Of a stretch of DNA of 46,033 bases, positions 1 to 46,033 are shown piece after piece. The notes beneath the pieces were generated by a model. That model was not told the origin of the DNA. It worked only from the letters and a program-made list of their open reading frames with translations, and did no database searches. Positions within the stretch are counted from its first letter, which is position 1, and every line of letters begins with the position of its first letter. This DNA is from an uncultured Alphaproteobacteria bacterium (GTDB lineage: Bacteria > Pseudomonadota > Alphaproteobacteria > Rhodobacterales > Rhodobacteraceae): the NCBI GenBank assembly GCA_902584635.1, contig CACIAQ010000011.1, forward strand, positions 1 to 46,033, in the 5' to 3' direction. A program made the position numbers and the translations under genes.

Positions 1-1
1 G

Positions 2-1258
2 GTGGGAGTTTTCTATTTTATTACTTCAGTTGAAAATGACAAACAACCCGTTGCTTTAGAAACTTCATCAAAACCGATACTGCTCATAATGCCTATTGAA
101 ACCTCTGGCTTATCGGATGATCAAAAAGGATTTGCTAGAGGCATTACGGAAAGCATGATTTCTACTCTTTCAAGCTATCAGGCGATAAAAGTATTATCCA
201 GTAGCACCAGCTATCATGCCCAAAAAACGGAAATGCTTGATAATTTAATAAGAGAAGATTATGGCGTTGATTATTTGATCAGAGGCTCAATGCAAGTAAT
301 GGGCAATAATGCTCGTTTAAATCTTGAAATAACTGATTTGAAAGCTGCCAAAGTTACATTATCAAAGAAAAAAGATTTTAATATGGAAGACATATTTAAA
401 GTTCAAGATGAGCTTGGTAATGAAATTTTAAGTGCACTCTCAATAGATCTTGGTGTTGGTAGTGCCCAGGGAAGTGATTGGGTAAAACAATGGAAGTCAA
501 TGGAGGATTTCATTAAATTTTTAAATTGGCGTAATGAGTGGCGAAAGTTTACACAGAATGGATACTTGAATTCACTAAGAATATTGGAAGAGCTGCGGGC
601 TTCCTATCCAGAAGAAAAACCCAACATTTTAATTGCAGAGTCTTGGCAGCTTTACCAAAAATTAAATTTTGGTCTCAGCAAAAATAAAGAGAAAGATTTG
701 AAGCGTCTGAAATACACTCTTGATAGAGGAATTGAGATTGAACCTAATTCTGTCGACATATTAGCAGGAAGAGCGTTAATTGGTGTACAATATCTTGGCA
801 GAAGTTGTAAAGACTCTATGGCTGACATTATAAAAACGGAGCAGCTGGGTAGTACCGTTGATACGCTGACAATAGCTGCAGGTGTTTATGAAAATTGTGG
901 GGAATTAAAAAAAGGAATTGCATCGACAAGAAGCGCTTTAGAGCTTGTTCCGAACGACTTTGGGTGGTTTATTACAACCACCCTCGTGGTGCGTTTGTAC
1001 AAAGACGGACAGATTGAAGAAATATATAAACTTATCGGGGACGACATTGAGGCTAAAGATATGGGTAGCTGGGTATTGGCTATATATGCGTTTCTTGAGC
1101 AAGATAAAGGGAATATGGAGAACGCAAAAAAATATCTTGAGAGGGCAAAAAAAAGGGGCCTAAATTTGGTAAGATTTGAGGCATCCTTGAAAAACTATAA
1201 TGAAGAACTTCATAAAAAAACTATTTATGGCTTGAAAAAAATCGGTGATCTGGAGTAA
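2..1258 (+). CDS. C-terminal part of a class III adenylate cyclase-type protein (TolB-like + TPR region), cut by the left edge
   Basis: The reading frame is open to the window edge, so the GTG at position 2 is probably internal. The first residues (GVFYFI) look like the end of a membrane segment. Residues about 25-150 resemble the TolB/FlgO-like domain that follows the membrane helix in cyclases of this type, with a 'GITESMISTLSSY' stretch comparable to 'GITDHLISSISST' in the complete cyclase at 6741-8729. The rest is helical, with degenerate TPR-like repeats to the C-terminus. By analogy the missing N-terminal part would be a cytoplasmic cyclase domain plus one membrane helix, making this a membrane-bound signalling enzyme with a periplasmic sensor region. 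The missing cyclase domain is inferred, not seen. Repeat copy A follows 110 bp after the stop. Confidence 0.7.
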   Translation: MGVFYFITSVENDKQPVALETSSKPILLIMPIETSGLSDDQKGFARGITESMISTLSSYQAIKVLSSSTSYHAQKTEMLDNLIREDYGVDYLIRGSMQVMGNNARLNLEITDLKAAKVTLSKKKDFNMEDIFKVQDELGNEILSALSIDLGVGSAQGSDWVKQWKSMEDFIKFLNWRNEWRKFTQNGYLNSLRILEELRASYPEEKPNILIAESWQLYQKLNFGLSKNKEKDLKRLKYTLDRGIEIEPNSVDILAGRALIGVQYLGRSCKDSMADIIKTEQLGSTVDTLTIAAGVYENCGELKKGIASTRSALELVPNDFGWFITTTLVVRLYKDGQIEEIYKLIGDDIEAKDMGSWVLAIYAFLEQDKGNMENAKKYLERAKKRGLNLVRFEASLKNYNEELHKKTIYGLKKIGDLE

Positions 1259-1368
1259 AGACTCTAGAAATGAACCAATAGCAAATGAAATACAGCAATA
1301 ACAGTAAATTAGGTATCTACGTGTTTATGTCAAAAGGCTCGATTTGTCTCACAGTTTGTTTTACAGTT

Positions 1369-1437
1369 AAAGTTATACCTACCACGCATTGAACACGGGG
1401 GTGTACAGGTAGTATGTTTGTAGAATGCACGGTTACA
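1369..1437 (-). repeat. Dispersed intergenic repeat, copy A
   Basis: Read on the minus strand it contains 'aaacatactacctgtacacc', then a short hairpin region and 'ggtataac'. It matches the core 'CACTCCAAGAACATACTACC' seen in five other intergenic places, though it has diverged on the 5' side. It lies between the truncated cyclase and the GNAT-like gene. Confidence 0.6.
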
Positions 1438-1466
1438 ATGTAGTAATAATTGGACAGAACCGTAAT

Positions 1467-1976
1467 CTATATAAAGTACTCGAAGTTAAGTGAATCTGAA
1501 TTAACACTTAATTCTTTAGCTCCATTTTTCAGATGAAAATTTCTTGCCATATTATTCTTTGGACTCAGCGTAACGAAGCGCTTAATTTCAGGTCTATTCT
1601 TTTGAAGCCAATCTACAGCATTAAATAACATCTTACGACCACATCCTTTATCGTAACTCCAAATTGTATAAAATATTGCTATCGATTTTTCAATGTTTGT
1701 CTTATCCGAGGAGAACTCATCTAATTCAATTTCATTTATCGGAACTTCGTTAGAAACTGCGATGCAGACTGCCGCCTTACAATTTTGATTATCAATTAAA
1801 GCTAATCCCAGTCTATTGTTGGATAACCTAAATTCTTCTGTTAAGTGAGGCCTTACAGGGTCATCATTAAACAAATGGGAATAATACCCAGACTCAATTA
1901 GTATTGTTTCCATAAAATTCTCACAAGGAATAGTATTAAAAGTGAACTTCTTATTTGAATATGTCCATTTTGTCAA
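1467..1976 (-). CDS. GNAT-like N-acetyltransferase family protein
   Basis: 169 residues. The C-terminal half has the look of a GNAT fold: 'GCGRKMLFNAVDWLQ' resembles the acetyl-CoA-binding motif A with its following helix, and 'LSPKNNMARNFHLKNGA' resembles the last strand-helix block, where family members end in 'FHLRNGA'. The N-terminal half is poorly conserved. The likely role is acyl transfer from acetyl-CoA to an unknown acceptor in the cytoplasm. The only in-frame start is TTG at 1976, with a stop codon two codons upstream and no clear Shine-Dalgarno site, so the true start is uncertain and the gene could be slightly degraded. It stands alone, flanked by repeat copies A and B. Confidence 0.5.
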   Translation of the reverse strand: MTKWTYSNKKFTFNTIPCENFMETILIESGYYSHLFNDDPVRPHLTEEFRLSNNRLGLALIDNQNCKAAVCIAVSNEVPINEIELDEFSSDKTNIEKSIAIFYTIWSYDKGCGRKMLFNAVDWLQKNRPEIKRFVTLSPKNNMARNFHLKNGAKELSVNSDSLNFEYFI

Positions 1977-2049
1977 TATTTAAGAAAATCTTTTTTCTCC
2001 AATGCATAATGGGAACTAATTGATAAAACATTTTCTTGTGAGCTTGCTT

Positions 2050-2122
2050 AATTTTGTCTATACCTGTGGTAGACCACTGGGGGTAATCACGTAGTATGCT
2101 CTTGGAGTGAGCAGCAGATGAG
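2050..2122 (-). repeat. Dispersed intergenic repeat, copy B
   Basis: On the minus strand it reads 'CATCTGCTGCTCACTCCAAG', then 'agcatactacgtgattaccc', then a small hairpin 'gtggtctaccac' and 'ggtatagacaaaa'. Core, hairpin and tail all correspond to copy D. The surrounding gap 1977-2292 holds no gene. It also has an 8-bp inverted repeat (2184-2191 with 2271-2278) of unknown meaning. Confidence 0.75.
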
Positions 2123-2292
2123 ATTTTCTGTTATGCTAATCAAATTAAAGAGGTTAAGACTAAGGTATACAGAACCGTCTCTGCCTACTTTCCTTCTTTT
2201 GAAAATACTTTTCCTTCTACAGAAACTATGTTTTTCCCCTATTTAATATTCAACATAGGCAAATTGAAACAAAGTAGGGAGATAAAGGAGCA

Positions 2293-3579
2293 TCAGGTTT
2301 GAACTTTGTAGAGAGTGATTTTATCTTTTTTACCCCTTATTCCATAATCTTTTACTTCTTCAGCATTTAGAGTCTCATTTAGCCTATTTTTCAGATCCTC
2401 CGTTACAACAAAATCACATTTTAACTCCTTGCAAATATCACACACTCTATTCGCAACGTTCACCACATCACCAATCACTGTAAACTCTTTTCTGTCTTCA
2501 TTACCAATATTGCCGACGACACAGCTACCAAAGTGGATGCCAATTCTATGAGATACAATAGGCAGTTGTTTGTCCTCTCTTTCCTTAACCCATTGTCTCA
2601 TTGCGATTTGCATTTCTCTTGCACAGTTGAAAGCATTTTGGGCATCATTTCCTTGGCTGGTGGGAGTACCAAAGGTAGCCATCACAGAGTCTCCTATAAA
2701 CTTATCGACGGTTCCTGCGTTCTTAAATATAGGTTTTATCATTTTGTCCTGATATTCAGATAACAAATCAATAATTTCTTTAGAACTCATTTTCTCAGAT
2801 AGTTCTGTGAAACTATCGATATCTGTAAATAAAACCGCCACCAGTTGTGAGTTATTTTCATTTTCTTTTACTTCTAAATCTGACTCTTGAATCTTTTGCC
2901 TAATTGCTGGCGAAAAATATCTCCCAAATTGTGCAGTACTTTTTTCAAATTTCACTACGTCCCCCATTAGTCTGTCTACTAGGTAAACTACAGACCAACA
3001 AACAATGCTAATAATAACCCAGACATTCATCCAAATAATGAGAATAGAAGTATTAATTGCAAACCCGTCTCTTTGAAGAACATCAAAGTTTGATTCAAAA
3101 TAAGTTCTTTCATCGTTTACAACTTGGTATATTTCCCAGCCAAACATAACAGTAAAAAAACCAATAAAAACTATTATTAGAGAACTTCTCAAGAAAAGAG
3201 TACCAAGTACCACAAATGTCATTGGAACCAACGGAGAAGTATTTAGAGACCGACCTAATCCAATTAATTCAGGATTTACATATCTAGTATCCATATCGAT
3301 TAAAAGATCAAATATAAAATAATATGCAGGGAACAGTAAAAGAGTAGCAATCGATAGAATGCGATAATTACTGGCCTTAAGATACTGTATAAATAAACCA
3401 AAAATAAGAAAAGAAGTAAGATTTAGTAGCATCTGTCCCTGATTTACAAATTGTAATTGAGCCGTTGGAGCAAGTATCCACCTAATTAGATTTAACATAG
3501 CAATAGCAGAGATAACTATACATAGTGCTCGTAATCCAGCGATCCTTCTATTCAACTCGTGGTTTATTACGTCTAACAT
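2293..3579 (-). CDS. Membrane-bound class III adenylate/guanylate cyclase
   Basis: 428 residues. The N-terminal half (about 15-200) is very hydrophobic, with roughly five or six membrane segments. After a short linker comes a class III cyclase catalytic domain (about 245-425). Metal-binding Asp253 lies in 'LFTDIDSFTELSEKM' and Asp297 in 'DKFIGDSVMATFG'. Lys293 of that motif is the residue that usually marks ATP specificity, so cAMP is the likely product. 'VIGDVVNVANRV' supplies the transition-state Asn and Arg. The start is well supported: ATG preceded by AAAGGGA. The multi-helix N-terminus is probably the sensor; its signal cannot be told from sequence. Monocistronic, with gene-free DNA on both sides. 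Confidence 0.88.
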   Translation of the reverse strand: MLDVINHELNRRIAGLRALCIVISAIAMLNLIRWILAPTAQLQFVNQGQMLLNLTSFLIFGLFIQYLKASNYRILSIATLLLFPAYYFIFDLLIDMDTRYVNPELIGLGRSLNTSPLVPMTFVVLGTLFLRSSLIIVFIGFFTVMFGWEIYQVVNDERTYFESNFDVLQRDGFAINTSILIIWMNVWVIISIVCWSVVYLVDRLMGDVVKFEKSTAQFGRYFSPAIRQKIQESDLEVKENENNSQLVAVLFTDIDSFTELSEKMSSKEIIDLLSEYQDKMIKPIFKNAGTVDKFIGDSVMATFGTPTSQGNDAQNAFNCAREMQIAMRQWVKEREDKQLPIVSHRIGIHFGSCVVGNIGNEDRKEFTVIGDVVNVANRVCDICKELKCDFVVTEDLKNRLNETLNAEEVKDYGIRGKKDKITLYKVQT

Positions 3580-3646
3580 TTAATCCCTTTCAATTATCTA
3601 AATATAGATGAGAGACACAAGGATGTTAAGGAAAGTGCCGTTCTTG

Positions 3647-3814
3647 TCAAGATAACTTCAATCCATATGATTTTTGTTCTTTTTGAGGCTCCTCAATGCC
3701 ACAACCACTATAGTGCTTCCAACGGTCATCTTTCCCTGCTTGACATTCTTCTTCTCTCACAGAAAAAGAAGGTAAGTAGGAAGTTATTACAATAGCCATT
3801 AGGATAAATTTCAT
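3647..3814 (-). CDS. Small putative secreted peptide (55 aa)
   Basis: ATG at 3814, TGA at 3647-3649. The protein starts with a short signal-peptide-like stretch (MKFILMAIVITSYLPSFS). The remainder is polar with two cysteines ('EEECQAG', 'YSGCGIEE'). AGGT lies about 11 nt before the ATG. No family is recognised. The coding call rests only on the signal-like N-terminus and a plausible start, so it could be a chance ORF in a decaying region. Confidence 0.35.
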   Translation of the reverse strand: MKFILMAIVITSYLPSFSVREEECQAGKDDRWKHYSGCGIEEPQKEQKSYGLKLS

Positions 3815-3882
3815 CTCAAAAGTATCACCTACAGTTTTACATTTTGCAACATCAGGATGTTGGAGGACTACCTTCCGTTTTA

Positions 3883-4122
3883 TCAGACCATGATTCGATT
3901 GAAGACAGAAGATGTTATTTTAAATCTAACGAAATTTGGAGAAATTCTGTAGTCTCTTTTTCCATATAATCTTACACGCTGATACAACGTCTCAGGTAGA
4001 TTGTAGGCTTGGAAGATATTCTTAGAGATTGATGTTCTATTTTGGTAAACCGTCGTTACAATCCACTTGGCTTCTTTGAAGCCAAAATATCCCAACATGC
4101 CTAAAAACATTAAACTTGTCAT
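3883..4122 (-). CDS. Doubtful small hypothetical ORF (79 aa)
   Basis: The N-terminus is hydrophobic (MTSLMFLGMLGYFGF) and the rest basic and polar. No Shine-Dalgarno site is visible before the ATG and no family is recognised. It lies between the 55-aa putative peptide and the GFA gene. It may be a chance ORF. Confidence 0.2.
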   Translation of the reverse strand: MTSLMFLGMLGYFGFKEAKWIVTTVYQNRTSISKNIFQAYNLPETLYQRVRLYGKRDYRISPNFVRFKITSSVFNRIMV

Positions 4123-4280
4123 TACACACTTGTATAAACACCAGCATCAATTTGTAATTTATCAAATGCGACATTTTGAATAATTGGGAATAATATTGAA
4201 AAACACCAGAGAAAGATAAAATAGTTCAGTTTGAAAACTAATAGTATTATAGTTTATTAAATGACCAAATGGAGAATATT

Positions 4281-4736
4281 ATGACTGAGGAGATATTGAG
4301 AACTGGAGGATGCCTTTGCGGCAAAAGTCGCTATCAGACAAAGGGGGAGTCCCCAAGAGCAATAATGTGTCATTGTCGATATTGCCAAACATACACGGGA
4401 AGTGCATTTGGAACGCAAGTCTGGTTCCCAGAAGATAAGGTCATATTAAAATCTGGAGAATTATCTGAATATGAAAATAATACTGAGTCAGGGAATGTAG
4501 TTACGTTAAATTTTTGTAAAAATTGTGGTTCAACTATCTTTTTGAGGCTTAATGTTTTCCAAGGTATGGTAGCTATTCCCGGAGGAAGCTTTGACCCTCC
4601 AACATTTTGGTTTGAACCACATGTTGAGAATTTTTGTCGTACAAAAGCACCATTTATTCAAACTTTTACTGCTGAAAAGCATGATACGCATCCAATGTAT
4701 AATCCGAAAACGCCAGATAATCACCCAGTGAAATAA
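4281..4736 (+). CDS. GFA-family (CENP-V/GFA domain) zinc-binding protein
   Basis: About 151 residues. The GFA fold is shown by the cysteine pattern: 'GGCLCGKSRY' near the N-terminus, 'CHCRYC' about 25 residues on, and 'NFCKNCGSTIFL' further down. Together these form the zinc sites typical of glutathione-dependent formaldehyde-activating enzyme-like proteins. The function of most such proteins is unknown; detoxification of small aldehydes is only a family-level suggestion. ATG 4281 was chosen because GGAG lies 7 nt upstream; the in-frame ATG at 4269 is the alternative. A small GC stem (agccc/gggct at 4765-4778) follows the stop without a clear T-run. The membrane methyltransferase gene is next on the same strand. 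Confidence 0.85.
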   Translation: MTEEILRTGGCLCGKSRYQTKGESPRAIMCHCRYCQTYTGSAFGTQVWFPEDKVILKSGELSEYENNTESGNVVTLNFCKNCGSTIFLRLNVFQGMVAIPGGSFDPPTFWFEPHVENFCRTKAPFIQTFTAEKHDTHPMYNPKTPDNHPVK

Positions 4737-4814
4737 TTTGTTAATTGAGGTAAATTAAACTCTTAGCCCCTTTGGGCTTCTCCGAGACTAAAAAATTAAG
4801 AAGGAATGTTTGAA

Positions 4815-5261
4815 ATGAAAACAAAAATACCACCACCAATTATAGCACTTGTAATGATAGCCATAATTTATTTATCTTCCCTCATTATTGAACCTATTAG
4901 TTTTGGTTATCAAACATTAATAAGTATCTTAGTCGTGCTAACTGGATTGGCATGCGCCATACCTTCTTTTTGGTTATTTGCAAAACATAAAACAACTATT
5001 AGTCCTTTTATCCCTTCAGAAACTACTGTACTAGTAACAGATGGGATGTATCGTTATTCAAGAAATCCCATGTATTTGGGGCTTGTCTTATTAACTATTG
5101 CGGCAACAATTTTTTTTGGAACTTGGATGGGGGTTGTAATAGTTTTCGCCTTTATTTTTCTACTTAATATATTGCAAATAATTCCTGAAGAGGAAGCTCT
5201 GCTAGATATTTTTGGCGACGAATATATTGAGTACAAGAAAATAGTCAGAAGGTGGATATGA
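4815..5261 (+). CDS. Isoprenylcysteine carboxyl methyltransferase/phospholipid methyltransferase-family membrane protein
   Basis: About 148 residues with four predicted membrane segments. The C-terminal half carries the family signature 'DGMYRYSRNPMYLGL', a hydrophobic stretch, then a conserved Glu-rich block 'IPEEEALLDIFGDEYIEY' ending in 'VRRWI'. These motifs form the SAM site in ICMT/PEMT-like enzymes. The substrate is unknown; bacterial members methylate lipids or small thiol or phenolic compounds. ATG 4815 is preferred because AAGGA sits about 8 nt upstream; ATG 4806 is in frame but too close to that site. It may be co-transcribed with the GFA gene, from which it is separated by about 80 bp. 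Confidence 0.8.
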   Translation: MKTKIPPPIIALVMIAIIYLSSLIIEPISFGYQTLISILVVLTGLACAIPSFWLFAKHKTTISPFIPSETTVLVTDGMYRYSRNPMYLGLVLLTIAATIFFGTWMGVVIVFAFIFLLNILQIIPEEEALLDIFGDEYIEYKKIVRRWI

Positions 5262-5303
5262 TTAATACAATTTTCAATTTTATAGTGAACTAATAAAAAC
5301 AGA

Positions 5304-5597
5304 ATGGTGAAGCGCTATTTATTAGGACAAATAACGATAAGTGATAAAAGCCAATATAAGAAATATTACTCAAAAATTAGTAATGTTATTAAAGAGTTTG
5401 GAGGGAAATACTTGGTAAAGGGTGGATTACGCGTGGTTAAAGAAGGCAGTCCTTCCTTTCAAAGAGACGTCTTGGTTGAGTTCAAAGATATAAAAACAGC
5501 TCAGCTTTTTTTCTCATCTAAACAATTTAAAGAAATCAGTTAGTTCAGAAAGGCTGGGTCAACTGGCTTTCTACTACTACTGAATGGGAAAGAATAA
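5304..5597 (+). pseudogene. DUF1330-like protein interrupted by one TAG codon
   Basis: The first 79 codons encode a DUF1330-type ferredoxin-like small protein ('YLLGQITISDKSQYKKYY', 'GGKYLVKGG', 'DVLVEFKDIKTAQLFF'). A TAG at 5541-5543 ends the frame after 'FKEIS'. The same frame continues as 'FRKAGSTGFLLLLNGKE' to TAA at 5595-5597. That tail matches the expected C-terminal helix and strand of the family and restores the usual length of about 95 residues. So this looks like a recent nonsense mutation, or a gene whose product lacks its last strand. Function of the family is unknown. Confidence 0.65.
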
Positions 5598-5631
5598 AAT
5601 TTTTCCCCAAATATATTTTTTGAAATTGATA

Positions 5632-5880
5632 CTAATCGGCTTGCCATCTGAAACCTTCTTCTATACAAAACAAACGCCCAAATTTACACTGTCTATCACT
5701 TCGACAAACCTTTTCATGCTTACTATTTTCCCAACACTCGGTTGTTACAGCAGAACCATACTTATCTATAAACCGATCCCATGTATCTCCAACCGACAAA
5801 AGTACAATCGAAGGTAATATAAATGCGACGAATATTATCGTTACAAATGCTATACCAAAACCTTCATTATTTTCTTCCAT
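5632..5880 (-). CDS. Small cysteine-rich single-pass membrane protein, hypothetical (82 aa)
   Basis: ATG at 5880 with AAGG 7 nt upstream. Residues about 8-30 form one hydrophobic segment (GIAFVTIIFVAFILPSIVLL). The following domain, probably outside the membrane, has four cysteines ('TECWEN', 'EKVCRSDRQC', 'LFCIEEGF') that could form disulfides. No family is recognised. The ordered layout and ribosome-binding site favour a real gene. Repeat copy C begins about 78 bp upstream of its start. Confidence 0.45.
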   Translation of the reverse strand: MEENNEGFGIAFVTIIFVAFILPSIVLLSVGDTWDRFIDKYGSAVTTECWENSKHEKVCRSDRQCKFGRLFCIEEGFRWQAD

Positions 5881-5957
5881 TTCAAAACCTTTTTTCTATA
5901 TTATTGTAAGGATTTAGTTTATTTAGCTATTTGTCAAAGGATTGGAGTTAGCATATG

Positions 5958-6012
5958 TAAAAAAGCACCCCATCTGCTGCACACTCCAAAAGCATATTAC
6001 CTGCTCACTTTG
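5958..6012 (+). repeat. Dispersed intergenic repeat, copy C
   Basis: It reads 'CACCCCATCTGCTGCACACT', then 'ccaaaagcatattacctgct'. It matches the core of copies B, D, E and F closely, but the hairpin and tail downstream are not clearly recognisable. Confidence 0.7.
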
Positions 6013-6104
6013 CTTTAACGCGTTATTGCATCCAAGAAACATTTGGTGCTACAACACAATGATGAGTGTTCTGAACTAATTAATTTTAATGGAGAAGTTA
6101 AAGA

Positions 6105-6284
6105 ATGACGTTTCTACTAGACTCAATAACTGGGCTATTGTTTCCAGTTCTTTCATGGTGCTTTGACGAAAATTATCAATGGCTTTTTGACAAACCTTAT
6201 ATGCTTGAGGACTTTCATACTAAAACAAAGTTACTGTCTTATAAGTCCCCTTTTTATTCCATATTCGATTATAGCAAAATCTAA
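6105..6284 (+). CDS. Doubtful small hypothetical ORF (59 aa)
   Basis: ATG 6105 is preceded by GGAGAA about 9 nt upstream. It encodes a 59-residue protein beginning 'MTFLLDSITGLLFPVLSWCF' and ending at TAA 6282-6284. No family is recognised. The stretch 6285-6456 that follows shows no gene. It could be a chance ORF: the opposite strand also has a partial open frame here. Confidence 0.25.
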   Translation: MTFLLDSITGLLFPVLSWCFDENYQWLFDKPYMLEDFHTKTKLLSYKSPFYSIFDYSKI

Positions 6285-6456
6285 TACATCTCCATTCTTT
6301 GAGCTTTACAAAAAGGTGTGTTCCTTTTTCTACTCACTACCTAATGTGAAGAAGCATTTTAGCTTCGGTTTTTAAGGTAAAAGTATTACATGGCATTAGA
6401 TTTGTGTCGGTCATTGTAGTGCCTCACAAAAGCTATGCAGTTTGCTGTTGTATTTA

Positions 6457-6723
6457 TTATTTTCTCAACTGTTGAATAACATCACCGTCAAACACGATCG
6501 TATCTTTGATTTTAAAATCATACTGTTCCCTCCATTTAGACATTTCGCTAAAAAGCTCGTCACCTTTTTCCTTTGTTTCAAAAATAATAAACATTAACAC
6601 TGAATCTGAACTAGCCCTTACCCAAGTAATTTCTTATAATCCTCGCTCTAATAGCTCAGGAACTTTTGTGGTATGCATTGCGATAAATTTCTTACAGTCA
6701 GCTTCAGTGAAAAAGTTAAACAT
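6457..6723 (-). pseudogene. Small alpha/beta-barrel-like protein gene with one internal TAA
   Basis: ATG at 6723 is preceded by a strong GGGAGGG site that begins just past the stop codon of the upstream cyclase, so the two genes would be co-transcribed. The frame reads MFNFFTEADCKKFIAM..., meets TAA at 6634-6636 (codon 30), then stays open for another 58 codons ('EITWVRASSDSVLMFIIFET'...) to TAA at 6457-6459. The whole 88-residue product looks like a compact small alpha/beta protein, probably a dimeric ferredoxin-like barrel. Family assignment is a guess. The single nonsense codon is read directly from the sequence. Confidence 0.6.
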
Positions 6724-6740
6724 GCCAACCCTCCCAACAC

Positions 6741-8729
6741 TCATGGTACTTTAAACTCCCGTTTCAACTTATTGAGCCTCTCCTCGTCAAATTCAGTATC
6801 ATCAATTAAAAATTCATTCTTTAATTCCTCGAGTAGACTTACATTGTATGTCAAAATTAAAATGTAAGAAATATAGTCAGTAAAAACCTTATCAGCGTAA
6901 TTTGCATTCTTAATTTTTCTTAATACTTCTCTTATTGAAACTTCCTTTTGTTTCAAAAAATTGTCTAATATCTTTTTTGCTTCTGGAATTCTTTTTGTGC
7001 GTGCTCTGATATATACAGAGTAAACGTTTCCCCAAAAAACTTTGTAGTCCTCCGGATGGGTCATCATTTCTGTAGCAATTTTTTCAGCTTTAGAAACTGA
7101 GTCTGTGACTTGTTTTTTGGCATATAGATATGCTCTTATAAGCTGGGGTTCTACATCGTGTGGCCCAAAGGGCGCAATTTGCTTGGCTCTCAATAGGTAA
7201 GATATTGCATCGGAAATTCTTCCTACATCAAAATTACTGCCAGCGAGAAAAAGTGTTAAAAAATTATCTGGCCCTAACTCCACCCCTTTTAAATTGTATT
7301 CTTGCGCTTCAACTATATTCATTCCCATTGTCCAAGCTCCTATAGAGGCTAAAACTGGGTATACAGCTGAGTTGTCTGGATCTAATTCTTTTGCTTTAAG
7401 AATTGTATTTTGCATCAATATGTAATCTTTGAAAGCAAGTTTCCCTGCTCTTTGTTGCTTTAACAGTGCTTGAGCATATAGAAGATGCGCAAACGAATTA
7501 TTAGGATTTCTATCCACTAGTAACTTAAAAGGCTCAGCATATGTCTCTGTAACAAAGAAATTATCTTTGTAGGGCTCGGTTATAAGTTTAAGCACAGTAC
7601 GATATTCACTTCGATCTTTAAAGTATCTTGCTATTGTTGAAGAATATGACTCTCCCATGGTTAGTTTTGACTGTAATACACGTCTTACCAAGAATTCAAT
7701 TTCATCTTGAGCGTCAAAAAAGTTCTCTAAAAAAAACTCTCTACTTTCGGACCATAAAATTTCATTTTTTTCTAGTCCAATTAGTTCAAAATTAATTCTG
7801 AATTTTTCATTTGAAACATAAGTGCTACCGTTGAGGATGAAACTGACATTCATTTCTTCTCTTAATTGAGAAAATGAATAGTTCTTTTCCTTAGTAATAA
7901 AACTTTGCTGCCTGGGAACAATATTCAATAAAACAGTAGAGGATATCGATGAAATAAGATGATCTGTGATACCTTCGGATAAGTAATCATAGGTATCAGA
8001 GCCACTTCTATTAACAAAGGGTGAGATTAACAAAGTACGCCCTAATACTCTCTGATTTTCTATATCTGTTTGATTATTAGCGGAGATCGGAGAGTTATCA
8101 TTTAAATTTAGGAAGGAAAAAATTATAAGACCAATCATCAACGCTGCTGCAATGGCACTTATTATAGGCACATAGGATTTAGCTCTCGTCTTCAGTTTTC
8201 TCTTATGAGAAGGGTCAAGAAGAATGTCAAAAGCATGGAACTCATTTTGTTTTACCTTTTGTACACCCAAATCGTTAAAGCTCATTTTGGTTTTAGGTAC
8301 AACAAAGTCATAAACACTTTTGGAAATAGAAATTCCATTTGGTTGAGATAGTGCTTCCAGTCTAGCTGCAATGTTTACTCCATCGCCTATTAGGTTATTG
8401 TCTTTCTTAACCACATCTCCCATATTTATACCAAGACGAAACTCTAGTTTTACATCAGTCTTATCTGACGCATTTCTTTTCTTAACTTCGTTCTGAAAAT
8501 CTACTCCGCACTCAACTGCATTCACGGCACTTGGAAACTCTGCCAAAACCGAGTCACCAGCGGTATTAAATACAGAACCTTTGTACTTTTTTAAAAGTTT
8601 ATTGAGGATTTTCTCACAAGCATTATAACTCTTGATTGTAGCGTTTTCATCTCTTTCCATATGTTTGGAATAACCAACTACATCAGCTACAAATATTACT
8701 GCTATTTTACGGTCTATTTCGGCGTTCAT
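6741..8729 (-). CDS. Class III adenylate cyclase with TolB-like and TPR sensor region
   Basis: 662 residues. Cyclase domain 1-170: 'VIFVADVVGYSKHMERDE' with metal Asp16, 'FNTAGDSVLAEFP' with Asp59, and 'NLIGDGVNIAARLEAL' with the transition-state Asn and Arg. The position that is Lys in most adenylate cyclases is Asn55, as is common in this TPR-linked subfamily. One membrane helix (about 187-207) follows a basic stretch. Residues about 230-350 are a TolB/FlgO-like domain, then TPR-like helical repeats to the end, presumably periplasmic. The start ATG at 8729 has GGGGA upstream. A small gene with a nonsense codon lies 17 bp downstream and is probably in the same transcript. The left-edge gene is a second member of this type. 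Confidence 0.88.
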   Translation of the reverse strand: MNAEIDRKIAVIFVADVVGYSKHMERDENATIKSYNACEKILNKLLKKYKGSVFNTAGDSVLAEFPSAVNAVECGVDFQNEVKKRNASDKTDVKLEFRLGINMGDVVKKDNNLIGDGVNIAARLEALSQPNGISISKSVYDFVVPKTKMSFNDLGVQKVKQNEFHAFDILLDPSHKRKLKTRAKSYVPIISAIAAALMIGLIIFSFLNLNDNSPISANNQTDIENQRVLGRTLLISPFVNRSGSDTYDYLSEGITDHLISSISSTVLLNIVPRQQSFITKEKNYSFSQLREEMNVSFILNGSTYVSNEKFRINFELIGLEKNEILWSESREFFLENFFDAQDEIEFLVRRVLQSKLTMGESYSSTIARYFKDRSEYRTVLKLITEPYKDNFFVTETYAEPFKLLVDRNPNNSFAHLLYAQALLKQQRAGKLAFKDYILMQNTILKAKELDPDNSAVYPVLASIGAWTMGMNIVEAQEYNLKGVELGPDNFLTLFLAGSNFDVGRISDAISYLLRAKQIAPFGPHDVEPQLIRAYLYAKKQVTDSVSKAEKIATEMMTHPEDYKVFWGNVYSVYIRARTKRIPEAKKILDNFLKQKEVSIREVLRKIKNANYADKVFTDYISYILILTYNVSLLEELKNEFLIDDTEFDEERLNKLKREFKVP

Positions 8730-8774
8730 ATAGTGTCCCCAATTCAGTTTTTATAATGAACTTAATGGGTAAAG

Positions 8775-8861
8775 TTGTAAATACCCCATCTGCTGCACAC
8801 TCCAAGAACATTCTACCTGCACACCCCCCATGTGTTAAACATGTGAGGGTTAGACCAAAAT
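8775..8861 (+). repeat. Dispersed intergenic repeat, copy D (most complete)
   Basis: It reads 'gttgtaaatacc', then 'CCATCTGCTGCACACTCCAA', then 'gaacattctacctgcacacc'. After this comes a perfect small hairpin, 'catgtgttaaacatg' (8829-8843), and the tail 'ggttagaccaaaa'. It lies in the 5' region of the TPR-cyclase gene, in the opposite orientation. It is the best reference copy for the family. Confidence 0.8.
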
Positions 8862-9174
8862 AAAGCATATTTATTTGGATAAACTGGTATCTACTACTTT
8901 CCAAAGCGCATACCATAAGATCTCACACGCTATTACAGTTATACTCGAATAGTGCAGGGATTGCGTAAACTTCTTGCTAGTCAAGCTAAGACAATGGCCT
9001 TGATAGCTGCTTCTTTTTGAATTCGACTATAGAGATTTTTTAGGCTATTCTCACAACGATATGCGACTTCTCCAGACCGCAGGACGAAACAATTACTTAT
9101 CCGATCATGTTGTGATTTTCCATTGTTATGAGGAATAGTTTTTGAGAGAATAATGGGAAAAGGGAGAATAAAAA

Positions 9175-9533
9175 ATGAGTGATCATGAACTACCAAACGT
9201 GAATTTTTCTACTATTGAACGAATGCAATTATCCGATAAAAAAGGCTAATGCTGGACCTTTATTCATGCTAAATCTAAATAAAATATTCTAGCACCGCAG
9301 GTTTTTCTGATAGCGCTCTATACAAAGAATATATGCAGAGCATAAGTCGAATGGTTAGCGAGGTTGAGTGAAAATTCTTTGACGAACACCAGTAAATGGT
9401 CAAGTAGTGTGGATCACAAGACATTGATGAAGTATTAGGCGTTAGGTATCCATCCAACGAAGCCTTCCTCAACAGTACGCAATTCGCCATCATCTACGCG
9501 AGAAACATGAAATTACGCGAAAGGACTGTTTAA
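9175..9533 (+). pseudogene. Decayed DUF1330-like gene
   Basis: It begins with a good start (GGGAGAATAAAAA then ATG) and an N-terminus 'MSDHELPNVNFSTIERMQLS', typical of the longer DUF1330-like proteins. It hits a stop after 24 codons. Further family-like pieces follow in other frames: 'YKEYMQSISRMVSEVE' and, near the end, 'DEVLGVRYPSNEAFLNSTQF' continuing to 'MKLRERTV' and a stop at 9531-9533. At least one frameshift and several stops separate them. The region is read as a remnant of one gene, original length about 120-140 residues. The upstream stretch 8862-9174 holds no gene I can support. Confidence 0.55.
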
Positions 9534-9598
9534 AACGCAAATTTGCATTGGTGCGATCCATATACCGTGATGCGAAATCCATAATTTTTTTTTTCTAA

Positions 9599-9630
9599 TT
9601 GATAATATTATATAAAATAATGTATATATT
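9599..9630 (+). promoter_or_regulatory. Possible promoter for the candidate ncRNA
   Basis: TTGATA at 9599-9604 could act as a -35 box, and one of the overlapping TATATT/TATATA hexamers at 9623-9630 as a -10 box. Spacing is 18-20 nt depending on the hexamer. The DNA is extremely AT-rich here, so chance matches are likely. Confidence 0.25.
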
Positions 9631-9635
9631 TGTGT

Positions 9636-9842
9636 TGTGGCATTCTTAAGAATGGGAGATTCTGGTACCAAATAAAGCTGTGATTGTGAGCCACAGAAAA
9701 AATTTGTAAAAATGCATCAAACGAAAGGGGGTGGCATTAGTAGGTTAGCCGAGAGGGGATAGTCGATAAGTTCCATTATCCCGCTCTACCTAGCGGTAAC
9801 CTGCGTGACATACTATTGGGTTTTTAATAGGTATTTTTTTTA
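9636..9842 (+). ncRNA. Candidate structured non-coding RNA
   Basis: About 200 nt without an ORF, but with strong pairing potential. AGGTTA (9742-9747) pairs with TAACCT (9797-9802). Inside it, AGAGGGGATA (9752-9761) pairs with TATCCCGCTCT (9777-9787) with one bulge. Then comes a terminator-like hairpin with a T-run at 9810-9841. The GC of this block is visibly higher than its surroundings. It does not match any RNA class I recognise (not tmRNA, SRP RNA or RNase P by their hallmark motifs). It could also be a palindromic mobile remnant. Confidence 0.35.
9810..9841 (+). terminator. Rho-independent terminator
   Basis: ATACTATT (9810-9817) pairs with AATAGGTAT (9826-9834) with a single bulged G. 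The loop is GGGTTTTT, and a run of T's reaches 9841. It closes the candidate ncRNA; no protein gene on this strand ends here. Confidence 0.5.
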
Positions 9843-9844
9843 TA

Positions 9845-9912
9845 TAAAAACCACTCTGCTACACACTCCAAGAACATACTTCCTGATCACCCCTTTCTCA
9901 CCTGCGAGGGCG
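9845..9912 (+). repeat. Dispersed intergenic repeat, copy E
   Basis: It reads 'ctctgctacacactccaaga', then 'acatacttcctgatcacccc', with a loose hairpin 'cctttctcacctgcgagg'. The core matches copy D with a few changes. It starts immediately after the terminator of the candidate ncRNA and lies upstream of the NTF2-like gene. Confidence 0.65.
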
Positions 9913-9991
9913 ATGGAATTTTAACTTAGAACAGAATGAAAAACAATTAGATTAGGAGTCGTAATTAAAATAGAATAATGCTTAGCAAAAA

Positions 9992-10327
9992 TTGTTGGAG
10001 ATCTTATTGGAAAAGTACAAAAAAGTTTTAAGGCTTGTGGAGCAGCGAAATTGGAAAGAAATGGAGGAATGGCTTCATGACGATTTTATGTACATTAAAG
10101 AGACGGAGTTAATGGATCGTGAGGAGCATGTAAAAAAATTGGAAAAAGAGTTTGGGTCAAAGCAAGCTATTAATCAGCATGAATTATTACATGAGGATGA
10201 AGACATGATGGCGTTTAAGCATGTTGTAACTCAGAAAAATGGTAAAAAGTACCGAATTACGCAGATTCAACTATACAAAAAGGGTATGGTTTGGAGAGAA
10301 ATAAGTAACGCTATTGAAATTGATTAA
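9992..10327 (+). CDS. NTF2-like (SnoaL/DUF4440-type) small protein
   Basis: 111 residues. 'LEKYKKVLRLVEQRNWKEME' followed by 'WLHDDFMYIKE' is the opening helix-and-strand pattern of the cone-shaped NTF2-like fold. Later strands ('MMAFKHVVTQKNGKKYRITQ', 'GMVWREISNAIE') fit the same fold. Such proteins bind or isomerise small hydrophobic molecules; no substrate can be named. The only in-frame starts are TTG codons at 9992 and 9995, and a stop lies just upstream. An ATG at 9978 is in another frame, so a small frameshift at the 5' end is possible. Confidence 0.55.
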   Translation: MLEILLEKYKKVLRLVEQRNWKEMEEWLHDDFMYIKETELMDREEHVKKLEKEFGSKQAINQHELLHEDEDMMAFKHVVTQKNGKKYRITQIQLYKKGMVWREISNAIEID

Positions 10328-10330
10328 CTC

Positions 10331-11336
10331 TTAAATCTTTAGCCACTCTTTTATGGTACTATTTACTTCATCAGGTTTTTCTTGGGCCATCTAATGCCCA
10401 CTATTGATTGTCTCCTCCTTTAAGTTAGAACAACGTTCTCCATAGGGTCTGCCAAGTTTGTATGACAAGTATCACAAACTCTGTCATATTTTGCATGGAT
10501 GAAAAGAACTGGCTTATGGAGTTTTTTAAGTGTTTTTATTAAAATACTCACTATTAAGCTTAGTAGTAATATACCATGGACCAGGACCAAAAAACCCATT
10601 CTTGGACAGATGCTTTGAATATATTGCAAGCTCTTTTTTAGATAAAACATTCTCATCCAAGGAAATATTTGGTGCTAATCCGTCTTTAAACAACCATTAT
10701 ACTTTCTTACAAAAACAGTTTGGGCACGTTTGTTTAAAGTCTCTTTACTGCCACTTCTAAATAAACATTTAACAGTATTATATGATTTGGCTTCCAGCTG
10801 TTTTTGTACTTCCTCAAAGTTTTCTCGATAAAAAAATTGGTATTCCCATTGCCCATAAGGAAATTCGTCTTTTGGACAAGGCTGCCTATCTACTCTCGAT
10901 AGCATCATATCATTTTCCATCATTTCTATTGGTACGCACAAGCTTACAATTTTTTCTACATACTCATCATGATGGCACCCAATTTTCCAAACAACTGGTG
11001 AACACCAATCATGCCTAACTCATTTTGCCTCTCCTCCTCCTAAATGAGCGTGAAGATCTATCATATCTTTGACAATTTTCTCTTGAGTATAATCAGTATG
11101 CTTATTGTAAACAGATGATAAACCATAGCCTCGCATATCTGGTGCTATTGCATAAAAACCAAGATTTGAAAAAAAACTAATTTATTTTTCCAAACGATGC
11201 TGAGTTCTGGCCATCCATGAATAAAATATATTTTTTTGTTATTTTCTTCACCAACAGAAAGATAAAAGGTTTTGTGTTTATCATTTTGATGAATGTTTTT
11301 AGACAATTGAATAATAAAACCCATTTTCATAAACAA
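10331..11336 (-). pseudogene. Decayed epoxide hydrolase (alpha/beta-hydrolase)
   Basis: On the minus strand, pieces of one alpha/beta-hydrolase appear in order but in changing frames. They are: 'IYFIHGWPELSIVW' (the oxyanion-hole HGxP motif); 'FYAIAPDMRGYGLSS'; 'DMIDLHAHLGGGEA'; a stop; then 'RHDWCSPVVWKIG', where a functional enzyme has GHDWG around the nucleophile Asp. Next come 'YGQWEYQFFYRENFEEVQ', 'GFFGPGPWYI', 'KPVLFIHAKYDRVCD', and after a stop and frame change 'SGH*MAQEKPDEVN' with 'STIKEWLKI' and TAA at 10331-10333. The order is that of soluble epoxide hydrolases (hydrolysis of epoxides to diols). Several stops and shifts show it is dead. Confidence 0.8.
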
Positions 11337-11365
11337 CAGTTTATACTATGAACTCATCAAATTTA

Positions 11366-11450
11366 GTTGTAAATACCCCATCTACTCCACACAACAAGAA
11401 CGCAGTACGTGAGTACCTCTATGTACCATGCATGGGCTATGTAGACCAAA
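11366..11450 (+). repeat. Dispersed intergenic repeat, copy F
   Basis: It starts with 'gttgtaaataccccatctac' as in copy D, then 'tccacacaacaagaacgcag' and 'tacgtgagtacctc'. A hairpin region ('atgtaccatgcatgggctat') and the tail 'gtagaccaaa' follow. It lies just upstream of the decayed epoxide hydrolase start, pointing away from it. Confidence 0.7.
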
Positions 11451-11505
11451 TTCTTTGAATAGATGTGTAAATCTATGTTAAACTATAGGACAAGCAGCTA
11501 AGAAA

Positions 11506-11580
11506 AGCTAATCATAGCTGGTAGGGCAACTGATTTGTAAAATCAGTAGATAGGGAATTCCATTCTCTCTGGGGAGACCA
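11506..11580 (+). pseudogene. tRNA-like remnant
   Basis: 'TAGCTGGTAGGGCA' resembles a tRNA D-arm with a few bases missing. It is followed by a perfect anticodon arm, ACTGAT-TTGTAAA-ATCAGT. The 3' end 'GGGGAGACCA' resembles an acceptor end with CCA at 11578-11580. The 5' side does not pair with the 3' acceptor strand and the T-arm is imperfect, so a working tRNA is unlikely. The loop could be read as a Tyr (GTA) anticodon; the flanking sequence is closer to tRNA-Thr(TGT) with two extra A's. Such remnants often mark integration sites. The gap 11337-11690 otherwise holds only repeat F. Confidence 0.4.
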
Positions 11581-11690
11581 TCTAATATGATATCCTATTG
11601 ATTTGTGAGTAGTCTTCGTGAACAACTTATAAGGGTAGGCAAAAATGGTGTTTCTTTCCTGTTTAGGGAAACGTGGTGTTTATGATTTCA

Positions 11691-13508
11691 TCAGACTGTT
11701 TTATCTAATAACCATTCGACGAAATCGTGTTCTAGGTCAGATAGTGGTTCGGTCCAACTACCCACTGATTTTTGCCTGTAAAGCTTTAGACTTGGATACC
11801 ACGGGCTATCGGACCTATCCAAAAACCACCAAAATTCTGTAACATATGGTAATAGAACCCAAGTTTTTTTATTTAAAGCTCCCGAAAGATGGATCGTGAT
11901 ATTAGAAGTTGAAACAACGAGATCACATATATCTATCAAAGAAGCTAATCCATCTAGGTCATCTTTATTGTTAACTGAAGGACATGTATGAACTCTAACA
12001 CTATTATTCTGATTAAATTTTGAAATTTCTTCATGTACATCCCCATATTGTAAATTCAAAATAAAGACATTTTCTTTGCTTAGAATGTTCATAATTGATT
12101 TAAGTTCCAGGTTTTTTTTAATCATGTTATTCGAATTGAAGCTTTTCCAGGATATACCAATCACTTTTTTGTTAAATATTCCCAGCTCTTTTCGGAGAGC
12201 GACTGTTCTCTTTCTATCAGGTTTCAAATAACCCTTTCTTGTTTTGCGGAAGTCGTTATAGCTATTGCGGAAGATTTTAGGTAAGCTACCTAAAGGTAAT
12301 TGATATTGGTAAGTTTCTTTTTGCTTTATCGCTTCTTCTAAGGTGAGGAATTTTATCTCAGGCATTGACCTTTGAAAAAGTGATAACAAACGAGAGTTTA
12401 CGTAAACAGATAAAGAATCAGAGTTTATTAACGCCTCATGGAGAAGAGCAGAAAAAAATATATCATCTCCTACGCCTTGTTCTCTCCACAGTATAACATT
12501 CGAATTCTTTTGCCCTTCCCACAAAGTGATATTTTGTATTGGCCATTTTATGTTACTTAGTGGTTTCATTTTCCATCTGCAATCATACTTTTGCCAGCCT
12601 TCATCAAAATTTAACTCTTTAAGTAAAATTTGTGACTCATTGTATTTTGATATTTGATTACTTTTATCAATGGAAGAAGCCTTTCTAAAAAGCCCCAAGG
12701 CGCCTTTAAATAATCCTAACTCATGCTTAACTTGACCCAATCCAATTAACCCATCAATGCTTTCTGGATTTAATTCTAATGCTTTGCCAAAACTTTTTTC
12801 AGCAGGGATAAAATCTTTTTTCTTAAATTGCATCGAACCCAAATTGACATAAGTTTGGGAATTTGATGGATTTAATTTTATTGAGTTTAAAAAACATTTT
12901 TTGGCTTTATCGATTTCTTCTGTTTCGACAAATACATTGCCTAAGTTATTTAGAGCCTGCCAGTGACCAGCATTATGCTTAATTGCCATCAAATAAGCAC
13001 TCTTTGAGTGTTCCCATTTACCTAATAACTTATAGGCATTACCGAGGTTAAAAAAAATATCAGCAGAAGTTGGGTTAAATTTTGAGGCCAATCTAAAATA
13101 CTTTACCGCATTTTCTATTTCGCCAAACTTATTAAATACTGTGCCAATATTATTATAGATTTTGTCTTTGAGATTTTTTACTGGAAGCGCTTTTTTATAA
13201 CTTTCGATCGAGCCTTTCCAATCTCCCAATTCATATTTCGTTTTACCAATGTTATAATGCACTATGAGGTTTTTTTTGTCATGGAAAATTGCTAAATCAT
13301 AAGACCTCAGCGCTAGCGAATAGTTTTTCAATTTAAAACTTACATCACCTTGAATTTGAAATAGTTCAGGAGAGTTGGGATACTGTTTTTGTAAAATAAG
13401 AACTCGTTGAGCTACTTCTTCAAAAGCTCTTTTGTTAAATAATTTTATCAGAAGATTAATATCTTCTTTTTTCGGATAATGTTTCTTGTAATTACTCAAC
13501 TTATCCAT
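11691..13508 (-). CDS. TPR-repeat protein with a C-terminal glycosyltransferase-like domain
   Basis: 605 residues. Residues about 20-300 are eight or so tandem TPR units ('YNNIGTVFNKFGEIENAVKY', 'FFNLGNAYKLLGKWEHSKSA', 'WQALNNLGNVFVETEEIDKA'). The C-terminal half has the layout of TPR-linked glycosyltransferases of the GT41/GT9-like kind: 'LWREQGVGDDIFFSALL', a middle block starting 'GISWKS', and a late 'DLVVSTSNITIHLSGAL' followed by 'WVLLP' and 'SPWYPSLKLYRQ'. The TPRs probably bind the protein or glycan acceptor. Related proteins modify flagellin or other surface structures, but there are no flagellar genes here. It is monocistronic, and no sugar-nucleotide genes lie next to it. Confidence 0.8.
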   Translation of the reverse strand: MDKLSNYKKHYPKKEDINLLIKLFNKRAFEEVAQRVLILQKQYPNSPELFQIQGDVSFKLKNYSLALRSYDLAIFHDKKNLIVHYNIGKTKYELGDWKGSIESYKKALPVKNLKDKIYNNIGTVFNKFGEIENAVKYFRLASKFNPTSADIFFNLGNAYKLLGKWEHSKSAYLMAIKHNAGHWQALNNLGNVFVETEEIDKAKKCFLNSIKLNPSNSQTYVNLGSMQFKKKDFIPAEKSFGKALELNPESIDGLIGLGQVKHELGLFKGALGLFRKASSIDKSNQISKYNESQILLKELNFDEGWQKYDCRWKMKPLSNIKWPIQNITLWEGQKNSNVILWREQGVGDDIFFSALLHEALINSDSLSVYVNSRLLSLFQRSMPEIKFLTLEEAIKQKETYQYQLPLGSLPKIFRNSYNDFRKTRKGYLKPDRKRTVALRKELGIFNKKVIGISWKSFNSNNMIKKNLELKSIMNILSKENVFILNLQYGDVHEEISKFNQNNSVRVHTCPSVNNKDDLDGLASLIDICDLVVSTSNITIHLSGALNKKTWVLLPYVTEFWWFLDRSDSPWYPSLKLYRQKSVGSWTEPLSDLEHDFVEWLLDKTV

Positions 13509-14106
13509 ACTCGATCTAATTTTATTTCTATTAATGGAACAGCATTTTACTGCGTCTACTTACAAATTTATCTACCTAAATGCTACATTGACAAAAAAAA
13601 ATTGTCGAGTCGTCTTCATTCCTGATCTCCTTTCCAACCTTGTAAGTCAACTTTGCAAAGTAGCACTTTACATTACAGGCGTGACTAGGTCTTTAAAAAG
13701 ACTATTTATAATTCTAATTTAATCTGATTTTTTGTCATTTTATTTGTTGCTACTTTTTTCATAATTTTCCATTTGAAGTCCTAAAAGTTAAAAAGGTTTT
13801 AGCTGAAGTTTTTACATTAATACAGTGCCGATCGATCTTCACTTAAAAGCAGACTATATACTTGATGTATATAGAAGTTATGTGTTAGTAAAATAAAAAT
13901 TAGGTCTCAGTAATTTGTATGTCTTCAGAAAAAAGTGTATTTCGTATACTTCTTTTTGTAAAAATCAAGTGAGATGTCCCAGTAAAAAAGTAAAAAAAAT
14001 AAGGAAGCGTGAAATATTGATATTTGGGTTAATTTTTTTATTATCAAATACTCAATTCACAAAATAAAAAAGTATTAACTTCAGAAAATTATTTGCATTA
14101 TTAAGA
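13509..14106. other. Gene-free AT-rich spacer
   Basis: About 600 bp between two minus-strand genes, the TPR-glycosyltransferase start and the acyl-CoA ligase end. I see no supported ORF. The only structure noticed is a short plus-strand hairpin AAGTGTAT/GTATACTT (13933-13951) followed by CTTTTT. Promoter sequences for the TPR gene should lie in the left part. Confidence 0.5.
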
Positions 14107-15630
14107 TTAACTAAGGCTATCTAAAGTGCTGAGTTCTCTTCTCATGATTTTTCCTGTACTAGTCTTTGGAACATCCATTACAAATTGAATTTTTCTGGGG
14201 CATTTGTAAGCTGCTAGCTCTTCCCGACAAAAGGCAATCATCTCTTCCTCGGTAGCTTGTTCACCTTCTTTTAAGACGATGTAAGCCTTTGCAATTTCTC
14301 CCTTAAGCTTGTCGCTTTGTTTCCCAACAGCAGCAAGTGCTACTTTTGGATTGGCAGCTAAAACTCTCTCTATTTCTGCAGGGTAAACATTATAGCCTCC
14401 TGTTATTATCATGTCTTTTTTTCTATCAACGATATAAACACAACCGTCTTGATCCATCTTAGCCAAATCACCTGAGTGTAACCACCCATCCGGTTCTAAC
14501 GTCTCCCGAGTTTTTTCTTCATCACCAAAATAGCCCATCATAGTTATAGGGCCTTTAACCATAAGTTCCCCCACTTCGCCCATATCCATTTCTTTTGAGC
14601 AATCATCTACATCTGCAATTTTTAAATTACAATAGGGGATCGCACATCCAATTGATCCATGTTTGTTAGGACCTAAAAGTGGAAATGTTGCTCCCAGTCC
14701 AGCTATTTCAGTCATTCCCCAAAGTTCTATTAAAGGCACTTTAAACTCTTTTTCTACCGCAGTCATCGTAGCAACCGGCATTGTTTGACCACCAACATAG
14801 CATCGCTTTAAACTAGACAAGTCAGAATTTTTAATATTAGGGCTATTTAACATGAACATGTACATTGTCGGGACACCATCAAAAATGGTTGCCTTGTAAG
14901 ATTTTATTGATGCAAAAACTTCATCTATGTCAAAAGTTTTATGTAAAATTAGTTTAGTTCCAAACATCATCATTCCAGTCATTAAAACATTTGCATAGAC
15001 GTGTGGACAGGGTAGAGCGCTGACAACAATATCATCTGGTCCTCTCATATGAAGTTGGCTCATCATACTTCCGTTCAGTATCACAGCTTCATGTGATTGC
15101 ATTGCGCCTTTTGGATGACCTGTTGTTCCAGAGGTATATGCTATTGTAGATAAGTCTCCAGGAGATACGTTTGGCTCCTTTTTAATAGAAAAATTTCTGG
15201 TTAAAATCGAGCCAAATGATTGAATATCATTGGTTTTTTTGCCAAAAGATATAATGTTTACAACTTGCGTATGTTTTCTTATGTCTTCAAGAGCTTGAAT
15301 TTTGTCTTCTGAACAAATAATTGTTTTTGCTCCGCAATCATTCACAACATAAATTATTTCAGAAGGCGTCAACATGGTGTTTACAGGATTGATAACGGCT
15401 CCAATCCTTGCGATAGCAAAATAACTAACAATCCATTCCCAACTATTTGACGCATAAAGAGTTACTACGTCTTTCTCTTTAACGCCCATCGATATTAAGC
15501 CTGCACCAAATTTTTCAACCATATTGTGTAACTCTCGAAACGAGAAACTTTGTTCATCAAAAATAAGTGCTTCCTTTTCACCAAACTTTTTGGCCGCGTG
15601 CTCTGAAAGTAACCCAAGGTGACCCAACAT
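14107..15630 (-). CDS. Acyl-CoA synthetase (AMP-forming), fatty-acid or aromatic-acid CoA ligase family
   Basis: About 507 residues, a normal length. The adenylate-forming motifs are in order: the P-loop-like 'AYTSGTTGHPKGAMQSH', 'ELWGMTEIAGLG', 'GWLHSGDLAKMD', the hinge 'DRKKDMIITGGYNVYPAEIE' and the C-terminal catalytic Lys in 'PKTSTGKIMRREL'. It activates a carboxylic acid with ATP and joins it to CoA in the cytoplasm; the acid is not predictable. ATG 15630 is chosen because GGAG lies 8 nt upstream and family members start 'LGxLL'; an ATG at 15657 is in frame. A second ligase is transcribed divergently 150 bp away. Confidence 0.88.
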   Translation of the reverse strand: MLGHLGLLSEHAAKKFGEKEALIFDEQSFSFRELHNMVEKFGAGLISMGVKEKDVVTLYASNSWEWIVSYFAIARIGAVINPVNTMLTPSEIIYVVNDCGAKTIICSEDKIQALEDIRKHTQVVNIISFGKKTNDIQSFGSILTRNFSIKKEPNVSPGDLSTIAYTSGTTGHPKGAMQSHEAVILNGSMMSQLHMRGPDDIVVSALPCPHVYANVLMTGMMMFGTKLILHKTFDIDEVFASIKSYKATIFDGVPTMYMFMLNSPNIKNSDLSSLKRCYVGGQTMPVATMTAVEKEFKVPLIELWGMTEIAGLGATFPLLGPNKHGSIGCAIPYCNLKIADVDDCSKEMDMGEVGELMVKGPITMMGYFGDEEKTRETLEPDGWLHSGDLAKMDQDGCVYIVDRKKDMIITGGYNVYPAEIERVLAANPKVALAAVGKQSDKLKGEIAKAYIVLKEGEQATEEEMIAFCREELAAYKCPRKIQFVMDVPKTSTGKIMRRELSTLDSLS

Positions 15631-15781
15631 TTTTTTTCTCCATTGATTATTAATCATTTCTTAACGTATAGGCTTAAATTTTAACATAGCTGAGAAAAGT
15701 CTGCTAACCAAAAAAATCTGATAAAAACTTTTAAAAATAAAGTTGTTGAAATTATAGTGTCTTTTGATTTTTAATCGGTAA

Positions 15782-17254
15782 ATGGAAATGAATTTTAAAG
15801 CTACTACTGTTCTCGATCTATTATTTCATGCAGCGAATAATAATCCGTTCAAAACATACTGTAAGACTGCTTGTCATCAATTTACTTATCAACATTTTAT
15901 CGCTGCGTGCATTAAACTTTCAAAGGAGATCGCTTATAAAAAAATAAAAAATGAGCCAATTGGAATACTTCTCCCAAATTCTATTCTATTTTTAATCTCT
16001 TACTTTGCCATTCTTATCTCTGGAAACAGACCTGCATTATTCAATTATCTGTTACCTGATATTGCCTTAGGTAAGCTGATAGATAATTTAGAGCCATCAC
16101 TACTAATTTCGGATAAAGCACTTCCACAAGAAGATAGTATAACCGTGAAGATAGAAGACTATCTAAATATAGAAGCATCAAATATAAATGAATCGGATTT
16201 TCGATGTGAAAGTGCCGAAGTAGGAGCTATCTTATTTTCTGGTGGTACAACCGGTATTCCCAAGCAAATTAATCATTCGCATAAATGTATAACTTCGATG
16301 GTTGATCGAATGGAGTGGGGATGGCCAACAACGCCTAACGAAAAGTGGCTAGTTGTAGCGCCATTTACGCATATCTATGGGTTTCTTACTGGCGTGACCA
16401 ACCCACTATTAAAGTCTGGTACCGTATTTATACCAGAAGTATTTGACCCAAATCTTATAGTTGAAAAACTCAGCAGCGAAGAAATTACTGTATTTGGTGG
16501 AGGTCCCCCAGCTATATACCAAGCTTTACTTTCTGTGGAAAAATTTGAAAAAAGTCAGATACCTCGTTTAAGGGTATGCCCTGGTGGAGGGGCACCATTT
16601 CCTATAGCTGTTCATAAAATGTGGAAAGAAAAAACTGGAATACCAATTTATGAGGGATACGGTATGACTGAAATTGCTCCTATATCCGTAAATACAGTTG
16701 AAAATGGCACCAAACTAGGTTCAGCAGGCAAAGCAGTTCCTGATACCTTAATTGAGATTGTCGATATTGAAACGGGAAGGCAAGTTTTGAAATCTGGTGA
16801 GGTAGGCGAAATTCGAGTAAAAGGCCCGCATATGATGCTAGAATATGAGGGAAATAGTAAGGAAACTAAAACGACTATAAGGGATGGATTTATTTATACC
16901 GGTGATATTGGAGTTATAGATAGCAAAGGATTTTTATCTATAACAGATAGAAAGAAAGATGTAATATTTGTGAAAGGCTTCAATGTATTTCCTCGAGAAA
17001 TTGAAGAACATTTGATGTCTCAATCTAATATTTCTTCCGTTTGTGTTGTTGGCAAACAGGATGACCGAAGCGGTGAGACGCCTGTTGCGTTCATCACGCT
17101 TAAATCTCATGTAGATACGTTTATTATTAAGAAATTTTGTGAGGATACTATGCTACCCTATAAGGTTCCCTCACAATTCATAGTTTTAGAAGACTTACCA
17201 TTAACCCCGGCAAAAAAAGTAGATAGAGTATCATTGAAAGATAGGTTGTTATGA
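15782..17254 (+). CDS. Acyl-CoA synthetase-like adenylate-forming enzyme, second and divergent
   Basis: 490 residues with recognisable motifs: 'ILFSGGTTGIPKQINHSH', 'YEGYGMTEIAPIS', 'GFIYTGDIGVID', 'DRKKDVIFVKGFNVFPREIE' and 'LTPAKKVDRVSLKDRLL'. The last block keeps a lysine in the position of the catalytic one but departs from the usual 'PKTxxGK'. The N-terminal 140 residues are more diverged than in its neighbour. The role is likely activation of an unknown carboxylic acid to acyl-CoA. It is transcribed away from the first ligase, so the two probably share a regulatory region (15631-15781). Its end converges on the dehydratase gene, 22 bp away. Confidence 0.82.
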   Translation: MEMNFKATTVLDLLFHAANNNPFKTYCKTACHQFTYQHFIAACIKLSKEIAYKKIKNEPIGILLPNSILFLISYFAILISGNRPALFNYLLPDIALGKLIDNLEPSLLISDKALPQEDSITVKIEDYLNIEASNINESDFRCESAEVGAILFSGGTTGIPKQINHSHKCITSMVDRMEWGWPTTPNEKWLVVAPFTHIYGFLTGVTNPLLKSGTVFIPEVFDPNLIVEKLSSEEITVFGGGPPAIYQALLSVEKFEKSQIPRLRVCPGGGAPFPIAVHKMWKEKTGIPIYEGYGMTEIAPISVNTVENGTKLGSAGKAVPDTLIEIVDIETGRQVLKSGEVGEIRVKGPHMMLEYEGNSKETKTTIRDGFIYTGDIGVIDSKGFLSITDRKKDVIFVKGFNVFPREIEEHLMSQSNISSVCVVGKQDDRSGETPVAFITLKSHVDTFIIKKFCEDTMLPYKVPSQFIVLEDLPLTPAKKVDRVSLKDRLL

Positions 17255-17276
17255 ATATCGCGTCTCGGAATGCGAA

Positions 17277-18239
17277 TTAAGACTTTGCAGATATCAAAGT
17301 GAAATGTTCATCCATATTTATATTTCTTCCACACATAAGAGCTATGGAAGGTCCAGTGGGTTTGAACTGCTTATTCAAGAGCGATGCAATTGCTACCGCT
17401 CCAGCCCCCTCAACAATTTGCGACTCATGCCAATAGGCATAGTGAATCCCATCTGCAATTTCTTCTTCGCTTACGAGAACTATCTCATCAACCAACTGCT
17501 TTGTAAGTTCGAAAGTGTACTTATTATCAAGACCAATACCTCCTGTTAGGGCATCAGCTAGGCTTTTTTCTTCTTTAACAAAAATTGGTTTTCCGGCTTT
17601 TTGTGACTCATACATCGCAGCACCCTTGTCCATCGAAACTCCAATTACTTTTAAATTTCGGTTCAGCTCTTTTAAGGCCTTGGCCACTCCACAGATCAGT
17701 CCACCCCCAGATAAGGGGACAAAAGCAAAATCTAGCTCAGGAATTTGTCGATGAATCTCCAGCCCTAAAGTTCCTTGACCCGCTATTACATCAATATTAT
17801 CAAACGGAGAGACGTAGGTCATCCCCTCCTCAATTGAAAGTCTATCAGCTTCTAGTTGTGCTTCATCTTGATTCGTGCCAATTAATCTTACTTCGGCACC
17901 CAGCGCTTTTATTCCCTCAATCTTATTACTAGGAACAACTTTGGACATGCATATAATACATCTTATTTTCATCAAATTAGCAGCAAAAGCTAGGCCCCGG
18001 CCATGGTTTCCGGTAGACAACGCTACGACTCCTGCCTTTTTTTGTGCTGGGTTCAGGTTTGATATTGCATTAATCGCACCCCTGATTTTAAAGCTGCCTG
18101 TTATTTGTTGATTTTCTAACTTCAAATATATACGTTTTCCAACAGCCTTTGATAGAGTCTGAGATTGGACCACTGGGGTAGTGACTGTATGCTTAGAAAC
18201 TATTTTCTCTGCACGTACTATATCTTCGAATAAAAGCAT
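17277..18239 (-). CDS. PLP-dependent threonine/serine dehydratase-like enzyme, EutB-like subgroup
   Basis: 320 residues, fold-type II PLP enzyme. Lys51 in 'GSFKIRGAIN' is the Schiff-base lysine and 'SGGGLICG' is the phosphate-binding glycine loop. There is no C-terminal ACT regulatory domain, so it is a catabolic type rather than IlvA. Several stretches ('TGNHGRGLAFAA', 'DNIDVIAGQGTLGLEI', 'GGIGLDNKYTFEL', 'VEGAGAVAIASLL', 'GRNINMD') resemble the hydroxyectoine-utilisation dehydratase EutB as I recall it. No other ectoine genes are present, so the substrate is open: threonine, serine or a hydroxylated amino acid. GGAG lies about 10 nt before the ATG. It diverges from the 3-hydroxyisobutyrate dehydrogenase-like gene. 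Confidence 0.82.
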   Translation of the reverse strand: MLLFEDIVRAEKIVSKHTVTTPVVQSQTLSKAVGKRIYLKLENQQITGSFKIRGAINAISNLNPAQKKAGVVALSTGNHGRGLAFAANLMKIRCIICMSKVVPSNKIEGIKALGAEVRLIGTNQDEAQLEADRLSIEEGMTYVSPFDNIDVIAGQGTLGLEIHRQIPELDFAFVPLSGGGLICGVAKALKELNRNLKVIGVSMDKGAAMYESQKAGKPIFVKEEKSLADALTGGIGLDNKYTFELTKQLVDEIVLVSEEEIADGIHYAYWHESQIVEGAGAVAIASLLNKQFKPTGPSIALMCGRNINMDEHFTLISAKS

Positions 18240-18320
18240 TCTTACTATTCTCCGGTTATCGGTCTATTATTTCAATATATCTTGGTTTTTATTATGGCTT
18301 TTTTTTGATACGATAACAAT

Positions 18321-19178
18321 ATGATCTCAAAAAGCTTCAAAGAGGATATTTTAAATGAGAAAATAGGTTTGGCTGGCTGTGGAAATATGGGCTTACCTAT
18401 GCTTAATTCAATGTTATCAAAAAATATTGATGCAAAGGGATATGATATTGAAAGAAAGACATCTTTATTAGACCTAGGAAAAGACTTTTTAACTTCTAAG
18501 AAGAAGTTTCTTAATGATAGGAATATTATAATTAGTGTAGTTAGAGATGCATCAGATACCATAGAATTATGTCAAGGAAACAATGGGTTGTTTGAGCAGC
18601 AATCTAGTAAAGTGCTAATTATTGCTTCAACACTATCTCCAAGGTTTATGATGGATTTAAAAAGAAAGGCACCCGAAAACATTACGATCATTGATGCCCC
18701 CATGTCTGGTGCAACAATAGCTGCTAATGAAGCAACACTGACTTTTATGGTTGGGTCCGAAAAAAACTTTTTCAATTATATCAAGCCTCTCTTAAGATTG
18801 ATGGGTACGAGAATAAATCATATTGGCAATTATGGATCAGGTATGATGGTGAAAGTTCTTAATAATTTCATTGCGGCTAGCTCTATTGTGTCCGTTAGGC
18901 ATGTTTTGCATCAGGCTCAAAAGTTTGAGCTTGATATAGATTCTTTGTTCAAGACTATTGACACTTCTTCTGGTCAAACTTGGTTTGGTACAAACAGGGC
19001 AGATATAGACTGGTTTAAAGAAAAGTTTGAAAATGATAATACTATGGGAATTCTTAAAAAAGATGTGGAGGCGTATGTTGATGCCTTTGAAAATGAATCT
19101 GAATTGGACAATTTTGTGTCCGGTGAACTTAGTGCCTCTATTATCAAAGCTTTAAAAAATATGCCAATAACAAAATGA
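18321..19178 (+). CDS. 3-hydroxyisobutyrate dehydrogenase-like NAD(P)-dependent beta-hydroxyacid dehydrogenase
   Basis: 285 residues. Rossmann motif 'GLAGCGNMGLPM' lies at about 16-27, the substrate-binding 'DAPMSGATIAANEATLTFMV' at 125-144, and the catalytic Lys178 in 'GMMVKVLNNF'. The C-terminal helical domain is complete. The family oxidises or reduces beta-hydroxyacids such as 3-hydroxyisobutyrate or tartronate semialdehyde; the substrate is unknown. A HAD-family gene follows after 31 bp on the same strand, so the two are probably co-transcribed. Confidence 0.85.
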   Translation: MISKSFKEDILNEKIGLAGCGNMGLPMLNSMLSKNIDAKGYDIERKTSLLDLGKDFLTSKKKFLNDRNIIISVVRDASDTIELCQGNNGLFEQQSSKVLIIASTLSPRFMMDLKRKAPENITIIDAPMSGATIAANEATLTFMVGSEKNFFNYIKPLLRLMGTRINHIGNYGSGMMVKVLNNFIAASSIVSVRHVLHQAQKFELDIDSLFKTIDTSSGQTWFGTNRADIDWFKEKFENDNTMGILKKDVEAYVDAFENESELDNFVSGELSASIIKALKNMPITK

Positions 19179-19209
19179 TCAATTAGGAGTTTTTTTAGGG
19201 ATTAATAAA

Positions 19210-19926
19210 ATGAACAAAATTAAAGCGCTTACTTTCGATACGGGTGGAACAATACTCGACTGGCACGCAGGTTTTAGAGATGCATTAAAGATAGTTGGTG
19301 ATAAATATAATTATAAAAGAGATTGGGCTTCCCTGAGTAATGAACTTAGAAGAAGAAGTCTTAAGTCAATGCTGAATTTAGGCGAAAATGAGCCACCACA
19401 ATATAATTTTGATGACGCTCATAGGTTTATTTTAGAAGAACTAATCAAGGAAAACAATTTAACAAATTTTACTAAAGAAGACATCCAATATATTGCTTAC
19501 GAAACCGTTCACAATCTAAAGTGTTGGGAGGATTTCCCTGACACACTCCCTAAATTGAAAAAAAAGTTAATAGTATGTTCATTTACTATACTTAGTTATC
19601 GTATAATCATCGACACTGCACGAAAAAACTCTCTTAGTTGGGATGCAGTATTTTCTTGTGAAGGCATTAAAAAATATAAACTTTTGCCGGAAGCATACAA
19701 CACTGTAATTGGGCACCTTCAACTCAAACCTGAGCAGTGCATGATGGTTGCTTGCCACAATTTTGATTTAGACGCAGCAAAGCGCGTAGGTTTTAAAACA
19801 GCCTTTGTAAAAAGACCAGATGAATGGGGAGATGAGGGACCGCCAGACCCAATTCCAAATCCTAGACATGATTTAATAGCTGAGGACTTCCCCGATTTGC
19901 TTGTAAAAATTGAAGAGTTTGTGTAG
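19210..19926 (+). CDS. HAD-superfamily hydrolase, type II haloacid dehalogenase-like
   Basis: 238 residues. Motif I 'FDTGGTILDW' keeps the nucleophile Asp10, but the second Asp of phosphatases is Gly12, as in haloacid dehalogenase-like members rather than sugar phosphatases. Motif II is 'VCSFTILS' and motif III Lys lies in 'KKYKLLPEAYNTV'. Motif IV 'MVACHNFDLDAAKRVGFKTA' continues into 'FVKRPDEWGDEG', the pattern typical of type II dehalogenases. Whether it removes halide or phosphate cannot be decided. It lies 31 bp behind the dehydrogenase gene and converges on the iron-sulfur subunit gene. A 7-bp AT-rich inverted repeat (19940-19957) sits between the two stops. Confidence 0.78.
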   Translation: MNKIKALTFDTGGTILDWHAGFRDALKIVGDKYNYKRDWASLSNELRRRSLKSMLNLGENEPPQYNFDDAHRFILEELIKENNLTNFTKEDIQYIAYETVHNLKCWEDFPDTLPKLKKKLIVCSFTILSYRIIIDTARKNSLSWDAVFSCEGIKKYKLLPEAYNTVIGHLQLKPEQCMMVACHNFDLDAAKRVGFKTAFVKRPDEWGDEGPPDPIPNPRHDLIAEDFPDLLVKIEEFV

Positions 19927-19961
19927 GTATTTTTCCGACGATTTTTTTCTAAAAATCAAGA

Positions 19962-20690
19962 TTACTTCTCTGCTATTTTCTTTGAGGCATTTATCAGTGG
20001 ATTGACCACCTTGCCCTTTAGATCAATACCTATACCACATTTGCATCCTGGGCAATTTAGGCAAGTATCTAAACCAAGATTTACGGCTTGAGTAATAGCA
20101 TCATTTTTTTGTGAATTACTTGAGACTGGATCCATCACAATAGTTTGTAGCTTCAATAATGAAAAGGGGTTTCCGTACTCGTATCTTTCGTTACTTTCAC
20201 TTGGATCACTACTATTTTTTTCATGCATCGGACAATTATGAAGGCAGGCATAGCACTCTATGCAGGATGTAAGTTCGTGATAATCCTCTGAGGCATCAAC
20301 ATTGAGATCATTTCCGCCTGAGTTTCTGTAAATCTTTCCTCTAAGCTGTCGAGATATCTGATCTCTTCTCACGACTAAATCTGTTATTACTGGTAGAGTT
20401 GACATCGCCTTTAATTTATCATTTTCTCTTACTACAGAACGACAAGCGATTCTCGGTAATCCGTTAATATCTATAGTGCAAACCCCACAGTTTCTTGCAC
20501 GACACCCATACCTAAAAGCGAGGTCAGGAAGTTTTGTTTCTTGCGCTTGAAGCAAAACATCAAGTGCCATGGGTTTTTCTCTATCATGTCTTTTTTTATA
20601 TTTAAAGTTCACGGGCATATCTTTACCCTCTGAGTGGGTAACGATGGTGACATTAAGATATTGTCTATCCTTAGTCTCTTTTTTAGTCAT
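19962..20690 (-). CDS. Succinate dehydrogenase/fumarate reductase-like iron-sulfur subunit with an atypical last cluster
   Basis: 242 residues. The N-terminal plant-type ferredoxin domain binds a [2Fe-2S] cluster through Cys63, 68, 71 and 83. Cys143, 146, 149 and 153 ('CIECYACLHNCP') give the usual [4Fe-4S] pattern. The second bacterial-ferredoxin motif is unusual: Cys210, 213, 216 and 218 ('CLNCPGCKCG') replaces the family's CxxxxxCxxxCP. The gene overlaps the flavoprotein gene by 4 bp (ATGA), so the two are translationally coupled. No membrane-anchor gene is next to them. The likely role is electron transfer between the flavin subunit and an unknown partner. Confidence 0.82.
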   Translation of the reverse strand: MTKKETKDRQYLNVTIVTHSEGKDMPVNFKYKKRHDREKPMALDVLLQAQETKLPDLAFRYGCRARNCGVCTIDINGLPRIACRSVVRENDKLKAMSTLPVITDLVVRRDQISRQLRGKIYRNSGGNDLNVDASEDYHELTSCIECYACLHNCPMHEKNSSDPSESNERYEYGNPFSLLKLQTIVMDPVSSNSQKNDAITQAVNLGLDTCLNCPGCKCGIGIDLKGKVVNPLINASKKIAEK

Positions 20691-22642
20691 AGTATTTTTC
20701 GATCTCCGAAAGCGGCCTCAACACTTCCTGGTTGAACAGTAATTGAAGATTTTTGAATATTCATGATTTTTTTATAACGTTTTTCTAGTACTCTATCTTT
20801 TAAGATCATTGGCATAAGTCTTAAAATCTTTGCTCCCAAGAACTTTTTTTGTTCTTCAAACTTAAACTTAATTAGTTTTTTAAATTCAGTTTGCTGCCTT
20901 GGTAATCGGGTAACATTTAAACCATTATTAACAAATCTTACAATCGTTGAATATGGCTTGGAAAAAAGTGAGATGTTGGGACAGTCAGCTCTTACATGGC
21001 CTCCTAGACTCCCATTTCTTTCTAGTGCGGCAAATGCCATAAGTTCTGCGGTATCAATCATGTTTTCAAGCTCAAGGTACTCAATTAAACCTTGATTCCA
21101 TTTAGTGCTATTTGAAATCTTGACATTTTTTAGCTTTTTTCTCGTTTTACTTACAAACAATTTAGTTTTATTCAGCCTCTCTTCATCTCTAATTGGCCCT
21201 AAATTTTCCCAACATTTTCTTTGGATCGTAAGCTTTATTCTTGAAGCGTGTAAATGACCTTTCTGTCCAATTAACGAATTAACTTTTTTGGCTTTTTCTA
21301 TAAACAATTTTTTATTTAAGCGGTTCATACCAGATATGTTTCGTGCGCGAAGAGCTGCATTCTTGCCGGCGCGCTGTCCAAAAACAGCTCCCTCTGTCAA
21401 CGAGGTAGACCCAAGTCTGTTTGCTCCAAAAAGACCTCCCATTGCTTGACCAGCAGCAAATAATCCTACTATTCCATCATTTTTCAATCCTTCTGATCCA
21501 CCTATAGAGCAACAATTCTCATCAACCCTTATTCCTCCCATCATATAGTGTGCACTCGGCCTAACCTCCCATAAGTCTTCACATTGGGATTCACTCTTAC
21601 TCATAGCCTGTCTTACATTGTTATAGGCTGACGGCAAACTTCCTTTTAGAAAATTCATAAAGTAAACCCCTGATTTAGGAGCTCTTTTGTTAGCCGTCAT
21701 GTCCAGATATGCACCACCATTCTTTGTCCCTCTTCCATCTTCAACGGCTTTCATTATTGCTGCAGAACATTCCGCTCGTGTTCTCAAATATACGCCATCC
21801 AAAATCACTTTTTTATTCTTATCTCTTAATACGCCCAAATAGCTCGCAGTAACTGGTTCACCTCCCAATAGTCCTTCAAAAGCAGGGGGAGATGTAAGGC
21901 AAAATGGTAAGAACTGTATTTGTTCCATATCTATTAATTCGGCGCCAGCGCGTGCGGCAATGGCATAACTATCACCAGTATTCCCTCTCATAGTATCGGT
22001 CTTTGGGAAATATATTGTTGACAGTCCTCCAGACGCAATAACAATCGAAGGACATACAACTGCTAATAGCTCACCTCTTTGAGCATCATAAATTAGTGCT
22101 CCAACAAATGATTTTGTATCATCTTTATTATTTTCAGTTATGATGTCTACTAACCAACAATCTTCTTTATAATCAATTTTTGCGTCCTTCACAATTGAGT
22201 TCCAATTTGCATGACCGAATGCTACTCCGCTATTTTTATGTCCTATACTCCTCCTCTTTGTATGCCCGCCCATCGGCAGAGGAAGTGGATCAGGGTTTTT
22301 CGTAATAGCAGAAATTTTAGGCCTTAGACCGTTAGCTCTCACTTTGTCATAGGCCGTTTGACTGTCTTTTGCAAAAGCAGATGTGATTTTAGCATCTGGA
22401 AGATCACCACCTGCTAATTGTAAATTTTCTGATAAAGTGTCTTCACTATCGTCCTCCGACCCAGATGCTCTAACAGTTGCAATCCCTTCAGAAATTTTTG
22501 TGTCAGATGCACTTAAAGGGTCTTTGGCTACCAATAGAACAGACGCCCCCATCTCTGAAGCAGTTTCGGCGGCATTTGATCCAGCGCCGCCCGAACCGAC
22601 TACCAGAACATCATACTGTTTCCAGACCAAATTTATTCGCAT
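20687..22642 (-). CDS. Fumarate reductase/succinate dehydrogenase/L-aspartate oxidase-like flavoprotein
   Basis: 651 residues. An FAD-binding Rossmann motif opens it ('YDVLVVGSGGAGSNAAETAS'). The dicarboxylate site shows 'MGGHTKRRSIGH' and 'RPSAHYMMGGIRVDE', the latter with the Arg and His expected in the catalytic motif. 'ANRLGSTSLTEGAVFGQRAG' is the second FAD-binding block. Near residue 45, where membrane SdhA proteins have the His that binds FAD covalently, the sequence is 'SASDTKISEGIATV' without His, so FAD is probably held non-covalently. With its coupled iron-sulfur subunit it forms a soluble or weakly membrane-bound two-subunit oxidoreductase. The substrate is likely a C4-type dicarboxylate or analogue. 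Neighbouring genes do not reveal the pathway. Confidence 0.82.
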   Translation of the reverse strand: MRINLVWKQYDVLVVGSGGAGSNAAETASEMGASVLLVAKDPLSASDTKISEGIATVRASGSEDDSEDTLSENLQLAGGDLPDAKITSAFAKDSQTAYDKVRANGLRPKISAITKNPDPLPLPMGGHTKRRSIGHKNSGVAFGHANWNSIVKDAKIDYKEDCWLVDIITENNKDDTKSFVGALIYDAQRGELLAVVCPSIVIASGGLSTIYFPKTDTMRGNTGDSYAIAARAGAELIDMEQIQFLPFCLTSPPAFEGLLGGEPVTASYLGVLRDKNKKVILDGVYLRTRAECSAAIMKAVEDGRGTKNGGAYLDMTANKRAPKSGVYFMNFLKGSLPSAYNNVRQAMSKSESQCEDLWEVRPSAHYMMGGIRVDENCCSIGGSEGLKNDGIVGLFAAGQAMGGLFGANRLGSTSLTEGAVFGQRAGKNAALRARNISGMNRLNKKLFIEKAKKVNSLIGQKGHLHASRIKLTIQRKCWENLGPIRDEERLNKTKLFVSKTRKKLKNVKISNSTKWNQGLIEYLELENMIDTAELMAFAALERNGSLGGHVRADCPNISLFSKPYSTIVRFVNNGLNVTRLPRQQTEFKKLIKFKFEEQKKFLGAKILRLMPMILKDRVLEKRYKKIMNIQKSSITVQPGSVEAAFGDRKIL

Positions 22643-22775
22643 CTTATACCCCAGTCAATATAAGCGACCAAACTTACTTAGTCTTTAAATATATTTAAAA
22701 AATACAATGTGGTCTAGTATTTTAGAAACGACATTGTTTATGAGCAATATGAACTATTAAAATCCCTTAAAAGAT

Positions 22776-24083
22776 TTACTTTTTATCTGCAATTTGAAGT
22801 GCTTGATCTATGTCTGCAATTATATCATCTATATGTTCAATACCAACTGCCAGCCTAATATATCCAGGAGTAACACCTGCTTTAAATTGATCTTGCAGTG
22901 AGAGTTGGGAATGAGTAGTTGATGAAGGATGGATTGCTAGAGTACGTGTATCACCAATATTTGCAACATGATAAACCATCTTAAGATTATCAATAAACTC
23001 CTTACCCGCGTCGGCGCCTCCACGTAAAACCATTCCGACAATTGGGCCATAACCAGTTTTAAGATATTTATCTGCGGTTGCTTTATCTTTTCCTTCAAAA
23101 AGAGATGGATAAATGACTTGCTGTACTGCTTTGTGTTTCAAAAGATAGTTAGCCAACTTTTCTGCATTTTCTTGATGCGCTTTAAAACGTAATGGGAGTG
23201 TCTCAAGTCCTTGAATTATATTAAATGAGTTCATTGGAGATACTGCTGAACCTAGGTCCCGTAACAAAACCACTCTTGCTCTAACAGCGAAAGCGATAGG
23301 CGCACCTAACGCTTCAGGCACCAATTGTCCCCAGACAGCTCCATGATAGCTTTTATCTGGTTGGTTAAATAAGGGTTGCCTTTTAGGGTTTTCTGTCCAG
23401 TCAAAGGTCCCGCTATCAACTATAATTCCGCCGATAGAATTACCATGCCCACCTATATATTTTGTGAGTGAATGGACCACAATTGCTGCGCCATGTTCGA
23501 TTGGCCGACAGGTTAATGGAGAGACCGTATTATCTATAATTAGGGGTATGCCTAATTCCCTGCCAACATTGGCAACTTCTTCAATAGGGAAAACTTTTAA
23601 TTTAGGATTCGGAACTGTTTCTCCAAAAAAAGCTCTAGTTTTTTCATCTACAAGCTCCCCAAATGTTTCAGGTTTTTCGGGATCAGCAAAGCGAACTTCA
23701 ATTCCGAACTGCTTAAAGGTGTTTACAAATAAATTCCAAGTCCCACCATAAAGGTGAGGGGAAGAAACAATATTATCTCCTGCACTACATAAATTTTGAA
23801 TCGCTAAAGCAGTCGCTGAAGAACCTGAAGATAGAGCAAGTGCTGCAGCTCCTCCTTCTATTGAAGCAACTCTTTCTTCAAGAACCGCGTTAGTTGGGTT
23901 CATTATGCGAGTGTAGATATTGCCAAGTTCTTTTAGAGCAAACAAATTAGCTGCATGTTCTGTATTTTTAAATTGATAGCTTGTTGTTTGATATATAGGG
24001 ACGGCTACAGCGTTTGTGTTTGTGTCGCTCCTATATTGTCCACCATGTAAAACCAAAGTTTCTGCATTTGTATAGTCATTCAT
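22776..24083 (-). CDS. metY: O-acetylhomoserine sulfhydrylase (aminocarboxypropyltransferase)
   Basis: About 435 residues, the normal MetY length. Cys/Met-metabolism PLP fold: 'ETLVLHGGQYRSDTNTNAVA', 'PIYQTTSYQF', 'YTRIMNPTNAVLEERVASIE', 'ALSSGSSATALAIQNL', and the Schiff-base lysine in 'SLTKYIGGHGNSIGG'. It makes homocysteine from O-acetylhomoserine and sulfide, a direct route to methionine. Start ATG 24083 is chosen because GAGG lies 7 nt upstream; a TTG four codons earlier overlaps that site. The gene diverges from an Lrp/AsnC regulator, which probably controls it. Confidence 0.92.
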   Translation of the reverse strand: MNDYTNAETLVLHGGQYRSDTNTNAVAVPIYQTTSYQFKNTEHAANLFALKELGNIYTRIMNPTNAVLEERVASIEGGAAALALSSGSSATALAIQNLCSAGDNIVSSPHLYGGTWNLFVNTFKQFGIEVRFADPEKPETFGELVDEKTRAFFGETVPNPKLKVFPIEEVANVGRELGIPLIIDNTVSPLTCRPIEHGAAIVVHSLTKYIGGHGNSIGGIIVDSGTFDWTENPKRQPLFNQPDKSYHGAVWGQLVPEALGAPIAFAVRARVVLLRDLGSAVSPMNSFNIIQGLETLPLRFKAHQENAEKLANYLLKHKAVQQVIYPSLFEGKDKATADKYLKTGYGPIVGMVLRGGADAGKEFIDNLKMVYHVANIGDTRTLAIHPSSTTHSQLSLQDQFKAGVTPGYIRLAVGIEHIDDIIADIDQALQIADKK

Positions 24084-24219
24084 ATCGCACCTCAATAAAA
24101 TTTTGTAGACAATAGGAAAAATTTTCTTAAATATAAACAGATATTTATTAATCGTACTAAATTATTTTGAATTTCACAATTTTTTAGAAATTTTTTCTAT
24201 TTTTTGGAATAAAAAAAGA
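24084..24219. promoter_or_regulatory. Divergent control region between metY and the Lrp-type gene
   Basis: 136 bp of very AT-rich DNA with A/T tracts lies between the two divergent starts. Both promoters must be here. Lrp-family proteins favour bent AT-rich sites and usually autoregulate. No exact operator can be pointed out. Confidence 0.5.
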
Positions 24220-24672
24220 ATGGATGACATTGACAGAAAACTTCTAACCCTACTTCAAGTAAACGCAGATCTACCTTTATCCGAAATCGCAAAGAGAGTA
24301 GGTATTTCATCAACTCCCTGTTGGAATCGGATTAAAAAGCTGGAAGAGCGGGGTGTCATTAAATACAAAGTATCACTTGTTGACAAAGAAAAGGTAGGTT
24401 ACGCTGTTACGGTTTTTCTTTCTATCTCAGTAAGTAACCATAACTCAGATTGGTTTGCCGAATTCGAGAAAGTCGTTACCCGCCACAACAACATTTTAGA
24501 AGTACATCGATTGACGGGATCGAGCGCAGACTACTTATTAAAAATAATTGCAAAAAGTATCGGAGAATATGATGCCTTTCAGCAACGATTGATATCGGAG
24601 ATCCAGTTTACAGGTATGTCCTCGAGCATATCTTTAAAAGAGGTGAAAAACACTAAACAAATACCAGTATAG
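24220..24672 (+). CDS. Lrp/AsnC-family transcriptional regulator
   Basis: 150 residues. Winged helix-turn-helix 'MDDIDRKLLTLLQVNADLPL' continues with 'SEIAKRVGISSTPCWNRIKK' (residues 1-50). The RAM/AsnC ligand-binding domain follows, with the typical 'ILEVHRLTGSSADYLLKI'. It probably senses an amino acid and regulates the divergent metY, and perhaps itself. The stop lies 6 bp from the end of the convergent FAD-oxidoreductase gene. Confidence 0.9.
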   Translation: MDDIDRKLLTLLQVNADLPLSEIAKRVGISSTPCWNRIKKLEERGVIKYKVSLVDKEKVGYAVTVFLSISVSNHNSDWFAEFEKVVTRHNNILEVHRLTGSSADYLLKIIAKSIGEYDAFQQRLISEIQFTGMSSSISLKEVKNTKQIPV

Positions 24673-24678
24673 AATTTG

Positions 24679-27132
24679 CTATGAGCGCATTCTCGATCCT
24701 TCGGGATCCCAAGGACTGCTACCAAGAACTACACAGCTCTTTTCTTTTCCTACTATATGAGTTTTAAGTTCTAAGCCTGGTTCAGAAAACTCGGGTTCAA
24801 CAAAAGCCATTGCCAATGATTTGTCAACATTATGGCCATAACCTCCTGATGTTGTCATGCCAATTCGTTTATTATTTTGAGACCATATAGGTTCATACCC
24901 ATTTGCCTCCACCTCTGCATCTATAATTTCTAGGGTAATTAAAGTTTTTTCGAGTGCTTTTTCCCCATCTGATAGTTCTTTTAAAGCTGATGTCTTACCT
25001 ACAAATTCCACATTTTTGCCCCTGGATATCCATTTATTTAGCCCAGTTTCGCCTGGCGTGTAGGCTTGCATGAATTCGCAATTCCAAATGCCAAAACTTT
25101 TTTCTAGTCTTAGAGAGTTGAGAGCATAATAGCCATATTCTTGGATGCCAAGGTCTTTTCCTTTAGAAATAAGTAATTCTCGTAGAGCGTTCAATTCTAA
25201 AGCATGACAATTTATCTCGTAACCAAGTTCACCTGTAACTGATAATCGTGCGATTTTTGTTTTGATTAGTCCAATATCGATTTCATTACATGACATGAAC
25301 TTTAAGTTCTCGTTAGATACGTCAAAGTTTGTTATTCTTTCTAGCAATTTTCTAGAGTTTGGGCCTGAGATTGCGTAACCGCCAATATTATCACTTATAT
25401 CTAAAAGCGATACCTCGCCATCTGTATGAATACTCTTTATTCCACCTGGTAGGTGATCATGAAACCACCTCAAATGCCACTCTCTTAAATAATAGCTTCC
25501 CATAAGCCAAAAAACATTATTTCCCCAGTTAAAGCATGTTAGATCTCCCTTTAGTCTTCCATCATGCCCTAACATTACCGCAAGCTTGACTTTATTGTTG
25601 CTTGGTATATCCGTAGCTAAAAGTTGATTCAGCCACATTTCAGCACCTGGTCCCTTTATTTCAAATCGACTAAACCCAGACGTATCTAATATCCCAACAT
25701 TTTCTCTTACATTTAGGTGCTCGTTCTTTACAATTTCAAAAGCATTTGAACGTTTTAAACTTGGTGTTTCCTTGAAATTTATTGGTCCAAACAACAATGG
25801 TATCTCAAGCCCCCAACTGTTACCAAATATTGCCCCATTATTTTTCTGAATTTCCCACACAGCTGTTCGTTTCAGATCTCTACCTGCTGGCAACTGCTCA
25901 TTGGGGTAGCTCATAACAAACCGCCTGCTATAAAATTGACCTGTTGTTTGCTTTATGTATTCTCTATTTGAAGCAAATTCACCATATCGAGCTATATCCA
26001 TAGACCATGGATCAGCTTCGGTTTCTCCAAAGATCATCCACTCAGCTAGTGTTTTCCCAACGCCACCTCCCTGAAGAAAGCCTGCCATAACGCCACAAGC
26101 AAGCCAGTAGTTTTTTAAACCTCTTACAGGACCTACAAGGGGGTTCCCATCTGGAGAAAATGTGAATGCTCCATTTACCCAATTTTTTATTCCAACATTT
26201 TTTAAGTCTGGATACCTTTCAAAAGAGAGAGCCAATTCATTTTCTATTCTATCAAAGTCTTCATTAAATAACTCCATCCCAAAATCCCAAGGCGCTCCAT
26301 CAATAGCCCAATGCTCGTGATCAATTTCGTAAATTCCAACTAAAATACCTTTATCCCACTGTCTCATATACGTGAAACCTTCGAGATCTACAGTCATAGG
26401 AACTTCGAAATCCATTGCCTCTATGGTAGGAATAGTTTCAGTAACCAAGTAATGATGTTTCAAAGGTGAAATTGGTAAATTCAATCCTGCCATCTGTCCT
26501 ACTTGCTTTGCCCAAAGCCCACCCGCGTTCACTACATGCTCAGCAACGATCGTTCCTTTTTCGGTATTCACTTCCCAAAAACCGTCAACTCTTTGTTTTA
26601 ATTTTTTTACTTTGTTATTCTCAATAACCTGAGCTCCATGTTTTTTAGCAGCTTTAGCATATGCCCAAACGGTACCTGTTGTATCAACGTAGCCCTCTCT
26701 ATCAGCCCACAGCCCACCCAAAACTCCTTTTGTATCCATAATCGGACATTTGTTTTTTATCTCCTCTGGAGTCATAAGATAAACGTCTTCTATACCAATA
26801 GTTTGATATGTTCTATATGCCGATTGAAGCCATTCCCACCTGTCAGGAGTACTTGCAATCGTTATACCTCCAGTCATATGCAATCCAATGTCCTGGCCAC
26901 TTTCTTTTTGAATTTTTGAAAGTAAATCTAGCGTATAACCCTGCAATGCTGACATGTTTGGATCAGCATTCAGAGCATGTACACCCCCAGCAGCATGCCA
27001 ACTAGAGCCTGCAGCTAAAATCGATCTCTCTAGAACAACACAATCAGTCCAACCATTTTTCACGAGGTGGTATAGGACAGAAACACCAACAACTCCCCCA
27101 CCTATTATAACGACTTGATACCTATCTTTCAT
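24679..27132 (-). CDS. Dimethylglycine/sarcosine dehydrogenase-like protein: FAD oxidoreductase fused to a GcvT-type domain
   Basis: About 817 residues. The N-terminal DAO-type FAD domain has 'YQVVIIGGGVVGVSVLYHL' and 'AAGSSWHAAGG'; the His in the latter is where dimethylglycine dehydrogenases bind FAD covalently. The C-terminal half (from about 430) is an aminomethyltransferase (GcvT/folate-binding) domain with 'VSLLDISDNIGGYAISGPNS' and 'LSVTGELGYEI'. The family demethylates dimethylglycine or sarcosine and passes the one-carbon unit to tetrahydrofolate. ATG 27132 is chosen because GGGGGAAG precedes it; the frame is open 12 codons further up. It is the last gene of the acyl-CoA dehydrogenase/CaiD operon (66 bp gap to the CaiD-like gene), which suggests breakdown of a methylated amine. 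Confidence 0.87.
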   Translation of the reverse strand: MKDRYQVVIIGGGVVGVSVLYHLVKNGWTDCVVLERSILAAGSSWHAAGGVHALNADPNMSALQGYTLDLLSKIQKESGQDIGLHMTGGITIASTPDRWEWLQSAYRTYQTIGIEDVYLMTPEEIKNKCPIMDTKGVLGGLWADREGYVDTTGTVWAYAKAAKKHGAQVIENNKVKKLKQRVDGFWEVNTEKGTIVAEHVVNAGGLWAKQVGQMAGLNLPISPLKHHYLVTETIPTIEAMDFEVPMTVDLEGFTYMRQWDKGILVGIYEIDHEHWAIDGAPWDFGMELFNEDFDRIENELALSFERYPDLKNVGIKNWVNGAFTFSPDGNPLVGPVRGLKNYWLACGVMAGFLQGGGVGKTLAEWMIFGETEADPWSMDIARYGEFASNREYIKQTTGQFYSRRFVMSYPNEQLPAGRDLKRTAVWEIQKNNGAIFGNSWGLEIPLLFGPINFKETPSLKRSNAFEIVKNEHLNVRENVGILDTSGFSRFEIKGPGAEMWLNQLLATDIPSNNKVKLAVMLGHDGRLKGDLTCFNWGNNVFWLMGSYYLREWHLRWFHDHLPGGIKSIHTDGEVSLLDISDNIGGYAISGPNSRKLLERITNFDVSNENLKFMSCNEIDIGLIKTKIARLSVTGELGYEINCHALELNALRELLISKGKDLGIQEYGYYALNSLRLEKSFGIWNCEFMQAYTPGETGLNKWISRGKNVEFVGKTSALKELSDGEKALEKTLITLEIIDAEVEANGYEPIWSQNNKRIGMTTSGGYGHNVDKSLAMAFVEPEFSEPGLELKTHIVGKEKSCVVLGSSPWDPEGSRMRS

Positions 27133-27197
27133 ACTTCCCCCTTTCGAATAATAAATATATTTTTCCAAATCTTATTACTTAAGTTGAAACTAATAAA

Positions 27198-27989
27198 TTA
27201 TTTTCCTTTCCACTTTGGCACTCGTTTTTCGGCAAATGCTTTAGCACCTTCAATTTGATCCTCACTCGAATACAAATAATCGACAGTTTTAAATTGCCTC
27301 TTGGTTATTCTGTTTAAGGCATCTTGAAATTTTAAATCTTCTGCTTCACGCACAATTTCCTTTATAGCCGCATAAACTAGAGGTGGTCCACTTGCTAAAA
27401 TCTCAGCCAATCTCCATGCTTTTTTTCTCAACTGATCAAATCTTACTATTTCTTTTATTAATCCATACGACATTGCTTCTTGAGCATCAAACCATCTGCC
27501 TGTCAACAAAAGGTCCATAGCGACATGGTAAGGTATTCTTTTTGGAAGCTTAATAGAGGCCGCGTCAGCAACAGTTCCTGAACGGATTTCGGGTAATGCA
27601 AAGGTAGCATTTTCTGAACAGATAATTAAGTCACAAGACAAAGCTATCTCTAATCCTCCACCGCAGCAAATACCGTTTACCGCGCAAATCACTGGCTTAT
27701 TAAGGTTCCCAAGTTCTTGAAGTCCTCCAAAGCCTCCGATCCCATAATCGCCATCTACGGCATCTCCGTCAGCAGCTGCTTTTAAGTCCCAACCTGCAGT
27801 AAAAAATTTCTCTCCCTCAGCTCTTAAAATAGCTACGCGTAGCTTAGAGTTATCTCTGAATTCCATGAAGATTTCACCCATTCTTTGGCTGGTAAGCAGA
27901 TCGATGGCATTTGCCTTAGGACGGTCGAGTGTGACCTCAAGGATTGCTCCCTTGATTTTCGTTTTCAATTCATTCGTCTTTATTGCCAT
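27198..27989 (-). CDS. caiD: CaiD-like enoyl-CoA hydratase (carnitinyl-CoA dehydratase)
   Basis: 263 residues, the crotonase-family length. Compared with E. coli CaiD as I remember it, it shares 'LDRPKANAID', 'MGEIFMEFRD', 'FFTAGWDLKAAADG' and the C-terminal 'EGAKAFAEKRVPKWKGK'. The oxyanion-hole segments 'AGWDLKAA' and 'CCGGGLEIAL' and a catalytic Glu in 'FALPEIRSG' are present. CaiD hydrates crotonobetainyl-CoA to carnitinyl-CoA, or the reverse. The true substrate here is inferred from similarity and from the neighbouring dimethylglycine dehydrogenase-like gene. It is 11 bp downstream of the acyl-CoA synthetase gene in one operon. Confidence 0.8.
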   Translation of the reverse strand: MAIKTNELKTKIKGAILEVTLDRPKANAIDLLTSQRMGEIFMEFRDNSKLRVAILRAEGEKFFTAGWDLKAAADGDAVDGDYGIGGFGGLQELGNLNKPVICAVNGICCGGGLEIALSCDLIICSENATFALPEIRSGTVADAASIKLPKRIPYHVAMDLLLTGRWFDAQEAMSYGLIKEIVRFDQLRKKAWRLAEILASGPPLVYAAIKEIVREAEDLKFQDALNRITKRQFKTVDYLYSSEDQIEGAKAFAEKRVPKWKGK

Positions 27990-28000
27990 TTTCCTAACGT

Positions 28001-30133
28001 TTAATAATTTTCTCTTATAAGTGCATCAGCTGCAATAACCTGATCTGATTTTACTAAAAGAGGGTTTATTTCCAATTCAACTAATTTATCTCTTTCTTTT
28101 AAAGCATAACGTTGAAGCGTAAAGACTGCAAAAACTATCTTGTTGATGTTAACAGCTTTTTTATTTCTGTAGCCATTTAATAAAGGCCAAATTTTTAATT
28201 TTTCTAACGCTCTTGCTATCTCAGTCTTGTTACATGGCATACATAACGAAACAGAGTCTTTTCGCAATTCTGAGAGAACTCCACCCTCTGCTATAGTTAT
28301 CATAAAGCCATGTTGTGGATCTCTTATAATGCCAACTAAAAGTTCTACTAAATAATTATCTACTTGGTGCTCTATAAGAAATTTTTTTGACTTAGTTAAT
28401 CTCTTCATTTTGTTAAATTTATCAAGTAGTTCGTTTTCATTATCTATTCCAAGAACTACCCCAGAAACATCTGTCTTGTGATTAATACCCATGGCTTTTA
28501 GAGCAACAGCTTTCTTAATAGTTCTAAATTTATTTAAGAGGGAATTTTTATCAGTAATTATGAAATTTTTCGGAACATTTATACCGATTTTATTTAAAAC
28601 TCTTTTTGATTGATACTCATCTAGTATTCGAGATTTTGTATTAGGCCAGCGTTGCCATATAATTGATGGAGTCCTCTTTGCTTTCCACTGTATACTCACA
28701 TTTCGTAATGCCTTTACTGCGGAAAGACTATTTTCTAATCCAGTCAATGGAATTATTGAATGCCTTAATAAATCCTTTGCAAACTTTTCTGGCATATTCT
28801 CTTCAAGCGACGTTATGAGGCCCACTGGACATTTTGCAATTTTTTTTGCCTCTTTTAGTGCTGCAATTGCCGGATACCATGCATCTGAGGAACAACGACC
28901 TTGTTTAGGCAGATCCATAATTATAAATAAAAAATCATAGGGCTCTTCCATCATACTTTTAAACGCCATAGTCAGCTTGATTTGGTCATTCCAAACATAC
29001 GTCTGATAATCTAAAGGATTAGATAAATAAACTAAATCACCTAACGCGGACTTAAGTTTTCTTTTTTGTTTAGAGCTAAGTTTTGGAAACCTAAAATGTA
29101 ATGGTTCTGCTAAGTCAGCTATTAGGCTTGCTTCCCCACCAGAGCAAGACAGTGAGGCAATTTTATTACCACTTATCGGTTGATGAACATTTAAAATCAT
29201 TAATGTATTTAAGAAGGTTTCAAGACCATCAACAGTTGCAATAGCTAATTTGTTGAGTAGAGCTATTGCGCCTTGATAATTTCCTGCCATTGAAGCAGTA
29301 TGAGAAACAGTAGCATTTTCCGCTAACTTCGACTTGCCTACCTTTAACGCTACTATGTTTTTGTTTAAAGTTTTAGCTTCTCTTGCAAACTTTTCAAGAT
29401 CCTTTGGATTTATTATGCCCTCAATATGAAGGCCAACAGCAGTTACTCTTGAGTCTTGTAATAATTCCAAAGCTATTTGAGCTTGATTAAGCTGACCCTG
29501 ATTGCCCACTGTTATCACATAAGCAATAGGAAGGCCTCTGCATTGCATGGTCAAATTAATTGCAATATTAGAACTTTGGGTCACTATAGCAACCCCTTTA
29601 TTGACCTGTTCTCCACCATGTTGGTCAGGCCAGATAAGTGCATTGTCTAAATAATTTATGAAACCGTAACAGTTTGGACCTAAAATCGGCATCTCCCCGG
29701 CTGCTTTAACCATTCTATGTTGTAGTGTCTTACCCTGGTCTGATTTATCATCAACTGATGGTTCAGAAAACCCCGAAGCGAAACATACTACTCCTCCTGC
29801 ATCTATTTCGGATAGTTCTTCGATAATTGAAACAGTTTTTTCTCTATTAACACCGAGAAACACTGCATCTGGAGATGATGGCAGGTCAAAAGTTGTTCTA
29901 TAACACTTGACTCCAACTATAGTTTTTTTTGTGGGGTGAACAGCCCAGATCTCACCCAAAAAAAAATTTTTTTTTAATTCTTTCACAACATTTTCAGACC
30001 AACTTCCTTCATAAACAGCAATGGTTTTTGGTCTTAATAGTCTATTTAATGACCTAACCAATTTTATCCGCCCAAGGGTCTCAAAAGTTCCCGACTGATT
30101 ATATGTCTTTGGATTTCCGATGTTCCGTCCCAA
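28001..30133 (-). CDS. NDP-forming acyl-CoA synthetase (acetate--CoA ligase ADP-forming family)
   Basis: About 685-710 residues. Domain order is that of fused ACD proteins: CoA-binding Rossmann domain (about 25-150), succinyl-CoA-ligase-like domains with the phospho-histidine His278 in 'VSHTASMAGN', then a C-terminal ATP-grasp domain (about 490-700) with 'VALKAMGINHKTDVSGVVLG'. It makes an acyl-CoA from acid, CoA and a nucleoside triphosphate, or runs in reverse. The frame overlaps the upstream acyl-CoA dehydrogenase gene by 70 bp. A TTG at 30061, right after that gene's stop, is an attractive start that would remove the overlap. In this operon it may supply the CoA-activation step that CaiC or CaiB would otherwise provide. 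Confidence 0.85.
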   Translation of the reverse strand: MGRNIGNPKTYNQSGTFETLGRIKLVRSLNRLLRPKTIAVYEGSWSENVVKELKKNFFLGEIWAVHPTKKTIVGVKCYRTTFDLPSSPDAVFLGVNREKTVSIIEELSEIDAGGVVCFASGFSEPSVDDKSDQGKTLQHRMVKAAGEMPILGPNCYGFINYLDNALIWPDQHGGEQVNKGVAIVTQSSNIAINLTMQCRGLPIAYVITVGNQGQLNQAQIALELLQDSRVTAVGLHIEGIINPKDLEKFAREAKTLNKNIVALKVGKSKLAENATVSHTASMAGNYQGAIALLNKLAIATVDGLETFLNTLMILNVHQPISGNKIASLSCSGGEASLIADLAEPLHFRFPKLSSKQKRKLKSALGDLVYLSNPLDYQTYVWNDQIKLTMAFKSMMEEPYDFLFIIMDLPKQGRCSSDAWYPAIAALKEAKKIAKCPVGLITSLEENMPEKFAKDLLRHSIIPLTGLENSLSAVKALRNVSIQWKAKRTPSIIWQRWPNTKSRILDEYQSKRVLNKIGINVPKNFIITDKNSLLNKFRTIKKAVALKAMGINHKTDVSGVVLGIDNENELLDKFNKMKRLTKSKKFLIEHQVDNYLVELLVGIIRDPQHGFMITIAEGGVLSELRKDSVSLCMPCNKTEIARALEKLKIWPLLNGYRNKKAVNINKIVFAVFTLQRYALKERDKLVELEINPLLVKSDQVIAADALIRENY

Positions 30134-31224
30134 ATTCTTTCAATTCTTGCATCTCTCCAAAAACGCTCAAAAGGAAGGTCATCCATCAATCCCATCCCAC
30201 CATGTAGCTGAATACAGGTATCTGTCACTCTAGCCAGCATTTCAGTTGCATATAGCTTTGCTGATGCAATCTCTCTATTTGCTGGAATTTTATTATCCAA
30301 TTTTGATGCAGCGGATAGTGTAAGAAGGTCGGCGGCATCGATTTCAGTAATCATATCTGCGAGCTGGAAACTTACACCTTGGAACTGACTTATTTTTTTT
30401 CCAAACTGCTTTCTCTCAGTGGTAAAGGGAAGTGTCAATTCAAAAGCCCTTCTTGCTCTACCTACTGATGTCGCGGCAACAGTTAATCGTGTCGCGTAGA
30501 GCCAGTCGTTAGCAATATCAAAACCTCGGTGTACTTCACCCAATATTTGATCATCGGAAAGTCGACAATCTTCAAATCTTAAAGTGCAATTCTTGTATCC
30601 TCTGTGCGATACAGAGTTATATCCGCTACAAATTTCAAATCCTGGCGCACCTCTATCCACTAGAAAACAGGAGATTTTTTTCTTTTTACCTTTTTCTGTT
30701 TCCTCTTCCCCAGTTGCAATAAAAACAATAACAAAGTCAGCTATGTCGGCATGACTTATAAAGTGTTTAGTTCCATTGACAATCCAGTCACCACCCTTTC
30801 TTTGACCGGTACATTCCATCCCTCTAACATCAGATCCGGCTCCTGGCTCAGTCATTGCTAGTGCATCAAATTTTTCACCTCTGATTGCAGGGAACAGGTA
30901 CTTATCCTTTTGTAGATCATTGCAAGCCATAAGGATACCAGATGGCCTACCAAAAAAAATTGTCAAAGCATTTGAACCTCTACCTAGTTCTCTTTCTAAA
31001 AGAGTGAACTCTAAATGATTCATTCCACCTCCCCCGAATTCTTCTGGGAAGTTAGCAGCAAAAAAGCCTATTTCTTTACATTTTTTAGCAATTTCTGCTC
31101 CTAATTCTCTTGGAACTTCCCCAGTTTTTTCAACAATTCTTTCGTGAGGATAAATCTCTTTTTCCAGAAAATGTCTGGTTGTATCAACTATTATAGATTG
31201 TTCTTCGGTTAATTCGAAATTCAA
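30064..31224 (-). CDS. Acyl-CoA dehydrogenase
   Basis: 386 residues, complete. FAD and substrate motifs: 'AMTEPGAGSDVRGMEC', 'GTKHFISHADIADFVIV', 'QLHGGMGLMDDLPFERFWRD' and 'RIWDGTSEIQRHIISRELL'. In the last motif Asp replaces the Glu of 'YEGTSEIQ' that is the catalytic base in medium-chain enzymes; this variant recurs in one bacterial subfamily. It introduces a double bond next to a CoA thioester. As first gene of the operon with a CaiD-like hydratase it could act like CaiA or a gamma-butyrobetainyl-CoA dehydrogenase, but that is inference. It diverges from the amidase gene; the promoters lie in 31225-31283. Confidence 0.88.
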   Translation of the reverse strand: MNFELTEEQSIIVDTTRHFLEKEIYPHERIVEKTGEVPRELGAEIAKKCKEIGFFAANFPEEFGGGGMNHLEFTLLERELGRGSNALTIFFGRPSGILMACNDLQKDKYLFPAIRGEKFDALAMTEPGAGSDVRGMECTGQRKGGDWIVNGTKHFISHADIADFVIVFIATGEEETEKGKKKKISCFLVDRGAPGFEICSGYNSVSHRGYKNCTLRFEDCRLSDDQILGEVHRGFDIANDWLYATRLTVAATSVGRARRAFELTLPFTTERKQFGKKISQFQGVSFQLADMITEIDAADLLTLSAASKLDNKIPANREIASAKLYATEMLARVTDTCIQLHGGMGLMDDLPFERFWRDARIERIWDGTSEIQRHIISRELLRPLGG

Positions 31225-31283
31225 AGCTCTTCTGATCCTAAGGCTTGTAAAAACATATAATTAGTTTAATCCTAATCCTAAAT

Positions 31284-32789
31284 TTGTTAAAAAACAAAAT
31301 CAAAAGTATCAGTAATGATAAATTACCGGTCCAAAATAAACTCAACCTAGGGTCTTATGAAAATATAATGGAAAAACACTCATTAAAAGAAATTGTTGGA
31401 CTAGTGAAAAATAGAAAAGTTTCAGAGAAAGAGCTATTACAGCACTATTTTTCCAGAATAAAAAAATTCAACCCCGTTCTTAATGCGCTTGTTTCTCTCA
31501 GGAGCATAGATGAAGTTTTTCATGATCTTGAAAACTTAAAAGATCTTTCCGTTCAAAAAAAAACAAAAAGTCTTTTTGGCATTCCTCTAGCTGTAAAAGA
31601 TTTGATTGATGTTAAAGGTCTACCAACAACTTATGGAGTGCCGAAATATAAAAATAATGTAGCAAAAAAAAATAGTATTATTGTTGATCGATTGATTGGT
31701 AGTGGCGCTCTAATAATTGGAAAAACAAATACGCCTGAGTGGGGGCTTGGGTCGCAAACATTTAATAGAGCTTTTGGTTTTACCGCTAATCCTTATGATG
31801 TATCAAAAACTGCTGGTGGCTCTAGTGGTGGAGCGGCAGCGTCTATAGCTGCTGATTTAATTCCGATAGCTGATGGCTCTGACATGATGGGCTCATGCAG
31901 AAATCCAGCTGCTTTCTGCAATTTATATGGGTTTAGGCCAACACCGGGGCTTATACCTGAGGAAAGATCCAAGACAAGGCACAAAAAGTTACCGATTTTA
32001 TCAACTTTAGGAGCTTTAGCAAAAACACCTGAAGATTTGGGTTACTTCCTCGATATTGTATCGGGTTCACATGAATCCGACCCTTTTTCATTTGATTTAG
32101 ATTGCTCATTTGATGATGTAAATCTCAGTGATGAAAAATTGCATGAAAGAAAAATTGCCTGGTTGAACACGTTAGGTGGTTACTACCCGGTTGAAGAAGA
32201 AATACTGGAACAATGTAAGAAAACTCTTTTTTCTCTAACCTTAAACAAAGTTGATGTCGAAGAAATAGAGCTGGAAGCCAACCCGTATTATTTGAGCAAT
32301 AGCTGGAAAGTATTACGATCAAAAAGTTTATATGACGAATTTATAAATTATAATCTGAGCTCAGGTGAAAAAATCCTCACCGTCGATTGGGAAATTAAAA
32401 ACGGTCAAGTAGTTAAAGAAAAGGATCTTGAACAGGCACTAGTATGGAGATCACTGTGGAAAAATGAAGTTAATTCGATTTTTAAAAAATATAATTATTT
32501 GGCATTGCCAGTTGCACAGGTGTATCCCTTCAATAAAGACATTCCTTATCCTTCTAGCATTAATGGTAAACAGATGGAGACATATCATCAGTGGATGGAT
32601 ATTGTGGTTTTACCAAGTATTCTGGGGCTGCCAACTATCTCAGTTCCTGTGGGTTTAAGTAAAAATGGACTGCCCATGGGAATGCAAATAATAGGAAAAA
32701 GAAAATCCGATATAGATTTAATTGCGTTCGCAAAAAAATATGAGACCATATTCTCTTACTCAAAAATAGTTCCGCAAAAATTTAATTAG
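31284..32789 (+). CDS. Amidase (amidase-signature family)
   Basis: 501 residues. The Ser-cisSer-Lys triad is visible: Lys105 in 'LAVKDLIDVKG', cis-Ser180 in 'AGGSSGGAAASIAAD' and nucleophile Ser204 in 'GSDMMGSCRNPAAF'. The spacing (75 and 24 residues) is the same as in fatty-acid amide hydrolase. It hydrolyses an amide to acid plus ammonia or amine; the substrate is unknown. The first 29 residues look unconserved, and the ATG at 31371 ('MEKHSLKEIV') is a likely alternative start. It is transcribed away from the acyl-CoA dehydrogenase operon, which might use the acid it releases. Confidence 0.87.
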   Translation: MLKNKIKSISNDKLPVQNKLNLGSYENIMEKHSLKEIVGLVKNRKVSEKELLQHYFSRIKKFNPVLNALVSLRSIDEVFHDLENLKDLSVQKKTKSLFGIPLAVKDLIDVKGLPTTYGVPKYKNNVAKKNSIIVDRLIGSGALIIGKTNTPEWGLGSQTFNRAFGFTANPYDVSKTAGGSSGGAAASIAADLIPIADGSDMMGSCRNPAAFCNLYGFRPTPGLIPEERSKTRHKKLPILSTLGALAKTPEDLGYFLDIVSGSHESDPFSFDLDCSFDDVNLSDEKLHERKIAWLNTLGGYYPVEEEILEQCKKTLFSLTLNKVDVEEIELEANPYYLSNSWKVLRSKSLYDEFINYNLSSGEKILTVDWEIKNGQVVKEKDLEQALVWRSLWKNEVNSIFKKYNYLALPVAQVYPFNKDIPYPSSINGKQMETYHQWMDIVVLPSILGLPTISVPVGLSKNGLPMGMQIIGKRKSDIDLIAFAKKYETIFSYSKIVPQKFN

Positions 32790-32890
32790 GTGTGTTTATT
32801 TTTTGAATTAAATAATAGTATCAATAAGTCTATTGTTTAAATTTATTCTAAGTGTATTTAACAGATTTATTTTTGTAATTTAAAAGGGCA

Positions 32891-34174
32891 TTGAACTTCA
32901 TGAATTTCCAAGATTTTTTCAATCCTGATAGGGTCGTAGATTTAAGCTTTTTTAATTTTGAGAACGCTATTACTGCTTGTTACTATGCAGATAAGGATTT
33001 GAAAGTAAAAAAGGTCAACAAAAACTTCAAAGGGTTTTTCCCGGTTCTAGGCAATGTTAAAGATGCGTACTTCCCAGACATTTTAAAGCAGCTAGGTGTA
33101 ACAGACGAACAGATACAACTTTTTGAGGATGAAATCCACAATAAGGGCTCTATTTTAATCCCAAAGGTCAAGATTATTATTGATGATAAAGAGAGACTTT
33201 TTTCGCTACTTTCAACAAAAACAAAAAATTCTGATTTTGAGTACTTAAACGGAATTCAAGGTCAATTCGTAGATAGAACGAATGAACATAAGTTAACTAA
33301 GCAACGAGACTTACTTATAGAAGGGCAATTAAAAGATAAACAAATAATTGAAGAAAAAAGTAAAAAACTCGAAAGCTTGGCAACTAGGCTGGCTAAATAT
33401 CTATCTCCTCAAATTTATAAGAATATTTTTGAGGAAGAAAAAGACCAGGGTGTTTCTCATAGCAGAAAGAACTTAACAGTATTTTTTTCTGATATCGTAA
33501 GTTTTACTGATTTAACTGATAAAATGGAGCCTGAAAAACTTGCGCTGATCATAAATTCCTATTTGTCAGAGATGTCAACAATAGCGATTAAATATGGCGG
33601 CACCATTGATAAATTTATTGGAGATGCTCTAATGGTTTTTTTTGGTGATCCAGAGACCCTTGGAGAAACTGATGACGCTCTAAAGTGTATAGAAATGGCC
33701 ATAGCTATGCAGGAAAGAGTAAAGGAATTGCAATCACATTGGAGGGGCTTAGGAGCAGTTGAGGGTATATCAGTTAGGATGGGAGTTTCAAATGGGTTTT
33801 GTACTGTAGGGAACTTTGGTTCCGATTTACGATTAGATTATACGATACTTGGAAGCCCAGTTAATCTTGCTGCAAGACTACAGTCAATGGCCGAAGTTGA
33901 TGATTTGCTTGTTGATGAGAACACAAAAAATCTTATTTCAACTGAAGTAGAAACTGAGTTCGTAAAAGAATTTACACCCAAAGGATTTGTTAGGCCAATT
34001 GGGATTTTTAAGGTGAAAAAATTAAAGTCTCATAAGCAAGATAAAATAAAATTATCGCATAAAGGAAAAAGAGTTGAAATCAATGTAACCGACAGCTCTG
34101 ATATTCGTGCAGCAATTGAGGAGCTGAAGTCGATCCAAGAGGCGTATGAAAAGCAACTGGCTAAGCAAGATTAA
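32891..34174 (+). CDS. Soluble class III adenylate cyclase with a PAS-like N-terminal domain
   Basis: 427 residues, no membrane segment. Residues about 20-130 resemble a PAS sensor ('AITACYYADKDLKVKKVNKN'). A charged coiled-coil linker (about 130-165) leads to the catalytic domain (about 190-375). Metal Asp201 lies in 'FFSDIVSFTDLTDKM' and Asp245 in 'DKFIGDALMVFFG'; Lys241 favours ATP. 'YTILGSPVNLAARL' gives the transition-state Asn and Arg. A charged tail follows. The likely role is cytoplasmic cAMP synthesis controlled by a ligand, redox or light-type signal on the PAS domain. It stands alone after a 100-bp spacer and converges on the thioesterase gene. Confidence 0.87.
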   Translation: MNFMNFQDFFNPDRVVDLSFFNFENAITACYYADKDLKVKKVNKNFKGFFPVLGNVKDAYFPDILKQLGVTDEQIQLFEDEIHNKGSILIPKVKIIIDDKERLFSLLSTKTKNSDFEYLNGIQGQFVDRTNEHKLTKQRDLLIEGQLKDKQIIEEKSKKLESLATRLAKYLSPQIYKNIFEEEKDQGVSHSRKNLTVFFSDIVSFTDLTDKMEPEKLALIINSYLSEMSTIAIKYGGTIDKFIGDALMVFFGDPETLGETDDALKCIEMAIAMQERVKELQSHWRGLGAVEGISVRMGVSNGFCTVGNFGSDLRLDYTILGSPVNLAARLQSMAEVDDLLVDENTKNLISTEVETEFVKEFTPKGFVRPIGIFKVKKLKSHKQDKIKLSHKGKRVEINVTDSSDIRAAIEELKSIQEAYEKQLAKQD

Positions 34175-34190
34175 CTGAAGACACTAGTTT

Positions 34191-34634
34191 TTAGTTGCTG
34201 CGTAGTTTTTCAGACACCTTACTGGTTGCCTTTATCGTCACTAGAGCAGTAGCCGTTAATATTTTCTTTTCGTTCTTGATAGTATAGACTTTTGTTTCTC
34301 CATGGAAAATACTTCGGCCTCCTTGTAAAATTTTCGCTTCCGCAACTAGTTTTTCTCCATCTGCAATGTCAAGAAAATTAATTTTGAATTCAATTGTAAG
34401 GGGCTCTTTCTCTTTATCCATTAATGTCATTGCAGCAAATCCAGCAGCATTATCAGCTATAGCTCCAGAAACTCCTCCATGAAATAAACCGTGTTGCTGA
34501 GTAATATTATTTTGATACACAACTTCTATCGATGCTCGCCCAGGAGATATTTTGGAGAGTGTAGCCCCTATATAAGGCATTAGAGGTTGATTTAAGAAAG
34601 ATGCTCTGAGTTCCTGCTCATTTCTATTATCCAT
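34191..34634 (-). CDS. PaaI-family hotdog thioesterase
   Basis: 147 residues. 'NITQQHGLFHGGVSGAIADN' holds the HGG...D/N motif of the PaaI/YbgC-type hotdog fold, followed by the long central helix 'AGFAAMTLMDKE' and closing strands. It hydrolyses acyl- or aryl-CoA thioesters, perhaps to rescue CoA during catabolism. It starts 3 bp after the stop of the AhpD-like gene, so the two are translationally linked. Confidence 0.85.
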   Translation of the reverse strand: MDNRNEQELRASFLNQPLMPYIGATLSKISPGRASIEVVYQNNITQQHGLFHGGVSGAIADNAAGFAAMTLMDKEKEPLTIEFKINFLDIADGEKLVAEAKILQGGRSIFHGETKVYTIKNEKKILTATALVTIKATSKVSEKLRSN

Positions 34635-34637
34635 TCT

Positions 34638-35237
34638 TTAAATCCTATGTTTCCCAGCTGTCCAATTAGTATTTTCCATAAGATGTTCTTTCCCTTTTTC
34701 ATTCGGCAAATCTTCTAAAGCAGAACCCATACTGTCATTCCAACGATTGAGAAAACCGAACAAAGCAATTACGCCCATAATTTCGACAATATCATAATCG
34801 TCCCAATATTTTTTTAATTGAGATACTTCTTTTTCTGTAACCTTGTTAGGAACAGATGCAGACGCGAAAGCGAAGTCCAGAGCAGCTTTTTCAGCATTTG
34901 AAAACGCTGAAGAGTTTTTATAATTCCAAACCTCTTTCAACCTTTTTTTTGTGCAGCCAAAGCGTTCAGCTCCCAAAATAGTATGAGCTTGGCAATAAAG
35001 ACACCCTGAGGTAAAACTTGATACATATCCAATAAGTCGTTTAAACTCTGGGGTAACTTTCCCTTTGCATTCCATTACAGCCTTATTGAGATCTGTAAAT
35101 GCATCGGCTATTTTGGGGTGGTAACTCATAGTCTTAATTGAGCTCGGTATAACACCAAGTGGACCTTTAAAGAACTGAATCTTTCCTAACAGATTTGGGT
35201 CAATATCATTTTCATTTAGTGGTTCTACTAATTCCAT
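34638..35237 (-). CDS. Carboxymuconolactone decarboxylase/AhpD-family protein
   Basis: About 199 residues. 'VSSFTSGCLYCQAHTILGAE' carries the CxxC...H motif of AhpD-like peroxidase-related proteins, and the all-helical pattern fits. Such proteins act as alkylhydroperoxidases or reductase partners; the CxxC pair is the redox centre. ATG 35237 is chosen because a full GGAGG site lies about 7 nt upstream; a TTG four codons earlier overlaps the site. It is followed directly by the thioesterase gene. Confidence 0.82.
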   Translation of the reverse strand: MELVEPLNENDIDPNLLGKIQFFKGPLGVIPSSIKTMSYHPKIADAFTDLNKAVMECKGKVTPEFKRLIGYVSSFTSGCLYCQAHTILGAERFGCTKKRLKEVWNYKNSSAFSNAEKAALDFAFASASVPNKVTEKEVSQLKKYWDDYDIVEIMGVIALFGFLNRWNDSMGSALEDLPNEKGKEHLMENTNWTAGKHRI

Positions 35238-35356
35238 TATTTCCTCCAAGTATTATTCATAAGATGCTTTTCAAAAAAAAATTATTTCAGAATAAATTAA
35301 AAATAGCACTAAATTAAATCTCTTATTATTTATCTAATGTACATAAAACACAGACT

Positions 35357-35540
35357 TGGTATATGATCACTGTGTTGGGTTTGTGATACCGATTTATTTA
35401 AAACCTCATTTATTTTTTACTTTATTTGAATGCAAAATTGCGAACGAGGAAATTTGGAAATAGGTTCCCCTCATACATAGGTTTGGGTTTATATTGGGAG
35501 TATGAGGGGACTGTATGGCTGCAAAACACATGCCATAAAT
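35357..35540 (+). promoter_or_regulatory. Hairpin-rich leader upstream of the acidic-sugar operon
   Basis: The gap 35238-35651 has no gene but three inverted repeats in order. ATCAC/GTGAT (35366-35370 with 35383-35387) is flanked by GGT/ACC. A perfect 11-bp repeat TCCCCTCATAC/GTATGAGGGGA (35466-35476 with 35500-35510) follows. The last is TATGGC/GCCATA (35514-35519 with 35532-35537). They lie about 110-290 nt before the aminotransferase start. This could be a 5' leader with regulatory RNA structure, a small RNA, or a protein-binding palindrome. The strand is inferred from the downstream operon. Confidence 0.4.
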
Positions 35541-35651
35541 GATAATAACACATCTATTAGTGAAAAAAAATCATAGTTTTTTACCATCTCAGGTTACTTT
35601 TCTTTTATACTTAATATTATTAATATGTTGTCATGAAAGCAGGAGTTAAAT

Positions 35652-36794
35652 TTGCCCGGATTCGAGGTAATAGACGAAAAAGAGAAAAAAGCAATTTCAA
35701 GGATCTTTGATGAAGGGAAAGTTTTCTTTGCTCATGGTTTTGATAAAAAAAGGAAACATTACCATGTTAGAGAGTTTGAACAAGAGTTGAAAACTGTTTT
35801 CAGCCCAAAAATGGCTGACGTTTTGTGTGTTTCATCTGGCACAGCTGCAATTAAAGTGGCTCTAAAAGCTCTAGGTGTGGGAAAAGGTGATGAGGTTATT
35901 ACACAGTCCTTTAATTTCATTGCGACAGTTGAAGCAATTATTGACACTGGTGCAAATGTTGTTTTTACAGATATAGATGATACACTTAATATGTGTCCCA
36001 AAAATTTAGAAAGTTTAATTTCCAAAAAAACAAAAGCTATAATTCCTGTTCATATGCTGGGTGTACCAGCGGAAATGATATTAATTAATAGGATTGGCAA
36101 AAGAAATAAAATTCCAGTAGTTGAGGATGCATGCGAAGCGATTGGGGCCAAGGTTGCCGGCAAATATGTAGGGGGCTTGAGTGAATTTGGTGTTTTTAGT
36201 TTCGACTTTGGTAAAATGATTACTACCGGTGAAGGTGGAGCTCTGTTTTCCAAGAAGAAAAGCGATGGAAAAAACGCTAGAATGTATCATGATCATGGCC
36301 ACAAAAATATTCCTAATCTGCCAAGAGGGTTAGATCATGCTGGGTTGATAGGGTTTAATTACAGAATGACAGAAATAAGTGGAGCATTTGGAAAGGTCCA
36401 GCTAAAAAAATTCCCTAGTATTTTAAGAGATTCAAAAAAGAGATACCACGCCCTCGAAAAATGTATTTACCACAAAGACATAAAATTTAGACATGTTTAT
36501 TCAGGGAGCGAACCCAACTATGATACTTTTGTGATATCTATCGAAAATAAAAAATTACGTAACCAAGTGATAAGTTTACTAAACAAAGCTGGCTTTGGTA
36601 CAAAAAATTTACCTGATGCATTTAACTGGCATTGTGCATATTTTTGGGAACATGTTGACAAAAACATTAGGAATAAAGAGGTAAAAAGTTGCTATGATAG
36701 ATTGCTTAAATGCGTTGCGATCCCGATTTTAGTATCGAAGTCAATTAAAGATTACAAAAAAATTGCCAGTGATATTAATGAATGCTCTGAATGA
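35652..36794 (+). CDS. DegT/DnrJ/EryC1/StrS aminotransferase, KdnA-like
   Basis: 380 residues. PLP motifs: 'CVSSGTAAIKVAL', 'VVEDACEAIGAKVAGKYVGG' and the Schiff-base lysine in 'FSFDFGKMITTGEGGALF'. Several features recall the Shewanella KdnA (8-amino-3,8-dideoxy-manno-octulosonate transaminase): the start MPGFE, 'VHMLG', 'MYHDHGHKNIP', 'GFNYRMTEISGAFG' and 'NWHCAYFWEH'. This is from memory and needs alignment. It would transfer an amino group onto a keto or aldehyde sugar. The start is TTG 35652, with AGGAG about 7 nt upstream. It is the first gene of a three-gene operon whose reading frames overlap. Confidence 0.85.
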   Translation: MPGFEVIDEKEKKAISRIFDEGKVFFAHGFDKKRKHYHVREFEQELKTVFSPKMADVLCVSSGTAAIKVALKALGVGKGDEVITQSFNFIATVEAIIDTGANVVFTDIDDTLNMCPKNLESLISKKTKAIIPVHMLGVPAEMILINRIGKRNKIPVVEDACEAIGAKVAGKYVGGLSEFGVFSFDFGKMITTGEGGALFSKKKSDGKNARMYHDHGHKNIPNLPRGLDHAGLIGFNYRMTEISGAFGKVQLKKFPSILRDSKKRYHALEKCIYHKDIKFRHVYSGSEPNYDTFVISIENKKLRNQVISLLNKAGFGTKNLPDAFNWHCAYFWEHVDKNIRNKEVKSCYDRLLKCVAIPILVSKSIKDYKKIASDINECSE

Positions 36795-37578
36795 AAAATT
36801 AGTTATAGTCATTCCCGCTCGTAAAAATTCAAAAAGGCTCAAAAATAAGAACTTTAAGAATTTTTTTGGGTTTCCTTTATTTGAGTGGAGTTTAGCAGCG
36901 GGTTTACTTTTAAAGCAACAGCTGAGTGGGTTAAGAGAAATTTTAGTAGTTTGCACCAGTGATGATGATCGTATTTTAGATTTAATAAAACAGAAATATT
37001 CGTCCAGTGTTCTAGCGGTCAGGAGGAAACCAGAACTTTCTGATGATAATGCAATTCTATCCGATGTCATATTTGATTGTATCTACAGGCTATCTGAGCT
37101 ACACGTGATCCGTTTAGATGACTACTTAGCTGGCAGCTTTATATTGTTGCAACCGACATCACCTATTAGACTGAAGGATGATTTAGTCTCTTTTTGTAGA
37201 CAAATTAAGAACTTAGGGAATAGTCTTTCTATGGTATCTGTAAATAATAATTACAGCTCAGTAAAAGATATCTATGAGATAATTAAATTTAGCGAAGTAA
37301 AATCAGATTTTTTGTTAGGCCACATAGGTAAAAAATTGCTTAAAGTGCGTGACACTAAAAAAGATAGCAATTCAGCTTTTGTCGATGGAAGTTTGTATTT
37401 CGGTTTAATGTCTATGCTAAGAGAAAAAGGCTTCATGCCTGCAGCCAAAACCTTGGCTTTTCCTCTCTCGATTAAGCGCTCAATAGATATTGATACGGAA
37501 GAGGAGTTTGACGATGCATTAGTGTTGATCAGAGAGTTACAAAATTTGGGAATAGAGTATGTCTCACCAAAGATATGA
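36763..37578 (+). CDS. neuA: CMP-nonulosonic acid (sialic acid-type) cytidylyltransferase
   Basis: 271 residues. The nucleotide-binding signature 'VIPARKNSKRLKNKNFKNFF' lies near the N-terminus, then 'VVCTSDDDRILDL', 'LLQPTSPIRLKDDL' and a late 'IDIDTEEEFDDAL'. These mark the CMP-sialate/CMP-Kdo synthetase superfamily, closest in style to NeuA. It activates a nonulosonic acid with CTP. Its start overlaps the aminotransferase gene by 32 bp (ATG 36763) or 17 bp (ATG 36778). It overlaps the GMC gene by 20 bp, indicating coupled translation. NeuB and NeuC are encoded convergently next door. Confidence 0.82.
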   Translation: MPVILMNALNEKLVIVIPARKNSKRLKNKNFKNFFGFPLFEWSLAAGLLLKQQLSGLREILVVCTSDDDRILDLIKQKYSSSVLAVRRKPELSDDNAILSDVIFDCIYRLSELHVIRLDDYLAGSFILLQPTSPIRLKDDLVSFCRQIKNLGNSLSMVSVNNNYSSVKDIYEIIKFSEVKSDFLLGHIGKKLLKVRDTKKDSNSAFVDGSLYFGLMSMLREKGFMPAAKTLAFPLSIKRSIDIDTEEEFDDALVLIRELQNLGIEYVSPKI

Positions 37579-39103
37579 TTTAGCGATTGTTGGTGCTGGA
37601 ACAGCTGGTCTTGAAATTGCAAAAAATGCTAGTAGGTCAGGTTTTAAGGTGTGTTTAATAGAGCAGGGATACTCTGAAGGTAATAGCTATCTAAATAAAA
37701 TACCGTTATTATCAGGAAAATTACTGCAAAATGATAAACATTGTTTAAGCTTTATATCCAAAAAACAAACTGGCTTAGGAGATAGAGAATTGCCTATTCT
37801 CCAGGGAATTGGTTTTGGTGGTTCAAGCTTAATTAATGGAAATGTTTCATACTTAGGTTTCGAGAAACGCTTCAAAGAGGTTTTTTCTTTATGGCCAAAA
37901 AATATGTTCCAGAGAGTTAAGAAGCTGATATATCATAATACAAATTTTTCTTATAATAGAGAGTATGGGTATTCAGATGATCTAACTAATATTTTTTGTA
38001 AAACTCTAAACAAGATTGCAGTTCCTGAGGTTGCGGATTTAGATAATTTTATAGAAGGATGGGCAAAAATTCATCTAAATATTAAGGGATCAAAGAGATA
38101 TAATTTTTCAAATGATTTCAAAGAAAATGCAAAACACCAAAATATTGAAAAGCTAGCAAATACACGAGCGATTAAGATCTTTTTTAAAGACAACCATGCT
38201 TCAGGCATTGAGTGTGAAAATTTAATATCTAAGGCTAAAGTTGTTGTTAATGCAAAAAAAATTATTCTTTCGGCAGGCACAATATTTTCACCTTTAATTT
38301 TGATGCGGTCGGGGATCGGAGACAAAAAAAACGTTTATAAAGCAGGCGCCCCTTTAATGATACAGCAAGAACATGTAGGGAAACATTTAAAAGATCATGC
38401 AAATTTCAGGATTGAATTCGATTGTATGGGGTTCGATACGCTTAACCAAAAAACACGCGGGTTGAAATTATTTTTTGAATTTGTTAAATATATTGCTTCA
38501 AAAAATTCGATCTTTAAAAGTCCAGGTGCCACTCTTGCCTGGAATAAAACAAGTTTCAATAAGGAAGCTAGTATAAACGACTTGGTGAGGTATCATCTAG
38601 TGCATTTTACGCAAGAAAGAAGCTTATTATCGTCCAAGGGTATTAGATTTCAAAAAGATCAGCGAGCATCACTGGGGTGCTTTCAAGTTTTTCCGAGATC
38701 GGAAGGATCTATCTCTTTTGATAATAAAAATGAGATACAAATTGATCCAAACTATTTGTCGAACAAATATGATATAGAACTTTCTTACAAAGCTTTTCAA
38801 AGCGCCATCCATCTCTTGAAAAAAGTGGGCTTTGCTAAAAGTGGAAAATATTTTATTAATGACGATATAAAAAGAAATATTGGGTCTGAAACGTTTTCTG
38901 GATACCATCTGATAGGAACTAATAGAATGAGCAAAAATAAAAATAGTGGAGTAGTTGATGAAAGTTTTAAAGTATTCGGGACCAACAATCTATATGTCTG
39001 TGACGCATCGATATTTCCTGATTTCGTTTCAACGCATCAATATTTGCCTACTTTAGCAGCAAGTAAGATTTTTTGTTTAAAACAAGGTTTTCTCAATGAT
39101 TAG
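37559..39103 (+). CDS. GMC-family FAD-dependent oxidoreductase
   Basis: 514 residues. FAD-binding 'YDLAIVGAGTAGLEIAKNAS' opens the protein. 'GIGFGGSSLINGNV' is the second glycine-rich GMC segment and 'LSAGTIFSPLILMRSGIG' the GMC signature 2. The C-terminus has 'GYHLIGTNRMS' and 'NNLYVCDASIFPDFVSTHQY', the usual catalytic and FAD-closing region with its His. GMC enzymes oxidise alcohols, often of sugars. Placed in frame-overlap with an aminotransferase and a CMP-sugar synthetase, it may oxidise a sugar hydroxyl to a carbonyl for amination. Its 3' end overlaps the end of neuC by 11 bp. Confidence 0.85.
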   Translation: MSHQRYDLAIVGAGTAGLEIAKNASRSGFKVCLIEQGYSEGNSYLNKIPLLSGKLLQNDKHCLSFISKKQTGLGDRELPILQGIGFGGSSLINGNVSYLGFEKRFKEVFSLWPKNMFQRVKKLIYHNTNFSYNREYGYSDDLTNIFCKTLNKIAVPEVADLDNFIEGWAKIHLNIKGSKRYNFSNDFKENAKHQNIEKLANTRAIKIFFKDNHASGIECENLISKAKVVVNAKKIILSAGTIFSPLILMRSGIGDKKNVYKAGAPLMIQQEHVGKHLKDHANFRIEFDCMGFDTLNQKTRGLKLFFEFVKYIASKNSIFKSPGATLAWNKTSFNKEASINDLVRYHLVHFTQERSLLSSKGIRFQKDQRASLGCFQVFPRSEGSISFDNKNEIQIDPNYLSNKYDIELSYKAFQSAIHLLKKVGFAKSGKYFINDDIKRNIGSETFSGYHLIGTNRMSKNKNSGVVDESFKVFGTNNLYVCDASIFPDFVSTHQYLPTLAASKIFCLKQGFLND

Positions 39104-40217
39104 TAGTCTCAAAAAATGTTTTCTGTAGATTTAATGCCCAAATTTTTTTATCGTGTAAAATTTTGGTAAATTTTTTTGCAGATTGACCATATCCAAAACT
39201 TTTATCAGGTTCAAAGCGCTTACCCCATTGTTTTTCAACTAGGTTGTCAAGTAGTCCGTTTTTAAAGACATCAAAGTCTTTTATACTTTTTGCTCCACCT
39301 CTTTTAAATTGGCGAGAGCCGATGTTGATCGAAGAAACCCCAAGGAAAGGTGCTTCTCTAACACCCGCTGAACTATTACCTATGATAACTTTAGAATGTT
39401 TTAGTAATGTCGAAAAATATGCAAATCTCATAGAAGGTATCTGTTTGAAATGAGATTTGGGTAATTTTTCAATTGTCTTAAAAATTATTTCACATCCTGG
39501 ATCGTTATTTGGAGCAATAACTACGAAGTTCTTTTTTGTTTTTTTTAAGGCATCACAACAAAATTGGATCTCTTTCTTTAAACTTTCCAATTCTGAGGTA
39601 ACCGAATGAAAAATAAAAATCCCATAGTCATCCCACTCAATATCGTAGTAATTCAAGACTTCGTTGAGCGGAATTGAATTTCTTGCTTTATGTGCATCAA
39701 GTTCTGGAGACCCTAGCACAAAAACTCTATGGGGATGCTCTCCAAGTTTTATAACGCGTTTTTTTGCTGATTTTGAACTTACAAAGTGGACGGTACATAA
39801 CTTTGTATTACAGTGACGATAAACTTCATCGATAGTTCCTGATACTTCTCCTCCTTCGATGTGTGCACTTCTTATGTTCTTTGTTGCACAAACAAGGGAA
39901 GCAGCAACTGCTTCAATTCTATCGCCATGGATCAAAACAAGATCAGGTTTTAAGCGGCTTACATATTCAGAAATTCCAGTAATAGTTCTAGAAAGGATCT
40001 TGTCCGGTGGATCTCCTTCCATCTGGTTGACAAATTCAAATCTTTTGATGTTTTCCATCCTTGAAACTTCTATACTGGTAAGTCCATACTTCTCTAGAAG
40101 ATGCATGCCAGTGACAAAAAAATAAATGCCAAATCCTGCTGATTTTGCGCTAGATGCTAAAGGGGCAAGTTTACCGAAGTCAGCTCTTGTGCCTGTTATG
40201 AATAGCAGTTTTTTCAC
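39093..40217 (-). CDS. neuC: UDP-N-acetylglucosamine 2-epimerase (hydrolysing)
   Basis: 374 residues, GT-B-like epimerase fold. 'LLFITGTRADFGKLAPLA' at the start, 'VLIHGDRIEAVAASLVCATK', 'SAHIEGGEVSGTIDEVYRH' and 'VIGNSSAGVREAPFLG' match the NeuC type; I recall very similar stretches in Campylobacter NeuC1. It converts UDP-GlcNAc to ManNAc plus UDP, the first step to N-acetylneuraminic acid. GTG start 40217, 10 bp after the neuB stop, so neuB-neuC form an operon. It converges on and overlaps the GMC gene by 11 bp. Confidence 0.88.
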   Translation of the reverse strand: MKKLLFITGTRADFGKLAPLASSAKSAGFGIYFFVTGMHLLEKYGLTSIEVSRMENIKRFEFVNQMEGDPPDKILSRTITGISEYVSRLKPDLVLIHGDRIEAVAASLVCATKNIRSAHIEGGEVSGTIDEVYRHCNTKLCTVHFVSSKSAKKRVIKLGEHPHRVFVLGSPELDAHKARNSIPLNEVLNYYDIEWDDYGIFIFHSVTSELESLKKEIQFCCDALKKTKKNFVVIAPNNDPGCEIIFKTIEKLPKSHFKQIPSMRFAYFSTLLKHSKVIIGNSSAGVREAPFLGVSSINIGSRQFKRGGAKSIKDFDVFKNGLLDNLVEKQWGKRFEPDKSFGYGQSAKKFTKILHDKKIWALNLQKTFFETTNH

Positions 40218-40227
40218 ATCAATCTCT

Positions 40228-41256
40228 TTATTCCAAATCTGACCACTTTAACTGAGTATTTTTAGCAATGTCTCGTTTAACAATTTTCCCTAAAACTTTT
40301 TCAAATTCGAAAGCAGGTATTTCTCCGTTTCCCGGTCTTCTTGCCCAGATATTTTGTCTATCAATAGTATCGCCTTTTTTTAGATTTTTATCGCTAACAA
40401 GGGAAGATCGTGCAAATTTGTAAACATCTTTTTCAACGTTGGCTATAAACTTCTTTCTATCCCTCGAAAAAGCTATTTCCTTGCTTTTTGTTATAAGGTG
40501 CTCGAGCTCATCTGGGTCCATTGAACAGGAAATGTCGGGCCCTGGTCGGTTTTTGGTATCGGTGAAGTGCTTTTCTACAATTGTTGCACCTAGTGCAACA
40601 GCTGCTAAAGCCATTGTTGGTCCAATTGAATGGTCTGAAAAACCTATCTCGGCATTAGGAAACTTATTAGATAGCTGTGCCAAGCTACCAAGTGCTATAT
40701 CTTTTGGTGGGCAAGGATAAATGTTTGTACATTCTAAAAGTGCATATTCAATATTTTTTTTCTCAAAGATTTTTACGGGCTTTTCCACCGACAATAAGTT
40801 TTGCATGCCTGTAGAAAGAATAATTGGCTTCCCAAAATCTGCTATATGCTCAATTAAGAGAAGATTATCACATTCCCCAGAACCAATCTTAAAAGCGGGT
40901 ACATTTATATCACTTAAAAAATCTGCTGCAGATCTTGAAAAGGGAGTGGAAATATAAATCATTCCCAAGTCCTCTACTAATCTCTTTAATTTGATTTCTT
41001 CATCTTTTGTTAAGGAACATTTTTCCATTACATCCCATATTGAGACATCCGCGTTAGGGGGCATGATTTGTTTTGCGTCAGTGGTCATTTCATCATCAAG
41101 AAAGTGTGTTTGGTGTTTAATTACTTCACAGCCTCTATCGGCAGCTGTTTTAACCATTTGCTCTGCAACCAGCAAATCACCACCGTGATTGATACCCAGT
41201 TCTGCAATGATTAGAGGGGCTTCTTTAGAGCTGATAGTCCTATTTTTTATTTTCAA
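40228..41256 (-). CDS. neuB: N-acetylneuraminate (nonulosonate) synthase
   Basis: 342 residues. The TIM-barrel domain shows 'PLIIAELGINHGGD', 'VIKHQTHFLDDEMT', 'YISTPFSRSAADFL', 'AFKIGSGECDN', 'GFSDHSIGPT', 'EKHFTDTKNRPGPDISCSMD'. A C-terminal SAF (antifreeze-like) domain covers about 280-342 ('NIWARRPGNGEIP'). The enzyme condenses ManNAc or a relative with phosphoenolpyruvate to a nine-carbon acidic sugar. The 'HQTH' and 'SxCSMD' blocks are like those of Campylobacter NeuB1, favouring N-acetylneuraminate over legionaminate or pseudaminate; this is a recollection. The start is TTG 41256. It is first in the neuB-neuC operon and diverges from waaA. Confidence 0.9.
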   Translation of the reverse strand: MKIKNRTISSKEAPLIIAELGINHGGDLLVAEQMVKTAADRGCEVIKHQTHFLDDEMTTDAKQIMPPNADVSIWDVMEKCSLTKDEEIKLKRLVEDLGMIYISTPFSRSAADFLSDINVPAFKIGSGECDNLLLIEHIADFGKPIILSTGMQNLLSVEKPVKIFEKKNIEYALLECTNIYPCPPKDIALGSLAQLSNKFPNAEIGFSDHSIGPTMALAAVALGATIVEKHFTDTKNRPGPDISCSMDPDELEHLITKSKEIAFSRDRKKFIANVEKDVYKFARSSLVSDKNLKKGDTIDRQNIWARRPGNGEIPAFEFEKVLGKIVKRDIAKNTQLKWSDLE

Positions 41257-41357
41257 AATTTTTAAGCCTATCTTTTAAAAATATGAATGAGTAAGATGAT
41301 ATTTCTCAATTAACAAGCAAGCAATGCTTTAATAAGTTAATTTTTTTGGAGTGTCGA

Positions 41358-42725
41358 TTGAAATTTAGTTTAAAAAAAATACTTACCTTAATAGTTTTCA
41401 ATCTTTATAAGGCTCTTTGGTATTTATTTTTGCCAATTGCATTATTGTATTTCTTTTATCGGTCGATAAAAGAACCAGGATATTCTTCAAATCTTATAGA
41501 AAGATTAAGTGTTTATAAAAAAGACTTTAAAGGAGCTTGTTGGTGCCACGCGGTATCTCTAGGAGAATTTAGAGCTGCACGCCCAATTTTTAATAAACTT
41601 CTTCTCAATGGAGAAAAATTACTAATAACCACACTGACTTTATCTGGCAAACGTGCCGCACAGCAAGAATATCAAAAAGAAATAAATGAAAATAAGGTGG
41701 TAATCGTTTACGCTCCACTCGAAATAAGCTTACTGTTTAAAAGATTCCTTAAAAATTTCAAGCCAAAGTGCTGTATAATCCTTGAATGTGATTTATGGCC
41801 AGTAATGATCACGACTACTTACAAGGAACAAGTTCCTCTAATATTTGCCCAGGCTCAATATCCTGAAAAAGGTTTCCTTAGAGATAAAAAATTCCCTTTT
41901 CTGAAAGCTAGTTTGATTGAAAAATTCGATTTAGTTTTATCTAAATCTGAAAGGCATAAGAAACGATTTGAGTACTTTGGGGCTAAAGAAGTTTTAATTA
42001 TGGGCGATGCTAGATTTGAACAAGGGGTTCCACTAGACCAAATTAATGCAGCCTTGAAACTAAAAAAAATAGCTCTTAAGAAATATTTTACGATTTGTTT
42101 TGCAAGTATTGGGAAGCAGGAATTTGAAATAATCAGTAAAATAATAAGTGGTCTATATAAAAAACATAAGGATATTTTTTTTATACTCGTTCCCAGACAT
42201 CCTAATGATTTCAAAAAATATAAGATTTTGTTTGAAGACAGTTCAATAAAAGTAAAACCACGCAGCGAAATTTTAGAAATTAAAACAGGTTTTAAAATTT
42301 ATAATGAAAAAAAATTTAAAGACTTAAATAATTTTAGCCTGTTGTGGGGTGATAGCCTCGGAGAATTGAATTTTTATATGGCAATGTCTGATCTAGTTTT
42401 TATGGGTGATTCTTTAAACAATGAAGGATCTCATAACATAATTGAGCCTTTTGCTTTACAAAAGCCTGTTATAGTAGGGCCAAGTATTTGGGGCATCGAA
42501 TATCCAGCATTGGAAGCACTAGATGTTGGTATTTTAAAAAAAATTAGTGGACAAAAAGAGCTAGAATCTGCTCTGGCTTCAGCTTATCACGATAGGAAAT
42601 GTAACAACTTTGATAAAAGTCAGATAAATGATATTAAAAATTTTTACAAGAGTAAACAAGGAGCTTCAGACAGTTTTATGGATCAAATGATCAAGAATAA
42701 TTTTCTGGAATTAAATAATAATTAA
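41358..42725 (+). CDS. waaA: 3-deoxy-D-manno-octulosonic acid (Kdo) transferase
   Basis: About 455 residues, a little longer than usual. One N-terminal membrane anchor (about 5-32, with 'YLFLPIALLYFFYRSI') is followed by two GT-B domains. Motifs: 'WCHAVSLGEFRAARPIF' with the catalytic Glu, 'ILECDLWPVM', 'GDARFEQ', 'LLWGDSLGELNFYMAMSDLV', 'GSHNIIEPFALQKPVIVGPS'. WaaA adds Kdo from CMP-Kdo to lipid A precursor at the inner membrane. TTG 41358 is preferred because GGAG lies upstream; a TTG at 41346 is in frame. Its place next to neuB suggests the acidic sugar made here may end up on lipopolysaccharide. Confidence 0.88.
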   Translation: MKFSLKKILTLIVFNLYKALWYLFLPIALLYFFYRSIKEPGYSSNLIERLSVYKKDFKGACWCHAVSLGEFRAARPIFNKLLLNGEKLLITTLTLSGKRAAQQEYQKEINENKVVIVYAPLEISLLFKRFLKNFKPKCCIILECDLWPVMITTTYKEQVPLIFAQAQYPEKGFLRDKKFPFLKASLIEKFDLVLSKSERHKKRFEYFGAKEVLIMGDARFEQGVPLDQINAALKLKKIALKKYFTICFASIGKQEFEIISKIISGLYKKHKDIFFILVPRHPNDFKKYKILFEDSSIKVKPRSEILEIKTGFKIYNEKKFKDLNNFSLLWGDSLGELNFYMAMSDLVFMGDSLNNEGSHNIIEPFALQKPVIVGPSIWGIEYPALEALDVGILKKISGQKELESALASAYHDRKCNNFDKSQINDIKNFYKSKQGASDSFMDQMIKNNFLELNNN

Positions 42726-42738
42726 CCTAATGTCCAAC

Positions 42739-43926
42739 TTAATTTTCGTCGTTATTTGGTAAGTAAGTTAGTGAAAATATTGATATAAGAGCCAGCCCTC
42801 CGACTAATAAAAATGCATAATAATAACTCTGGGTTACATCAAATATAGCCCCCGCTACAATCGGTCCTGTTACCGAGCCTATTGCACCAAAAAATGTTAT
42901 TTTCCCAAAGATAGCGCCAAGATTTTTTAGACCAAAATTTTCAGCGATTATAAAAGGGGCTATTGTAAAGTGTCCACCGTGTGAGAACCCATATAGACAA
43001 AGGAGAATATAAATAAAAAGAATATTTTCTGTGAACGGTATAGTGACCAGCGCGATAGTCATGGGAAATAGACAAACCATATATGTTTTTTTGCCTCCGA
43101 GCCTGTCTGCTAAAACGCCAATAGAAAGTCTCCCAAAAATACTCGAAAAACCTATTATTGATAGAAGCAGAGCACTGTCTCTAAGAGATAAGCCTACATT
43201 TAAACCATGTGCTGCAATGTGAGTCATAGTCGTGAACATTGCGAAGAAAATACAAAACTGACAGAAAGCTAAAAGTGCAAAAACTTTTTTGTCCAAAACC
43301 TGGAGATTAGTTTTTTCACTGCCTAATTTTCCGCTAGAACTATTTGGAGCTGACATAAGTGATGCAGCAAACACTAATCCGATACTTGTCGCAATCCCAA
43401 GATAAAATATAGCCAAGCGCCACCCAAAGCTAATTATTAAAAATGCTATGAGAGGAGGCATAACCATTTGTCCCATAGCAGTGCCTATTTTTGCAATAGA
43501 AGTCATTAGCCCTCTTTTGGACTCAAACCATTTTGCAATTGTTGATAATGTGGATATATCATGCGTGCTAAGCCCAGTCCCAATAAAGAAAATAAATATC
43601 AAAAATAAATGCCAGATCTCACTGGATTTTGAAAAAAGGATAAAACCTATCCCAAAAATGAAGCCATTTACCCCCAATATAATTCTTGGTCCAAGTCGGT
43701 CATTTAAATATCCTCCAGGTATCGCAAGAACGCCCCACGCCAGCCAACCAGCAGCTCCAATTGATGATAGAATCGTTCTTGACCAACCAAACTCTTTTTC
43801 CAGTTCAGTCATAAGCACGCCATACGTGAATAACATTCCAACGATTATGAACTGTGTAAGAAATGAACCAACAACTACATTTATTTTTTTTATCATTTCT
43901 AAATCAGACCCATTCGAATAAGACAC
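42739..43926 (-). CDS. MFS transporter
   Basis: 395 residues with about 12 membrane helices. The loop after helix 2 has the MFS signature 'GGYLNDRLGPRIIL' and the equivalent in the second half is 'GVLADRLGGKKTYM'. The opening 'GMLFTYGVLMTELEKEFGWS' is typical of the oxalate/formate-antiporter or monocarboxylate-permease branch. It probably moves an organic acid across the inner membrane. The start is GTG 43926 or ATG 43896 ('MIKKINVVV'), both possible. It converges on waaA with a 13-bp gap. Confidence 0.85.
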   Translation of the reverse strand: MSYSNGSDLEMIKKINVVVGSFLTQFIIVGMLFTYGVLMTELEKEFGWSRTILSSIGAAGWLAWGVLAIPGGYLNDRLGPRIILGVNGFIFGIGFILFSKSSEIWHLFLIFIFFIGTGLSTHDISTLSTIAKWFESKRGLMTSIAKIGTAMGQMVMPPLIAFLIISFGWRLAIFYLGIATSIGLVFAASLMSAPNSSSGKLGSEKTNLQVLDKKVFALLAFCQFCIFFAMFTTMTHIAAHGLNVGLSLRDSALLLSIIGFSSIFGRLSIGVLADRLGGKKTYMVCLFPMTIALVTIPFTENILFIYILLCLYGFSHGGHFTIAPFIIAENFGLKNLGAIFGKITFFGAIGSVTGPIVAGAIFDVTQSYYYAFLLVGGLALISIFSLTYLPNNDEN

Positions 43927-44018
43927 AGCACGTTTGATTTTATTTTAATTATTGATGATGTCAGAGAGAATGTTAATATATAATCTTAATAGTCCTATTT
44001 GACGTTTTGGTGAAAAAA

Positions 44019-44813
44019 ATGCAAGAAAAAAAAGTATGTTTAGTGATTGGTGCGGGAGCAGGAATTGGTGTGAATGTAGCGAAAAAATTTGCAATTTCTG
44101 GTTACCATGCTGTGATTTCAAGGAGGACAGATCAAGAGGGCTTAGATAATGCTGTAAAAAGCATTGAGAATGAAGGCGGTAATGCAACAGGATTTTTAAT
44201 CAATGCAATTGAAGAGGATTCCATAGAAAAACTTATTGAAAAAGTCGAAGAGAGTATCGGCCCGATTAGCGTAGCGGTTTTTAATCTAGGATCTCAGATA
44301 GGTAATAGATCGTTATTTGAAACTTCTGATAAAGTGTTTGAGCGAGGTTGGAGAATGGCTACTTTGGCTCTATTTCGTACGGCAAAGAAGCTTTTCCCAT
44401 ATATGGAAAAAAGGGGAGGGGGCACTCTTTTGGTAACTTCATCTACTGCAGCAGTAAGGGGCAATAAGGGACAACATTCTCATGCTGCTTCTATGGGAGG
44501 ACGGCGTATGCTTTGCCAGACTCTAAACGCTGAGTTTTCCAGTAAAGGAATACATACAACCCATATTATAATTGATGGAGCCGTCGATGCACCTGATACG
44601 CTAGGTAAAATGCTGGGTGAAGAAGCCTATCAAGCATTGAGAAAGGAAAAGGGTTTGGAAAAAGACGGTTTATTGTTGCCTGATAAAATAGCTGAGACAT
44701 ATTATCATCTTTCTGACCAACATAGATCAGCTTGGACACATGAAGTTGATCTTAGAGCCTACAATGATGATCCTTGGTGGAATACGCCAAGAAATATAGC
44801 TACCAGTATTTAA
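44019..44813 (+). CDS. SDR-family oxidoreductase-like protein lacking the usual catalytic Tyr-Lys
   Basis: About 264 residues with a clear Rossmann start 'CLVIGAGAGIGVNVAKKFA', then 'NLGSQIGN' in place of NNAG. The Ser region is intact ('LLVTSSTAAVRG'). Where YxxxK should follow, the sequence is 'HSHAASMGGRRML', without Tyr or the spaced Lys. After that comes 'IDGAVDAPDTLGKMLG'. It may bind NAD(P) without classic SDR chemistry, or use other residues. ATG 44019 is preferred; TTG 44007 and GTG 44010 are in frame. Its stop codon overlaps that of the convergent thioesterase gene. Confidence 0.82.
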   Translation: MQEKKVCLVIGAGAGIGVNVAKKFAISGYHAVISRRTDQEGLDNAVKSIENEGGNATGFLINAIEEDSIEKLIEKVEESIGPISVAVFNLGSQIGNRSLFETSDKVFERGWRMATLALFRTAKKLFPYMEKRGGGTLLVTSSTAAVRGNKGQHSHAASMGGRRMLCQTLNAEFSSKGIHTTHIIIDGAVDAPDTLGKMLGEEAYQALRKEKGLEKDGLLLPDKIAETYYHLSDQHRSAWTHEVDLRAYNDDPWWNTPRNIATSI

Positions 44814-45271
44814 TTAATCACTTTGTATGGTTTTGGTGTGAACCAGGAGCTATCTTGAGCTATTTCATTATGGTAAAGTGACATTTGCTGCGTTCCTGAT
44901 GATACGGTGATGTTGTTTTGGATTAATTGACATTGAGTGAACGCAAAATTCTTTCCCTCGCGAAGGATAGAGGCTTCTGTTGTTACCTTGCCAGGTCGGC
45001 ACGGGTTCAAATATTGTATATTTAGTCCCAAGGTAAGCCCAGTGGTATAGCCTTTATGGATTAGATCGACCACAAAAAACATTGAAGCGTCTAAGATAAA
45101 GGACACAGTTCCTCCATGCGCTATTGTTCCTTTAGTATGACAGAATTCAATTGGTATATACCAATCGACTTTCACAGTTTTGTTTTTTCTATTTAGTTCA
45201 GTGACGCATGGTTCAAGTCTTTCTTGTATTTTAGCATATCTAATCTCTGAAGGGTCTGTCATCTTTAACAT
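44810..45271 (-). CDS. PaaI-like hotdog thioesterase
   Basis: 153 residues. 'CHTKGTIAHGGTVSFILDAS' carries the HGG...D motif of the PaaI-type hotdog fold, and 'LGLNIQYLNPCRPGKVTTEA' the typical central strands. It is likely an acyl-CoA thioesterase. The start may be at 45271 or at the in-frame ATG three codons further in. It diverges from the glycerophosphodiester phosphodiesterase gene. It is a second member of the family seen at 34191-34634, but not closely similar. Confidence 0.78.
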   Translation of the reverse strand: MLKMTDPSEIRYAKIQERLEPCVTELNRKNKTVKVDWYIPIEFCHTKGTIAHGGTVSFILDASMFFVVDLIHKGYTTGLTLGLNIQYLNPCRPGKVTTEASILREGKNFAFTQCQLIQNNITVSSGTQQMSLYHNEIAQDSSWFTPKPYKVIN

Positions 45272-45328
45272 CTACTCAATTTTGTATTAATATCAAATAT
45301 GAACATGATAAAAATAAAAAAAACATAA

Positions 45329-46033
45329 ATGTGCAAGCATATTTTTACACCAATAGCTCATAGAGGAGGCACTGAGGTAGCTTTCGAAAATACCCTTGAG
45401 GCTTTTTCTGATGCCTATGCACTGGGATACAGATGGCTCGAAACGGATGTGCAAATTTCCAAAGATGGAGTGCTATACGCCATGCATGATTATAATTTAA
45501 AAAGAGTTGTCGGAATTAATATTAATATTGATCAGCTTAACTCGGAAGATTTAGATCAAATATTAATAAATGGGAAATATAGAATTCCCAGGATTGATTT
45601 ATTACTGCGAAAATTTCATGATGTAACCTTTAACCTCGATGCTAAAAATATAAATGCTGCTAAAGCACTGGTAAATCTTTTAAACAGTAATAAATCATTT
45701 CATGACCTTTGTTTGGGTTCCTTCAGTCATAAAACTATAAATTATATGAGAAAGTTTTTAAAAAGAGACATCCCTTTCTCGTTTAGTCAAAGGGAAGTGT
45801 TATGGCTGATTTTGGGCATCAAATTAAATAAAGAGGCTAAATGCAATGCTAGTTATCTTCAAATTCCAAAGAGCTATCTGGGCTATAAACTTGTATCTAA
45901 AAAATTATTAGACTACTGCAAAAAAAATGGAATAAAGGTACATGTTTGGACAATTAATGAGAGGAAAGATATGGAGAATTTTATTGGAATGGGAGTGGAT
46001 GGAATAATGACTGATAATTGTCGAACTCTCTTA
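45329..46033 (+). CDS. Glycerophosphodiester phosphodiesterase family protein, cut by the right edge
   Basis: 235 codons are open to the window end. 'PIAHRGGTEVAFENTLEAF' gives the catalytic His and metal-binding Glu, 'WLETDVQISKDGVLYAMHD' the second metal site and catalytic His. Later 'VHVWTINERKDMENFIGMG' and 'DGIMTDN' match the barrel's end, so little is missing. It hydrolyses glycerophosphodiesters from lipid turnover to glycerol-3-phosphate and an alcohol. No signal peptide is seen, suggesting a cytoplasmic enzyme. ATG 45329 has no obvious Shine-Dalgarno site. Confidence 0.85.
   Translation, partial: MCKHIFTPIAHRGGTEVAFENTLEAFSDAYALGYRWLETDVQISKDGVLYAMHDYNLKRVVGININIDQLNSEDLDQILINGKYRIPRIDLLLRKFHDVTFNLDAKNINAAKALVNLLNSNKSFHDLCLGSFSHKTINYMRKFLKRDIPFSFSQREVLWLILGIKLNKEAKCNASYLQIPKSYLGYKLVSKKLLDYCKKNGIKVHVWTINERKDMENFIGMGVDGIMTDNCRTLL

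Follow-up and report, generated by a model that had tools for sequence, protein, structure and literature searches.

A GMC flavoprotein and a KdnA-like aminotransferase share a conserved Rhodobacteraceae cassette that probably aminates a sialic-acid-like sugar

Judged from sequence, a three-gene cassette encoding a KdnA-like aminotransferase (AT), a cytidylyltransferase (CT) and a GMC-family flavoprotein (GMC) probably exchanges an alcohol group for an amine on a sugar resembling sialic acid. Beside it lies a glycosyltransferase gene whose distribution follows genes for such sugars, a combination suggesting that the bacteria that carry it have a novel means of altering the charge of their outer surface. 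The cassette lies in a 46,033-nucleotide stretch of DNA (hereafter the window) from a marine bacterium related to roseobacters, together with three further genes:

35652–36794, plus strand: AT, a KdnA-like DegT/DnrJ/EryC1 aminotransferase (PF01041, 247 bits), the proposed installer of the amine
36763–37578, plus strand: CT, a NeuA/PseF-type CMP-ulosonate cytidylyltransferase (PF02348, CTP_transf_3, 45 bits)
37559–39103, plus strand: GMC-family flavoprotein (PF05199, 83 bits, and PF00732, 67 bits), the proposed alcohol oxidase or dehydrogenase of the same sugar
39093–40217, minus strand: NeuC, a hydrolysing UDP-GlcNAc 2-epimerase (TIGR03568, 344 bits, cut-off 236)
40228–41256, minus strand: NeuB, sialic acid synthase (PF03102, 230 bits; TIGR03569, 353 bits, cut-off 400)
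41346–42725, plus strand: WaaA1, a GT30 paralogue (PF04413, Glycos_transf_N, 132 bits), the proposed nonulosonate transferase

The gene set and overlapping frames described in the initial annotation were recovered in full, with 6/6 genes at the positions and in the families it gave. AT starts at a TTG codon, and the likelier CT start is an ATG at 36778, 15 nt inside the listed open reading frame. The operon AT–CT–GMC–waaA paralogue is also present in other genera of the family Rhodobacteraceae, and the cassette is not an oddity of a single genome, since five genera of our family draw and further named genomes carry it, the strains Halocynthiibacter namhaensis RA2-3 (L054) and Rhodobacteraceae bacterium IMCC1909 (L051) among them. 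Among 79 named AT loci (the best 79 of 437 relatives found by scan), GMC adjoins AT in 26, with CT between the two every time (26/26) and the waaA paralogue downstream in 23, the contigs of the remaining three ending before that point. This recurring order in GMC-bearing AT loci argues that the AT-GMC-waaA arrangement is not due to chance. In the window and the 15 loci closest to it (L030–L043 and L061), the neuB-neuC pair separates GMC from waaA. Where other genera were inspected, GMC and waaA directly neighbor or overlap each other, and in most of these genera neuBC is not beside the cassette.

The AT was proposed from the outset to be KdnA-like, and the possibility that it belongs instead to a non-KdnA clade was tested and did not hold. 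Its best match among solved structures is KdnA (5k8b, 200.7 bits, the next at 156.1), which itself acts on Kdo, and the AT profile likewise scores KdnA at 292 bits vs. 213 for the next protein. A quick tree of 59 of the 79 AT loci (20 near-duplicates dropped), the window and KdnA vs. 10 paralogues separated the KdnA side from PseC/LegC-type paralogues with a split support of 100, KdnA itself being the first branch on its side, and a long one. Assignment to LegC, PseC, ArnB, WecE or RfbH was rejected, as each of these NCBIfam models scored less than half its cut-off and the tree sets the paralogues apart.

The GMC carries both GMC domains, the dinucleotide motif and the two active-site histidine positions, His450 and His493, which are invariant in 12/12 aligned orthologues and were matched to the corresponding His residues of 8rpf. 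Across 394 genomes of the family, the six in which AT was detected (E ≤ 1e-50) are also the six in which GMC was detected (E ≤ 1e-60), and with the 26 GMC loci this bears out a linkage between the two genes across relatives; the opposite outcome, an unlinked GMC, did not hold. When an oxidant was counted only on the same strand and within 900 nt of AT, 69 of the 79 loci had one, i.e., an iron-dependent alcohol dehydrogenase (Fe-ADH) in 31, GMC in 26 and a PhyH dioxygenase in 12 (none in 10), and never two together. These three families are mutually unrelated, and the AT tree requires at least seven changes of oxidant. Because Fe-ADH, PhyH and GMC thus replace one another beside a single AT family, the suggestion that a GMC could carry out the KdnB step gains weight, and a KdnB-like oxidant role for GMC beside AT is well supported. 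The label Fe-ADH denotes here the family rather than KdnB, as the sole member tested (at L081) is no near match to KdnB, which scores 81 bits where methanol dehydrogenase reaches 160. Separately, a Campylobacterales locus (L075) has a GMC gene 4 kb from AT; it scores 186 bits against the operon GMC profile, no better than ordinary GMCs (150–200 bits), and forms a long branch in the tree.

Concerning the substrate, the initial annotation had named Kdo and, as its alternative, the nine-carbon product of NeuB. By its sequence the CT is of NeuA/PseF type and not of KdsB type, a classification by type only, below equivalog cut-off: the window CT reaches 69 bits with PseF (cut-off 206) and at most 31 with KdsB models, being only distantly like PseF/NeuA, and four orthologous CTs gave 68–83 bits with PseF vs. 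at most 44 with KdsB models. By contrast, the two AT loci that resemble true Kdo8N loci (L093 and L101, see below) carry a synthetase of KdsB type. The genome does hold the separate kdsB that was to be looked for, on another contig (C17). In three complete relatives (G030, G246 and G283), all of which carry NeuB, KdsB and the operon CT are the only clear CMP-sugar synthetases, leaving no other clear non-KdsB synthetase there for the NeuB product. This argument is valid for the relatives and not for the window genome, which has a further non-KdsB synthetase on contig C35 (85 bits). NeuC passes the cut-off of the NeuC_NnaA model, while NeuB has the Neu5Ac synthase model as its best, below the cut-off as listed above, and SiaC (1xuu, 372 bits) as its best solved structure. 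NeuB is present in 14/17 cassette genomes vs. 62/394 across the family. Taken together, the type of the CT, the relatives with no other clear synthetase for the NeuB product and the frequency of NeuB in cassette genomes make Kdo the less likely substrate of AT and GMC, and amination of the NeuB product the better supported branch.

The last gene of the operon, WaaA1, belongs to a clade apart from the housekeeping-type WaaA2 (support 100). The initial annotation had asked whether the genome holds another waaA, and one of housekeeping type is indeed present on contig C35; WaaA1 is therefore not the sole waaA of the cell, and the idea that it acts as an ordinary Kdo transferase is not borne out by its separate GT30 clade. 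The WaaA1 clade occurs in 57/62 NeuB genomes and in 12/332 others; 8/12 of the NeuB-less WaaA1 genomes have PseC vs. 7/50 controls, and eight WaaA sequences from seven NeuB-less genomes all fall outside the WaaA1 clade, in the other one. In two genomes (G448 and G305), WaaA1 stands in one contiguous run with a PseB-like gene, PseC, a cytidylyltransferase and a NeuB-family gene. The Glycos_transf_N domain is present in WaaA1, and a predicted model of the G030 orthologue has a GT30 fold (Foldseek first match 2xci, E 9e-19). The glutamate of the HxxSxGE motif, presumably catalytic, is kept in all 42 GT30 rows compared, out of 55. At residues 171, 200 and 223 of the WaaA1 protein of the window, clade I has Q, K and R (21/21, 21/21 and 20/21), and clade II R, Q and K (21/21 each). 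On the basis of co-occurrence, we propose that WaaA1 is a nonulosonate transferase.

The main alternative is a Kdo8N pathway, in which GMC would oxidize C8 of Kdo, AT would aminate it, CT would form CMP-Kdo8N and WaaA1 would be a second, Kdo8N-preferring transferase, leaving neuBC for another glycan. Such a pathway would agree with KdnA as the nearest characterized protein to AT, with the waaA-type gene that ends the operon in 23/26 loci, and with two AT loci (L093 and L101) that resemble true Kdo8N loci in combining KdsB (252 and 213 bits), Fe-ADH and AT. It would also suit the distribution of NeuB, which in most other genera seen is encoded apart from the operon and was not found in 3/17 cassette genomes (at L045, L052 and L053, one of 3.4 Mb). 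However, the CT is unlike KdsB, and the NeuB product would be left with no clear synthetase in the three complete genomes. Moreover, WaaA1-clade genes occur in 63 further genomes of the family with no detected AT, among which 51 have NeuB; of the remaining 12, 8 have PseC. We regard this alternative as unlikely, though worth keeping in view.

The reading that we prefer, a locus that builds an aminated sialic acid and attaches it, is to our judgment about evenly poised between right and wrong. By the roles of their families, NeuC would release ManNAc from UDP-GlcNAc and NeuB would join it with PEP to give Neu5Ac. GMC would then oxidize one of the carbinols of this nonulosonate, the terminal C9-OH being the likeliest, to an aldehyde, which AT would transaminate to 9-amino-9-deoxy-Neu5Ac or a close analogue, and CT would convert the aminated sugar to its CMP form. 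Housekeeping WaaA2 would first put Kdo on lipid A, and WaaA1 would add the aminated sugar onto that Kdo. We infer the catalysis at each step, the sugar acted on, the carbon modified and the acceptor in LPS from what was observed, i.e., the genes, the conservation of the operon, the AT-GMC co-occurrence, the exchange of oxidants, clade membership and the co-occurrence of WaaA1 with nonulosonate genes. For the acceptor and the location in LPS, we further infer from GT30 membership and, by analogy, from one published structure of another genus.

The amine could instead be placed at another carbon of the nonulosonate (C4, C7 or C8), or at C6 of ManNAc ahead of NeuB, which we consider rather improbable. 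GMC enzymes oxidize secondary as well as primary alcohols, and outside the phylum AT can sit in clusters with LegC-type genes (the LegC cut-off was passed by 4/10 neighboring paralogues scanned). Legionaminic acid has a methyl group at C9 and so no C9-OH, hence LegC-bearing clusters would have to involve a different carbon or sugar. Against this, PMC5125639 gives KdnB as an 8-oxidase of Kdo, an enzyme working on a terminal carbinol. That GMC and AT are merely co-located and act on different substrates is least probable of all: the GMC family is large and functionally broad, its PDB relatives give no sugar-specific clue and the predicted GMC structure is poor (pLDDT 60), but AT and GMC have the same distribution over the 394 genomes at the thresholds used, the AT-CT-GMC genes overlap, and the 26 GMC loci showed no same-strand Fe-ADH or PhyH within 6 kb of AT, or up to the contig end where this came sooner.

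A broader reading joins these results, and we offer it tentatively, as somewhat short of an even chance. Rhodobacteraceae would have GT30 nonulosonate transferases that attach sialic or pseudaminic acid to Kdo in the LPS core, and a few genera, this open-ocean lineage among them, would transfer a natural 9-amino-9-deoxy-sialic acid made by a flavin oxidase and a KdnA-clade AT. The KdnA clade would then be an ulosonate-amination family whose oxidant (Fe-ADH, Fe/2OG dioxygenase or GMC) is freely exchanged across many phyla, SAR11 and Prochlorococcus included. If so, aminated sialic acid would join the natural chemistry of LPS, the inner core of marine bacteria would carry a zwitterion in place of a net negative charge, and three unrelated enzyme families would serve one step. 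The GT30 result would also allow waaA copy number to be read correctly in genome annotation. In the open-licence literature, the titles and abstract openings among the matches listed mentioned no GMC oxidase in such a role, no 9-amino nonulosonate biosynthesis and no GT30 nonulosonate transferase.

Among known systems, the KdnB-KdnA pair of Shewanella likewise combines a KdnA-clade aminotransferase with an alcohol-oxidizing partner and, as would be the case for the window, aminates an acidic LPS sugar. In contrast to Shewanella, the window has a GMC flavoprotein in place of the Fe-ADH, a synthetase of NeuA/PseF rather than KdsB type and a GT30 paralogue within the operon, and most cassette genomes have NeuB/NeuC. 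The NeuABC (SiaABC) pathway is matched by NeuC on its cut-off and by NeuB on its best model and best structure, whereas the window synthetase is divergent and shares its operon with genes for an oxidase and an aminotransferase. WaaA1 shares with the GT30 Kdo transferase WaaA the HxxSxGE glutamate and, in the predicted model, the fold, yet represents a separate deep clade that tracks nonulosonate genes. A last comparison is with the lipooligosaccharide core of Loktanella rosea, presumably an alphaproteobacterium of the same family. This core was reported as alpha-Neu-(2->8)[alpha-Kdo-(2->4)]-alpha-Kdo (PMC3210612, available part), i.e., an inner core of ulosonic acids of which one is a nonulosonate, although the sugar is Neu and not a 9-amino form; the available parts of PMC3210612 and PMC5811610 link no genes to it. 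The Neu-on-Kdo core fits the proposed GT30 transfer of a nonulosonate to the LPS core, and the GT30 result would give this chemically known structure a candidate transferase.

ORF positions and domain searches bore out the initial annotation of the locus, on contig 11 of a 2.01 Mb assembly (92 contigs, 77.5% complete), for all six genes: a KdnA-like DegT aminotransferase (AT), a cytidylyltransferase (CT) and a GMC oxidase occupy overlapping plus-strand frames, neuC and neuB are encoded in the opposite direction, and a waaA-type gene (WaaA1, GT30) follows. The proposed linkage of GMC with a KdnA-like aminotransferase recurs across genomes. Among 394 family genomes (sampled at nearly one per genus), a GMC orthologue (E≤1e-60) was found in six and AT (E≤1e-50) was detected in those same six, only the best 3-4 first-look candidates per genome being scored; all six keep the order AT-CT-GMC-WaaA1 (in G283, WaaA1 and GMC are neighbours as joined across two fetched stretches). 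Likewise, 26 of 79 named AT loci (the best 79 of 437 relatives matched by two peptide patterns) have an adjacent GMC, with CT between in all 26 and WaaA1 downstream in 23, the contig end being reached first in the other three. The neuC-neuB pair separates GMC from WaaA1 in the window and its 15 nearest loci, and the two genes touch in the other genera examined. GMC and AT are very probably partners. By title, the nearest AT loci are uncultured Alphaproteobacteria (AG-... names in the style of single-cell genomes), then Rhodobacteraceae/Rhodobacterales; on these titles, the family searched is presumably Rhodobacteraceae.

A nucleotide cyclase like Pycsar cyclases (window 32891-34174; PADLOC PycC, 81 bits) also stays close to the cassette in the nearest relatives. 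At L037, WaaA1 is split into two ORFs from 6656 (a frameshift or assembly error), and the titles of L052, L094 and L098 (Flavobacteriales, Bifidobacterium breve) are at odds with gene neighbours resembling those of Rhodobacterales or other actinomycetotal MAGs among the named loci, perhaps reflecting mislabelled bins.

Among solved structures, AT matched Shewanella KdnA best (5k8b, 200.7 bits; second 156.1), and a profile from six AT orthologues scored KdnA at 292 bits vs. 213 for the second, with the K(T/M)IT.GEGG lysine in alignment. A quick tree (59 of the 79 loci after removing 20 near-duplicates, the window AT, KdnA and 10 same-locus DegT paralogues) split the AT set plus KdnA from the paralogues with support 100; four paralogues passed the LegC cut-off, two PseC and four neither. 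Structure matches, profile and tree thus agree with the initial annotation in grouping AT with KdnA and not PseC or LegC. KdnA is the earliest branch on the AT side, and a long one, so “KdnA clade” is used here in a wide sense. Identification of AT as LegC, PseC, ArnB, RfbH or WecE was rejected, each model scoring below half its cut-off.

Counting oxidants on the AT strand, ≤900 nt from AT and above 200 bits by profile (families of representative loci assigned by domain search), the 79 loci comprise 31 with Fe-ADH (the KdnB family), 26 with GMC (across CT), 12 with a PhyH-like Fe/2OG dioxygenase and 10 with none, and no locus held two families within these limits of strand and distance. Among the ten, L056 has a convergent PhyH and L062 one 4 kb away, L066 and L083 have Fe-ADH at 3.5-3.8 kb (weak in L083), L075 has another GMC 4 kb away, L103 starts near a contig end, and none of the three families was seen at L078, L079, L084 and L088; L055, tallied as Fe-ADH, additionally bears an opposite-strand PhyH. 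GMC rows form a single clade of the AT tree (support 99), on which at least seven oxidant changes are required. Fe-ADH loci spread over many phyla, and 11 of 12 PhyH loci are titled Pelagibacteraceae or Prochlorococcus. The Fe-ADH of L081, the only one tested, showed no special closeness to KdnB, and two GMC active-site positions assigned via alignment with 8rpf (His450, His493) are kept in 12/12 GMC proteins. From sequence, we read this as one step, carbinol oxidation ahead of transamination, that would be filled by three unrelated enzymes.

The PhyH-like gene beside or near KdnA-clade AT (L056-L060, L062-L065, L072, L095, L099, L104; Pelagibacteraceae (SAR11) and Prochlorococcus titles) would make a third oxidant candidate, one found in abundant marine bacteria. 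The GMC-family gene of L075 (4498-6051), in a Campylobacterales cluster where Fe-ADH and PhyH were not found nearby, is a possible second GMC pairing with AT.

Turning to transfer, 14 of 20 NeuB neighbourhoods fetched from other NeuB-bearing family genomes hold a tandem waaA pair (NeuC alongside in 13), and the cassette genomes G246 and G283, among those 20, hold a single NeuC-side copy. In a quick tree built on 55 WaaA sequences (leaving out one partial duplicate; L101 is a long branch), two clades were resolved with support 100. Clade I holds the 10 cassette WaaA1 proteins, the distal copies of the 14 tandem pairs and a G008 protein; clade II holds the NeuC-side copies, eight sequences from seven NeuB-less genomes and the second waaA of each of the six cassette genomes. 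The HxxSxGE Glu is conserved in both (42/42 rows compared), with near-fixed differences between clades I and II at residues 171 (Q/R), 200 (K/Q) and 223 (R/K) of the window WaaA1, and a G030 WaaA1 model (pLDDT 92) retrieved WaaA 2xci first. Searched against the 394 genomes, a clade-I protein matched 69 at E≤1e-70, a line drawn once the gap had been seen, others lying at E≥1e-40 or without match, bar G372 (truncated gene, 2.5e-54); G372 and G262 (short piece, 52% identical) carry NeuB and were scored as lacking clade I. Overall, 57 genomes have NeuB and clade I, 5 NeuB only, 12 clade I only and 320 neither (Fisher p 1.6e-50, uncorrected for kinship). The PseC cut-off was passed in 8 of the 12 clade-I genomes without NeuB match vs. 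7 of 50 controls lacking both (p 6e-4), and in 1 of 10 NeuB-bearing genomes; in G448 and G305, PseB-like (by sequence reading), PseC, cytidylyltransferase, NeuB-family and WaaA1 genes are contiguous. As for the remaining four of the 12, a NeuC piece and a CT lie alongside at a contig end in G367, a CT is present in G484, and the fetched stretches of G288 and G393 showed no nonulosonate gene. On these results, clade I appears to comprise nonulosonate transferases and not Kdo transferases. At L223 (5053-10340) and L225 (4691-10010), the clade-I GT30 gene directly following PseB-like, PseC, cytidylyltransferase and NeuB-family genes is a candidate pseudaminyl transferase.

That the amine goes on Kdo, the known substrate of KdnA, would fit the operon's GT30 gene and the missing NeuB match in 3 of 17 cassette genomes. 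Against PseF and KdsB models, however, the five operon CTs tested reach 68-83 and at most 44 bits, respectively. L093 and L101, which look like real Kdo8N loci, carry KdsB at 252 and 213 bits (TIGR00466), L101 with waaA as well. The window genome does have a separate KdsB (contig 17, NCBIfam), adjoining a KdsD-like gene judged from sequence reading. In G030, G246 and G283, all listed at 100% completeness, NeuB is present and KdsB and the operon CT are the clear synthetases, other PF02348 matches being weak (≤35 bits; most ORFs 380-480 aa, one 199 aa), which makes the operon CT the probable enzyme for activating what NeuB produces; this argument is drawn from relatives because the window genome has one further synthetase (contig 35, 85 bits). 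NeuB (E≤1e-60) occurs in 6/6 cassette genomes of this draw vs. 62/394 overall (by chance 1.2e-5, or 8e-5 by genera, uncorrected for kinship). Of 11 additional cassette genomes, 8 have it too. We therefore regard a nonulosonate as the reasonably likely substrate. In other phyla, the AT family can sit in clusters with LegC-type genes, whose sugars bear no hydroxyl at C9, so the family is probably not restricted to one carbon or sugar.

Other synthetases and variants were seen. In the CT of the window (36763-37578) and of L023, the nucleotide-binding start is altered, reading PARKNSKRLKNKN where four other genera have PARxGSKGxPGKN. Near the housekeeping-type waaA on contig 35 of the window genome (L018, 1443-6365), a further 2-keto acid sugar is perhaps made by a second NeuA-like synthetase (CTP_transf_3, 86 bits) together with a Gfo/Idh oxidoreductase, a DAHP-synthase-family gene and a gene read as shikimate-dehydrogenase-like. 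At L185, L189, L193, L194, L196 and L198-L201, all from further NeuB-bearing genomes of the family, NeuB or NeuC has near it, along with a short-chain dehydrogenase and/or Gfo/Idh-like enzyme, a different cytidylyltransferase that may serve or modify the sialic acid in another way.

Our preferred interpretation is that NeuC and NeuB would lead to Neu5Ac, that GMC and AT would convert one carbinol to an amine, that CT would activate the aminated product, and that WaaA1 would add it to the LPS core. The amine would sit at C9, by analogy with C8 of Kdo, and we give this entire scheme, C9 included, an even chance. As for known systems, KdnB is listed as a Kdo 8-oxidase (PMC5125639), Kdo8N is described as a hallmark of Shewanella (PMC6357163), and Rhodobacter capsulatus is named among bacteria bearing Neu5Ac in LPS (PMC9631793). 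The core of Loktanella rosea, known from chemistry and tied to genes by none of the cited text, comprises three ulosonic acids according to a review (PMC3210612), alpha-Neu-(2->8)[alpha-Kdo-(2->4)]-alpha-Kdo.
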